This document shows positions 1 to 64,000 of a stretch of 64,000 nucleotides of DNA, in pieces. The translations under genes were made by a program, and so were the position numbers. The notes below the pieces were generated by a model. The model worked only from the letters and a program-made list of their open reading frames with translations. It ran no database searches and was not told where the DNA came from. Position 1 is the first letter of the stretch. The number at the start of each line of letters is the position of its first letter. The stretch lies in NCBI RefSeq assembly GCF_018873765.1, contig NC_057919.1, positions 69,186,984 through 69,250,983 on the forward strand, given 5' to 3'. The stretch is from Telopea speciosissima. Taxonomy: Eukaryota; Streptophyta; Magnoliopsida; Proteales; Proteaceae.

Positions 1-1
1 A

Positions 2-1659
2 GCATACTATTTGAATCCAAAGTACCAGTACTCACATGATCTTGGGCTGGACACGGATTTGTTACTGGCAGTTGAAGCTGTTATTGAGAAGTTGGAGGTC
101 AATCCCAAGACACAATCTGACTGCAATGATGAGGTGAGACTATGGGACTTTGGTATTTTGCTAGTCAGTAAAGGAATATAATTACTAAATAGCAAACACT
201 GATGCCTCTAACACTGTTTCAAATTTCAAATGTAAATAGATCAAGGCCTTCAGAGAGGCCTCAGCAAGTTTCGGTCGAAAATCTGCAGTGGAGGGTAGAC
301 AAAAGTCAGACCCTGGTAGGTGGCAATGTGGCATGATTTTACATATATGACTTATAATTTTATCCCTTTACAATTTACATATTCTTAATATTCTTTGTTT
401 ATAATGCAGCTGACTGGTGGGTGCTGTATGGTACAAGTTCACCCAACCTGAGGAAGGTAGCAATCAAAGTGTTGTCACAAACCTGTTCATCCTCTGGCTG
501 CGAGCGCAACTGGAGTACATTCGCCTTGATACACTCAAAGAGGCAGAACAGATTGGATAGTCAACGACTAGAGCAACTGGTGTATGTGCATTATAATATG
601 AGACTAAGGATGAGGCACATACATGAAGAATTTGAGAAGAATGACAAAGAGCCCATCGAGCTAGCCAACATATTCCAGGAGGACTCTAATGAGGATGAGG
701 ATCCCCTATTCCAGTGGGTAAGGGATCGTGGTGCACCAGAGATGGATGAGCCTAGATGTAGGCCTGATTCCACTATTGCGTCCGTAACCGGCACAGATGT
801 TGAAGACTATATGTCGCAAGAGGGGCGTGCACATTCTCAGTCACCAAGACCATTTGAGGCTGCAACAGGAACTCCTCCTGATGGTGATGGTGATGGTGAT
901 GACCCTGCTGGTGGTGATGACCCTCCTACTGGTAGTGGTGGTGGTGGTAGACGTGGTGGTGGTACTGGTGGTGGCATGCCTGCTGGCGGTTATTATAATG
1001 ATCATCATGAGGGGATGCGCGACCAATACCAGCAAGAAGTGGGAACACAGCAGGACCCTGTGCGTTTCATAGGTGAGTCTCAGTTTACACATGCCACACA
1101 AGATCAAGACCATGGTGGCCACAGCAAAACTTACAAGAGAAAGACGGGTCGCAAACAGAACCAACCTCAGTATGATGACACGAGCATGAACACCATGGTA
1201 GCAAGTTTTGGAAGCATGAGTATGGATACTGGTCGTCAGCATCAGCCGTGGCAATCATATCAACCTCATTATGAGTATGATTATGGCCAGCAGAGCACCG
1301 GTTCTGAATATAGTTCCTATGGTCAGTTTGGGCAGCCAACACATGCGTATGACTATCAAAGTAGTGAGTCTGGCATTGGGTCCAGCATTGGGTCCATCGA
1401 TCCATCCACATTCCAAGTCCCAGGCATTCCTCAATATGACAGTAGCATAAGCGGTGCATCTCATCCTTCATGGCAACGGTCTAACTCCACTGTGGAACAG
1501 TTATACCCTAGGTTAGGGATGTTGGCATATGTGGATGAGAACTCTTATATGAATGCTGTGGAGGACTATACACAACAGTTTAGCAACAATATGTCATGGG
1601 AAGACTATGTGGTACAAATAGGGAATGAATATGCCATTCAATCTCATTTTATGTGATGA
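2..1659 (+). CDS. hAT-family transposase-like protein, C-terminal part (5' end outside window)
   Basis: Three exons read in one frame: 2-133, 240-315 and 410-1659 (stop TGA), with GT-AG introns at 134-239 and 316-409. Exon 1 encodes the segment starting AYYLNPKYQY, typical of hAT proteins just before the dimerisation region. Exon 3 opens with DWWVLYG and continues through the hAT C-terminal dimerisation motif (SSSGCERNWSTFALIHSKRQ and RLEQLVYVHYN). After about residue 60 of exon 3 the protein becomes acidic and then Gly/Asp-rich, followed by a Tyr/Gln/Ser-rich, probably disordered tail of about 300 residues. Known family: these are hAT transposases or domesticated BED/DUF659-type hAT proteins. 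No TIR is visible at the 3' side, so a transposon copy and a domesticated host gene cannot be separated. The frame is open with good splice sites, so it may be expressed. Confidence 0.75.
874..985 (+). repeat. GGT/GAT-rich triplet repeat inside the hAT-like gene
   Basis: Imperfect runs of GGTGAT and GGTGGT encode a Gly/Asp then Gly/Arg stretch in the last exon. The period of three keeps the frame open. Length variation here would change only the low-complexity linker. Confidence 0.8.
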
Positions 1660-1961
1660 AGTTGTAACTTGTAACTTAAACATTTGTAATGCATATTAAC
1701 TTATTTCCTATTAATTGAATATTTTGTTTGAGTTCTACGTACATAAATTATGTCATTAATGTATCTATTATGCTATTTTAATATGTCGTCACCTAGCAAC
1801 TAAGGGTCCGATGTAAAAGTCATATTTGGACTTTGTTTTTACAAAATCTAATAATGCCATTGTGTTTAAATGGCCTAAAATAGGCTGTGTACCAATTTTC
1901 AGACCCAACAGAGCCCTAAAACCCACCGAGATGGGCCTTCGAGTCAAAAAAAAAAAAATAT
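1660..1961. other. Spacer with no recognised gene
   Basis: 3' flank of the hAT-like gene grading into the copia relic. It holds a short A-run near 1946. No copia 5' LTR and no tRNA primer-binding site were found between here and the gag start, so the copia copy looks 5'-truncated. Confidence 0.5.
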
Positions 1962-4110
1962 TTGCAAAAACTCGCCGAGATCTCAGCCCAACTCGATTTT
2001 TTCGTGGGCCGAGTTGGCTCTGAGACCCGAGTTTTCGGACCATGGTCTAGGAATGACTTCCTTCCCTATGCTGCTGCCATCAAGCTTGATGGTACGAATT
2101 ATTTAATCTGGGCCAGATCACTATCCTTGACTGTGGCTGGTAGGGGATTCACTGGCCATCTTACTGGCACCACCAAACAACCAGCTGAAGAAGGTGTTGC
2201 CCGTACTAAATGGGCTGCGAACGATGCTATGGTGATGTCATTTGTTTTAAATTCTATGACCACTGATCTATCCAGTCAATATCTCCTCCTTGACACTGCT
2301 ACTCAGATATGGACTGCTGTCAAGGGAACTTATGGTCGATCAGGAAGTGGTGCTCAGGTTTATGAAATCAGGAAGACACTCCAAACCACTACTCAGAAGG
2401 AGATGTTTGTTACTAAATACTATGCTGCCCTCAAGTGTTTATGGCAACAATTGGATCATTATGCTCGATTCCAGTCTACTACTACTGCTGATATTATTGC
2501 CTACCACACCTATGTAGACCAATTCCGTGTCTATGATTTTCTGGCTTGCCTCAATGATGACTATGACCCTATTCGGGTGCAAGTCCTTGGATAGGTTCCT
2601 TTCCCCACTTTAGAGGAGACTTTTTCTTATGTTCACAGTGAAGAGACACGAAGGGCTGCCATGATGATGACTCCTAAAGTTGAGAGATTAGCCTTACAGA
2701 CTGCTGGTCCCACTCCTGTTGCTTCTTCTGATAGTGTTGCTGCTTCCACTACTACTACCAAAGAGCCTGTTAAGTGTGAGCATTGTCACAAACCATATCA
2801 CACTAAGACTCAGTGTTAGAAATTACATGGGAAGCCAGCTGATTTTGAGGCCAAACGTGGTCGTGCTAAGTCTAAAAACAAAGCCAATCATACTGAAAGT
2901 GTAGCTCCAACTCCCACTGCTAACATTGGTTTCTTCCAGGAAGAACTCCAGGCTTTGCGTCGTATGTTGAACACATCAACTGCCTCTACTACGTCTGCTG
3001 CCAATTCAGGTTCCTTCTTTACCCATATAGGTATTTCTTTTGCTGGTCATTGTGCATCAGTAGTATCCACTCCATGGATCATAGACTCTGGTGCTACTGA
3101 TCACATGACAGGTTCTTCTAGCCATTTTAATACATACTCTCCTGCCTCTGGTAAGGATAAAGTCAAAATTGCTGATGGGTCCCTCTCCTCCATCTCAGGG
3201 AAAGGATCCATTGGTTGTTCTCCTTCCCTTACACTGTCATCTGTGTTGCATATTCCCAAATTTACAACTAACCTTCTTTCCATTAGCAGTATCACTAAAT
3301 CCCTGAATTGTAAAGTGATCTTTTTTCCCACTCAATGTGTTTTTAGGAACTGGACTCGGGGAAGACGATTGGATCGGGTAAAGTGCATGGCGGATTGTAC
3401 CTGCTTGATGGCGATCCTACTCAGGCTTTACCTTCGGCATCTTTCTCTTTTGATTTACATAAATGGCACTCTAAACTAGGCCATCCCCCCTTAGGTACTT
3501 TATCAAATTTATTTCTAGCATTAGTTAAAGACTGTAATAAGGAAGAATTTTTTTGTGAGCCTTGTGTCTTGGCTAAACAGACGTTTCAACTTATCCTATT
3601 TCTAATAAAAGATCCTCTTCCTTATTTCATATTGTTCATACTGATGTGTAGGGGCCTAGTCGGAAAGCTTCCCTGACTGGCCATCGGTGGTATGTCACTT
3701 TCATTGACTGCTATTCTAGGTTCACTTGGGTATACCTTATGCACACAAAGAGTGAAGTTTTTTTATGTTTTCAACACTTTAATCAACTGATTAAGACCTA
3801 GTTTAATGCCACTCTTCAAATTTTGAGGAGTGACAATGGGAAAGAGTATATGGAAGGTCAGTTCCAAAAATACCTTGCTGCACATGGAATCCTCCATCAG
3901 ACCAGCTATGTCGACACTCTAGCCCAAAATGGTGTGGCTGAGAGAAAAAACCGCCACCTCCAGGGCCCTTATGTTTGCTCGCAATGTCCCTTCCCTTTAT
4001 TGGGGGGATGTTGTCCTTCCTGCAGCCTAATTAATTAATAGGCTGCCCAGTCGGGTTCTTCTTTCAAGAGCCCCTATTGAGCTATTACTTGGCTCTTTCT
4101 CCTTTATAGT
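1962..4110 (+). pseudogene. copia gag-protease-integrase region, broken
   Basis: Gag reads LDGTNYLIWA and on to about 2590, where a TAG interrupts it. The same frame resumes to a CCHC knuckle (CEHCHKPYHTKTQC near 2776-2817), where a second TAG sits at the position usually occupied by Trp in copia knuckles. The aspartic protease motif DSGATDH lies at about 3085. A frameshift near 3345 moves to another frame holding the integrase HHCC zinc site (HKWHSKLGHP then CEPCVLAKQT), and another follows near 3590. The integrase core (SDNGKEY, about 3828) is in yet another frame, with an additional stop before 4040. This is a decayed copy with at least three stops and several indels. Confidence 0.85.
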
Positions 4111-4120
4111 CCCACCTAAG

Positions 4121-6322
4121 GTGTTTGGCTGCGTTTGTTATGCTAGGGATACAAGGTCCCCTGGTAAACTTGACCCACGTAGCCTCCGATGCATTTTCTT
4201 GAGTTACTCTGCCACCCAAAAGGGGTACAAATGTTACTACCCTCCATCCCGTAGGACTTTTGTCAGCATGGATGTTGTCTTTCATGAAAATGTTCCATAT
4301 TATGTGTCCCCACCTCTTCAGGGGGAGAGTGTAAGTGAAGACGTGCTGACTATTGACTCTCCACCTCCACTTCAGTCTGTTTACCATGAGTCTAAACCAG
4401 TTCGGCCTGCCCCTAGTACTCCCCCTGAGTCAGGGGGAGAGGTTCCTATACAGGGGGAGACCATTTCTATTCAGGGGGAGCAATCTACCCCGGTCCAGAC
4501 TCCTATCCGGAGGACTATTAGTGAATTTCAGAGGAGGATTGATGCCAATAATGAGAAGACCTATGCAAGGAAACATAAGCAGGTTCAATCAACTGTTGCT
4601 CCAGTACCCATCCAATTGCCGAACCCGGATCCAGAACCTGCCTCTCCACCTGGTAATGATTCTGACTTACCTATTGCTCTTCGCAAAGGTGTCAAAACTT
4701 GCACTCAGCATCCCATATCTCATGTTGTTTCTTATGATTCCCTTTCCCCATCCTTTCGTGCCTTTGTTTCCTCTCTTTCTTCTGTTCGTATTCCTAACAA
4801 TTGGCAAGAAGCTTTATCAGACGGAAAGTGGAAGGCAGCTATGATGGAAGAAATGGACGCCTTGAAGAAAAATAACACATGGGAGCTTGTGGTTCTTCCA
4901 CCTGGGAAGAAAACCGTTGGATGTAAATGGGTGTTTGTGGTGGAACAAAAGGTGGATGGCACTGTGGATAGGTATAAGGCACGACTCGTGGCCAAGGGGT
5001 TCACTCAGACATACGGCATTGATTACCAGGAAACTTTTGCACCTGTTGCAAAGTTAAATATTGTTCGTGTGTTATTATCTTGTGCAGTCAACCTTGGATG
5101 GGATTTGCAGCAGCTAGATGTAAAAAATGTCTTCCTAAATGGAACACTGGATGAGGAGGTGTATATGGACATCCCACCAGGGTTCTCTTGTGACAGAAAC
5201 CAAGGAAAAGTATGTAGACTGAAGCGTGCATTTTATGGTCTGAAGCAGTCACCTCGAGCATGGTTTGGCCGGTTCCACAAGGCCATGATTTCTGTGGGCT
5301 ATAAGCAGAGTAATGCTGATCACACACTCTTTATAAAGAGAGTTGGTGAAAAACTCATTGTTCTTATAGTCTACGTTGATGATATAGTGGTTACTGGCAA
5401 TGATGGTGATGAGATCAGACGGTTGAAGACCTTCCTTGGACAAGAATTTGAGATTAAAGATCTAGGGAAACTACGATACTTTCTTGGGATTGAAGTAGCC
5501 AGATCTTCTAAAGGCATTTTTCTCTCCCAAAGGAAGTATGTCCTAGACTTATTGGCTAAGATCGGGTTGCTAGGCTGTCATCCTTCAGACACTCCTATGG
5601 ACCCTACTGTTCGACTCAAGGAGAAAGAGGGTGAGCTTGTTGATAAAAGCCGGTACCAAAGACTTGTAGGGAAGCTAATTAATCTTTCACACACGCGTCC
5701 TGACATTGCTGTCGCCATGAGTACTGTGAGCCAGTTTATGCATGATCCCTACTCTTCTCATATGGAGGTTGTTCTTCGTATCTTGCACTATTTGAAGTTA
5801 GCTCCTGAAAAAGGAATTCTTTTGTCTACTCATGGTCATCTACGGATAGAAGCATACACTGATGCTGATTGGGCTGGTTCTGCAGATCAGAAGTCTATTT
5901 CTGGGTATTGCTCCTTTGTAGGTGGAAATCTTGTCACATGGCGTAGCAAGAAGCAAAATGTGGTTGCTCGTTCTAGTGCCGAAGTTGAGTTTCGAGCTAT
6001 GGCACAAGGTATTTGTGAGTTACTATGGCTTAAAGGTTTGCTACAAGATCTTGGTGTTCCTATTCGTCTTCCTATGATGCTGTACTGCGACAACAAGGCT
6101 GCCATCAGCATAGCACACAACCCAATACAGCATGATCGTACCAAGCATGTTGAGGTGGATAGGCATTTCATCAAAGAGAAGTTAGAAGCTGGGCTGATTT
6201 GTATTCCCTTTGTGACATCTACGGATCAACTTGCTGATATCTTTACCAAGGGATTGTCTGGAAAATTGTTTCATCCCAATCTAGTCAAGTTGGGCATGAT
6301 CGACATCTTTGCTCCAACTTGA
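4121..6322 (+). CDS. copia reverse transcriptase-RNase H open frame
   Basis: One open frame of about 733 codons, beginning without a convincing ATG because it continues from the broken integrase. The early part holds the end of integrase (FGCVCYARD). A proline-rich linker repeats the residues QGE several times. The RT core follows: KARLVAKGFTQ, QLDVKNVFLNG (usual motif LDVKNAFL), YGLKQSPRAWF and the catalytic YVDDIVVTG. RNase H of the copia type follows (YTDADWAG, VARSSAEVEFRAMA, DNKAAI). It ends in TGA at 6320-6322, immediately on the polypurine tract. The Asp residues of the RT active site are intact. Without gag and integrase in frame it cannot act alone. Confidence 0.88.
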   Translation: MFGCVCYARDTRSPGKLDPRSLRCIFLSYSATQKGYKCYYPPSRRTFVSMDVVFHENVPYYVSPPLQGESVSEDVLTIDSPPPLQSVYHESKPVRPAPSTPPESGGEVPIQGETISIQGEQSTPVQTPIRRTISEFQRRIDANNEKTYARKHKQVQSTVAPVPIQLPNPDPEPASPPGNDSDLPIALRKGVKTCTQHPISHVVSYDSLSPSFRAFVSSLSSVRIPNNWQEALSDGKWKAAMMEEMDALKKNNTWELVVLPPGKKTVGCKWVFVVEQKVDGTVDRYKARLVAKGFTQTYGIDYQETFAPVAKLNIVRVLLSCAVNLGWDLQQLDVKNVFLNGTLDEEVYMDIPPGFSCDRNQGKVCRLKRAFYGLKQSPRAWFGRFHKAMISVGYKQSNADHTLFIKRVGEKLIVLIVYVDDIVVTGNDGDEIRRLKTFLGQEFEIKDLGKLRYFLGIEVARSSKGIFLSQRKYVLDLLAKIGLLGCHPSDTPMDPTVRLKEKEGELVDKSRYQRLVGKLINLSHTRPDIAVAMSTVSQFMHDPYSSHMEVVLRILHYLKLAPEKGILLSTHGHLRIEAYTDADWAGSADQKSISGYCSFVGGNLVTWRSKKQNVVARSSAEVEFRAMAQGICELLWLKGLLQDLGVPIRLPMMLYCDNKAAISIAHNPIQHDRTKHVEVDRHFIKEKLEAGLICIPFVTSTDQLADIFTKGLSGKLFHPNLVKLGMIDIFAPT

Positions 6323-6329
6323 GGGGGAG
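6321..6329 (+). promoter_or_regulatory. copia polypurine tract
   Basis: Purine run GAGGGGGAG directly after the stop of the pol frame and directly before the TGTTGA start of the 3' LTR; this is the expected plus-strand priming site. Confidence 0.75.
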
Positions 6330-7780
6330 TGTTGAAATAGGCTGCTTACCCGATACCCCAGTCCTAGTTTGATTAGGATTAGTCCTACTAGTCCTAACTG
6401 ATTAGGATTAGTCCTAGTCATGTTAGGAGTAGTATTAGTCAGATTAGATTCTTTTCTTTTCTTTTATTTTTATTGTTTTACCCTCAGCCGAGTCCCATTC
6501 TGGCATTCCTAGTTGTATTAGGAATTCCTAGTAGGACTAGGACTGAGGTGTTATTATTCCTATTTGTACTTTGATCTGATTTACTTCAAGTTATTATAAA
6601 TAAAGGGGCTTGGGTGATCGATTCTAATCACTCAAGCATTCATATCAAAGCTGTTGACATATCTTAAGTAAATGAAATACAAAATTCATTTACTTAAATG
6701 ATATTAGACATAACTAAGTGTCTAGCCTGGTATCTGGTAGTTTCTGACATAAATACCTGTTTGTCCTAGTTTCGAGCCAAGTTTCCCCTAGTTTTGATGG
6801 ACATATGTGTCGAAACCACCTCGGTCGAGTTTTTCTTCCATGACCCAAACCCATTGTGGAAGTGGGTTAGGGTTTTGGGATAGTACTATAAGTACCATAA
6901 AGAAAGGTCCCTGCAGTTACATTATTGATTATTACTTTTCTCCCACAAGAAAAGGGTTTTACTCTGGGTGAAAAACGGGAGACTACAGAAGATCTCTTCA
7001 AAGCTTGATTAGTCAAGATCTACTTGGGATTATTGTTTTATATTGTTCTTCGTCAACATACCGAAGGTGCAAGGTACATTCACTGTCTCTGTTTATCTAT
7101 TTACATTAATGGTTGTGTTCTAGAGATCTATACGGGTAAATTGATTGGAGTTTTCTTGTATAAACTCAAAGATTACTAACACAGCAATGCATTGCTTTCT
7201 TTGATTCTATGAGAATCAGACCTATTTCTGTTGTGGGATTCAGTGGAGAGCCTGGTGAGATTCGAGGATTGGGGTTTGGAGGGAGATCCCTGCCTTGGAG
7301 TTCAGGTGGGGTCCTGAACATATCTTTCTTCCTCTTCTCTTCTTCTCCAATCGATCAAGCTTAGTTATATGTATCTCTCATTCCTGTACAAACCAGTTTC
7401 CAATTCTGCTTTGTTCTACTGAGGTGCTATTCTGTTAACTGACTGCTGTTCTGTTTTCCTTTCAGCTTTCACATCAAATTTCTAGTTCTGGTGTAGTATT
7501 CAATTCCTTCCATCGATTTCTTGTTCTGTTTCTGCTTTCAGTTTCTCTATTAGCCTTTTGAGTTATGTTACAGCCTTGGATTCTAAATTTTGATTGCTAT
7601 TTTCTGAAGTTTCTATTTCTTAATCAGGTTTCTAAAACTGAGAACTGAGTTTCTATTCTGACTATTGGTTTCTGTTAGCTACTTTAAACTCTGTTTTCTG
7701 CCTTAATCATATTCTGGTTTTGGTTTGTCAATTCCTGCTTTTGGTTTCTATTTCTGGGTCTCTGTCTGGATTTCAGTAAC
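6330..7780 (+). repeat. copia 3' LTR with possible nested insertion; right end uncertain
   Basis: The LTR starts TGTTGAAATAGG. A TATA-like TTATAAATAAA lies at about 6593-6603, which would put the transcription start near 6625. The CT-rich sequence after 7318 looks like the U5/leader of a copia LTR. The sequence between about 6657 and 7326 seems to be a later insertion (see its own entry). Without the 5' LTR for comparison, the true right end cannot be fixed. Confidence 0.4.
6657..7326. mobile_element. Candidate insertion inside the copia LTR
   Basis: The nine bases ACATATCTT occur at 6657-6665 and again at 7318-7326. They could be a target duplication, or the junction of CT-rich LTR sequence around an insert. 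The insert starts with a perfect 13-bp inverted repeat, TTAAGTAAATGAA and its complement, around an 8-base loop. It has its own TATA-like stretch near 6888 and a leader-like region. TGTTGAC at 6652 and GTCAACA at about 7053 are alternative LTR-like ends. The class is not resolved. Confidence 0.3.
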
Positions 7781-7784
7781 CTAC

Positions 7785-8570
7785 TATTTTTGAGACTTCT
7801 CAATATCTTGGAATCTGGCTGTCAGATTTCTCTCAAATGTTACTGGTTTGTTACCTACACCATTTAGCCTACTCAACCAGGAAATAAAGCCCTCCTGACT
7901 TGTCTTTGTTGAGATGTAATAAATCTCTGATTTTGGTCCTATTCCTAATCCCTGCAATTCTGGAATTTCTTTTGGGATTATAAAAGCTAATCTAGGAGAC
8001 CTATAACCCCATTGGCAAGCATCAACTCTGTGGCTGGAGTAAGAGTGGAAACAAGTGTAGACCATTTTGTCAAGTCAAAATACAAACCTCTAGACATACA
8101 GTTTTAATCAGACGTAAAGGTTAGACCTTAGTAAGGAGGAAACCATAACCCTCCTCATTTTAAGAGAAGCTTGAAGTTCCAGTGGAGCAACCTAATTCAG
8201 GACGGTAAAGTGTCCATAAGACAGCTATGCATATTTTCAACTTCATCAGTGGTCTGTTACTACAGCCATTTTGTACTTATGACAAATTTCTCAATCCTCA
8301 AACTCTTTTATTTCCTGTGCCAAAGCAAACCCCTAAGAGGGGGAAAAAATCTCTTTCATTTCATTCCTTCTTCCAATCTGTAAATCATGCTCACATAGAA
8401 CCTAAGGGAATTCATTCTAAAATTGTGGAAGCCAGACTTCTGAAGATTAAAATTGATATTTAGCATCCAACCGGAAAAAAAAAAAAACAAATTTAGTCAT
8501 GGGCTAGGAAAGTTAAATCAGTTAAATCAGGACTAAGAAGAGGGTGCATGGACCATGGAGAGGAAACACA
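7785..8570. other. Gene-free stretch, probably old retrotransposon sequence
   Basis: A minus-strand open frame of about 93 codons at 7784-8065 has no recognisable domain and directly abuts the CT-rich copia leader-like sequence. I read it as retrotransposon-derived rather than a gene. The rest is AT-rich with no splice-site or coding pattern I could support. Confidence 0.4.
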
Positions 8571-8574
8571 AAGT

Positions 8575-8760
8575 ATGAGAGGGTAAAAGGCCGTACCCAC
8601 TGCACAAGGCTCCCGCGTTTAGCAGGGTCTAGGGAGGGTCAGATGTTCGCAGCCGTACCCCTGTTTCCAGAGAGGCTGTTTCCAGGATTTGAACCCGTGA
8701 CCAAGCGTTCAGCGAGTGAGCACTTAACCAACGCGCCAAGCACGACCAATCCAGACCATT
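8575..8760 (-). mobile_element. tRNA-derived SINE
   Basis: On the minus strand, an A box (TGGTTAAGTG) is followed by a B box (GGTTCAAATCC), the RNA polymerase III internal promoter. A body then contains GACCCTCCCTAGACCCTGC, GCGGGAGCC and GTGCAGTGGGTACGGCC, blocks I recognise from common angiosperm SINEs. The tRNA-like part does not fold into a full cloverleaf and continues into the SINE body, so it is not a tRNA gene. Confidence 0.7.
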
Positions 8761-8769
8761 CCCTAGATA

Positions 8770-9300
8770 TCCAATTGTTGGAATCGCCACATCATCCTTA
8801 CACATGGCACGACAAGGTGTTCAGTCAAGCCAGAAATCTATGAACAGGCCATCCAACCAGGAACCAAGCAGTTGTTTGACTGATAATTCCCAGTCATAGT
8901 AGTTTAGGGTTCTCAGTCAAAAGGATCATGACAAGGATTGCAGAACAGTTAAGAACTAAGAGTGAAAGTATATTAACAACAATAGAAATGAAATGTAGCC
9001 ATGATCAGAGTGATAAAATCTCTCCAAGGAGATTCAGATCAAAGATTGAGATAACTTAGTATAAAATTCGATTTGAATAAAAGGACTCAAATGTAAATCA
9101 TAACATTAGAATGTCAATCCCAGACACTTATATGATCACAACATACAGTTGTGATCTGCAGAAAAGACTTGAGGGAACAACATAAGAATAAAGAAAAAAG
9201 AATGAAAAACATCGTTAACTATGCAATTCCAAATAACTCAACAGTTAAATGATAAACCCAAAAACTAAGGAAAGAAAGGAGTATAAAAGTATGAATAAGA
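8770..9300. other. Gene-free stretch downstream of the folate-receptor-like gene
   Basis: Searched on the minus strand for the basic cytosolic-tail exon expected after position 9308; none was found. The sequence is A-rich with no other feature. Confidence 0.45.
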
Positions 9301-9307
9301 GACTCAC

Positions 9308-11182
9308 CTCACAAACAAAAGTCCCGTTGTGAGCGCCATCCCTCCAACTGCCCATGATACTCTTTCACTAAATGGCATTTCCCTCAACCACTGCTTAAAA
9401 TCTTCAAATAACCCTGCGTTCTCAACCTTCTGAGACACCCCAGATTGTGAAGCTTTCCATGAATCTGCAATGGAATCTAAACTGGCTTTCCCTCCGTAGC
9501 AAGATGGTTCCTCAGTACCCTGGTGGCTTTCCTCAGACGTTTTAATAGTAAAACCTGCATGTTGGCAGAGCTCTGTACCGTTAGAGGCCCACTCAGAAGC
9601 TCTACCACAAACAAAGTCACTTAATCCGCATGGAGACAGGACCTGACAACACAATGATATCATTAAATCAGAAGAAAAAATCTGTCAAGCATCTAGGAAA
9701 TTCAAACTACATTATCCAGGGGTAGGATGCCAATACACTAATAAATAATGGTACTTGTTGGGCACAAGAAGGGTTAGAATCCATCACTTGATGGGTCCTG
9801 TGTCAGGTATCTCCAACACATGAATCAACTCAATCAGATGACTGAAATTATCCATTCTATGACCGTTCTCTAGAAATTTCACAGTCAACAATTCTCATTG
9901 TCCAAGAATGTGGCAATAAGGTAGTTGCTATAATCCAATCAGGCAAATTTTTAGAGTAGTTCTATAAGAACAACTATATGATGGTTCTCAGCTTCTACTA
10001 GCTTGTTGCATTTACCCACTCACCAGGGTCTTTGGATCCATAGAGAAATACGCATTTGAGCAAGCCTGAAAGACCCTATCACAAAAAGAAGCACATACAA
10101 CAGGAGGTCCAGGCTGAACACCAACATGTGGATCACAGATGGAGCATTCCAAAAGCTCCCATAATTGCATGCACTCTTGGCTGGCTTCTCCTGCAGAAGC
10201 CAACCTTCTTATAGATAACAAAGCTGGATGTGTTTGGGCAACATCACAACATGTGTTCCTACGGAACACCCTGCAAAGAGTCAAATCTTTGGGACCCCTA
10301 TTTACTTTTCTTGGAGGTTTCCCTTCAGATGAGAATGGAGGAAACCGGCCACCCGGGGAAATGCACACTCCATCAGGTTTACCTGTATTTCAAAAAATTC
10401 AAAGAAATATTTTTTGTTAAATCTAACACAATAAAATTGGCTAATTAATTATTGCATCTTTTTTATTTCACATCATGAACAAAAATCAAATATAGGATAC
10501 TTAAAGAATGGTAATTAAAGACCCATCAAAAGCACTAAATTCTACACAAAATTCTAGCATTTTGAAGCATTAGGCTTCTAAGATAACTGAATATTTTTCA
10601 TGATTACTGTTTATAATTTACTCAAACCCATTATAAGTAAGCCTTATCACAACAGTAAACAACCAGTTGTTGAAAATAATGATCCTGTTCTTCCAACTAC
10701 ACTATCATAGGCGCCAAGTTCACCGTTTCTAATTTCTAAACTATTAATTAAAATTGAACCCCGAATTGCTCGTAAATTTCTGATCTGTTAATATAGAATC
10801 GAACAATTTCTGCTTTGTTCTTCCAGAGTTCCAGTTTAGAATTTAGATATGTTTGAGCTAGCATAAAATCCAAAAAAAGACTAAAAAGGCATACACCCAC
10901 GAGAAATTGACTGAGGATCATAGTCCCGAAATAAAAGAGAACAGCTAAAAACCAAAGGGTAGGGTTTTTTTAGCATGTGATCAACAACATCGAAAGAGAA
11001 GCTTCAATAGTTCAGTTTGCAGTACATATAATGTTTTTCTGTACGTGAAAGCCCTAACCCTTGAACACACCCACCCACACACACATACACAAACGTAGAG
11101 AGATACCTGAAGAAGGAGAAATTAGGAAGCCGAAGAGGAGCAAAGAAAGCAGAACACCAAAATCCATATTCCATAGTGCCAT
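9308..11182 (-). CDS. Folate-receptor-like type I membrane protein; last exon not found
   Basis: Minus-strand exons 11182-11107, 10382-10024 and 9642-9308 join in frame with GT-AG introns. Exon 1 begins at ATG 11182 and encodes a hydrophobic signal peptide of about 25 residues. Exons 2-3 carry the Cys-rich folate-receptor-like domain of plants: DGVCISPGGRFPPF, LCRVFRRNTCC, LLECSICDP, ASFCDRVFQAC, then CGLSDFVCGRASEW. The C-terminal part has one membrane helix (VSWAVGGMALTTGLLFV). The family is known in plants but its ligand is not established. Exon 3 ends AG|GTGAGT, a good donor, so a short basic tail exon is expected downstream, yet none is visible. If the donor is not used, the frame stops at once with TGA inside it. 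Size so far is 256 residues. Confidence 0.82.
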
Positions 11183-11340
11183 TCGCGGAATGGTTTAGCC
11201 TTCACTTGTTCTAGCCGGTCCTGAGGATTTGCTATTGACCAGAGAGGCATCGACCATTGACCAGTCACCGGTGGAGGTACTCCTAGTGCTTACTCTTTAG
11301 GTTGCGTTTGTTTGTTTGTTTTGGTTTTGTGAAAAAAATA

Positions 11341-12101
11341 GGATTAAATACGAATACGCTCTAAAATGCACCCAATATTCTTCATGCCCCCCTAAGGTTC
11401 TGACAAGTCCACACGCACCCCCTGAAAATCCCACATACCACCCCTACTTTATCCCCCTAAAACCATTTAAGTTCACACAAGTTAAATGCTAAAAAAATAA
11501 CCATACTATCATTTCTTCTATTTTTTTCTAAAATTTGAAAAGACCTAATTGCCCTGACCTATTTGCTAAATTTTGAAAAGACCAAAATGCACTCATCTTC
11601 GCCAAATCATCATCTTCTTTTATAATGTAGATACCCAATACCACCATCACCACCGTGAAGGCCCACCTCCATTACCATCTCCAACTCCTCCACCCTTACC
11701 AATTCCACCACCGAGAGGGGTTCCCCCTCCCTTGCCTATTCCTCCATCAACACGGTGGAATTGGTAAAGGTGGAGGAGTTGGAGGTGAGGCTTCACGGTG
11801 GTGGTGGTGGATATTTACATTGTAAAAGAAGATGATGATTTGGGGAAGATGAGGGCATTTTGTTTTTTCAAAATTTAGCAAATAGGTCAGGGCAATTAGG
11901 TCTTTTCAAATTTTAGAAAAGATAGAAAAAAGGGTAGTTTGATCATTTTTAGCATTTAACGCCTGGTGTGGACTTAAATGGCTTAAGGGGGTAAAGTAGG
12001 TGTGATACGTGGAATTTTCAGGGGGTGCGTGTGAACTTGTCAAAACCTTCAGGGGCATGAAGAATATTGGGTGCATTTTAGGGGGTATGCATATTTAACC
12101 C
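11341..12101. mobile_element. Long-TIR Mutator-like foldback element (family 1)
   Basis: Nearly the whole element is an inverted repeat: left arm 11341 to about 11705, right arm about 11760-12101, with a spacer of some 50 bases. The ends read GGATTAAATA and TATTTAACCC. The 9-bp flanks AAAAAAATA at 11332-11340 and 12103-12111 agree with the 8-11 bp duplication made by Mutator-like elements, although their A-richness weakens the case. No transposase is present. The same arm sequence (AATGCACCCAATATTC, AAGACCTAATTGCCCTGACC) recurs in the element at 42632-44330. Confidence 0.85.
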
Positions 12102-12111
12102 AAAAAAAATA

Positions 12112-12450
12112 GAATTTAGATTAAAAAGACTAGGCAAAAAAAGAGAGTTGATGAGGTTCTCCGAGGGAACCTCGAATGCCATTCCTCCAGTTAATGAAGC
12201 TGTAAGTAGCCTTGTTCTATTTGAAACCATCTGTAACTTGACCATTTTTCCCACAATTGATCTTGAATATTTCACCAGTAGTGTCAATCTTGCATTCCTT
12301 CCATTACAAAAACAAGAAATGATATCAGTAAAAGTAAAACCATTTCCTCTCACTAAAATCTTTCAAACTTCATGATACACAGTCCTAAAGAAATTTCATT
12401 TTCCAACTGGTAAGTAATTTGCTTCTGTTTTCTTTTCTTGAATTAGGTAA
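12112..12450. other. Spacer between two transposons
   Basis: Open frames on both strands (about 75-91 codons) overlap each other and show no domain or splice context. No feature supported. Confidence 0.4.
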
Positions 12451-12451
12451 T

Positions 12452-12808
12452 ACCTGTTTTGGTTGCAAGTGAAATTTTGAAGCACCAAAAAATAAAAAAA
12501 CACTTTTGTAATCATTTTCCCAGTGATTATATCATGACATTCAAACCATTCCATATTTGATTATGAAATTTACTTTACTTTGCAAATAAATCCCTTAGAT
12601 TTGGTTACCCAAAAAAAATCCCTTGGATTTGAAAAGTAAAATTTTATCAATAAATAAATAAAATTACATCTAAAAGCATTATTATCAGATATGATAAGAA
12701 ATCTAAATAGTTTATACAATCATGTTGAATAATGATTACTAAAGTTCTTTTGTTAAGTTTAAAAATTTTCACTTCCCTTCGCTTTATTTCCTTTGCAACC
12801 AAACAGTC
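12452..12808. mobile_element. MITE, GTTTGGTTGCAA family, diverged copy
   Basis: Terminal inverted repeats TTTTGGTTGCAA and TTGCAACCAAA flank an AT-rich body. The body shares GATATGATAAGAAATCTAAA and TTTATACAATCA-like blocks with the element at 22575-22918, so they are one family. No coding capacity. Confidence 0.65.
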
Positions 12809-12814
12809 ACTACT

Positions 12815-14550
12815 CTCTAAGTGTGAAATAATATGGAAAAGGAAAATCCTCTATAAGATTAATCCTTAAAATCTCAAATGCAAGTCAATATCCGTTCAGT
12901 GATAGAAATTTTCCAAAACATAAATAGTGGAACATACATGTAACAAGGGTAATAAAATGCTTATTTTTTAACCATAGGCAAATTCAATCTATCACATCAA
13001 CAATAAACACCATATAAAACATCATGAATCTCAAAGCAGAAGAAGATGCTTAAGGAATCGATGAGACTGACTCATGTTATCGGTCAATCTACTTAAGATT
13101 GTAAACACCTCCTATGGTGCAAACTAGGTTCTTGCAAATCAACCTCTAAGATAAAAATTGTCTCGCAAGCTCCTCAATAGGTGTTGCATGTTGGGGGTCC
13201 AATGCCTTGTGTTTCGTCGCTTGCATTTGTGGGTTGATAGTGAAGCAAATCTCATCCTAATGTGGACATAGGCAATCTTGCAGAACCACGTAAATCCTCA
13301 TGTGAATTGTGTGATTGTTGTTTACGATTTTCATTATTTTCTATATTGTTTTAGGTTCTCATTATTCAACAATTGCACTTTTTTTATTTTATTTTATTTT
13401 TTTCTGATGAATTAGAGTTCCACTTATTTCATGGGCCACGTCAAAACATTTCAGAGTTGTGCTCAATTGGACGTAATACAAATAATGAATAAAAAAATCC
13501 AAAACAAAACAGAGGTTGGCATTGTCTACAAATTGTTAAAAAAAAAAAAAGAAAAAAAGATACACCACCAAGTGTTGTCTCCTAAAGACATCAAACATCA
13601 TATCTTTTCCACAAGACATGTCTATTAAATATTCAAAAATGTTTTCCAATAGTCATAAGTATTGATTACTTAAGTGCATATTTGGAAAAGATGTAACCCT
13701 CAAAAAACATATTTTGAATCATCAATTTTAAAAGTATTTAAAGTTCTACTATTCAATCTTCATAAACCAAAAATTATCATAATTCTGGAACTCTGGCTGG
13801 AGATTGATGGTAACCTGTTTGGGGAGTGAGCAAGCAAATAAGAAAATAAGTCCTTTTGGGTTTTTAGTACGCAAGGTTCCTTCCTATTGGAAAGTCGAGA
13901 TGGATGGAGCTATGGATAATAAAGGATGCTCACATGTCAAGTTTCAGTCGGAATAGAGTTTGCCAAATGAAAAAATAATGACCACTAAGAAGCTGAATGA
14001 TCATAGAGAAGATTAGAGAGTTTCAAAGGGTGGTTAATAATTATGGAATTAGGTATGACATTTTACACATGGCCCACCTAAATCGGATTAGATTAGAGAG
14101 TTTCTCTAATCCAACACAAAGTTTTACCATGAGAAAGGGTGATATGGTAATTTTGACCAATTGGATATTTAGGAGATGATCTACATTGGCTATACGCAAA
14201 TTTAAATTCATTTTTTAATCATATAATAATATATCTCATGCATTTTTATCTGACCATTTCTTTTAAAAGAACTTCATTTTTTTCAGTGTACCTTCAAAGT
14301 TTTATTTCTCCACTTGAACAACTCCATTTTGATTGAAAACTTAACATGAGAAGAAGCCTTTAGGGGTCTACTGGGACACAAAATTTTAGTTATATCCAAT
14401 CCGTCATAGGGAAAACATTTGTGCCATGCATGAGATATTACAAGATTAGAAAAACCTTTTAAAAAAATACATAAACTGCATAAGAGTTCATGGAACTTCA
14501 TGCCAATTGTGGGTCCACGATATCATTTTCTATCATTTTTCCAAGGCAAG
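12815..14550. other. AT-rich intergenic stretch
   Basis: Homopolymer A and T runs (near 13380 and 13530) and short random open frames. No gene, RNA or clear repeat boundary was seen. Confidence 0.45.
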
Positions 14551-14554
14551 ATCC

Positions 14555-14935
14555 CATTATTGTATGAGAACGTACAAGAATGGGTATGAGCCGCCCAGAT
14601 AGCATCCACCATGTGAGTACGAGAATAGGAACCCGGCTCCATTTTTCCTATGTTGTGTGTACGAAGATGGGATTGGACTTGGTTGGTCCGAGTTTGGAGG
14701 GATTTTGGAGTTGAACTCTGGTATCTTTGTTCCACTTTAGAATAAGTCGTCCCACATGGTGGATGCTATCTGGGCAGCTCACACCCATTGTCGTACGTTC
14801 TCGTACGAGTACGAGAACGAAACCTAGCTCCATTTTTCCTATGTTGTGTTTAAGAGGATGGGATTGGACTTGGACTGACTCCGGAGGGATTTTGGAGTTG
14901 GATTCTGGTCTTTGGCCCACTTTTGAATAATAAGG
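14555..14935. repeat. Composite inverted and direct repeat
   Basis: The segment about 14561-14617 and its complement at about 14752-14808 form an inverted repeat of some 56 bases, with core CACATGGTGGATGCTATCTG. Each arm is followed or preceded by a roughly 105-bp direct repeat, starting GCTCCATTTTTCCTATGTTG, at about 14636 and 14829. Inverted and direct copies in one block suggest a foldback MITE plus partial duplication. Confidence 0.6.
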
Positions 14936-15139
14936 TTCCTTAGCCCACCACCAGAGGTTCTGACTAGATGAAAGGTAGCCCCTGGAGACTTAAACCATAA
15001 AACTGAAAAGAATGAAACATTCCTGGTTAGTTCCTCGCACCCAAAAAGAATGTTGTTGCCATGCTAGTCAAAGACTCAAAGTACCGTTAACCTCTAATTA
15101 CTCCCACTATACGTTGAAGAGTCTGAAATATGAGTCCGG

Positions 15140-15255
15140 TAAGTCTTTACGTACGTGAGCGACTCACAGCCATTCAGATGGAATATTCTTACATATTAGA
15201 TTTCATCTGAACGAGTGAGTCATTCACGTACGCTCATGTGTGTAAAGATTCCCCG
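15140..15255. mobile_element. Small palindromic MITE, CAGCCATTCAGATGGAA family
   Basis: The two halves are near-complements: ACGTACGTGAGCGACTCAC, then CATTCAGATGGAA, spacer, then TTTCATCTGAACG and GTGAGTCATTCACGTACG. The core matches the palindrome at 19715-19858. Confidence 0.6.
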
Positions 15256-15723
15256 CTCACCTGAAATATATATAAGACGTGATTCAAATACAACCAAGTA
15301 AATACAAATGGGAAGTTAAGAGTTTGATTATGTTATACGTATGATCAATGTTCAACACCTGTCATTTATACTTTGAAAAATACCCCTTTATGTATCTTAA
15401 ATGATAGTGAATGAAACATGTGTCAATGATTGAGCATACATACCGGGAAATTGGACACGAAATTTAATGCAAAATCAGACATGAGGGGTACTCTTTGATA
15501 CCTCTTGAAACAGTAGCAATTGGTAAAATTTGATAACCACATCATGGCATCAGCAACTATGTATGATAATTGAGAAAGTAAGAAGAGTACTTTCAGTCGT
15601 TCTCCTTCCAGTAAACCAGATAGGCAGATATATTCCATTTTGGGGGTTGTTCTTAGTCAACAAAAGAAGCTTTATCATCCTCAAATATTAAATCTCCTCT
15701 AATTAGACTACGAAGGGTCCAAA
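15256..15723. other. Spacer with no feature seen
   Basis: AT-rich sequence with one short minus-strand open frame (15423-15638) lacking any recognisable domain. Confidence 0.4.
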
Positions 15724-15889
15724 AAATTATCTCCTCCAGTTTCCCAGTCCCTCTAGTAAAAGGGAGGGGGGGTGGGGGGGGACCTCACTTGGACAGAGTG
15801 TTCAGGTAGGGGTAGGGTGGTCATTGTGCCCCCTTGATAGGAGGACTGGGGAACTGGGTCGGGCAAGGAACTAGAGGGGATAAAGATCC
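15724..15889. mobile_element. MITE, AATTATCTCC...GATAAAGATCC family, copy 1
   Basis: Ends AATTATCTCCTCCAGTTTCC and TAGAGGGGATAAAGATCC are near-inverted. The middle has GAGTGTTCAGGTAGGGGTAG and a GTGGTCATTGTGCCC block seen in the other copies at 15956, 21871, 36464 and 53513. Contains a poly-G tract near 15765-15780. Confidence 0.65.
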
Positions 15890-15955
15890 ACATAGCCCCT
15901 GCGTGTGCGAAAGCCAATGAGATCGTGCATTGGCATTATGTGGATGGGGTGGTCA

Positions 15956-16129
15956 GGATTTTATCCCCTCCAGTTCTCTGCCTTGCCTAGTTCCCCAGTG
16001 CCCCAAACAAGGGGGGCACAATGACCACCCTACTCCTGCTCGAACACTTTGCCTGGGTGAAGTCCACCCCTCCTTATTAGAGGCACTGGAGCAATTGGGC
16101 CTGACAGGAAACTGGAGGAGATAATTTTC
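15956..16129. mobile_element. MITE, same family, copy 2 in opposite orientation
   Basis: Begins GGATTTTATCCCCTCCAGTT and ends CTGGAGGAGATAATTTTC; the inverse of copy 1, only about 65 bases away from it. No coding capacity. Confidence 0.65.
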
Positions 16130-16187
16130 TATAATGGTCATTTCACTCCATCGCTTTGTATCTGCCATGTGGGGGTATACTGCCAAT

Positions 16188-16376
16188 TTGGATCCTCTAC
16201 TGCCGAGTTGCCCCGTAGGACCCTACAACTAAGACACAGCAAGGCAGTAAATGACCAGCTTACCCCCACTCGGGCAAGGCACTAGGGCAGGGGTAAGGTG
16301 GTCATTCCCCACCTTGCTGTGTCTTGACAGTAAGGTCATGCCGGGCAGCTGGGCAGTAGAGGAACAGGATCCGATA
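16188..16376. mobile_element. Palindromic MITE with TTGGATCCTCTA ends
   Basis: Starts TTGGATCCTCTACTGCC and ends GGCAGTAGAGGAACAGGATCC. Internal halves pair through GACACAGCAAGG and CCTTGCTGTGTC. A second copy lies at 29878-30060. Confidence 0.65.
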
Positions 16377-16533
16377 CACTGCCCCTACACAGAACTGTTC
16401 TACTTCAACTAATACAGCCAAACGTCATCTATGCTCAGTCGTGACCGTCACTAAGATTCCACAGAGGTCATAAGACAACTCACGTCTCCCCTTCTTTCCA
16501 CAAGCCGGCACCAGTCTAAATTCCAAAATTCAT

Positions 16534-16561
16534 CACGTGCGTTTAATCTTTACACTATAAG
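16534..16561 (+). promoter_or_regulatory. G-box and TATA-like box of the LURP-type gene
   Basis: CACGTG at 16534-16539 is a perfect G-box. ACTATAAGA at 16553-16561 is a weak TATA-like motif about 50 bases before the ATG. Role inferred from position only. Confidence 0.35.
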
Positions 16562-16607
16562 AGGTAGATCGTTCGTCGTCCAGTAATTGAGGAATCAACC
16601 CCCTTTA

Positions 16608-17370
16608 ATGGTTTCTAGTACTTCTGTGACGGCCATGTCTAGTTCATCATCAGATGATCAAGAACAGAGAACAATCCTTGATTCTCTAATGGTTTTCTCT
16701 AATATTACTAATACATCTTCCCCTGCTCGCCTAACCCTTTGGCGTCAATCCTTACTCTTTAATGGAAATGGTTACACAGTCTACGATGATTTGGGTGGTA
16801 GTTTAGTTTTCCGAGTTGATAACTATGCCTGTAACCGGAAGCAGGAGATGTTCCTTATGGATTTCGCCGGCCATGTCTTGTTTACAATTTGCCGCCGTAG
16901 CCGCTGTCACCGAAAGGTAATATTGGAGGGTTGGGAAGCATTTAAGGGTGATAAAGAGGAAGGAAGATATGGTACTGGTCTTCATAAGCCTTTCATGGTA
17001 GCAAAAAAGGCTTTCAACAACCCTTGTTGCAGTATAACAGTAGTCACCGGCGATAAGTACCTAATTAAGTGGTCAGGTCGAGAGGGATGGTCAAAGATCT
17101 TCCCGGCGGCAGCAACAGCAGCAGCTACATTACCAATAGCCCAGGTAAGAATTTTGAAGAAATGGGTCCCACAGTTTGATGCATTATATTGATTCCAGTT
17201 TCATTGAAGTTAATAGAATTTATATTTTTGTGATACAGATTAGCAGGAAATTTGGGACTGCACCGGAATCTTCTTCGCTGGGAAAAGATGTCTTTAGCTT
17301 GAGTGTACAGCCAGGGGTTGATCATGCTATAGTAATGGCAATGGTTATGATCAGTGATGCTATGAGATGA
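16608..17370 (+). CDS. LURP-one-related (LOR, DUF567) protein
   Basis: Two exons, 16608-17144 and 17239-17370, with a phase-0 GT-AG intron, encode 222 residues, the normal size for the plant LOR family. Hallmarks in order: LTLWRQSLLFNGNGYTVYDD, FRVDNY, the MFLMDFAGHVLFTI strand pair, a disrupted loop, and the C-terminal helix DVFSLSVQPGVDHAIVMAMV preceded by a short loop. LOR proteins have the tubby/phospholipid-scramblase-like fold, a 12-stranded barrel around a hydrophobic helix; LURP1 itself acts in defence against oomycetes, while most paralogues are uncharacterised. The upstream frame is open to 16587 but without ATG, so 16608 is chosen. Three MITEs lie within 900 bases upstream and may form part of the promoter. 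Confidence 0.88.
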
Positions 17371-17399
17371 GTTTCTGGCCTGTACCGAAAATGTTTGAT

Positions 17400-17600
17400 T
17401 AATTGCCCAGCTGCCAAGTATTTGACTCAATGGGGGGCATTCGGATCCAGATCTTCTATGGCGCAGGCTGCCCGTCCTACCGTGCTGCGCAGACACAAGG
17501 TGGCACGCATTGACCGTCTTACCCTGCCCGAACGGGGTAAGGCGGTCATGAACGCGCCCCTCTATCTGTGCAGCATAGACAAGACAGGGCTGCATTGGAT
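17400..17600. repeat. Degenerate palindromic MITE directly after the LURP-type gene
   Basis: Contains GGATCCAGATC at one side and imperfectly complementary segments (GCGCAGACACAAGGTGGC with GCGCCCCTCTATCTGTGC). It resembles the GGATCC-ended MITEs at 16188 and 29878 but is too diverged to bound well. The remaining sequence to 17980 shows nothing. Confidence 0.35.
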
Positions 17601-17989
17601 TTATTGTACTTTTAGTTCATTCTTTTGTTCTTTCATGTGTGAAACAAACACACCACCCAGTTTGAGAGAGAGAGGTCGTCTGCGTAGTTTAGGTTTTACT
17701 GTATTCTGTATATATAGTAGCTGAAAGCCTGAAATCTCATAATGATCAATAGAAAACTTGTTCCAATCTCATAAATAATACTGAGTATTAGGTTAATTTT
17801 TTTTGTCATTTTTAGTAAAAGATTTTTTATTTTCAAAGCGGGTAAATCCTGCCATTTCACATAAAAACTGCGTTAACTTATTTCAAATTTTTTGAAAATC
17901 CTTTTTAATGCCTTGCTCTCTTTTTCCTAGAAGTATTTGCTCCAAATTTGATTCATTGAATGCTTAAATTGGAGAGGTTTTCTGATTAA

Positions 17990-19570
17990 TGCAAAACTTA
18001 TCTCTAATTTCATGGAAGAGTATGTGTAAGCCGAAAAATTGATGAAGGTTTGGGGGTTAAGGCTTAACTCTATTCATAATGAAGTCCTCCTTCTACGTCT
18101 TGGTGGGAGACTTTTGATTAATCCTAACTCTTTACTGTGTAGAGTGCTTAAAACCAAATATTTCCCAAGATCTAGCGTCTTTTCTCATGATTTCAAACCT
18201 AAAAGAAGTTCATGGACTTGATTTAATATTACGTATATCATTCATAAGTCGATAAAGCTATTCTGCTAGAAGGTTGGGAGTGGATCATCCATCAACCTTT
18301 GGGCAGAGCCTTGGATCCCAAGATGGCTCTATAGCTTTTTATGTGATGTTATGAATCATGTTCCTTTGGTTGAGAAGGTGAATGAGTTATTAGTTGGTAG
18401 ATCATGGAATATATCTCTGATTACATCTCTTTTCCACCTAATATTGCATCAGGCCTTATTGCTAAGTTACCATTTACTAAAAATGTTTATAATGATTTTT
18501 GTTTTGTCACTTATAAGAAAATGGTTTGTTATCTTACAAAATAGAAACTAGGCTTCTTACCGTTGAAACCTTACATAGTGATCCATTGGTTTCTACTATG
18601 GAGCAAAGTTGTAGGTCTTTTTGAAAATTGTTTTGGAAAGCCAAGCTACACCCAAAATTTAAAATATTTTTTTGGAAATTGTTAAATGGGGTGTAACCAC
18701 TATGTTCTTAGGAGAGGGAAACAGATGGGCATTTATTCCTCTTATTCTTTTTCCAAAAGAATATGGACAATCGGGTTATTAGGTTTAAGATTTGAATGGC
18801 TCCAAGTTTCATCCTTATACGATCTTATGTGCACCTTGTTTGTTCTAATGATTCTCCAACTAAAGACACAATCCTATTTCTCTCAATATTCTTTATTACT
18901 CGTAACTCATTGCAGTCCAAATCCTCTTAGAATCATTACTAATATCTACAAGTGGATGGGAGACCAAAATCTGCTTGGAGCTGACCCTATACCTAAAGTA
19001 GATCCTTGCCTAATATCGTCTTTGTCCTTATGGGATATCCTTGAATCTACTCAACCTGATCATACCACTGTGATTTGTGATGGGAGTACGTTTTAAACAT
19101 AACACCAATGAACAGGATAGACACTCATTATTATTACTCATCGAAAGGCCTCTATTGCCTACATGGATTTTGGTTATGCAGAGAGTGCGTTGGAAGCTGA
19201 AGCAAAAGTAGTGCTCGAGGGCTTACAACAAACAATGTCACTAGGAGTTGAGCATGTAGAGATTTGGACTGATTGTCAGATTTTAGTGAAGTGGATGGAA
19301 CATAAAAATCAACAATGGCCTTGGAAAACCTATACGATTGTTTATGATATTATGTTACTTATCAAATGTTGTTGTGAAAGTTTGTACTATTAAGAAGACT
19401 AGAGACAGTTTGTACTATTAAGAAGACTAGAGAGTATGTTACCTTAAGCTCGTATCTTGGTTAATCATGCTAGAATATCTAAAAATAGAATTACTATATT
19501 GGACAATGTAGATGATTTCTTTCTTAGCTTTTAATATATATATATTTTTAGGAAAAAAAAAAAAAAAAAG
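17990..19570 (+). mobile_element. LINE (non-LTR retrotransposon) 3' relic
   Basis: Broken frames encode the 3' half of a plant LINE polyprotein. The end of the reverse transcriptase region (INPNSLLCRVLKTKYFPRSS and GSGSSINLWAEPWIP, 18060-18320) comes first, then the zinc-binding segment (KIFFWK, about 18660). An RNase H domain follows (AESALEAEAKVVLEGLQQ and IWTDCQILVKWM, 19180-19330). A short AT repeat and a poly(A) tract at 19552-19569 mark the retrotransposon 3' end. Many stops; non-functional and 5' truncated. Confidence 0.78.
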
Positions 19571-19657
19571 ACATATATTTGAGACGCTAAGGAAATTAGG
19601 ACCTTTTAGAGGAGTTGAGTTCATCTTCCAAAAATAATCTATAACATTGAAGAAAGT

Positions 19658-19660
<3 letters not shown>

Positions 19661-19704
<44 letters not shown>
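19661..19704 (+). repeat. (AC)n microsatellite
   Basis: Twenty-two uninterrupted AC units. Minus-strand open frames over it are artefacts. Confidence 0.95.
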
Positions 19705-19706
<2 letters not shown>

Positions 19707-19714
19707 ACCTCTTG

Positions 19715-19858
19715 TTATCTGAGCGAGGGGGTGAATGTTCACGCACATGTTCACGTAGGTGAACGATTTACAGCCATTCAGATGGAACATTCCTCCAAAG
19801 TGGATTCCATCTGAACGGCTGTGAGTCGGAACATTCCCTGCCCTCGTGGATGCTCAGC
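19715..19858. mobile_element. Small palindromic MITE, CAGCCATTCAGATGGAA family, second copy
   Basis: TTTACAGCCATTCAGATGGA pairs with TCCATCTGAACGGCTGTGA across a short spacer, and CTGAGCGAGGG near 19719 pairs with CCTCGTGGATGCTCAG near the right end. Shares its core with 15140-15255. Confidence 0.6.
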
Positions 19859-19887
19859 TCAGTTCATCTTCCAAAAATACTCTATGT

Positions 19888-19890
<3 letters not shown>

Positions 19891-19920
<30 letters not shown>
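19891..19920 (+). repeat. (GA)n microsatellite
   Basis: Fifteen GA units. The following sequence to 20300 is the 3' flank of the DRM1-like gene and shows no separate feature. Confidence 0.9.
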
Positions 19921-19922
<2 letters not shown>

Positions 19923-20304
19923 CTTTTAGTTTCCAAAACATTACAAAGCTCTCAGACAACTCAGAAACCAGCCCTAAATACATACATAATATAAACAACA
20001 TTACACAAGCACACACATACATCTCGTCCTATTATTTCCTCCTTTCCACCTCACCGAAGCTTAAGATTTACCACACCTGCAGTGACCTGACAAGTGAGGA
20101 CAACACTCATCTATGTTATTATATTGCAGACACAAACCATGTCACACTACACTAAGCAGTACTTGAAAAATTCACATATTTATACTACAAAGCTGAGTTT
20201 CTGGTCTCGTCAAAGGAAGAATTCGCATCGGCCGGTAATTAAGAAAAAGCTGTAGAACGAGCCCTCATTATCGTCATCATCGTCAAGTAGTCTCTCACTC
20301 GTAT

Positions 20305-21483
20305 TCACAAATCGTAAGGAGAAGGAGGGCTCCTGGCTCCATCATCCTTTGCTGCTCTCTCGTACGCATCCGATGTTGACCTCCGTCGGAACCGTTTCGA
20401 TCCCCTACTTCCTGCCCACCACCACCACCACCATCAATAAATCATTCTTTTCGATTTAATCCACACTCCCTCAAACAAAGAAAATCTCAGAATAAACATT
20501 CGATTTGCATAAATACGTTCTTTTAGTAAAAAAATTAGTACTAATTTGAGATATCCCCTACTTAGGGTTTCTACATTACACATCATCATCACTTGTTCTT
20601 TCTTAATTTTGATTTTGGAAATGCGAGTTCTGAGAAACGATAAAAGAAGTTCCATCACTTCTCAGAACCAGATTCTCCCCTGGGCACTCCCTGGGTGCTG
20701 AGCTCCCTGGAGAGGAGCCGGATCCGAAGTCCGGCCGTCGGATATGGGAAAGGGGACATCCAAGGCTACCGGAGCACGTCAGGTCACGGTGCCTGTAACT
20801 GTAATTTGAACACATGCACAGGGGCAAATTTGTCCTTCTACGAAAAACCAAATAATCTACAACAGTACAATGTTAATCTAATCTGCCAATTCTTGATTCT
20901 CCGTTGACGAGCTTCCCTAAATTTGAAATACCGAAATTACCCACGATAGTATACCTCAGGCTCACTCCTTTCAGAGTTGTTGTCCATCGGTGCTCAACAG
21001 ACACACCGGAAAATGGAACAACATAAAAGAAATAGCAGGCTTACCGGAAAATGGTGATATCGAAGGAGTAGATCCGGCCGGTGAAACCGGCGGTGATCCA
21101 TAATTTCCAGGAGGCTTTACTATCATGATGCTGCGTGTAACCCTCATCGCTTCCTCTGTACTATCATCACCGTATAATCTTCCGTTCCCTCCCTCCGACA
21201 CCTCTGCAAACCAAAACGAACCCAAACAAATCAGCAATCTAGGATCGATTTGGCTTAATATTTATAAGCTACCGAAGACGAAGTCATCGGATCCATGGAT
21301 CTGAGCTGTTCAGATTAATACAGAGCTCAAGACGTATCAATCATCAGATAGAGACAGCATCTGCATACCCTTCCCGGAATTAGATCGGAAACTGAAGGTA
21401 GAGTCTTTCCGGAGCTTGCCAAGACCGTTATCCGGCCGAGGTCCGGCGACTGTGTCGTCCCAAAGCTTGTCCAAGAGACCCAT
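20305..21483 (-). CDS. Dormancy/auxin-associated (DRM1/ARP) family protein
   Basis: Minus-strand exons 21483-21369, 21203-21045 and 20411-20305, phase-1 introns, 126 residues. The N terminus MGLLDKLWDDTVAGPRPDNG is the signature of the auxin-repressed/dormancy-associated family, followed by GLGKLRK. Exon 2 carries the conserved SIMIVKPP and PPVSPAGSTP segment. Exon 3 ends in RFRRRSTSDAYERA and SPPSPYDL, the C terminus typical of the longer DRM1-homologue subgroup. Family members are small, probably disordered proteins whose transcripts mark bud dormancy and growth arrest; no biochemical activity is established. Intron 2 (20412-21044) is large and holds a short GC-rich palindrome near 20675-20750. 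Complete by every visible criterion. Confidence 0.88.
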
Positions 21484-21870
21484 GATGGATATTAGAGTGT
21501 TCCCTTTCTTCTGAGAGAGCGAGTTAGTAGAGTTCAGACCTCAAGAGTCGAGAGTGTTCTCCACAGAAGTTTCCGGAGACAGAACAAGAAGGATGTGCTC
21601 TCACTACTGCTACCCAAAATGGAGGAATGGCAATTGGCAGGTCCTTTTGCCTGCAAGCCGCAACAGATGTTTAATAGGAAACAGGCCTTAAATGTCGAAC
21701 AAGTCTAAAAGGATAACAATGTTTTGGACCGTCGATAAAGATCTCTAAGGTGGGTGGAATGGTGGGGCCTTTGGATGGGACATAGACGTCGTGGGATAAG
21801 AATGAATTGACAGGGTATCCCAATTTCTTTTGAGTAAAGCACGCAACAACCCGCAACGTGGCAATTTTAC

Positions 21871-22053
21871 GGATCTTTATCACCTCCAGTTTGCTGACCG
21901 GCCCAGTTCCCAGTTCCCAGTTCCTCTAACAAAGGGAGCTGAAATGACCTCTTTACCCATGCCCAAACACCCTACCCGGGTGGGATCCACCATCCCCCTA
22001 TTAGAGGAATTGGGGAACTGGATCGATCAGCAGACTGAAGGTGATAATTTTCC
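21871..22053. mobile_element. MITE, AATTATC...GATCTTTATCACC family, copy 3
   Basis: Begins GGATCTTTATCACCTCCAGT and ends GAAGGTGATAATTTTCC, with GTTCCTCTAACAAAGGGAGC and CCCTATTAGAGGAATTGGGG as internal complements. Closely related to 36464-36640. Confidence 0.7.
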
Positions 22054-22110
22054 TATTTTTACCCAGTAGAGGGCAAGAGGTGGTCACGTGATGGGATCCC
22101 CCTCCTTTAA

Positions 22111-22532
22111 AGTAGGCTTGTAACCAGATCGGATTTGGTTCAGATACGGATCGGATGTAATCAGATCCGGATATTCCTTTATCGAAAACGGATACCTTTA
22201 AATGGATTCGGATTCGGATGCGGATCGAATTCAGATTTTTAACCATCCTTCTGTCTTGTATAACCCAAACTTTTCTCCCCTTAGTGGATACAATTTACTC
22301 TCAATCCATAGTTCTAGATCATGATTCTCTTTTCCTCATATTCTAGAACCTGTTGAACCTTCAAAAACCCTCAAGATCATTATTTACTTAATTTTTTATA
22401 ATTAAGTACTTGGATTCGGATTTTTTTTCCGGATATCTCTAAATGAATTCGGATGCCCCTAAACGGCTACGGATGCAGATGCGAATCGAATTTAGATTTT
22501 CGATTATCCATTTACAGCCCTACTTCTAAGTA
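22111..22532. mobile_element. GGATCGGAT-rich terminal-repeat element
   Basis: Subterminal runs of GGATTCGGAT and CGGATGCGGATCGAATT on both sides, with ends GGCTTGTAACC and TTTACAGCCCTAC that are near-complementary. Resembles the smaller element at 25211-25456, where an 8-bp target duplication points to hAT. No protein coding. Confidence 0.5.
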
Positions 22533-22574
22533 GTGGCATTTAGGTTTAGCCCCCCGAGACTTGTGTTTCCTCCA

Positions 22575-22918
22575 GGCTCCGTTTGGTTGCAAGGGAAATT
22601 AAAGGGAAGGGAAGTGAAATTTTCATACTTAAAAAAGGAATTTTTTTAATCATTACCCCATGTGACACCATGTGACAATATATTTAACTCCAAATTATTC
22701 TATATTTGGTTAATAATTTTCACTTTACTTTGCATCCATTTTCCTTTGGTTTAAAATATAAAATAAATATTATATGTAAAATATATCTTTACTAGATATG
22801 GCAAGAAATTTAAGTAGTTTATACAATCACATGGGATAATGATCACAAAAGTTTTTTTTTTAGGTTTGAAAATTTTCCCTTTCCTTCCCTTTAATTTCCC
22901 TTGCAACCAAACGGAGCC
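22575..22918. mobile_element. MITE with GGCTCCGTTTGGTTGCAAGG ends
   Basis: Near-perfect terminal inverted repeats of about 40 bases (GGCTCCGTTTGGTTGCAAGG at left, its complement ending GGAGCC at right). AT-rich core, no coding. Target duplication not clear, so the superfamily is open. Relatives at 12452-12808 and a fragment near 54510-54630. Confidence 0.78.
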
Positions 22919-22935
22919 CTAGGGATTTGGGTCTT

Positions 22936-23082
22936 CTACAGTGCGACACAGCGTGTAGCGCACCATTCCACGATCTGCAGCGTACAGATATGTAGCCCAA
23001 CAAATACGTGGGTTGTTAGGCTGTGTGCCTGTACGTTGTAGACTACCAAGTATGCACTACACACTGTGTTGCGCTACAGAGA
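22936..23082. repeat. Foldback of GTGTAGCGCA type
   Basis: CTACAGTGCGACACAGCGTG at the left pairs with CACTGTGTTGCGCTACAGAG at the right. Internal halves also pair weakly. Probable MITE. Confidence 0.5.
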
Positions 23083-23089
23083 AGCCCTG

Positions 23090-25200
23090 CGCTTTCTCCA
23101 ACTGTGGTGAGAGCAAAAGATCAGCCAGCCAAAACAGGAGGGTTTGGGTCATTTCACAGGGTGGAGCCCACCTTAAAATGACCCGAACATCCCTATTTTG
23201 GGTGACTTGATCCTCCAACTTCTGCGATGGTTGGAGGAAAGTCGAATTCCATCCCCCCCCTTGGGGAAAGATTCTCCTAACTTAGAACATTTTTTGTTAA
23301 TGAAATTATTTATTTATTTTTAAATAATAATAATAATAACTCTTATGCAATGGGAGGTAGACAACACCCTAAGTTTATAGATATTTTTCCCTTCTGTTTT
23401 TTAGCAAAATATATATATTAATAGAAAGTAAGATCACTTCTAAAGAGTCAAGAGTTTTTTTTTTTTTTTTTAAATTATTATTAGAAGCACCCTTTGAGTG
23501 CTCAAAAAGTGCCATTGATGACATCGAAAGTGGTGGGTGAAGAAATCCTTAGGTCATCACAGATGGAAAATAACTCGAACTTGTATAGTATAATCGAAAA
23601 GCAGGTTTAATGATTGTATCACATAACTAGGTCTAATTAGAGCTTCTACCAAAAAACAAAAACTAGGTCTAATATTTATCTTTGTTAATATCGATCCAAT
23701 GAATACGATAAAATACAGAATCCAACCAATCTGATATCGATTCCTCAAACCATGAATAAGAGTTAAAAAGTTTTGAAAAGATAAATTCAAAGATTCCTTA
23801 TTCACATATTAAACTTTAATTCAATTAAAATTAGTCAAGTGGAAAAATAAAACTTTAAAATCGCAGGAGACCGAAATGGTGACTGAGGATTCTTCCATGA
23901 TGAAATGGAGGGTATTACCAATCTACATGGCACACACAACAAGATGGGTTACCCCAAAGATAGTCTATGGAGGGACCATCCATAAAAAATTATCTTATTA
24001 TTAAACCCTATATGGTGTAGGGTTGGGCCCAACTCAAAAAAAAACCCTCTTAGTGATTTCACTTTTTAGAGTGCCTTCCAAATTTACCTACTTTTTATTT
24101 TCGTGAGAAATTGAAATCCCATCGCTATAACACATCTATATGTATGGCCTGTATCAATTAATATTTAATGAGAATTAAATAATATATCCATATATCAAAT
24201 AATATTTAATGGAAATTAAATAACATATCCATGTCTTAAAATAAACTCCCTCTATGTGAAAAAGATTATCCCTTCTGAAAAATACCTATATTTTAAGACT
24301 ATAAATCTTGTTTCCAACATTATCTTTATTGGTTTGAGTTATATAATAGAGATGAATAATTTTTTATTGGTTTAGCATTTTAGAGAAGACACCCCAAACC
24401 CTAATAATAGTCATTGTCATAAAGATACTTAGAAATCTTAAGCTCATATTTTTTTATTAAAGACATGGGAAAAAGAACTCTGCTCGGGAGTGTGGTCTGC
24501 ATCAGGACTTTCATGAGTTTATTTCTCTCCTACCTATATGAAAAGACATCTATGTCCCCTTGTTTTGAAGAGGAGAGAGATAAACACATGGAAATGTTAG
24601 TGTAGGTCACACTCTTAAATAGAAAACTCCTTCCCTAAAGATTTTGATAAGCCAGAAATGCAACATGGAATGCAAACTATGAAATGACAGGTTACACAAA
24701 ACAAAAAGAGAGAGAGAGAATTAAAAATGTCAGTTTTATTATCTAATCAAAATCAAAACACAAATGTGAGCATGTGATTAATCATCTCAGCTGCAAATTG
24801 CAATGGACACTATGAAAGCCAACCAAAAAACAACTAACCCTCATTTCCTCATCGCCTAAAGCTCTATTCTGACTGACAATACACCTCCACAGAACAGGAT
24901 CAAAGGGAGAAGTGATATTTAGAAGAAAAAAAAAACTCGCACTGGTCAGGTTTGATCAGGCCGAGTCACAAGATTTTCTAAAAGACGAGTCGGATCAGAA
25001 AACCTGATTTTTCAATTATTAAACAGTAAAATTGTGAATAATTAAATAACAACATTATAGGGAATCCGACAAAACTTTATATCTTAACTTTAAAATGGAT
25101 CAATATTTTGGACAATGAAAAACCTCAAAAAGCTAGTAATGTGAGACAAAGGATTTTAATTAAAAGTTTGTGAATCGATTTTTTTCATAAAAAAATTATA
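23090..25200. other. AT-rich gene-poor stretch
   Basis: Contains a C-run near 23252, an imperfect direct repeat of about 45 bases at 24150-24235 (TAATATTTAATG and AATTAAATAA units) and a short GA tract near 24705-24718. No gene supported. Confidence 0.45.
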
Positions 25201-25210
25201 GATTAAAGAT

Positions 25211-25456
25211 TAGGGGTGTAAATTAATAGTTAAAAGCCGTTTCCGTATTCGTTTAGCACTATCCGAATCCGTCCGAAAGCTAAACGGATTCGGATACGGA
25301 TAGGCTATAGCTATCTGAAAAGCAATATTTACATGTAAACGGATAAAATATCCAATCCGTATCCGTTTAGCACTATCCGAATCCGTTCGAAAGCTAATCG
25401 GATGCGGATGCGGATATAGCACTATCCGAGCTGAATCCGATCCGTTTACATCCCTA
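25211..25456. mobile_element. hAT-type MITE with 8-bp target duplication
   Basis: Ends TAGGGGTGTAAA and TTTACATCCCTA are inverted. The flanks TTAAAGAT at 25203-25210 and 25457-25464 are identical; 8 bp is the hAT hallmark. The interior is made of repeated CCGAATCCGT and CGGATACGGAT blocks. Confidence 0.8.
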
Positions 25457-25742
25457 TTAAAGATACGTCCAAAGTAAAGAAAATGAAAAATAAAAATAAA
25501 AAAGTAAACCAATAAATATACATACTTTAAATTTAGTAGTCCAAAATAAAGAAAATGAAAAATATATATAAAAAATTAAACCAATAAATATACATACTCT
25601 AAATATGATAATATAAATAAATAAAATACAAACAAAATCTAATAGCATGGGAGCTAAGGGTACTCAGTTGTAGAATGTAGCAAGTAAGGTGGGAAAAAGA
25701 GCTGGTCTTGCCCGTAAGAGTGGGGATGGAACAAGTATTAAA

Positions 25743-25872
25743 ATCTTCTGCAGTACCGACGGGGCGACAGTGCACATTCGACGGCATAGCAGAGGCCATG
25801 TGTGCCATGTGTGCCACCTGGCCATTGCTATGCCGTCGGATGTGCAATGCCACCCCGCCGGTACTGCAGAGG
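25743..25872. repeat. Near-perfect palindrome (foldback MITE)
   Basis: AATCTTCTGCAGTACCGACG with CATTCGACGGCATAGCAGAG at left pairs with the right half ending GCCGGTACTGCAGAGGAT. Arms are about 60 bases with a tiny loop near 25800. All open frames here are by-products of the palindrome. Confidence 0.7.
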
Positions 25873-25879
25873 ATCCTGG

Positions 25880-26518
25880 TCCATGGAACAATGGCAAATC
25901 ACATCCCCCTTGCATCATTAGTAGGGAAATATTTCTCCAAGTGTGCACTTGAATATCTGCCACAGGGGTGAGTGATACGATAATTCTAACCATTGAATTA
26001 TTCTGAGAGCAGTGGTATCAATTGACCATGTTATAAATTTTGGAACCTAAAATCCTTTCATTCTGAATTAAATAAGGCATGCCGTTCTCTTTGGTTGAGT
26101 GTGACCCTTACACCCACGTGGGGGGCCATTAAGAATGTGCATGTTAGCCCATTGGGGGGTGAGATTTCCGCCTTCTAAGGGATAGGGCAGTTGTCTGGAT
26201 GTCCACAGTACACTCCCCTACAGAGAATTTTTCTCCTTAAATTAGCTGAAATAAACAAAGACAAGCAAATTTATAGATAAAGGAAGTGGTAAAGAAATAC
26301 TAATCACTTTTAATGTCCGGTCGATATCATGGCGAACAAGCCAAAGTTGAGGACTGGCTCTCCCATTCCCATTTTAATGGGGAAAATATGGTGTTGGTTG
26401 GGTGTCCCATCTCGAGACCAAAAGACGGTTCATATATGTTACCTGATGACTCGGGCCCACCCCACCCAAGACGAGGGTATTCCTGTAATCTTATCAATCT
26501 GCAATACTGCACAAACAA
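25880..26518. other. Spacer, possible decayed foldbacks only
   Basis: GTGTGACCCTTACACCCACG and surrounding bases near 26100-26240 look like a weak MITE, but ends could not be fixed. No gene supported. Confidence 0.35.
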
Positions 26519-26527
26519 TTTAAGAAA

Positions 26528-28001
26528 GGGTTTTTTACAATTATCACCCAAAAAAAGGTTTTTTACAATTATCACCCCAAAATCTTTCATATTTATTATT
26601 ATTCTTCCCAAAAACTTTGAAACAATTATTATCCTTCCCTGTTGCAGACTAATAACTAACTGACCCCCACCAATCATAACGGAGGAGGTTAGTCGTGAGA
26701 GTGTGTTGTTGTCATGGATTTTCTAGAACCAAAATGCCCTTTAAAGGTGATAATTGTAAAAAACTCCCATCCCATCACCTACTTCCTCTTCTCCTTCTCC
26801 TCCTCCTACTTCCTCTTCTCCTTCTTCTTCTTCCTGCTCACATTAATCGTACAAGCCTTCACCCCCCCACCCCCAAACATCCCGTCTTGCCTATGAACTT
26901 CCATCGATGTACTTCGCTCTTTTTTCTTAATTAAATTTCCATTCATCCAAGAAATCAAAAGCTCCAAAACATCAGATTTTTAGTCTTTAATTCACTCCAT
27001 TCTGTCTATACTGTGTTTGAATCTGAATATGATAACTGGTATGCATAAATATACAGATTACAATGTGTACATTAGTCACATCTTTTCAAAAAGAAAGGGA
27101 AATAAGAGAAAGGGAGGTCCACATAATCATGTCACACGGCGACAGCGGCACCAGAAAGCTGTTCCACCACCTCTTCCTTGAGCCACAGCAATTTCCTCAT
27201 CTAAGTAAAACCAGATGAAAAAGGGATCTTTTTTGGTGCTTGGCTCCCTCTCATCTTTTTGCCCCAAGCTTATCTGAGTGGAACATATGGCCCAACCTTT
27301 ATTCTGACACACTCAAAAATAAAAGCCAATATTCTCTTCTTCCATGAAAATCTCCCTTCAAAATCTCCATTCTCAATCCTTTTTCCCTGCAAATCAAATT
27401 GACAAACTGTGAGAACTTTTAGTACACTTAAGTATGTGAGGAAAAAATTGCTTCCCGCTGCATCAAATCGTTGAACAGCAGTAATAGGGAAATAAGTACT
27501 ACTCTTCAAACGATCCTACAAAAACCTCACCTGAAAAATCTGTGAGTACCCAATAAGAATAGTAACCCTAGAAATCCAAAATCCATAACCCACCAAGAAA
27601 GGGAAATTAGTTAATTACCAACCTTAGCAGTGAAGATAAGCATCCAGGTTCTTCCAGGTGATTCAGATCCTCCAAGCATATTGAGAAATTCAGAAGGATC
27701 AAGCTTGGAGGTTCGTACGGTTAATGTGAGCAGGAAGAAGAAGGAGAAGAAGGAAGAGGAGGAGATGGGTCGGTGTTTGGGTGGGAGTTTTTTACAATTA
27801 CCATCCAAAAAGGCATTTTGGTTTTAGAAAATCAGTGACAACAGCATACTCTCACACCTAACCCTTTCTGTTACGGTTCTGTAACGGTGGGGGTCAGCTA
27901 GTTATAAGTATGCAACATGGGAGGGTAACAATTGTTTCAAAGTTTTTGGAAAGAGTAACAATCAATATGAAAGATTTTGGGATGGTAATTGTACAAAACC
28001 C
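26528..28001. mobile_element. Long-TIR Mutator-like element (family 2)
   Basis: The left arm from GGGTTTTTTACAATTA to about 26860 is inverted against the right arm from about 27700 to TAATTGTACAAAACCC. Each arm also carries a CT/GA-rich tract and an AATCGTACAAGCC-like block. Flanks TTTAAGAAA (26519-26527) and TTTAAGGAA (28002-28010) are a 9-bp duplication with one mismatch, as for Mutator-like elements. The interior of about 800 bases has no recognised coding; short minus-strand open frames at 27127-27509 are unassigned and could be captured gene sequence. Confidence 0.8.
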
Positions 28002-28010
28002 TTTAAGGAA

Positions 28011-29660
28011 AAATTACACTAAGTACTAAAAAATTGGGGTTTAAAATTTTCAATTGGCCAAATCATTCGATTCTTTTTAATCAAACTATCCAAAACTTGA
28101 ACATGTGCCTAGTGCACTCAGTAGCATGTGGTGTGTCGAAGCCCATTGCTATTAGGAGGTCTGGGTTCTAAGTCTTCTAGTTCACATCTCTCCTCCCCCA
28201 TAGAATAAGATAAAGTAGGATCAATAAAATAATAATATTAAAAAAAAAAAAACTCGATACCTACACCTAAGCGAATTTTCCAATCTCAAGGACAGAAAAG
28301 GAAGAAACTTTGCGCCTTTGTTTCTTCCCATGGAGAACAACTCCTCCACGATAAACTCCAATTCTACCAAATTTTCCATTTTCGAACTCAGCATTTTGGT
28401 ACGTAACCATAGCGAAAAACCCACAAAAGAATACTTCTTTTTTTCTCTGGTTTTTTTTTTCCATTTATTTTGATATAACTTGATTTTCCATTTTTTAAGG
28501 AGATTATGTAAAGGAGATATATATATATATATATATTCAAACCCAAGCTTTTGCAAGAACTCGAACCATTTATTGATGCAAAGAAGCTAGCCTTAATTCA
28601 TTCATGAATCAAAAAAGAGGGGAGAGGGGTGGGGAATAATTACATGAAAAAATTTGGGCCCCACTCAAAAGCACAAACTTGGAATAATCCTTTTCCCCTT
28701 TCGGTTCATAAATACCCTCTTAGGATTTAGTATTTTTCAAAATACGCTTTTAGATTTCAAATCGGAGCCTATGATTGGGATAGCATGAAGATAGCTGAAA
28801 CCCAGGCAACAACCAATTTTCGTCCTCTATAATTACATGCCTACACAAGGAGATCCTAGGATTATATTATTCTTCTTTCTTTGCTCATCAGTGTTGTGTT
28901 ACACTTATGGGAGATGGGGTGTAATTCAAATATTTAGGGAGGATGTAGAGTGTTTTAAATGGCTTATGTACGGGTAAGTAGTGAAGGGAAGTTAAGGAGA
29001 GAAGTGGAAAGAAGTTTGACGAGTTGATAGGGAATGGGTAGTTCGTTAACTAAGAAGTAGTTGTTATTGTATTTGTTTATTTATGGCAACGATAATCAAA
29101 TAGAAGGCAGTCTTTGAAATCCCTAATTTATCTTTTAAGAGATGAAGTAGGTTTCTTCACCAAAATTGGGACATTATCTTATTCATGCAGGTATCATACG
29201 AGTCATATTATAGTATTGAACTATTACAAAGGAAGATCCATGCAAATAGCTTTTACCTGTTAAGCAAACAACCTTTCGAGTTTCGATAGAGGGATACAAA
29301 AGAAACAAAGAGATAGGCAAGGAAGAAAGAAGGAAAAGAAACACTAAAACAGACAAGGATGAACATAAAAAATTTACAGAACTATTCATTCTTCACCATT
29401 TAAAAAAAATTATAATAATAATCCTCCATTGATTGAAGCTGGTGGCCAACTCTCAATAATCTTATTTTGTACTGTTTCTACTTTATTTCTCTCATTGAAA
29501 AAAAAAAAAGAAAAAAAAAAAGAGTCCATCTACGCATATCACATCGTTCATCAATAAATATCTGTTTTTTTTGACCTTTTTAAGAATAAATATCTGCATT
29601 CACTATTGCCATAAAGATTATCAAAAAAAAACTATTGTCATAAGGATGCTAATAATGAAC
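28011..29660. other. Gene-poor stretch with repeat debris
   Basis: A candidate SINE-like piece at about 28100-28255 (GGTTCTAAGTCTTC box-like motif, then an A tract) is too weak to call. An (AT)n tract lies at 28516-28537, and A-runs near 29495-29520. The open frames here show no domains. Confidence 0.4.
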
Positions 29661-29666
29661 GTATTC

Positions 29667-29827
29667 TTATCCTCTCCAATTCCTAAAGCTTGACACAGCT
29701 AGGTGGAGATGTGGACACATGGTAGTTCAGACATCTAAGCACTGCCATGTGTTAGAGCTGCCACATGTAAGCATCTTCAACTAGCACTGGTGTAGCCACC
29801 AAGCTTTAAGGAATTGGAGAGGATAAT
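29667..29827. mobile_element. MITE with TTATCCTCTCCAATTCC ends
   Basis: TTATCCTCTCCAATTCCTAA and TTAAGGAATTGGAGAGGATAA are complementary termini; the interior also folds through CACATGG and CCATGTG blocks. Confidence 0.65.
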
Positions 29828-29877
29828 TTTCCAATAATGAACAACTTTCACATCCAACAAGGACACAAAATCAGGGA

Positions 29878-30060
29878 TTTGGATCCTCTATTGCCGTTGC
29901 CTATGTGGCCAGCATGCAGCTTCACACAGGCGGGGACGAAATGACCGCCCTACCCGCTGCCTGAGTACCTGTTCGGGTGGGGCCCACATGGGTCCACACC
30001 TGCCTGTGTGAGGCTGCACATCGGCCGCACAAATAGGCAGTAGCAGAGGATCCCGATACC
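29878..30060. mobile_element. Palindromic MITE with TTGGATCCTCTA ends, second copy
   Basis: Starts TTTGGATCCTCTATTGCCG and ends GGCAGTAGCAGAGGATCCCG. The middle halves pair through AGCTTCACACAGGCGG and CTGTGTGAGGCTGC. Same terminal signature as 16188-16376. Confidence 0.65.
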
Positions 30061-30209
30061 AAAATCCAACATGCCACAAGATTATAAAACACGTAATCGG
30101 ATTTTGTATCGCTCAATGTTGATACTGACACGGACCAATAACTGAATCAGGGTTGTATGATATATTAGATTGATTCGAGATTGAAAAGTCACTTTTGAAT
30201 TTAAAAAAA

Positions 30210-30350
30210 GGGGGAAGTTTTCATACACAGTCGTGTCCCCTCTCACAAAGAGTTGGAAAAGTCATAATCCCCCACCCATTAATTAATGCCTTGAAACTCC
30301 CACCCTCTCACATACACGGCTTACACAACCGTGTATGAAAACTTTCCCCT
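30210..30350. mobile_element. MITE with GGGGAAGTTTTCATACAC ends, copy 1
   Basis: Termini GGGGGAAGTTTTCATACAC and GTGTATGAAAACTTTCCCC are inverted. The body (CTCTCACAAAGAGTTGGAAA, CATTAATTAATGCCTTGAAA) is almost identical to 53811-53968. Confidence 0.75.
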
Positions 30351-30760
30351 TCTTAAAATAAAAAAAAAACCACTTTTTAGCCAGTACAACCAATCTGTAT
30401 TGGTACCCTAGTAGTAGCGATGGATCTTCGATGATACCAATACATATCGGCCAATCACGATACCTATAACACTATCTATCTCTTTAAAGCATGGATAATA
30501 AGGGGTGCAAGTTTGGCCTAACGAGCCTGAATATAACTGAAAATTTCAGGCCTAGGTTAGGCTTTTTAACCCGTGGGCTGAGTTAAGATTGGGATTTCAA
30601 AGCAAACAGTTGGGCTGGGCTAGGTCTATTAACTGAGGCTTGGATTGAACCGGGCCTAGCATATGCATATGTTAAAATATATATCATACATGTATACATG
30701 ACTCCGTGGTTTACTGGTTTAGGTATCATAGTTCATGTTTAATGTGCAACATTAACTTAA
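30351..30760. other. Spacer with diverged terminal-repeat fragments
   Basis: Pieces rich in GGCCTAGGTTAGG and GGGCTGGGCTAGG resemble the GC-biased element at 62880-63475. No gene seen. Confidence 0.35.
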
Positions 30761-30765
30761 TATTT

Positions 30766-30960
30766 CAAAGGTAAGCGTCTCTTGGCATGGTGGTGGTTGC
30801 CAGTGCATTATAGCGCTGGCCTAAGTCTACGGAGAGGTCACTTGTTCGACTCTCCCCCCGTCGGATCTATTACATCCTGGTATTCCCCTTGCCTCTGCCA
30901 TAGCAAGAAAGATTAAGTTTCCCTCAACCCATAGAGGACGGTTCACCATCATCCTAAGGT
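30766..30960 (+). mobile_element. tRNA-derived SINE candidate
   Basis: TGGTGGTTGCCAGTG (A-box-like) is followed about 45 bases later by CTTGTTCGACTCTCC (B-box-like), then a body with CATCCTGGTATTCCCCTTGC. Layout fits a SINE, but neither target duplication nor tail is obvious. Confidence 0.4.
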
Positions 30961-31323
30961 TCACAAACCCCTCTTAGGGTTTTGGTATGTCCCAAAATAC
31001 CCTCTCATACCCTTTCCTGCCCTCTCACACCCCTCGGTGAATGGGATCCGTGAGTGGAGGCAACAAATACTCATAGACGCAATTTCTCGTCACCTATAGT
31101 GAATAGAGAATCTTCTCACATGGATATTTGAATCTTTTGATTAGCATGGGGAAGGATATTTTTGACCTTGTACAATAAGGGTGAGAGTTAATGACGACAT
31201 AAAAATCTAATCACATGGTCACATCACTAGTGAAAAAAATATTCTTCTGACACCATTGGTGGATGAGATTCCTTGGATACTGCTAGGCTTGGGCTGACTT
31301 TGACCACACTTAATCCACGTAAC

Positions 31324-31544
31324 CATGGTTTGAGGTATCGGATCGGATGGGCCGATTTTGGTCGGATCGGATCGGTATCGGCCGAGAATGATCCCGATAT
31401 CGATCCGATCTAGCTGTACGGACAGGGGTAAAAATTTAAATAAATAAGAAAACAAGGACAAAAGTGTCATATTTTCCTGAGTTTGGGCGATCCCGATCCG
31501 TATCAGCCGATCTGATCCAGCCGATACCGAGATCACGAACCATT
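31324..31544. mobile_element. hAT-type MITE with ATGGTTTGAGGTATCGG ends
   Basis: The ends CATGGTTTGAGGTATCGG and CCGAGATCACGAACCATT are inverted, with GATCGGATCGG and GATCCGATC blocks inside. Flanks CACGTAAC at 31316-31323 and 31545-31552 are identical, an 8-bp hAT-type duplication. Confidence 0.75.
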
Positions 31545-31993
31545 CACGTAACACAATAAACCTTGCCCTATACGAGCTTTTTGTGCTGGTCGTCTATATC
31601 ACTGGATTAGAGTAGCTCACTCAGCATTTTCCATCAGAGACCTATAACGCCATCATCATCTGGGTCCACTATCGGTTCTATAGGCCTTATGGGCCCTGAG
31701 GCCCATCCACCTTCTAAGCCCAAGGCTTAATCTGCATCTCCAAAATTCAGTTGGCCCTGTCTGGTGGCAAATACGGTGAAGGGAAGTGAAATTAGTTTGG
31801 AAAAGAAAATGAGAAATTGTATAATTATTAGGAAAAAAGATCATTATTATTATAAAATTATCTTAAACTCTTACTAAATATGGAAATCATAATTTTCAAA
31901 TAGAAATTTTCTTTTACTTCTCAAAACCTAGGAATTCAGTTGCAAACTATGGCTGAGTTTGGTATGCATCGCATTCTAAAATGATAAAAACAA

Positions 31994-34218
31994 GGGAAAA
32001 TTATATATACCTCCCCTGTACTTTGGCTTAATTACATGTTCCTCCCCTCGGTTTTCCCATCTTATATTTTGACCCCTTATGACTAACGGTGTTAAGGTGC
32101 TGTTAGTTAATGGTTTGAAAAGACAATATTACCCTTGTTCTAAAACACCACAAGTAGAATTACAATGATACCCTTTTCATCATCTTCAAACTTAAAACAC
32201 CTATTTCTTTCCTCGTCCACCGGCGCCATCACCACCACCACCGCCATCACTACAGCCGCTGCCTCCTCCTCCACTGCCACCACTATCGCCTCCTCCTCCT
32301 CCTCGGACTCTTATACGGTAACACTAGAGGTCTCCTACAAAAAATTGTTGATCTCACACATGCCGGAAAGAGGGTTCTGAGGACCAGTCACCAAACAGAT
32401 AATCGAATATAAATGATGAAACGAGAGCCCTGCAATTGCTGAAGTTGCTCGCAAGAATGTCTGGTACTGCTGGGAATTTTCTCAGGAAAGAGATTTCAGA
32501 GATTGTTTTCACGGTAAGCAACATCAGGAGATGATGAGAATGCAGGGACAACACGAAAAGGTATCCCTTGTTTTCATATAACTGCATTCCCCAGATAATT
32601 CACTAATTCAGTAACTCTATTGGACCGTTTTTCATTTGTTTACTTTCCTCGTTGTTGTTGTCATTTCTTTCTTTAGAATTTTTTATTGGTGGATTGATCT
32701 GGACAAATTCGGTAATAATGTCTAGTGAAGATAAGCTATTGGGATTGTAAAGTGAGATAAAGCCAGAATCTCATCTTGTGGTATACTGGTATCTCCTCCT
32801 TGCTAAAATGCTTGTTTTCTGATCATATCGGGAAAAGACCGTGTTGTAGGTGAAGTATTAGTGAAGTCACTTCAGAACACGAAATATTCAGTTGATGAAA
32901 AATTAGAAAAGAGCTTCATTACACTTTTTGGTGCGAAACCTCCTGTTTCACCAGAAGATAAGGGTGAGAGCATGTTATTCTGAAGATTGTGTTATGGATA
33001 TGGTGCATATGGATGGCTCATTTGCTTCTGAGAAAGCTGAATCAGGGGAAGATGGAACAATTGATACTGACAGTAAATCTGAATCTTCAGAGCAAGGTAA
33101 GTCAGGGGAAAAACATGCAGTTGCAGAAAATGAGGTTGATGATTCTGATGAAGAAGGTGACGATGAGTGGGAAGAAGATGGAGATAAAGAGCGGCAACCT
33201 ACTCCAAATTGTGATTTTGAAGAAAAAATTGAGTTTCACAATGGAAGGCTGAGGAGAAAAGCTGTCTCAGCACGCGATGTTCATGATGGAGATCTGAAGG
33301 TAATCTTTGGATATGCCTTAGGTGTTGGTTACAATTCCCGTCCCATTCCTCCCACCCCCACAATGCAAAAAAGAAAAAAGAGCCGTTTGCCTGTGATTTC
33401 AGTGTGCCTGCTTAGTTCAACTATTCCTGAGAAAATGTTATAGTTTTTTCCATTTTTGATATCGTCTCTCTCACAATCTCAAGCTCCCCCTCCATCCCAA
33501 GGGCCCTAAAAGTACAAATCGTTGCTTTGTTGTTTTTCATCATACAAATTGCTAGCTCGATAACCTTTTTATTCTAGGAACTTTGATTGATGGGTATTGA
33601 TAGAATTTTAGAATTTGCAGAAATTTCGTTGCTAATTTGATCTCATTAATTCCAGTTCGATTGAACGTGATACTTACCTCTCAAGGAGTCATGAACTTGA
33701 AAACCTGTGTTGCAAGCCCTAGCGAACATTATCGTCTTCAACACTTGTTAATTGAGTTCACAGGAATCCAAGGACCAGTTAGAACGATTCTTAACAAACC
33801 CTAGAAAGCAAGATGAAATGGAATAAGGGTAATAAAAATATGAATTTATCCATGATGAGGTGGGTGTGGGTGGGGGCGGGTGGGATTGCAGCATGAAGAA
33901 GAAGAATGGTATTGTTGGGTTCAGAAAAGTTTGATTCAATGTCAAAATCGGAAGTTGCTGGAGCATGGTTGGGACGAAGTTGCAAGAGGAGGAAGAAGAA
34001 GAAGGGTAAAAGGGTCATCTCACAATGACCAAGGTTTAGTTTGGGCATTATAAAAAATTTAACTATGCCACATCAATACTTAACAGACAGATGCTAACGG
34101 CAGGGGAAGACTTAGTAATTTTTCGAAAACTACAGGGAAATCGTATGTAAGGTGCAACAATCAAGGGGAGGAATGTGTAATTAGGGCAAAGTACAGGGGA
34201 GATATATGTAATTTTCCC
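31994..34218. mobile_element. Pack-MULE-like long-TIR element carrying gene fragments
   Basis: Ends GGGAAAATTATATATACC and GATATATGTAATTTTCCC are inverted, with arms extending some 200 bases (CTCCCCTGTACTTTGGC and its complement). The flanks TAAAAACAA at 31985-31993 and 34219-34227 match exactly, a 9-bp Mutator-type duplication. The interior holds coding-like sequence on the + strand (see 32828-33300) with splice-like junctions and no transposase, which is the definition of a Pack-MULE. Confidence 0.85.
32828..33300 (+). pseudogene. Captured gene fragment, resembling the acidic linker of BMS1 ribosome-biogenesis GTPase
   Basis: One frame reads VVGEVLVKSLQNTKYSVDEK then KSFITLFGAKPPVSPEDK, and stops at a TGA near 32981. 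A second frame continues with FASEKAESGEDGT, a Ser/Glu/Asp-rich tract, then EEKIEFHNGRLRRKAVSA to about 33298, where GTAATC could be a donor. From memory, plant BMS1 has a VKSLQNTKYS...DEKL segment followed by an acidic linker and GRLRRKA; the match is a recollection, not an alignment. The frame change between the two pieces means no complete product. No promoter or start is evident. Confidence 0.5.
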
Positions 34219-34227
34219 TAAAAACAA

Positions 34228-36460
34228 CTATTTTTTTCATCCAAGAATGTAAAATTGACCTAGAATGCATGCATACCAAGAATATATATACCAAACACAA
34301 TTCAAAGTAAACTGTAATCGAATTTAAAATATTTTGGAGTTTAATTACACAATTATGTCAAGTAACAATTACAAAATTTTTTATTTTAATGTTGACCTGA
34401 TTTCAATTCCCAACCCTTTATTTCCATTGCCACCAGTCAAAGCCGTAGGGTGGTAGGGGTACCATCTACATTCTCTTATGCCTAGCTTTGAATCCCGCCT
34501 TCATTCTCCCTCTCCCCCAACCCACAGATCCGGCACCTCTCCAGCGCACTTGTGCGTGGCACAACGTTCAGCGCACATCGTACTGTTGGGGAGCTCCAAT
34601 CCACACAATTGCACACATCCCTATGCATTGACGTGTGGATCGAGGACTCCCTAGTCGAACGATGTGTGCTGCACACTGTGCCGCGTAGGAGATGAGCTCA
34701 ATCCCCAATCCACCCCACTCCTGCAAAGGAACAACAATAACAAAAGAAAAAGGGGGAGAGGTTCCATGTATATCCATGCATGTGACACGGTTGTGCTTTC
34801 AACCATTGGATGGATATGATTGTGTACAGTACATGATTCCTCATTCCCACCCAACGGTTGCAGGCACAGTCGTACACCATACACAATAGTGCATGAAACC
34901 TTTTGCCAAAAAACAAAATAGAGAGTTTCGCTGCCCAGGGTGAGGTGACGCAATCTTATGATTGGACTCTTGGACAATAAATTTCATCATTTAACTCCCG
35001 CCCCTTATTATAGCAAGTTAAAAATACTCTTTCTTAGTCCAATCAAGGGGTTAGATATGGTGGCTTATTAGGTTCTCTCTTCATCGGAGGTTAGGGAAAA
35101 TCGATCCAAATGAAATTAGTTTAGTTAATATAAGATCAAACACTAAGAAGATAGAAAATAAGCTACATCATCCACTACAAACTAGCTAATTTTATCTCTC
35201 CTTGCCCTTGTAGCTATATTATGGGCTATAAGTATATGAGTTGGCGATCCTATTTTAAAATAGACACTAAAAAATTCTTCAAATGCATTCTTAATATCCA
35301 AAAGAAAAGTAAATACAAAATCATTAGAATTACTCTCATCACATATAATAATGTATGATCTAGATAAAAACAGCTTTTTACCAAAAAAAAAAAAAAATTC
35401 TATAAAAACAGCTCATAGTATTCAATAGAGTTAATATTATATAAGTCTTATTTTTCATACACGCTCGTGTCTGTACATGATCACCCTTTATCCTTTATGA
35501 GGGTATAACTGGTATCAAAAGTTGTCACTTCATGTCCACTGTTGACTAAAGCAACAACCGCAGTGTTCGTATAGTATATATATATATATATATATGTAAC
35601 TATTTAACATATTTTATTTTTTGTTAAGAAGGAGATTTCATACGGTGCTAGAGTTAAATTTTTTTTTTTCTTTTCGAAAATCACTATTCACTAGAGGACA
35701 ATTTTACACCAATAAGAAGGAAGCTAACGAATCATTCAATAAGAATGTGTTTATTGAAAACAGAAGGTGTGAGATCCATAAACTTTTCCCTTCTTGTTTT
35801 CAACTCAACTTTCATCCTTTCAGCCTTTATTTTTTTTATTTTTGGTAGACGAAATGGGATATAGATGCAAAGAGAAAAGTCAAACAATCTCTCCCACTTT
35901 AATCCACTAGTTGTCACGTGTTGTGGGCTCCTTTGTAACGCGCAATGTGAAGTGTGGGGCACATCCAATGACCTGTAGTGTTTAAATACACAGCCCAACA
36001 CCGCCGCCTGTCTGTTTGACTGTCATGTATCAAGTGGTGTGGAAGTTAGTGTTTGGAAAGTCATTGTGTTGGGTACTTTTCATATTTGAAATCCAGGTGT
36101 GGATAGGACAAGTGGCATGGCCCACCTGCAGAGACACTCCTACCAGATACCTTTAGATTGGAATCTTTTTGTATACGATTTTTCCAATCTACCATCTCAA
36201 CGCTCAGGGCTCTCTGTTTTTTTTTTTTTTTGATAAGACTGAGGGCTCCAAATCCGGCTCTCTCAGTTACAAGTAGGAAATTTCATAATCTGACCTCTCT
36301 CTCCTCTCTGTTGTTTCTCTCTTTTTTGGGTTTTGCAGAGCTGGAGAAAAGGCAGAAGGAAATCTATTGATTGGATTGGAACGGATTGACCAGAATCAAT
36401 GTTCTCCCCAAACAAGACATGGGTGACGATTGCTTTAAATTAATCACTAAACACCCAACT
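34228..36460. other. Gene-free stretch with foldbacks
   Basis: Weak palindromes at 34520-34690 (GCGCACATCGTAC with GAACGATGTGTGC) and 34757-34903 (GGTTCCATGTA with TGCATGAAACC) are probable MITEs. (AT)n at 35575-35595, A-run at 35384, T-run near 36221. No gene supported. Confidence 0.4.
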
Positions 36461-36463
36461 ACT

Positions 36464-36640
36464 GATCTCTATCACCTCCAGTTGGCTGCCCGGCCCAGTT
36501 CCCCAGTTCCTCTAACAAAGGGGGTTGAAATGAACTCTCTGCCCATGCCCAAATGCTCTGCCCAAGTGGAGTCCACCATCCCCCTATTAGAGGAACTGGG
36601 GAACTGGACCGGTCAGCAAACTGGAGGAGATAATTTTCCA
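36464..36640. mobile_element. MITE, GATCTCTATCACC...GATAATTTTCC family, copy 4
   Basis: Begins GATCTCTATCACCTCCAGTT and ends CTGGAGGAGATAATTTTCC; CCAGTTCCTCTAAC pairs with TTAGAGGAACTGGGG. About 90 percent alike by eye to 21871-22053. Confidence 0.7.
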
Positions 36641-36644
36641 CCCA

Positions 36645-38325
36645 ACTACCCACCTCCACTCCACAATCCATGGTACACCAATCTGTATCTGATCTGTGTA
36701 ATTAATTAGTCCACAGTTATTTGATGGGGTCTCCTCTCAATATAATCCTTAGCTGCCATTCCAACGATAAAGATCGATGGACATCTACAGCATTCTTGTC
36801 TTTTCACAATGCACTCCATATGTTTGTTTAATTGCGCAGGAAACATATATTAACTAGAAATGCGTCAGAGGGCCAAAGCCAAATCTACCATAAATTTTTG
36901 AGAGAGACCTGAGAAAGAGAATCATATCAACATGGGAAGGACACGCAGGGGAGACTGGATAAGGCTTCCCTGATTGTCCAAAACAACATAACCGCAGCAG
37001 CAGGGGCAGGGCAGGGCACACACTGGCACAGCCACAGCAACTTTCATCAAACACTTGCGCCCAACACGCAACCCCCACCCCCTCTGCCCCATCGTGCAAC
37101 ACTTTTCACATAAATTTCTGACGCAATCCGATCCAATCCAGAGTGTCAAACATCCATAATTCATAAAAAGTACTCCACAATGACCTTTTATGGTCTTCCC
37201 GTGGTTCCACCACCACCATCATCCTCGTCTTCATTTCATCATCTTAGTGCTGAGTTGAAATGTATTTGGGCTAGGTACAACCCACCCAATATTCCACTTG
37301 TCCTTGTGATCCCACAGAAATTAATTAATATTATCACTACTAGATTAATGAGCAACTATAAAATTTAAATAAAAAAGATAAAAGGAACACTAACCGATCA
37401 TTAGGCGTGGCGTGTATCTGTGCTCAGACACAGCTAATGCAAAAAGGCCGATGTATCCTCCTGGAAAGACAGAAACAGAGGTGTACCATTCTGTTCGCGC
37501 TAGGCTATGTCTGAACACAAATACACACAGAGGCGCAGCATTGATTAGCAGTCTTTCTCCTAAACCAAAAAAATAAAAAAAAAATAAAACAGAAACACCA
37601 CTTCATCAACAACTGAGTCTGAAAGCAAAGACCCCACAGCACAAATTCCAAGAATCAACAATACCTGTCATAATTTTCCTCACCTACCCAATTTATGCAA
37701 GAACGTCAGACGTCTCATGCTTGTGGCTCAATCTCAAATTCTCAATCATCACACCGGGATTCTTGCTACTTTGCTACTGCAATTTCAATGGATTATGACC
37801 TCATTGGGTAGTTATCCTTACCTTTGTTTGAAAGGTTTGAATTACTGTTTTACAACCTCATTCCTCCTTTGGGATTTGCTTGGCCAAGGGAGCTCGATCA
37901 ATAAGCCCTCATCTTCCCATGATTAAGATTCACTACTATGCCTTAGAAAGCAAAAGGGCAAAAAAAATAATGAAAGATATCTTCTTTAACATGTTTGGAA
38001 ATGGGCTTGTGGGGGTTAAGGCAGACAAGGCTGTGGTTGTCATTTTTCCTTTAATATTTGTTTTGTATGGACTATAAAGAAATGGAGAATTCCATATTTA
38101 TGATTTACTATTTGAATGAATTTTGTATAGCAAAAGTCTAAAGGAAAAGAGCAAGCACTGGTCTTCTACTCTGTTTCACTCAAACACTTAAAAACACAAT
38201 ACTTGATTGTTTTTTTCCGTCCTGTTATAACTTTTGAATTAAAGATAGATATCCCACTTCAAGACTCCATCGATCCTTGCTTTTAATTTCTTCCCCTGCT
38301 CTCCACTCTCCACTATGTTCAGTTC
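36645..38325. other. Upstream region of MIR164 with one foldback
   Basis: A palindromic MITE candidate at 37402-37555 pairs GGCGTGGCGTGTATCTGTGC with the segment ending in CACAGAGGCGCAGC. Minus-strand open frames at 36854-37164 have no domain. The stretch may hold distal MIR164 promoter sequence, but nothing specific can be claimed. Confidence 0.35.
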
Positions 38326-38333
38326 TCTACTGA

Positions 38334-38341
38334 TATAAATA
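38334..38341 (+). promoter_or_regulatory. TATA box of the MIR164 transcript
   Basis: TATAAATA in a pyrimidine-rich context about 110 bases upstream of the mature miRNA; would place the start near 38365. MIR genes are RNA polymerase II transcribed with TATA boxes at this spacing. Confidence 0.55.
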
Positions 38342-38427
38342 GAGAAGCTTTCTTCCCCATCTTCTCCCATCTCATCAGAATTTTGGTAATTGGGTTATTG
38401 AAGGAGCCTGGTTTTTAGTCTGCAACT

Positions 38428-38520
38428 TGGTGAGTAGCTCCTTGTTGGAGAAGCAGGGCACGTGCAAAGCATCCCAACCTTGCACATGCTCCCCTTCTCC
38501 AACATGGGTTCCTCACCTCT
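38428..38520 (+). ncRNA. MIR164: microRNA precursor MIR164
   Basis: Mature 5p strand at 38446-38466 (21 nt) begins TGGAGAAGCAGGGCACG and equals the conserved plant miR164 sequence base for base. The 3p arm at 38481-38501 pairs with it with only three mismatches (5p positions 9, 10, 16) and one G-T wobble. Dicing with a 2-nt overhang predicts a star at 38483-38503. The loop is only 14 bases. The stem extends outward through GTGAG at about 38430 and CTCAC at about 38512. miR164 cleaves mRNAs of NAC transcription factors of the CUC1/CUC2/NAC1 group and controls organ boundaries, leaf margin form and lateral roots. The locus encodes no protein. Confidence 0.95.
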
Positions 38521-38990
38521 CTCTCAGCAAAACCCAGTGTTCTCTTTCCCAAACTATGGTGCAGGATTTTGTATTCAGAAGTAGAAGTCATTAGCTTGAC
38601 TCATGTGGATCCATCTGATGATAAGATAACTGGTTTTGACTCCATAACTCCATTGCAGTTTCTGATCTTTGTACTTCATTTTAAAGTCTTAATTTCTAAG
38701 GCAGATTATATCTTTTATCTCTAACTGATCAGTTCTTGTTTCTAACTTTCTTACCTTTCACAGGCTGAGTTGTTCCGAGTCCCCCTAAGAGTTAATGGAG
38801 AGATTGAATTGAAGGGTTCAGATGAAGTAGATGCAGAGAATTGAAGGGGAGAGGTAGGGCCATGAGGCCATCCATATAAAATATTAAAATCATGGCCTGT
38901 GGGCCTGTGATTTAGCCATGAATGAATGAAGGACCGTAGCACCAGTGGTGAGGGCTCTGTCATCTGCATGGAGATTCATTGGTTGGACTT
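38521..38990 (+). other. MIR164: Probable 3' part of the MIR164 primary transcript
   Basis: No independent gene. CTTTCACAG at about 38755-38763 would make a good splice acceptor and GTAATTGGG near 38386 or GTGAGTAG at 38430 possible donors, so pri-miR164 may be spliced; this is inference only. Confidence 0.3.
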
Positions 38991-38995
38991 TGGAG

Positions 38996-39592
38996 GGTGT
39001 TAACCGGTTCGGTTCGGTTCGATTCGATTCAACATGCTTAGGGGATAGAAAATCCGAAACGTTTACTAAACGGTTTTATTCAAACAACTTTTTTTCTTTT
39101 TAATTCTTTATTGAGATGGATGTAAATTTAACATTGAATTAAATTGTTTATTGTTATATGTTTTTTTTTTTCAATAATTGTAAGGTTATAGTTGTTTATA
39201 TATTTTTAATAAGGAGAAAAATTCTACGTGGAGAATGTACTGCCTACACCTAGACACAGAGGGAGGTGAAATGATCGCCCCACCCCCCATCCCAATATGC
39301 CAAGTAGTGCACTCTCATTGTGCAAGGGCCACATTCCCCCCACAGAGAATGTCGGCCCTTTTAATAATTATAAAGTTATACCTGTTTATTGTTTATTCTA
39401 ATCATGAATTACTTAACTTACTATATATACATTAATTCATTTTAAATAATTACTTTAATGTGTTTTTTTTGTAATTACTTAAACGGTTCAGTAATAATTT
39501 TTAAGAAGTTTAATTAAATGATATCAATTTTGAAACCAAATTCTACTATTTAACGATTTCAGTTTGATTTTGACACCCTTTTCATAGGACAT
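38996..39592. mobile_element. TIR element with GGGTGTTAACCGGTTCGG ends and internal insertion
   Basis: The left end GGGTGTTAACCGGTTCGGTT is loosely inverted against the right end TTTCAGTTTGATTTTGACACCC. A compact segment at about 39219-39362 (CTACGTGGAGAATGTACTGC to CCACAGAGAATGTCGG) breaks two similar AT-rich halves (AATTGTAAGGTTATAG and AATTATAAAGTTATAC) and looks like a nested MITE. No coding. Confidence 0.45.
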
Positions 39593-39599
39593 CACGTTT

Positions 39600-39866
39600 T
39601 GAGATGGCCTAAGAGAAGGAAGAAAAAAATGAAATTTCCTGTTTGGGAGTCAAAGCAATGGAGGACGGGGACATGGGTTTTTCAAATGTTAGAAAAACAA
39701 ATTGAGATTTCAGGGAAGAAACGGATGAGAAAGAGAGAGAGGGGGACCGGGGGGCAGCCGAGGTTTTCCAAGCCAACCCCAACACGCAACGCAAAGCAAC
39801 GCACATCGAGGAGGAACTTTGATTGTCCCGGAGAGTGGAGATGATGGGGACGAGTGACTACTGGAG

Positions 39867-39904
<38 letters not shown>

Positions 39905-40512
39905 ACTTAAAGGCTAAGGAGGGAAGGGTGACCACTCTTTGGCCTTTTGCTTTCACAATGCATCGTAGTCTCTTCAAAGTCCAAACTTCCAAGTTCAAAG
40001 CTTCAAACCATGCCTCTCTCTCTCTCTCCGAAAAATCCCTTTCTCCTTCAAATAGTTTCTATCAAGAAAGAGTCAAAAGTTACAGGCTACCCAAAATGAA
40101 GGAAAGCATTACCCGCAACTAACAACACAAACCAATTTGTTTACCAAAATTGCATTGTAGGTAGCCTGCCTGCCTGCCTCTCTGCCATACTGATGCCCCC
40201 ATGACTGTTGGGCCGTTCAAACACAGAATTTGAATCCGGATCTATTTACTTCGAGGAACTCTCATGGTTCAGTCAAAGTCAAACACAAGTTTATATTGAA
40301 ATCCTCCTTCCTTCATAATCCCATTTATGCCGGACTTGGCTCCTGTCTTGCAGTGGCGGGAGCTAGAGCGTCCAACACCACCTAAGATTAAAACACCTGG
40401 CATGTTATTTATCCAAAGATAAAAAAGGCATGGGCAATCTGTAATCCACTTTCATCTGTCACACTCTCGTTCTGCCAAAAGCCGACTCAAAAATTTTGAA
40501 ACCCATCCTAGA
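39600..40512. other. Gene-poor stretch with (GA)n microsatellite
   Basis: (GA)n at 39870-39903 and a CT tract at 40014-40030 give spurious Ser/Leu or Arg/Glu frames. Open frames at 39599-40122 have no domain. No gene supported. Confidence 0.4.
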
Positions 40513-41830
40513 TTAAGGGCGTCTTTGGTATAGTTTTTATTTTTTATTTTTATCTTAAAAAAGGCTTTTGGTTGCATTTGGTATCATTTATAGAGCCTGT
40601 TTCTATTTAAAAAAGATTACAAAAATAAACAAAAACAAAAAATAGATCGAAAGCCATTTATGGTTTTTGACAAAAAATCACTTTTGACCATTTATGCAGA
40701 GACTTTAATGAGCACGTGTTGTTCATAGATCTAAAAATCAAAGGGTAAAAATGTCATTTCCTTGTTTAATAAGGAATATCGACCATCCTCCATTTTCTTC
40801 TTCTTCTTCTTCCTGCGACCCCATTTGCCACTTCTCATTCTTCTTATTCTTCCTGCAACTCCACCTGCCCTCTCATCTTCTTCTTCCTGCAAATCCATCA
40901 CCTCTGAAAATAAAGAACAACAACTACTGCCCCTCTCTCCACCACCTATCCTGAACCCCAATGACCTCTTGCTTGCTAATCCAATCGTCTGGGATATGAA
41001 TTTTCTAGTCTTATGACACTATTGTTTTCATGAATTGTTCAATTCCGGTGGAACACAATTTCATGTACATACCCTCTATCATGGGGTGAGCCCTTATATT
41101 TATGCAGAGTGTGTCGGGCTCCTGTGGTCGACTGTATTCTTACTGACATTCAGGATTATCCAAATGATGGTATTCAATACAATAGGGATTGTCTTTCTTA
41201 CTGCTACGACTCGGTTCTGAGTTTATGCTTTGGGAAGGTAGAGGTGGCATCTCTCCACCCACCCACTTCAAAAAACTAATAAGCACATAGGTATGCCAAA
41301 CATAATTCTTTGTCTATAATCTATTTTGAGTAGTGATTACCAAACGATTTTTATGTTTTGATAAAATAAAAAAAAAGGGAAAATATCATCCCCCTCCCCT
41401 CTAAGTTTGCCTAATATCAATCCAGTACCCAAGTTTTGAAAAATATCTTCCCCCTCCCCTACTTTATAAAGTTACTATCAACCGTACCCTAAGTATGTAA
41501 CGCTGTTAAAAAAACATGTGTAAAGACAAAATTACCCTTTTTAATATCTAAAAAACCTATTGAATGTTTTCTGGGTAGGACACGTGTAAAGCAATATATC
41601 TAATGGTTACTATTGAATTTTTCAAAATTTCTTTGTTAAAAGCGGTTGAGAGAAGCAACACAAGCTGGACCGGTCAGACAAACCAAACATGACCTGGCCC
41701 AGCTCGGTTTGCACTAACAAAACCCGGACAAACCAACCGATTGCGTTTGGTTGTGTAAATTTCTGGATGTCTGCATTGATTCATATGTAACATCCATAGA
41801 TCAGAGTATCTGTGGATGAACGAATATGAT

Positions 41831-41962
41831 AGAATAACTGTTTGGTTACCCTGATTCTGAAACTTGAATCTACTAGAATAACTGTTTGGTTACCCTGATT
41901 CTGAAACCTGAATCTACTAGAATAATTGTTTGGTTACCTTGATTTTGAAACCTGAATCTACC
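41831..41962 (+). repeat. Three tandem 44-bp subterminal repeats of element C
   Basis: Units start at 41831, 41875 and 41919 (core AACTGTTTGGTTACCCTGAT). They lie about 90 bases inside the left end of the Harbinger element, where accessory-protein or transposase binding sites are known in related elements; binding here is inference. Confidence 0.75.
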
Positions 41963-42359
41963 TAAAATGTGATAAAATGTAATATGAAATAAATTATTTA
42001 TACTAATTATTTTATAATTTAGTAATAATAAAATATACTCACAATTAGAATATAAGTATTTAAAAATTTTAGTATTTCTACTTAATAATTTAATTATGTG
42101 TGCACATTTTCTTCCATGCAACCTCTTTAATTAATTATATGAAATTTTAATTATATGATGCTTTGGTTGAATGATTTTAATTATATGATGCCTTAGTTGA
42201 ATGATTTTTTCCGACAATAGAAGAGTTAAATAGAATTCAGTCAAACATGTTGGTTCATATTTTGGTGTCACTTGATTCAAGTACATAAAACAAAAAAAGA
42301 GGGTCTGACAATGCCTTGTGATTTTGTCACATTCTCTTCCTTCCTCCCAAGATCTCGTC

Positions 42360-44616
42360 CTACTTGTTAATGTTTAGTTTTTTGCTAATGTCCAGGATAT
42401 CCTCCAAATCCTTTGTATGTTTTTGGGAAGCTGATATTTTTGCTTCAACAATGCCTTGCAGATAGTTTGTGTCAGGACTTGGTGTTGATGTGACAGGTGT
42501 AAGATCCTCGGTGGTATTCCTTATTTGCTGGTCTGAAGATGAAGATTCTCCTTCATCTATAAATTTGAAATATCCACAACCTTCTTTTTTCTCCTACAAA
42601 CAAATAAATCAATACTTTGTAATTAATTCAAGGGTAAAGTACACGTACCCCCCTAGAATGCACCTAATATTCCTCGTACCCCCCTAAGCGGCTCAATATT
42701 CCACGTACCACCCCTCAATATTCCACGTACCACCCCTGCTTTACACCCCAAATGCCATTTAAGTCCACACCAGGTATTAAATGCTATAAAATGACCAAAC
42801 TACCCTTTCTTCTATCTTTTCTAAAATTTGAAAAGACCTAATTGCCCTGACCTATTTGCTAAAATTTGAAAAGACTAAAATGCCATCATCTTCCCCAAAT
42901 CATCATCTTCTTTTACATACCCCCACCATCACCACCACCACCACCATCACTACTCCAAGTTCTGAACTTCTTAATCGCACCTCCCTCCCCTCCCTCAACG
43001 GCTCAACCTTCTCAACTTTCATAGGTACCGATCTGTGTCACCCACCATAGTCCGTAATCGAGAAAATTGCCAGAATCCACTCCTTCACGGGTTCAATTCC
43101 TTTACTTCCTCAATCTCCTCTAGATTTTTCATCTTTCGAACCCCACAATCTCTTGATCATGCTCTGCAAAGATTCATTTTTTTTCCTTAAGAAAACTTAG
43201 TCATTTGCTACTTAACCCAGATCTGCTTGATTACCAGGATCAGGAAAAAATTACTCAAAAGGGGAGAAACCCTCACCTCACTATGTATTCTTCCTTCGAA
43301 ATCCGAATTGAGAGCAACCGATGCACAGACTAGATAAACACCATCAGAATGGCCTCAGCGCTAGACTTTTCAAGTGGAATCGAGTGAATTTAACAATTAA
43401 CACCACCCACATCCCTATTTTGAAGCGAGCATCTCAGCCCAGTTAGGTATTGTGTCTTATCTCTTCATCAAGATTCAAAACCTAACTAATTAACCAGAGA
43501 TTATCCCCTAAATGGCTTTGATCGCAGCCAACGTGTCACTCGATGGCTGTTTAGGTATAGCACGACATCAAATTGATTCTCACCCACCCGGTAATATAGC
43601 ATATTCGAAGCTTATCTTTCCACTTTCCTCCCCCCATCACCTGCTGCCTAAACCGCTAACTGCAACTCTGCCTGACGAAACAGTAATTTAAAAATAAATA
43701 AAAAACCACTCTGTACTCATCATTTACATGCCTTACTGTCTGAGCATAAGCATCTCAGGCAGTACTGAAAAAGATCTCTCTTTTCGTTTTCTTTCAAATT
43801 TTGAAGAAAATGGAACATTTTATTTCTAGTGTGAAAGGAAAAAAATTATGTATAAACGCAACGGAAACTGCTTCCTCTCTCTCTCTCTCTCTCTCTCTTT
43901 CTTCTTTCTATTCCTTTCAAATTTTGCACAGAAAGGTGGAGGAGTTAGAAGTGGGGCTTTACGATGGTGATGTGTTAATGGTGGGTGGTGGTGGCGGCGG
44001 CGGCAGCGCTGGTGGTGGTGGTGGTGGTGGTATTGGGTATCTACATTGTAAGAAGATGATGATTTGGGGAAGATGAGGGTATTTTAGTCTTTTCAAATTT
44101 TAGCAAATAGGTCAGGGCAATTAGGTCTTTTCAAATTTTAGAAAAGATAGAAGAAATGGTAGTTTGGTCATTTTATAGCATTTAATACCTGGTGTGGACT
44201 TAAATGGCATTTGAGGTGTAAAGCAGGGGTGGTATGTGGAATATTGAGGGGTGGTACGTGGAATATTGAGCCGCTTAGGGGGGTACGAGGAATATTGGGT
44301 GCATTCTAGGGGGGTACGTGTACTTTACCCTTAATTCAATGGGGTCTAAACAAATTATACATTATGGTAAGCGTAGTCATACCGGGGTGGATTGTGGGCA
44401 ACACCAAAAATCTCGTCCTTTTCCAAGTCCTTGCTTGCACCTACGAACCTTGCATTGCCCTTGTCCACATGGGCAAATTCGTAAGTGGTCCACCCACATA
44501 AAAAAATCTTTGTGCACACGGCATTTATAGAATCGTCTTCCCGGGTTAGTCGCCTTATTCGACGTCAATATTATACATTTACGACCACAATCCTCACAAC
44601 TTGTCACATTATCCAT
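42360..44616 (-). CDS. Double GRF-type zinc-finger protein of the Harbinger element
   Basis: Two minus-strand exons, 44616-44383 and 42593-42360, each 234 nt, join in phase 0 with GT-AG borders into 155 residues. The first GRF finger reads CEDCGRKCIILTSN, NPGRRFYKC, FFMWVD. The second is CPCGQGQCKVRRC, GRDFWCCP, completed only after splicing by GCGYFKFIDE. The C-terminal part is a Ser/Thr-rich linker and a charged helix ending LNINK. The complementary halves of finger 2 across the intron show that the splice is real. The intron (42594-44382) contains the whole transposon D. GRF fingers bind nucleic acid in topoisomerase III, NEIL3 and APE2. Here the position inside a Harbinger element suggests an accessory DNA-binding role. 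Confidence 0.78.
42632..44330. mobile_element. Level 4 of nest: long-TIR Mutator-like element D (family 1)
   Basis: The ends GGGTAAAGTACACGTACCCC and its complement are near-perfect and arms run about 300 bases. The flanks TTAATTCAA at 42623-42631 and 44331-44339 are identical, a 9-bp Mutator-type duplication. The arm sequence matches 11341-12101. The interior (about 43030-43860) has no recognised gene; it includes a CT microsatellite at 43874-43898 and unassigned genic-looking sequence. It lies inside the intron of the GRF gene, so its insertion need not have destroyed the reading frame. Confidence 0.9.
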
Positions 44617-44639
44617 CTACATTGAAAGATAAGGTAAGA

Positions 44640-46100
44640 CCGACAAAAATCTCAAGAGTAATGTGTAAGCTCAATTAGAAGAAAAGTACCACACATTGAA
44701 GATGTATGTGGTAAATAAATATAAGTATGAATGTGGAAGAAATGTTGGTGATGTTGGAAAACAAAAAGGACATATTCCTTATGGTATAAATCCACTTATT
44801 TTGTTGAAAGGCAAAAGAAAATCCCCATACATGAGGCACACAATGAAATTGTCCCTACTAAGGGAAAGGGGATGAGAAAAAGAAGGGGAGGGGGGAAGGG
44901 AAGGTAGCTACATCACTTGTCCTTTGAAATATTAGCAAACAGCTGTTAAAACTATTCCAAAATCCACCTATTCCTAAGGGCATCTGAACGTGTCATACCT
45001 GATCTTATTAACCAGATAAGCATCAATCAAGTGTCATACCAGATCTTCACACTCATCAGATTGTACACTCGAGAGGATTATATACCAAACTATCAGGTCT
45101 CATATCCATCCGTATATAACACCGATAAATTGAACGGAATCAGACAATAAAATCTACCTAGGTAAAGTAAAATTAGAGAGAGATAAAAAAAAAAAATGCC
45201 TTACTTCACAATTCTACACAAAATGAAACCCCCTGGTAAGATGTTATCTTGTTCTGCCTAGTACAAGCATTTCTTCTAAAAACTGAGAAGCCAATTAATC
45301 CAAACTAGGCTAGTCCTTAACATTGTAAGAGTGTGGCGGAGAAGAAAAAATTCTAAGATTCTTCAGGGTATATAACCACTAATATTTTGTTAGAAGGCAA
45401 CAGAAAATCCGTCTATTTCCAAGGGAAAAGATACGAAAATTCAATGCCTCAACAGACCGGTGTAACAATAATAAAGAAAAACACACCCAGAAAAAATTTT
45501 GAGGACAACCTCTATTTCCCAAGAACAATTTTGAAGCATGACAACTACATGTTCGAAGAAAACTCATCCTTCTACAAAAACTCAACAATAAGCATTCCGG
45601 ATCAAACCAAAAGATGAAACAAATTCAACAGTTCAACACCAAATATAGTATCACAAGATTGAACAAAAATCTTAATCAACCCCAAAAAAAAAAAACGAAA
45701 TAATGGCCACTAAAATAATTTTTTCTTCACCTAGTCCTAGCACATTTAAAAGGCTTTAAGATTACCAAAAAGAACAGTAAAATTTTCCTGTAGAATATAA
45801 AGACAGTAAATATTTTCAAACCAAGCACATGATCACAGATCTGAATCCACATAAAGCATCTATTGTAGCAAATAAAAGAGACACATCAGTTTTGTACCAA
45901 ACAGAAGAGAAATCAGTTTTAGAGCAAATAAAAAAAAAATCCACAACCAAACAGTTTTCAGCCTACTTTGTCTAGCATCTTAAACTGGCAAATATATGTC
46001 CAATATTGCCATCCTTTCTTCTTCATTTTCTTCCATTAATATGTTTGCTAAGGTCTTGTTGTCCAGAAAAAATCTTTTGGCAGCACATTTCTTGTTAAAA
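44640..46100. other. Interior of element C without a gene
   Basis: AT-rich sequence between the GRF gene and the second ORF. The two overlapping open frames at 45379-45617 on opposite strands have no domain. Confidence 0.45.
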
Positions 46101-46101
46101 T

Positions 46102-46573
46102 CTATGCCTGAAATTGCATTGATTGTAGCAAACAGATTGCTACAAAATTAGCTGGTGAGTCTTTCTTAACCATTTTATTGATTGCTTTAGCTATTGCCTT
46201 TAAAGGACTAGCTACCTTATCAGCTCCCCCCTTTTTTATTCTTCGCTTTGCCACTTGTGGCATCTGAACGTGGCCTACGACCACTACGATTGCTACTTCC
46301 CACTGGAATTCCACTGGCATTTAGTTGGGCTTGACCGTCTTCATAAACATCAAAGTCCATGTTGTCTAAACCATCAATTGGCACAGAATCAATATTATCA
46401 TCATGAAGTGAATCAAATGGGTGAAAAGAACCACGCCGTGTCGCAATCTCATTCCCCATCCAAACTGCAACATCCAAATGCCGTTGAAGCACTCTATGCT
46501 CTCTCCAAAATTTTTCTTTCTTTCTCGGCCAAGAGACAATTGGGAGATAATGTTAATATAATATAATACAGTA
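46102..46573 (-). pseudogene. Harbinger second ORF (MYB/SANT-like type), C-terminal remnant with frameshift
   Basis: Minus-strand frame 1 (to about 46220) reads KKEKFWREHRVLQRHLDVAV, MGNEIATRRGSF, a D-rich stretch and a basic SNRSGRRPRSDATS segment. It then hits a stop. Frame 2 continues with ADKVASPLKAIAKAINKM and ends at 46102. The switch falls in a run of six C and six T at 46226-46237, a classic single-base indel site. Composition and position fit the C-terminal half of the MYB/SANT-like protein that accompanies PIF/Harbinger transposases. The N-terminal DNA-binding domain is not visible in the 160 bases before the transposase, so it is lost or in an unrecognised exon. Confidence 0.55.
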
Positions 46574-46733
46574 GATTATGACCTCTGAATCATGCATAGG
46601 AAAATATCCAAAACATGTTCAAATGATTAAAACTTAATTACAACCAAATTAGAATATATGAAAATGTCCAAAACATGTTCAAATGTTTAAAATTAAGATT
46701 ACATCATTAAAAAAAAAAACCCCATGAAATAGT

Positions 46734-48008
46734 TCAATCGTCAACATCTGTCATATAATCATCATCATCATCATCTCTTGCATTCCAACCAGCCCACATG
46801 TTGTCCGCCAATTTCTCTCGATATTCATCCCAATGATCATCACCAACAACAACCCCTTCATCATCAATGGGAACAATATCATCATCATCATCTTCTTCCT
46901 CATCTGTTTCATCATTGCTGCTAGAAGATTTATCATCGCTGCTCTCGTTTTCTAAAAACTCTTCTTCTTCAAGAGTATTTTGAGTAAGAATATGATTATG
47001 AAGAAGAACACATGCTACTACAATCATTGTTTGCGTCTTAAAAGGATATTCTGCCTGATTTTTCAATATCTTGAATCGTGACTTTAGTAGAGAAAAGGCA
47101 TGTTCAATTATATTGCATAGCGAAGAATGACGCAAGTTAAACAATTCCTTTTTATCAGTTGGATGCATATTAGAGTTTTGCCACTCTTTCAGATGATACC
47201 GAACATTACGGTATGGCCTCAGGAACCCCCTCTGATTTGCAAACCCAGCATCAACAAGATAGTATTTATCTGGAGGGACCACCATCTTTGTTTCTCCATT
47301 TCTGCGAAGGGCTTCATATAATACTCTAGAATCTGATGCTGATCCTTCCCAACCAGATAATATGTAAGTAAACCTCGTGTCAAAATCACAGGCAACTAAT
47401 ATATTCTGAGATATATTTCCCTTCCTATCGTAAAATGTCTTATGTTTATCTACCGAAACCCACGTTGGGACATGTGAACCATCAATGGCGCCAATGCAAT
47501 CCTTGAAGAATGGGTAGAACCTTCTACTACCTGATATTCGATCATGAATTCTTCTAGTTGGAGGCTTCAATAAAATTGGAGCCAATTTAATTGTTGCACC
47601 CAGCACAATATTGAAGTATCGACTGATAGTCTCGCCTGAATGGCCTAAATCATGTAGAACCTTACGGTTCTTAAGGTTGTGGCCAATTGTTTGTAAAAAA
47701 ATTACCAGCTGCTCCTCCACTTGCATTGATCTGCTATCTTGTAGAAGGCCCCTCTCTCGCATCATTTTACTTAAACTAAAAAATGCTCTTCTGCTCATTC
47801 TTGTAATGTTTCGACATGTGGTGTCACATACCCCTATGATTCTTTGTGTCTCAAGATAGCCACGGTTTCGCTCATCACGATATGATTGTCTAACCAAATA
47901 CGTTCTTTTATAATACTCCGCTCCTAGAACAGCAGCAACAGTTGCTAATACAATTATTTTTTTCTTGCGCTCTTGGTAGGCCTCATCAGTCTCATGTACA
48001 GTATCCAT
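46734..48008 (-). CDS. PIF/Harbinger DDE transposase, intact
   Basis: Single-exon frame of 424 residues from ATG 48008. Motifs in order: a helix-turn-helix-like segment LGHSGETISRYFN (about 121-133); GAIDGSHV with catalytic Asp 176; ACDFDTRFTYILSGWEGSAS, the Harbinger signature; VDAGFANQRGFL with catalytic Asp 253; and NIIEHAFSLLKSRFKIL with catalytic Glu 302. All three acidic residues of the DDE_Tnp_4 fold are present, with no stop or shift. The last 80 residues are a strongly acidic Ser/Asp/Glu tail. Harbinger transposases need a MYB-like partner for nuclear import and DNA binding; here that partner ORF is damaged, so mobility would depend on help in trans. Confidence 0.92.
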   Translation of the reverse strand: MDTVHETDEAYQERKKKIIVLATVAAVLGAEYYKRTYLVRQSYRDERNRGYLETQRIIGVCDTTCRNITRMSRRAFFSLSKMMRERGLLQDSRSMQVEEQLVIFLQTIGHNLKNRKVLHDLGHSGETISRYFNIVLGATIKLAPILLKPPTRRIHDRISGSRRFYPFFKDCIGAIDGSHVPTWVSVDKHKTFYDRKGNISQNILVACDFDTRFTYILSGWEGSASDSRVLYEALRRNGETKMVVPPDKYYLVDAGFANQRGFLRPYRNVRYHLKEWQNSNMHPTDKKELFNLRHSSLCNIIEHAFSLLKSRFKILKNQAEYPFKTQTMIVVACVLLHNHILTQNTLEEEEFLENESSDDKSSSSNDETDEEEDDDDDIVPIDDEGVVVGDDHWDEYREKLADNMWAGWNARDDDDDDYMTDVDD

Positions 48009-50066
48009 GTAATATGTATATCTACAAATAAAAATGTAAAGACACTAGAACTCAGAACTATCCTCATGCAAAACTCACTGTTTGCATTAGAACTCCTATA
48101 GGTGGATGTACTTCATATTGGACTGATTGGAGGATGATAAGAGAACAAAAATATACATGCAAATTCAATAAAATTGCAACCCAATCATAAGGCTGTTCAA
48201 TACACAATGTTTCCACAGAGTTTTGACTTTAAATATGGTTTATATTCACCCAAGTTACAACATGAATTGCAATTTCAGTACACCACACTGAATTGATCTT
48301 AGATATGCATATGGTTTCTTAAGCATCAAACTATTCAAATAAGAAATAAAAGAGTTGAAAATTACAGCAGAACCATTTAGGAATGGACCTCTCATGAGCA
48401 ATACAATTGCATATGAACAAGCATTTAAGAATGAACAAGTACATAATTATGAGAGGTTGATGGGTTTTAAACACCATAGCACAAGCCTCAGCTGCCATTT
48501 ATTTCTAAGGCTACATCTAAGATGCAAGGAGGAAGGAGCATAGGACTCCTCCCCCCACCCCTCCCTCCCAATCTCCCTTATTCTAGGTGTCTAAAGGCTG
48601 AAAATAAATCTGATAATATGACGCAGACCAATGCTGCACAACCATATGTAAGATTCCAACCACGAAAAACATGACGTGATCATAAATGATGGCTGGAGGC
48701 AACAGAGTACCAATTTTGATGATGCATTAATAGTAGTTAAAATTTCGTCTGCATCATTGATTTAAAAGTGCCAGAAACAAGCCAATGAAGCAATGATTTG
48801 GAAGGGGATGCTGCAGCTAGCCAAACCATATTTAGTCTGGAAAATGTATTAAAACAATTGAACAATTCTGGAAAATGGAAATCCTAATATTTAATCTTCA
48901 GTTTTCTCCTATAAAGTGATGCCTCTCTTTCTCTGATGTTCGGTTTTCTCCTAGAAATCCTTCATTCTTCGGTTTTTTTTTTTTTTCTTTCCCATTCTTG
49001 TGTTTCACAGAATAAATCATGAAACACCATTACTCTATCTTGGGTAGTATCTATTTTAGTAAGGTTATTTTCATGGACTGATGAAGTTAGTATAAAACGA
49101 AGGATGCTGGCAATAACATGTTGAGATTAAGAATAAATAAATTGAATACAAAAAATTTCATGAGAGTTCTCTGAGTTTCATCTAATGACCCCCAAGCATG
49201 AGGTACCGAAAACCATTACAATGTATAATCCCCAACATAAAATCCAATCCAACATTAACTACCGAAAAACATTACAATCAGCAAAACCACAAAATACTCA
49301 ACATAAAATTCAGAAAATCATTAAGAATAGATGAAATTTGTGAGATTTATGAAATCTAGGGTTCAACCATGAGAGAAGAACGAAGGGAAAAATGGATTTT
49401 TTGTGCAGATTTCGAGTCAATAATGGCAACAAAACTCGCAACCTTCTGTTCATCGTTGAACCCTAAAAATTTTGTGGACCAAGGAACAGGGTTAGGGAGA
49501 AGACGGGCGAAGAGAGAGTGAGGACCAAGGTTTCGAAGCAATACTTGGAGAGTTCAGCAAGTCGATCGAGTAGCAGAGAGTTCAAAAAGTTGATTGAGTA
49601 GCAGAGATTAGCCTGGGCTTTGAGTTCCATTGAAGAAGATCTTCCCAGAGAGAGCGAGACAGAGAGAGACGGACACAGAGAGATACAGAGAGTGAGAGCA
49701 AGAGAGAGGAAGGAAGTACCTGCTCAGGTCTTGCTTGCAAATCTTCGAACGATTGCTCTTCAGGTCTTCGCTTGCAGAGATCTTCGAACAGTAGATTTTT
49801 AGGTTTCAAGAACAATCGATTTTTTACCCGATAATTTCTGCATCTTCAAATACATGACTTTTTATACCCTGCCCCTGTAAGTTGTGCATCTTTAGATTTC
49901 ATCTATTGAGGTGGAATCTCAAGATTCTAATTTTTACACTAAAATGATACATCTCAAGATTTTGTGTATCTCCGGCAAATCTATTTTTTCAACCAAACTG
50001 GAAAAAAATTTGAGATTCATACATCTGCGGATATAACACCTACAGATTTATGCAACCAAACGCACT
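48009..50066. other. 5' region of the Harbinger transposase gene
   Basis: Leader and possible promoter of the transposase on the minus strand; a GA-rich segment at 49645-49712 is the main compositional feature. Open frames here lack domains. Confidence 0.4.
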
Positions 50067-50083
50067 CTTAGATTTTCAAATCC

Positions 50084-50625
50084 TTAAGATTTTCAAAATC
50101 CAGCTCATCGTCTTCTTCCTCTGCTATCTGTGGCTCTGCTTCCTCCCTCTCCATGAACCTTTGGAACTTCAAATCGTTGTGGTTTTCTAACATAAGCCCT
50201 AACCCTTTCTCTCCCTCTCTCTTACCAAACCCTCTCCCCTCACCGCTCCTCTCAGCTCTCACGGCGACGGTACTGTGTGCTCGCAGGCGACGGCGAGGGC
50301 TACGCCGATGGTACACAACCTACTTCCTCTCTCATCTACTCACCCTGAACCTTCGTCATTGCATCTTTCGACTCAGGTGAAAAAACAGCCTCAAATCCGC
50401 CTAGTAGGATGATCGGAATCTAAAGTTGCAGCAGAGTCGGCGGGTTTGATGGTGGGAGAGAATGGGTTTGATGATTGTGAGATAAAGAAAATGAGAAAAA
50501 AAAAGAAACAAAAAAGAAAAGAAAGAAGACATTAGTAGAAGAAGAAGTGCATCAGTCGTTCATCCATTTTTGTTGTTGACATTCCTTTTTCCCAAAATGG
50601 GTGCTCCTCCCTTGTGGACACCAGG
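50084..50625. repeat. Inner half of left arm of element B
   Basis: Inverted copy of 51670-52250. On the minus strand it contains an open segment beginning MLENHNDLKFQRFMEREE followed by an acidic run. The right arm has the same protein segment with changes, so the arms may carry a captured exon. Confidence 0.7.
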
Positions 50626-51669
50626 AACTTGATCAGGGATTAATAAATGAATCATATTGGAAAGATGTAGTCCATTTATCAAATTTATATTTACTTGATT
50701 AAGTTCTATCGACTTGAAAACTTACAGGTTGCCACCTCTTCAATTCATATCAGAATCCTATTTGCAAATGGTGATGTGCAATTAATCCAACCATTAGAAA
50801 AATAAGAAATGGTTTGAGTTGGCCACATAAAACAAGGAGAATCTCATATTGGACTTTAGATCAAGGAGGAAGGCATAATACTGCCGGCAAGTTGCAGTTA
50901 GATTTCAGTAAAACTTATGATCTGTAGCTTCATTGTCAGGAAAGCTTAAAATCATACAAACAGAGCACTTTAAAACAATTTAATTAGGGAAAGCAAGAAT
51001 TCAAGCAACATCTCCCAACCTCATAATCATTTTCAAAGCCTAAAACCTATTCACCCACTTATGATTCTTCTTCATAACCTTTCCCAGCCTTAAGAAAAGG
51101 TCCCTGAATAACAGATCATTTTCCAAAGAAATGGCTACATTTACACCAACAGCTTTTCAAGCCTTATTTATCATAAATTGCATGCATCCACAAGAGCTCT
51201 TCTGATATACCCAATACGAATCATAATGGCAAAAACAATGGCGATTTAACTATTCTGAAAGAATGAGATGTTGGTGATAACAACATCTCTTAAAATGTTA
51301 AAACTGCAATATCTTTCTGTCCTAAAGCAACTTCTATACCCTACCCTACTGGATACTAAAAGTCCAACTAAACCAAACCAACAATAATTCCTTTTGGCAT
51401 CCCATTGACTGAACCATGTTTTCCTTGATCCCTACGTCTGATTGATCATCATCCATCACAGAAACAATCACAAAAACTTTTAGTATAAAGCTTGGTTGAG
51501 TTGAGCCATTAGTTTCACCAAAAAAAAAGTTGAGCCATTAGAATGAGATAGAAGCATAAACCAAAGAGCGAGGAATATGTTAATAGCACTTGAAATCTTG
51601 TGGAGTTCACAAGCAACTGATTTTAAATACATTTAAGGTACGAACAAAATATTACAAATTACATAGGAA
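50626..51669. other. Central unique segment of element B
   Basis: About 1 kb between the two arms. AT-rich, no long frame and no transposase motif. Confidence 0.5.
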
Positions 51670-52099
51670 TTTTAACAGGGGAGGGGAGAGCACCCATTTC
51701 GGGAAAAAGGAATTTTAACAACAAAAATGGAAGCCGAGACAATGTTGCCGGCCATGGACGAACGACTGCTGCACTTCTTCTTCTACTTCTTCTACTAATC
51801 TCTCCTTTCTTTTTTTTCTTTTTTTTCTCATTTCCTTTCATCTCACGATCATCAAACCCATTCTCTCCCACCAACAAACCCGCCGGCTCTGCTGCAACTT
51901 CAAATTCCGATGATCCTACCAGGCGGATTTGAGGCCGTTTCTTCACCTGAATCGAAAGATGCAACGACGAAGGTGCAGGGTGAGTAGATGAGAGCAGCAG
52001 CAAGTCGTATACCGTCGTCGTCGCCCTCGCCGTCGCCTGCGAACACATACTACCGGCGCCGTGAGAGCTGAGAGGAGCGGTGAGGGGAAGGGTTTGGTA

Positions 52100-52133
<34 letters not shown>

Positions 52134-52551
52134 AGGGCTTATGTTAGAAAATCAAAACGACTCGAAGTTCCAAAGGTTCACGGAGGGGGAGGAAGTAGAT
52201 CCACAGAGAGGAGAGGAAGAAGACGATGAGCTGGGTTTTGAAACTCTTAGGGTTTTGTTAGTGCAAACCGAACTGGGCCAGGTCAGTTTTGGTTTGTCTG
52301 ACCGGTCCAGCTTGGGTTGCCTCTCAAGGGGATTTTGGGATTGGAGGGGTAAAAATGAAATTAAAATAAATTAAAGATAATTTGGGGTTTTAGATAAAGC
52401 GGACCTGTCCACATCATCAATTAATGGTAGTTTTTAACTGTTTGGGTACGGTTGATAGTAATTTTATAAAGTAAAAAAGCGCGAAGATATTTTTCAAAAC
52501 TTGGGTATTGGATTTAGAAGGCAAACTTAGAGGGAGGGGGATGATATTTTT
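51670..52551. repeat. Right arm of element B
   Basis: Uninterrupted arm. + strand frame from 52141 starts MLENQNDSKFQRFTEGEE, paralogous to the left-arm segment; (GA)n at 52101-52126 is longer than in the left arm. Confidence 0.7.
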
Positions 52552-52742
52552 TGTTTTCATTAATGATTTTTGTTAAATAGGTAAAAATAAAAAATACACA
52601 TGATACCAAAGAGAGCCTAACACCTCTCATTTTTTGGTTTCTCTCGGCTCTTCCCCTTTTCTTTTTGATAGTCTCCATCTTCCCTGGAGAAATGAAGCTC
52701 AAACCCTAGGCGAAGGACTCCATCTTCCCATTTGAACGACGA

Positions 52743-52772
52743 ATGGCGACCGACAACGATGAGGCTAACCAG
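52743..52772 (+). CDS. Orphan first-exon candidate (ten residues)
   Basis: ATG reading MATDNDEANQ, followed directly by the donor GTAAGC, and preceded by a pyrimidine-rich leader as in plant 5' UTRs. The frame also runs on unspliced to 53045, but the end of that frame lies in a MITE. No continuing exon was found before the UTP14 gene, which is on the other strand. The gene may have lost its body. Element A sits about 125 bases upstream. Confidence 0.25.
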
Positions 52773-53004
52773 GTAAGCTCTTCTCCTTTTCTCTCTCTTT
52801 CTCATTTTCGTTCTAAAACCCTAACAAATGGATTTTGTTTTTGGTACAATATGCATGTCTTGAAGCCTAAATACTCACCCAAGAGGCTAGAGGATTCACT
52901 CAGTAAACTGCAGAAGGGAGTGTACGATAGAACAATTTTTACACTTATGAGGGCAACAAGGTCATTTCATTTGAAAAGAAAAACAAAGAGAGAGTACACG
53001 GTTT

Positions 53005-53222
53005 TGGATCGGGTATCAGTCACCTTCAAAATCGATACGAATTGATCCATATTGGACAGTTTTGTCCCTGGTTTTTCTGAAAAATCGAATTTTTTATTAT
53101 TTTACCTTGATCTATACCATTTTACCAATATAATATCAGCACGACATCGGGATCAATGGCTAACGATACCCATACAAATCATCTGATACGGGTGATCTGA
53201 TATCAATACCTCAAACCATGCC
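53005..53222. mobile_element. GTTTTGGATCGGGTATC...CTCAAACCATG element
   Basis: The right end ATCAATACCTCAAACCATG matches the terminal signature of 31324-31544. The left end GGTTTTGGATCGGGTATC is its imperfect complement. Poly-G run at 53290-53308 lies just outside. Confidence 0.5.
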
Positions 53223-53512
53223 TCCCTGGCGTCTTAGAGAATCTTTTCCCAATAAATAAATGGGTGAGGATTCCCCACAACATCAATGTGGGGTGGGGGG
53301 GGGGGGGGCAATCTCCCAAACCACATAAATGGCAGCATAGATAATGGTATCACACACATGGAGATGGAGCCCATAGGTTGAGACAAGTGAGAAAAAAAAC
53401 TCATGTAAAAGGACTGTAATACACTGGCATTGTGAGGAATTTTTTTCTAAATAAAAATACATTCAATAAAATGAGATAGACATAGACCCATGAAAAGGGT
53501 GTGACCCCAGGG

Positions 53513-53670
53513 AAAATTATCTCATCAGGTTCTTTGCCCGGTATACTTCCCTAGTGCCTCTAATAAGAGAGGGTGAACTCCACCCGGGCAAGGGGTAAGG
53601 TGATCATTTCTGCCCCCTATGAGAGGAACCGAACAAATTGTACCAGGCAGGGACCTGAGGATAAAGATCC
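53513..53670. mobile_element. MITE, AATTATCTC...GATAAAGATCC family, copy 5
   Basis: Begins AAAATTATCTCATCAGG and ends CTGAGGATAAAGATCC, with GTGCCTCTAATAAGAG and a GTGATCATTTCTGCCCCC block as in copy 1. More diverged than the others. Confidence 0.6.
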
Positions 53671-53810
53671 GTGACCCCAACAGTTTGTAATACCATACGG
53701 TGATGCCAACACATTTTCCTAGATGTGTATACAAATGTTTCAATTTCAGAGCAGGTACTATCTGATCCATTTAGATCTAATTATAAAAATATGAATACAT
53801 AATAACTTTA

Positions 53811-53968
53811 GGGGGAAGTTTTCATACACGGCCCTGTAAGTATGCACGGTCATGTCCCCTCTCACAAAGAGTTGGAAAAGTCATAAACCCCAACCCATTA
53901 ATTAATGCCTTGAAACTTCCACCCTCTCACATACACGGCTTACACAGCCATATATGAAAACTTTCCCC
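53811..53968. mobile_element. MITE with GGGGAAGTTTTCATACAC ends, copy 2, 9-bp target duplication
   Basis: Termini GGGGGAAGTTTTCATACACG and ATATATGAAAACTTTCCCC. The flanks ATAACTTTA at 53802-53810 and 53969-53977 are identical, which fits a Mutator-type element. Near-identical in the middle to 30210-30350. Confidence 0.8.
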
Positions 53969-54173
53969 ATAACTTTATAAATTATGTTTTACAATACTAA
54001 AATACCCTTATACAAGACATTAAATAAGAAAAAAAAAAGATTCATGTAAACATCTATATAATTTCAGATGACACTTCAACACCAACCCTAATGAGGTATC
54101 AATTCAGATAATGAGAACCAAACACCACTTTCTAGATGTGCAACTCCACTCTCCAATCTCCACTAGGGATATA

Positions 54174-54344
54174 AATAGATAATCGAAGAACTGTATTTGA
54201 TTCATATTTGTAATTATTTAAATGAATCTATATTCAAAAAATTACGATTCATAAACTAACATAATCCACTTAACAGATAATCGGATGGAGATACGCGGTA
54301 TGTTATATTCAATTTGAATTCGATCCATTTACATCCCTAATTAT
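54174..54344. mobile_element. TAGGGATATAAAT...TTTACATCCCTA MITE
   Basis: Same termini as the hAT-type MITE at 25211-25456 but with a different AT-rich middle; target duplication not clear. Confidence 0.55.
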
Positions 54345-54509
54345 GGGGACTGGGATGGGGATATGTGCAAGATTAAGCACACCTGAGGATTTTTATTCGA
54401 TTTATAAGTACCATACAACAATTCAATTGGGATCTGAATTTTGTCGACATGTTCAAATTAGCTTCTATCTATCATCAAAATTTTAAGGGAAAATCCAACA
54501 TCCCTACGT

Positions 54510-54630
54510 ACAGCAAACCTAAAAAAAGAAACTTTTGTAATCATGTTGGATAATGACTATAACAGTTTCCTCTTTTAGATTTGAAAATTTTCACTTCCCT
54601 CCCCATTAATTTCCTTTGAAACCAAAGAGA
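54510..54630. mobile_element. Right-end fragment of the GTTTGGTTGCAA MITE family
   Basis: ACTTTTGTAATCATGTTGGA through AAATTTTCACTTCCCTCCCC and TTCCTTTGAAACCAAAG parallels the right half of 22575-22918. The left half is absent. Confidence 0.5.
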
Positions 54631-54803
54631 GTCATTAATGAGAATTGCATAAAAAAAATCCCACACATATGACACAAATGTTTGACATTAAGTCACCAAA
54701 TTCAATTGTTTACCCTTTCACCTATCCTATACCCTCCAATGCACCCTCTAGTTTGTCCCACAGTTTTCAATTCCTAATTTTACCACTTGCCAAATTTCGA
54801 TCA

Positions 54804-54995
54804 TGGTTTAAGGAATCAATATCGGATCAGCAAGATCGGTGGAGTCAGACCGATATTGATTCCTGACCAATCCCCGAACAGATAAAAATGTAAAAAAATT
54901 AATAATTTTTTCAAAGGAAACAAGGATAAATCTGTCCAATCCGGACTGATTCAGATCGGTATCAACCGAGACAGATTACTAAACCCTGATTTCTA
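54804..54995. mobile_element. ATGGTTTAAGGAATCAATATCGG element
   Basis: Begins ATGGTTTAAGGAATCAATATC, ends GAGACAGATTACTAAACCCT, with GATCGGT blocks; a relative of 31324-31544 and 53005-53222. Confidence 0.5.
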
Positions 54996-55914
54996 TTGAT
55001 CCAAAAATTGACATAAGCAAAATTCCTTAGGATCTATCCATTCACAAAACTACAACCTATCCAAACTGTCACCACACAAAACTGCGTCCATCCATGGGTT
55101 CCTTGGTGAGGTGGCCATAAGCCAAAATCGACCTATATATAACTCCAATTTCTAACCAAATTTATGAAAATGCATTAATTTTATTCTTCATACACTTCCA
55201 ATATTTGTTTGGGGAGAAAACAACAATGCTGTCCATCCCATGGATTTGGTGAGAGAATAAATGTAAACAAGCTTTGTTTAAATTTAGATTTCCCTGAAAT
55301 GGATGAAATTTCTAGTTTTCTTCCTTAAAAAATTGACTACTAAAACTGGAAATGAAAAAAGAAAAATTTAATATAATGAACACTCCAAGATAAGATGCCA
55401 AGTAGATGCATAGTACTCAATAGTAGGACTACAAATTTAAAAAATTGGCGTGTGTTGTTTCAACAATTTTAGAAGAGAAGATTTGCAAAAACTTTTTCAA
55501 TTTCTTGAAATACATAGAGTGGCTCCATGGTTAAATTATTGAGCTACAAGAATACAACCTTCTTTTCTTTTTCATACTTCTAGACTTGTTATCCATATCA
55601 TTTTTGGATTTAAAGGATAAGAATAAAGCTGAACATATTTGAACTCAGATAGCTCTTATCACATACGGCTGTAATGATTACCTGAGTGAATTGAGATGGT
55701 TAGTCATTACCTTGATCAAATTGTGATAAGCATCAACCACCAAGTATAGCAGACAAACCATCAGAAGGATTGATTTGGAGCAAAAGTGAAGGGGAAGGAC
55801 ATACTGGATACGGGCACCATCAGCAGAGCATCCTCCTTACACCTACAGTGAGCTCAATTTGAGAACGAATAGACCACATGATGATGACTTCAAGACAAAC
55901 AAGATTAGAAGCAG
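54996..55914. other. Gene-free spacer downstream of UTP14
   Basis: 3' flank of UTP14. Nothing recognisable besides AT-rich sequence. Confidence 0.45.
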
Positions 55915-58900
55915 TCAACTTTTCTTTTTCACTTGCATCTTGGTGGCTTTCTCACCCCGACTTTTACTTCTCTTCGCCTTGGGTGCCCGTCCACTTTTCT
56001 TCTGTTCCTCACCTTTCTCATAAGGATTCACCTCCTCAAACTTAATTGGTTTGATTATGACACCAGGTCTCTTCACCACCTGAATTTAAGGCACCCATAG
56101 TGAGAAATGTAACAATGTACAACTCGATACAAACACCTATGTTTCCAAGGAAGCAAGTTATTATTACTGATCATAATAATAATAGTAATAAAAGGGTCAT
56201 CATGAGTTCATAAATTTAAAATGCCCTATGTTTTTTCCCTTCTTTGTTCTCCCTCACATCTTGTTTGTTACATGCTACCATTTATTTCCATTTTAATTTG
56301 GTGGAGTAAAAGCAAAAGAAAGAAAATTCAATTCCAAAGCTCTAACCCACTTACTTCTGGCCGATTAAGTGCACCAACTGATGTTGCTGGGTTGAACTCA
56401 GGTCCAATAGGCATTCTAATACTCTGTTCGAAAACTTCCTTCGATGTGTATGGATAGGGCAATGTCTTTGTAAGCAACTTCTCAGCCTGCCAAATAAAAT
56501 AAAGCAACCCTCAACAACTTAAATGTCATGCAAGAGAAGAGCAGTAATGCACATGAAGCAGGATATCAACCAGTTTATTAATAATATTTATTAGAAAAGA
56601 AAAGGATGAACTGAACTAGAGATCATACACATAGTTTGCATTGTGATATTTATTGTCCCCATAGTTTGCATTGTGATAAAATGGTCAATGTTGCAAGAGA
56701 AATAAGGATGAAATAGTTATAAAGAATCATTTTTTTAACTTTATTGGATACTAAAATCTGTATCACAATTAACCTCTATGCCAACACTGAGAAAGAAAAG
56801 GAGGATGTTGGGCAATCATTTTTCTCCATACAAGACTGCTATTTCCTATTTAACTTCTAGACATATGATACAATGCTGAGTTTAGCGAAAATCTTAAACA
56901 CTTAATGAAACATAAAACTTGATATTCTCATTGGACTGGATGGTAGATAGGCATTGGCTACTGAAAGTTAAAAGAGACTTTCTGTTAATCTAAGCTCATT
57001 TAACTAGTTTCAAGTTTTTGGTTTTTAACCAGGCAGAGGCAAGTCAAATTAATAACTTTAGTAGGCACTGGAACCTGTTAAAGCAAAGTAATTCTTTCTT
57101 TTTGGGTTGGGGAGGGGGCGGTGAAGCAAGTAGGATTAATGTAGTCTAGACCATTAACAAATTGTTGACTATAGATTTTGGGGTTTGAAAGGGAAAGAGG
57201 AGCACGAGGGAGAAAACAATGCAAATTCAATTCTAAAATCTTAAACTACTCACCTTCTTGTCAATCTTTTCAGAGATAATAACATGTTTAAGATGTGCAT
57301 CCTTCCTCTTCTTAAGGGCTTCTTCTCTCTTGTTTTTGGCATTTGCATGCTCTTCAAGCATCCAAGGAGGCAAGCCTTTCTTCTGCTGAATATGAGTCCA
57401 TTGGCCCCAGCCTGGAAGTAATACTGGCTTTTCAGGTTCTGGATTCTCCTCTTTCAGAATTTCCAGCTTATCGTTCTCAAACTCTTCCTCAACATTGTCA
57501 CCAGCAAAAGCACGGTGTATAAGATCTGCTTGAGATGGAAGTTCATAGCTAGGTTTTGCACCAGAAGATAGAATCCCATCCACCATCTCTTCTTCACTCT
57601 CTGAATTGGTGTCCTCATCTACCTCCTAAAGATTTAAAAGAAGAATAAAACGAAACAAAGGTAAGAGGAACAAATAAGAGAGAAGTTAACCATAAATTAT
57701 GCTGTTATGTAACTAATGGATGAAGGTCAGACCTTCAGCTCCTGACGAGGCAAACCAGGTTCTACCACAACCGAAGACTTGCGATTATTGCCATCTACCT
57801 CTTCTCCATTTTTCATCTGGTGCTTATATTGTTACGAAATGAGCGTTTTTAAAAATTAAAAAAAAAAAAAGAAAAAAAAAAGATATTTGTTGCTGAGGAA
57901 AAATGAAAGATGAGGTGAAAGCAACCTTTCTCCAGGAGCCTGATGCAAAAATAGCCACTTCAAATGTAGTTTTGGGCCCAGGGTCTTTAACAATATCATC
58001 AAAACTCTGTGGATCAGAAAAGCAACAGATATTTACATAGGTGGGGGGACAATGCAAGACAAAGAAAAGATGAAAATAACTCAGAACTCAATATCACCTT
58101 AAACACAGGCTGCAGACCAACACCAGACTCTTCATGAAGTGAATTTGGATCAATTTGAACATCCTTTTGTACAAGACTAACATTGTTCTGACCCCCATCA
58201 ATGTTTTCGTCGGCCTCTAATTCGTCTTCACTGTCAGTGTAATCACCTATAGTCTTTGGTTTCTTATTACTTATTTCTCGGGTATTTTTACTAGCTGTTC
58301 CAAATAGCCGTCTACCACTTGAGGTTCCTATTTTTGGATTTTCTGACCCAATAGTATCATCAAGCTGCTCTACCATGGACTCACACTCTCGAAGAGTGAG
58401 TTCTGCCTCTCTATAAGCTTCTGCCTTTCTCTTTTTATCTGCATTAACCTGCATAGAAGCAAATCAAAGATAGTTATGGAAAAAGACATCCATGATAACA
58501 ATCAAAGCCACAGAATATGCCAGGTAGAATCAAGTGAAGTTGAGAGAGGTGAGAATAAATAAACTTTTACCATGAATGGCATCGAAAGCACCCCTGATTT
58601 AGGCTGCTCCGCATCTTCCACAAGTTCAAGTGTCTTCTCTTTCACCTTGGTTAAAAGCTTGGATGCCCTGTCCTGACCTGAGCTCAACAAAAGATCATCA
58701 TCCTCCTCCTCATCCTCATCACTACTACCTTCACTGTCACTACTATCCTTCACAGAATTCATCTTTCTGGTCAAAAGTGCATGTTGATGGAGTTGTTCAG
58801 AAATAGCGGCTCGAGTTCCTTCATCTTGGGTGTTTAGACCACGTTCCAAAATACGTTTTGCCCACTTGGAACTGTTTTTGTGTTTCAGCGTCATACGTTC

Positions 58901-61900
58901 CTGCATTTAATATTAAAGAATAAACATGAGTGTGTATGCATGCACGCACAAAAGAGAATGAGAGGAATAAGAAACTGTAAGCATGATGAAATTTGGCCGA
59001 ATATTGCAACTAATTATGTAGGATGCAACTAATGATATATATATATATATACATTCTAGACAGAATGTACAATCACCTCAGCTCGTTTAAATTCTTGCTT
59101 AATTGCTTGTTCCTTGGCAGCTTCAGGATCCATTTCCATTCTAGCAGATGCTGATTTCAGTCTATCCTTCTTCAACAACCGATGGTACACCTTGGATTTA
59201 ATGTTCTTGATGTGTTTTGCCTTCATTTCATGACGGAAAAGAAGGCTACGCATTTTAGCAAGACGGTTTTGACGATCTTTTACATCTTTGACTGATATCT
59301 GCCACGCATCAGCAGCCAGAGCAGCAAAGGGAAGCGTCAATAACAAGCATATTGTGCATAATACAAGTATCACTCAGAAAGGTGACATAAATCATCCAAA
59401 GGACCTAGGAAAGTAGACATCCACACAGAACAGTACTTTAAGGCAGAAGTTCAAAGATCTGATAAAGAAGATTTAATAAACTTTAAGTGAGTTCCTTCAT
59501 AAACAATCACAAAGGTTTTCTCTCACAGTACTATAACCAAATAGGATAGAGTCTATTTTTCCTTTCATTTGGTTAGGGGGCGGGGGAGAGAAGAGATAGA
59601 GAGTAAAGAAGGTTGTTCCAAATAGGCAAGCGTCTGGATTTGTACTTGGGAGATAGACTGTCCTGGAGTATCATCACGCTTGGAGGGAACTTAATCAACC
59701 AGTGGATTGCATTGCCTCCAAGATTTCAAAAAATGGAATTGGGAATCGAATCGGTCAGTGCCGATTCCGATCCGAATCGGCTAGATCATTCACGGCCAAT
59801 TCCAATCCAAATTAGCCGATTCACAATTCTTAAAATTGTGATTGCATCTATGCCTTCTGGGGATGTTAAACTATCATTTACTCTTCTGATTTTCCAGGTG
59901 GCCTTTGTAAACTTCTTACAAATAATTCTGCCCAGTGTATTTATTACCGAATGTAAAAAAAACTTCCCTCATCAATGAAATTATCCTTACCCATCCAAAA
60001 AAAAATTTGTTCCTTTTGAGAAGCTAAAAAAGTAATACTATTACATATTTCTGATTTTAGCATTTAAAAAGCAGAGCAATTGAATTAGTTGTTTGTTAAC
60101 AACCTCGCCCCACCCCCCCAACCCAGGGAAGGAAAAGCAGAACACAAAATTTTCCATTTGTCATTTCTCTTCTCTTTCCCATCTCTTCATTCCCTTTTTC
60201 TTGTTTTGACCTCAGTTTTCCCTACCTTGTTTTGTTTGGATCCATGTAGCCGACCCCATTAAGTTGGGATAAGGCTGGGTTTGTCGTTGTTGTTGTTGTA
60301 TTGTCTCAGAAGAAAAAGCAGAACAACAAATGCAAATAACAGAAACATTCTCTTCTTTTTCCTCCTGCTCCTCGGAAAAAGTGGACAGATGTGACTTTAA
60401 AAGAGTATAATAATTTGGCAGTGATGGCCATCTAAACTTCCCAAAATTCCCGAGATACTCCTCTAGTATCAGAAAGAACTATTTTGTGAATGTAACCAGA
60501 CAACTAACAATCGATATAATCAAGTTTTACAGAAGTGCTTTTGTGCTAAAGAAGATTTACCAGAAAGCGCATAGAATATATTATCTAGAAGGAAATAAAA
60601 AAAGCAACTGACCAACATTAATTGGTCAACAATTCAAGACTACAAGTAAACAACAGAGGGGCAATGAAAAATTATCATTATGAGACAGATATCATATACT
60701 ACAATTCTATACAGAAGATCAGAAGAAATAAATTTTTGACGGAGCTCCATACCTTGTTGAGCTCAAGAAGCCTTGAACCATCCTTGTTGTGCGCTTCCAT
60801 AACCTTGGCATCCTGAACTAGGGAAGCAATCTTCTTCTCAAAATCAGTTTTAGGTTCAAATTCAGATGCAATTGCCCCCACAGTCGAATACCCTACATTT
60901 ATATCTTCATCAAAATACAGAGTTGGCGCTTCCCGATGCTTTTTGACTAACGGCTCCCACTTAGTGATCTCCTTCTTTGATTGTTCATACACAACTTTCC
61001 TCTCCACCCTCTCGCGATCAACTTTTGGAAGAGGAGCCTTAACAGTCATAGACTTTTTGTCCACTTGATGCACTCTCTTTCGGATCTTGCTGTAGCCAGG
61101 CATCCCCTGGATACTTTCTAATAGATCCTCAATACTTAAGTTTCCATCACCATCAGTAGCACCTCTGCTCGGATTGTACTCTGATTCTGGGTGTGCCTCC
61201 GATACAACATTGTTCTTCCTTTTTTTACCTGAAAAATATTTATATATCCTATTCTCCTCAGGTGTCTGATTTTATATAAGAGGACCCAAAAAAAAGATAC
61301 ATCTTTACAACTCCATACCTTCAAAGGCCTCACTCGAGAGTCCAGTAATTCCTTGCAGCATCTTTGCATGCCTTTTGTCGTCATCTTCTTCAACTTCATC
61401 ATCCAATCGATCTGAACTATCTCTACTTCTACTCCTTTCACCATTATCATTATCCTCATAATCCTCATCATCATCTTCTGATGGCAAATTCTCATCCTAC
61501 ATAATGTGTACATTGTCAATGAATAAACAGAGTATAAAAGAGCATTGAACTATATAGAGGAAATGTTTTAAGGATCATTTACTGTTAGTTTACTTCAATC
61601 AATAACAGATACTCCTTTTTGGAACAAAGAAGCCAACAATCTTATTTTCAATTTAGTGAGCAATTATTTCTTTCAACTGATAAACCACCATTCCATAAAA
61701 ATCGTATTGTAATTAAATCAGCATCCTGACTAAGCATAAATATAAGTAGAGCAAAATATTCACGCAGATGGAAATCAAGCGATCTCAAAACTGATAACTT
61801 TATCAACCTTCGGTAGATGAAACTACTAGAGAGAGAGTTTTAATAAAAGGGTTATGTAATCAATGGCGGAAAACCTGAGAAAACGGGATAAGAAAGTAGA

Positions 61901-62262
61901 AAAGGAAACAGACAAGGAAGAAAACCCTAGAGTACCTCAAATTCGTCTGGAAGCTCGTATTCGAGGTTATCAACAGGATCGAATCGCCTATTCTTCTTTG
62001 ACTCCTCTTCTGGCTTACGCTCTTCGTACTCATACACATCATTATCGACAATTCCATCTGAATCAACCTCTTCATCATTATCGAGCTCACGTTTCAACGC
62101 AGAGGGCAAACGAGGACCAGTCTTTTTGTGCTCATCCTTCTTCTCGTTGAAGTTGCTATGCTTCTTCGGTCTCTTCTTCTTATCTACAGTTAGAGATTTG
62201 GCCTGTAACTCATTTCGCTTCTTATCGCTCGCATCCTTCCTCTGTTTAGTATCCTCTCTCAT
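55915..62262 (-). CDS. UTP14: U3 snoRNA-associated protein 14 (UTP14), small-subunit processome
   Basis: Eleven minus-strand exons join in frame into 905 residues: 62262-61936, 61496-61319, 61228-60753, 59298-59077, 58900-58571, 58448-58098, 58006-57926, 57816-57733, 57625-57254, 56486-56355, 56079-55915. All borders are GT-AG. Landmarks: a basic and acidic N terminus; YSKIRKRVHQVDKKSMTVKA and EITKWEPLVKKHREAPTLYF of the UTP14 domain; KIKSKVYHRLLKK-type helix (IKSKVYHRLLKKDRLK); ERMTLKHKNSSKWAKRILER; an acidic patch; LPGWGQWTHIQQKKG; and the C-terminal HVIISEKIDKKAEKLLTK with PYPYTSKEVFEQSIRMPIGP. UTP14 is a nucleolar component of the SSU processome that activates the DEAH helicase DHR1 for release of U3 from pre-rRNA in yeast. 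The length is normal for plants. Confidence 0.96.
60228..60301 (+). mobile_element. 3' end of an Au-like SINE in UTP14 intron 3
   Basis: GGATCCATGTAGCCGACCCC, AGTTGGGATAAGGCT and a (TTG)n tail are the widely shared 3' end of plant Au-type SINEs. 5' truncated, antisense to UTP14. Intron 3 (59299-60752) also has GATTCCGATCCGAATCGG-type repeats at about 59735-59830. Confidence 0.65.
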
Positions 62263-62265
62263 CCT

Positions 62266-62283
62266 TCACTTCTTCTCCACCAT
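62266..62283 (-). promoter_or_regulatory. Minimal upstream ORF of UTP14
   Basis: ATG at 62283 in the same frame as UTP14, five codons (MVEKK), TGA at 62268-62266, then AGG and the main ATG at 62262. It may act as a uORF, or the TGA may be a mutation that shortened the N terminus by seven residues. Confidence 0.6.
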
Positions 62284-62289
62284 TTTCTG

Positions 62290-62620
62290 TGTACGAACGG
62301 CCTTTGGCTCCGACGGCTGCGAAAGGAAGAGCGAACGAACTGTTTTTCGGCAACAATTCTTCTCTTCTCAGGCTTCTGCTATCGATGCTTGGTTACAGAT
62401 ATATGTTTAACCTGATGGATCAACTGGCCTGATTAGAACGTTCCCATTTGTGTAAAACGAATTTTAAAACGTTATTTAACCTATGGGTTTTTCTAAAACC
62501 CATCCCCAAACCCTAGTAAGGTCGGGAACGGCAATCAAACGGATTCGGATGCGTATTGATATTAAACGTGGCATATGCGTCATAGATGTAGTTGGAATTT
62601 AAGCTAAAAAGTACCCATGC
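62290..62620. other. UTP14 5' UTR and proximal promoter
   Basis: No TATA box recognised; a CATCCCCAAACCCTAG telo-box-like AAACCCTA lies at about 62508. Telo-box motifs are frequent in ribosome-biogenesis gene promoters in plants. Confidence 0.4.
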
Positions 62621-62751
62621 ATAATTTCTTGGGGCCACCCGCCTGAGGCTCAGTAGGGCCCAGAAGCTCCCGGTTCGTGTGTGGTGCGGGGGTCATATAC
62701 GAGCTCAGGGGGGATTTAGTCTGTCTAAAGTCGGATACCCCTCCTGTCTCC

Positions 62752-62781
<30 letters not shown>
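62615..62781 (+). mobile_element. Retroposon with long poly(A) tail
   Basis: GC-rich body from about 62625 (CTTGGGGCCACCCGCCTGAG, GGTTCGTGTGTGGTGC, GGGGGGATTTAGTCTG) ends in 29 A residues at 62752-62780. ACCCATG occurs just upstream at about 62609 and immediately after the tail, a possible target duplication. Probably a SINE, family not identified. Confidence 0.5.
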
Positions 62782-62782
<1 letters not shown>

Positions 62783-62879
62783 CATGAAGTTGAAACCAAT
62801 CCTAAGGTTAAATAGTGCTTGCATATTAAAAGCATTCTACACAATCACACGAGGGAGAGGATCCCAAAGAGAATCCACC

Positions 62880-63475
62880 AGGGCTGCAATAGGATCGGGT
62901 TGGACCGGGTTTTTTAAAACCCCAGCCCAACCCTGAGTCTCCTTAGTAGAGCTAGGCCCGGTCCGACCCTGACTCAGGGCATGGAAAATTTTACCTTAAC
63001 CTGCCCTCATGGTCAGGTCGGGCTAACCCTAATCATGGAGTGGGAGAAGGGAGAGATGCATGGCTTGGACTGAGTTGGACTAGATCAGTAAAAAAATTAT
63101 CAATTTTATATAAAATAACACTATAATAAAATTCTCATCAAAAAAAAAAAAACACTATAATAAAATATATATCAATTATTATCTTCATATATAATATATT
63201 ATATAGCAAAATACAAGGCCATTTAAGTTTATAATATATAAAGTATATCAATATATATTTTAAAATATAACTTAAAATAGGATCAGACTAGGCCGGGCCG
63301 AGTTCATCCCGAAACCTCAACCCTGGCCGACCCAACCCCGACTCAAGGCCACAAAATTTCCAGCCCTGACCTGTCCTCAAGCCAATATCTCAACCTAGGC
63401 TCTGTTTCGACTCAAGGCGGGCCAAGACGAGTTCGGGCTGACAAGGCGAAACTTGTACCCCTAAAATCCACATTC
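62880..63475. mobile_element. GC-biased TIR element with AGGGCTGCAAT ends
   Basis: Left AGGGCTGCAATAGGATCGGG and right GCGAAACTTGTACCCCT are loosely inverted. Both halves are rich in CCGACCC and CCAACCC words around an AT-rich centre (63080-63270). AATCCAC occurs on both sides close to the ends. No coding. Confidence 0.45.
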
Positions 63476-63479
63476 CAAC

Positions 63480-64000
63480 TCAAAAGCCAACATTGTCACC
63501 ACTTTTACTCCCTTTTTAAAGCCTACATTGTCACCCCCTTCAACTATGTCCCTTTTTCATGTACACCCCCTCATCTTTAAAACCTGTCAAACACACCTCA
63601 TCATCGATTGAAAGCATATAAATTAGTTCATCAAACTAACTACCATTTAGTTTTAAACGACAATACTCACCCAACCATTTTTTTAGGATTAGATTGCCAA
63701 AATTAAAAGTTTGAAGATGAAATATAAATACAACTACCTTTTCAGTTTCTGTTTTATAATTTTGAATTCTAATAGAAATTCTAGGTTCCTAATACTAGTC
63801 TGACTCTGAAAAAGTTTTAATCATCAAGAGATTTTTAATTGATTGCTGTTCTGAAACCTGAATGCCTGCATCGATTCTGAATTTTTTGGGTTGAATATAG
63901 TTTCCTAGTTCGAGTAAGAATGCCTCATAACTTGAGATCCAGCCATCAGATCTGGATCATGTTTTGCAACCTATTCCACCTCTTGAATAGACCCTTCGAA
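63480..64000. other. Terminal stretch without a recognised gene
   Basis: The part 63480-63700 (CATTGTCACC repeated, ACACCCCCTCATC) resembles arms of the long-TIR MULEs but no partner arm is in the window. The rest is AT-rich. Confidence 0.35.

Follow-up and report, generated by a model that had tools for sequence, protein, structure and literature searches.

A conserved double-GRF zinc-finger gene is the third gene of a PIF/Harbinger transposon lineage in Telopea speciosissima

PIF/Harbinger transposons are described in the available text of PMC2836001 as two-protein systems, in which an ORF1 (MYB) protein and a transposase suffice for movement, and which also mobilise the Tourist-like MITEs of plants. 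Can such an element carry a third gene of its own? The question is raised by a 64,000-nucleotide stretch of the Telopea speciosissima genome (hereafter the window), in which the original prediction had read a spliced open reading frame encoding two GRF fingers as a third ORF of a Harbinger element. We asked whether this gene belongs to the element or merely sits within it, and what its product might do.

The PIF/Harbinger element of the window spans 8329 bp (41739..50067), including 1708 bp of a later insert with its duplication, and carries its genes on the minus strand. Its left terminal inverted repeat, on the 3′ side of the genes (41739..41770, plus strand), begins GATTGCGTTTGGTTG and is flanked by ACC, with filler in place of TTA and no intact duplication; the right repeat, on the 5′ side (50036..50067, minus strand), begins GAGTGCGTTTGGTTG and is followed by TTA at 50068-50070. 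The DDE transposase ORF (46734..48008, minus strand; 424 aa) is free of stops and is matched over its full length by the Pfam profile PF13359 (E = 6.7e-25), with Plant_tran also above its cut-off. The predicted pair of transposase and MYB/SANT gene stands for the open transposase but not for an intact partner, as the MYB/SANT ORF1 of the window copy is a C-terminal remnant with a broken frame (45983..46552, minus strand). Its MYB-domain 5′ part, about 490-500 bp in relatives, is gone at 46603/46610, and in those relatives the missing stretch encodes a MYB/SANT domain (PF12776, E = 7e-14 in L040 and 2.5e-13 in L042). The window copy is a damaged and worn one.

Several other features surround these genes. 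Just inside the left Harbinger end (41822-41961) we observed three direct copies at 44-bp spacing that contain TGTTTGGTTACC, which are possible subterminal binding repeats. A larger inverted-repeat, foldback-like element (40522-52612) holds the Harbinger element in one of its arms; the arm segments 40522-41725 and 50077-50612 pair in pieces with 51682-52612. Further away, at 421-1656 and 1962-6322, are open frames that by eye resemble the C-terminus of a hAT transposase and a polyprotein of the Copia type.

The GRF gene has two exons on the minus strand. Exon 1 (44383..44616) encodes finger 1 together with the greater part of finger 2, and exon 2 (42360..42593) supplies the last cysteine of finger 2, a linker, a C-terminal tail that appears helical by eye, and a stop codon at 42360; within the window the gene thus occupies 42360-44616 and its spliced product is 155 aa long. 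The prediction of a spliced ORF with two GRF fingers is borne out by this model together with a search using the GRF profile, the check that had been proposed for it: Pfam PF06839 matches two stretches of the spliced protein (E = 1.4e-16) at 60.8 bits, against a curated cut-off of 25.9. The Pfam search gave neither a glycosylase nor a nuclease domain. The intron (42594..44382, minus strand; GT..AG, phase 0, 1789 bp, enlarged by an insert) does split finger 2, as had been claimed, and falls just before its last cysteine, so that only spliced messages would complete the finger; the ligand set of finger 2 is complete only in the spliced form. In finger 1 the putative zinc ligands are C7, C10, C32 and possibly the invariant H35, the usual fourth cysteine being absent. 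Across nine aligned exon-1 rows chosen from four families, 32 columns are invariant, with C32 and C50 each absent from one row, and at the other end of the protein a KKLxxNK-like motif closes the tail in most of the exon-2 matches extending that far.

The best solved sequence relatives of this protein are NEIL3 tandem GRF structures, matched over residues 6-94 (E = 2.6e-5) and 7-93 (E = 3.6e-5). An AlphaFold model of exon 1, which is weak (mean pLDDT 63) and in which the exon boundary truncates finger 2, also returned two NEIL3 tandem GRF chains and the APE2 GRF as its top three PDB matches; the best NEIL3 match reached E = 9.2e-4 but with a TM score of 0.45 and an rmsd of 12.8, and APE2 gave E = 0.022, both to be read in light of the weak model.

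The unusual length of the intron has a simple origin. In the window copy it consists of an ordinary 81-bp intron, a 1699-bp insert and a 9-bp target duplication (TTAATTCAA), and the empty insertion site is kept in relatives L042/L049 and L054. The insert is a long-TIR repeat (42632..44330, no strand assigned; duplications at 42623-42631 and 44331-44339) whose inverted ends of 280 bp are 98% identical, and which we call MULE-like because the target duplication is 9 bp. Using one end as a genome query yielded 41 listed matches (best 40 of 1838 candidates scored), of which two are the window's own arms and one is a fragment adjoining another match.

We compared six relatives whose transposases are 84-90% identical to that of the window. 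In five of them, transposase, MYB and GRF follow one another in that order on one strand; the sixth, L044, is truncated, matching only transposase residues 1-377, with neither MYB nor GRF in the 4.4 kb beyond the transposase match. The left end of the window element is common to L039, L040, L041 and L043, and the right end aligned too. In the four relatives with both ends, these read GAATGCGTTTGGTTG and GAACGTGTTTGGTTG (GAACATGTTTGGTTA in L039), and all four are flanked by perfect TTA or TAA duplications, which is the Harbinger signature. The proposal that other copies would hold the GRF ORF between the same ends therefore holds in four of four.

To place these copies in the wider genome, we surveyed the 823 Mb (1287 contigs) from which the window comes, all of our evidence being from this one genome, with genome-wide searches in which the best 150 candidates were scored. 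Merging gave 91 transposase loci (from 103 rows plus five further loci), 160 GRF loci and 104 MYB loci. Among these best candidates scored, 57/91 transposase loci have GRF on their downstream side in the same orientation, 74/91 have MYB there and 53/91 have both, with MYB in the middle in all 53. Where GRF and transposase lie within 12 kb of each other, GRF follows on the transposase's own strand in 58 pairs, precedes it on that strand in none and is on the opposite strand in two, while random placement of one GRF match set produced a mean of 0.1 pairs (maximum 1); chance neighbourhood is ruled out by these orientation counts and placements. One locus (C11:37325755-37328877, at 37.33 Mb, part of which is held by L076) has a MYB match upstream of the transposase on the same strand, giving the order MYB, transposase, GRF in a deep relative whose transposase is 34-46% identical, so the transposase-MYB-GRF order is usual rather than universal. 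Separately, we observed MYB-like matches about 2.5 kb before divergent GRF matches at C4:34.49 Mb, C5:43.22 Mb and a second place at C11:37.32 Mb.

The original prediction named two findings that would speak against it, and both turned up in part. Members lacking the GRF ORF exist in the form of the truncated L044 and of 34/91 transposase loci without a GRF match among the best candidates scored; many of these are fragments, and two (C2:358882 and C5:61982748) combine an open transposase and a MYB match with no GRF match among the candidates scored. As to GRF genes outside Harbinger ends, 69/89 GRF loci with a best identity of at least 55% have an upstream transposase or MYB and 20/89 have no such match, but three of the five lone loci that we read (L054, L055 and L074, the others being L060 and L072) adjoin a Harbinger end with TWA despite having no transposase or MYB match. 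Because each still adjoins such an end, these three look like deletion derivatives.

We scanned the first kilobase beyond exon 2 for the 11-base inverted end with at most two substitutions, requiring TAA or TTA after three or four further bases, and found a Harbinger end with TWA within 1 kb after GRF at 20/23 distinct loci. Mononucleotide shuffles gave a mean of 0.21 (maximum 3), reversed sequence gave 1, and the kilobase preceding exon 1 gave 1. The three remaining loci are the window copy (L053), where the end is present and the TWA lost; L060, which has the end without TWA; and L072, which has neither. The GRF gene is accordingly shown to be the third gene, nearest the element's 3′ end, in a PIF/Harbinger lineage, in agreement with the predicted third ORF.

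The gene is also conserved in structure and sequence. Its intron position is common to the 23 distinct GRF loci to within a codon; all have a GT donor, and all an AG acceptor except where it is decayed (L049, L054, L060 and L072). Intron lengths, the window's excepted, are 80-82, 91-93 or 110-119 bp, with 80-82 bp in relatives of the window's clade, and the intron sits at the same place in L076, beside its far-diverged transposase. Matches that continue across residue 78 had hinted at an intronless subfamily; L076, the one member read, has an intron there, and we dropped the idea. Comparisons between families give an exon-1 dN/dS of 0.08-0.29 in 15/18 pairs (three pairs being saturated and some others near saturation), and those within families 0.18-0.35 (three pairs). 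As judged from these sequence comparisons, purifying selection is shown to keep the GRF gene across families with transposases that share 46-70% identity with that of the window. In the window's clade, pooling gives a dN/dS of 0.51 for GRF against 0.70 for the transposase, pairs taken singly against the window range over 0.23-0.78 and 0.43-1.41, respectively, and several GRF copies contain stops; such ratios are expected because copies decay. With all 54 pairs included, GRF and transposase identities to the window correlate (rho = 0.47), but they do not once the window's own clade is removed (rho = 0.04, n = 43), and we therefore claim no co-phylogeny. Beyond this genome, we found no relatives among viral_contigs and one weak partial match among genome_contigs (Acidovorax, 38%, residues 26-75).

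Could the gene instead have been captured from the host and travel as a passenger, or be a host gene lying by chance beside a transposase? Gene capture by transposons does occur, and host repair proteins contain GRF domains, as stated in the portion of PMC9266487 available. We nevertheless consider this origin very improbable: a passenger would not account for a side and strand fixed relative to the transposase (58 pairs vs. 2), for an element end adjoining GRF at 20 of the 23 loci, or for purifying selection between families and an intron common to diverged families. Passenger capture is disfavoured on these grounds, and the fixed arrangement, adjoining ends, shared intron and low dN/dS together lead us to regard the GRF gene, with near certainty, as a conserved third ORF encoded by the element.

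What its product does is a matter of graded likelihood. That it acts as an accessory factor of transposition has, in our judgement, about an even chance. According to the accessible text of PMC9266487, the GRF fingers of NEIL3 bind single-stranded or forked DNA, and by analogy the transposon protein would give the transposition complex a means of binding single strands or forks, its two GRF ribbons holding single-stranded or forked DNA at the ends of the element, in the donor gap or at a replication fork, and its conserved C-terminal tail attaching it to itself, to the transposase or to the MYB protein. We advance this specific mechanism tentatively, at slightly short of even chances; studied elements move by ORF1 and transposase alone, which makes a third protein dispensable in general. 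A rather doubtful alternative is that the protein recruits or mimics base-excision or demethylation machinery, by which the element would stay expressed or have its gap repaired. Repair enzymes such as NEIL3 and APE2 do bear GRF domains (PMC9266487, in the text available), and a second transposon superfamily has GRF genes too, as a general anti-host function predicts; the lack of any glycosylase or nuclease domain in the Pfam search counts against this reading, which fits the sequence no better than does the accessory one. It is improbable, in turn, that the gene is a negative regulator, with the GRF protein, or a short form made by intron retention, titrating DNA ends or MYB and so limiting copy number. 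The conserved place at which the intron splits finger 2 would suit such a role, as would the immediate stop (GTA TGA) that intron read-through meets in the window family and in L067/L073, but the early stop is missing from two other families (e.g., L064 and L068).

The second superfamily is that of the MULEs. The strongest Pfam GRF matches included another GRF type (L004-L008), with a single GRF, a coiled coil and a membrane helix, the latter two judged by eye. Adjoining L008, at the one locus where MULE domains were checked, is a MULE transposase whose frame is broken (PF03108, E = 6.2e-16; PF10551, E = 6.3e-9; SWIM, E = 7.8e-8). Pairing a 136-row single-GRF set with MULE matches placed a single-GRF match tail-to-tail within 6 kb of 55/150 MULE C-terminal matches (best candidates scored), with one pair on the same strand and none upstream. 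The two types kept apart: no double-GRF match from the one set used neighboured a MULE C-terminal match, and no single-GRF match from the 136 rows neighboured a Harbinger transposase. A divergent double-GRF form (47-53% identical) lies within 12 kb of 6/150 PF10551 matches (best candidates scored), tail-to-tail in all six, at 3.5-4.6 kb in four and 10-11.5 kb in two. The MULE-side GRF genes seen here are either single-GRF and, judged by eye, of a membrane type or divergent double-GRF, and stand tail-to-tail with the transposase, an observation drawn from loci L004-L008 and L075 and the genome-wide tables. We think it somewhat probable that GRF zinc-ribbon proteins form a general accessory gene class of plant cut-and-paste transposons, with Harbinger tandem-GRF and MULE types sharing a single-strand-DNA or host-interaction step, and that many plant "GRF-type domain" genes are transposon genes.

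Our literature search, which lay outside subscription papers and Repbase notes, found no report of a GRF gene in Harbinger or MULE elements; what it did bring up included, going by titles, papers on ostracod transposons, on Medicago LTR elements and on expression, mapping or genomic resources. The available text of PMC10359422 lists GRF-type fingers beside transposon domains among Asteraceae-enriched families, which fits a GRF-transposon link that this text leaves unstated. A conserved third gene suggests a so far unrecognised helper in element movement or control, and with a third protein akin to repair modules that bind single-stranded DNA, the two-protein scheme would gain a step; for Harbinger, yeast and Arabidopsis assays already exist in which this reading can be tested directly. 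The presence of GRF genes in MULEs as well points to a need common to two superfamilies, and many plant genes annotated merely as "GRF-type domain" would be reclassified.

Set against known systems, the element resembles rice Ping/Pong-type PIF/Harbinger elements as described in the accessible part of PMC2836001, with a DDE_Tnp_4 transposase, a MYB/SANT ORF1 (here in relatives), GCGTTTGGTTG-type inverted ends and 3-bp TTA/TAA duplications; it differs in that the members described there need two proteins, whereas this element adds a conserved two-GRF third ORF. The GRF protein shares with NEIL3 (PDB 7jl5, 7omk) two tandem GRF ribbons, over residues 6-94, and the APE2 Zf-GRF (PDB 5u6z) is likewise among its nearest solved relatives. 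Unlike either, it is transposon-encoded, has its own C-terminal tail and no enzyme domain that we found, and bears a His in place of the last Cys of finger 1. MuDR-type MULEs carry a convergent second gene (mudrA/mudrB). The MULE transposases of the window's genome are similar in having a tail-to-tail GRF gene, but they belong to another superfamily than the element studied here, and their GRF genes mostly encode a single GRF with a coiled coil and a membrane helix.
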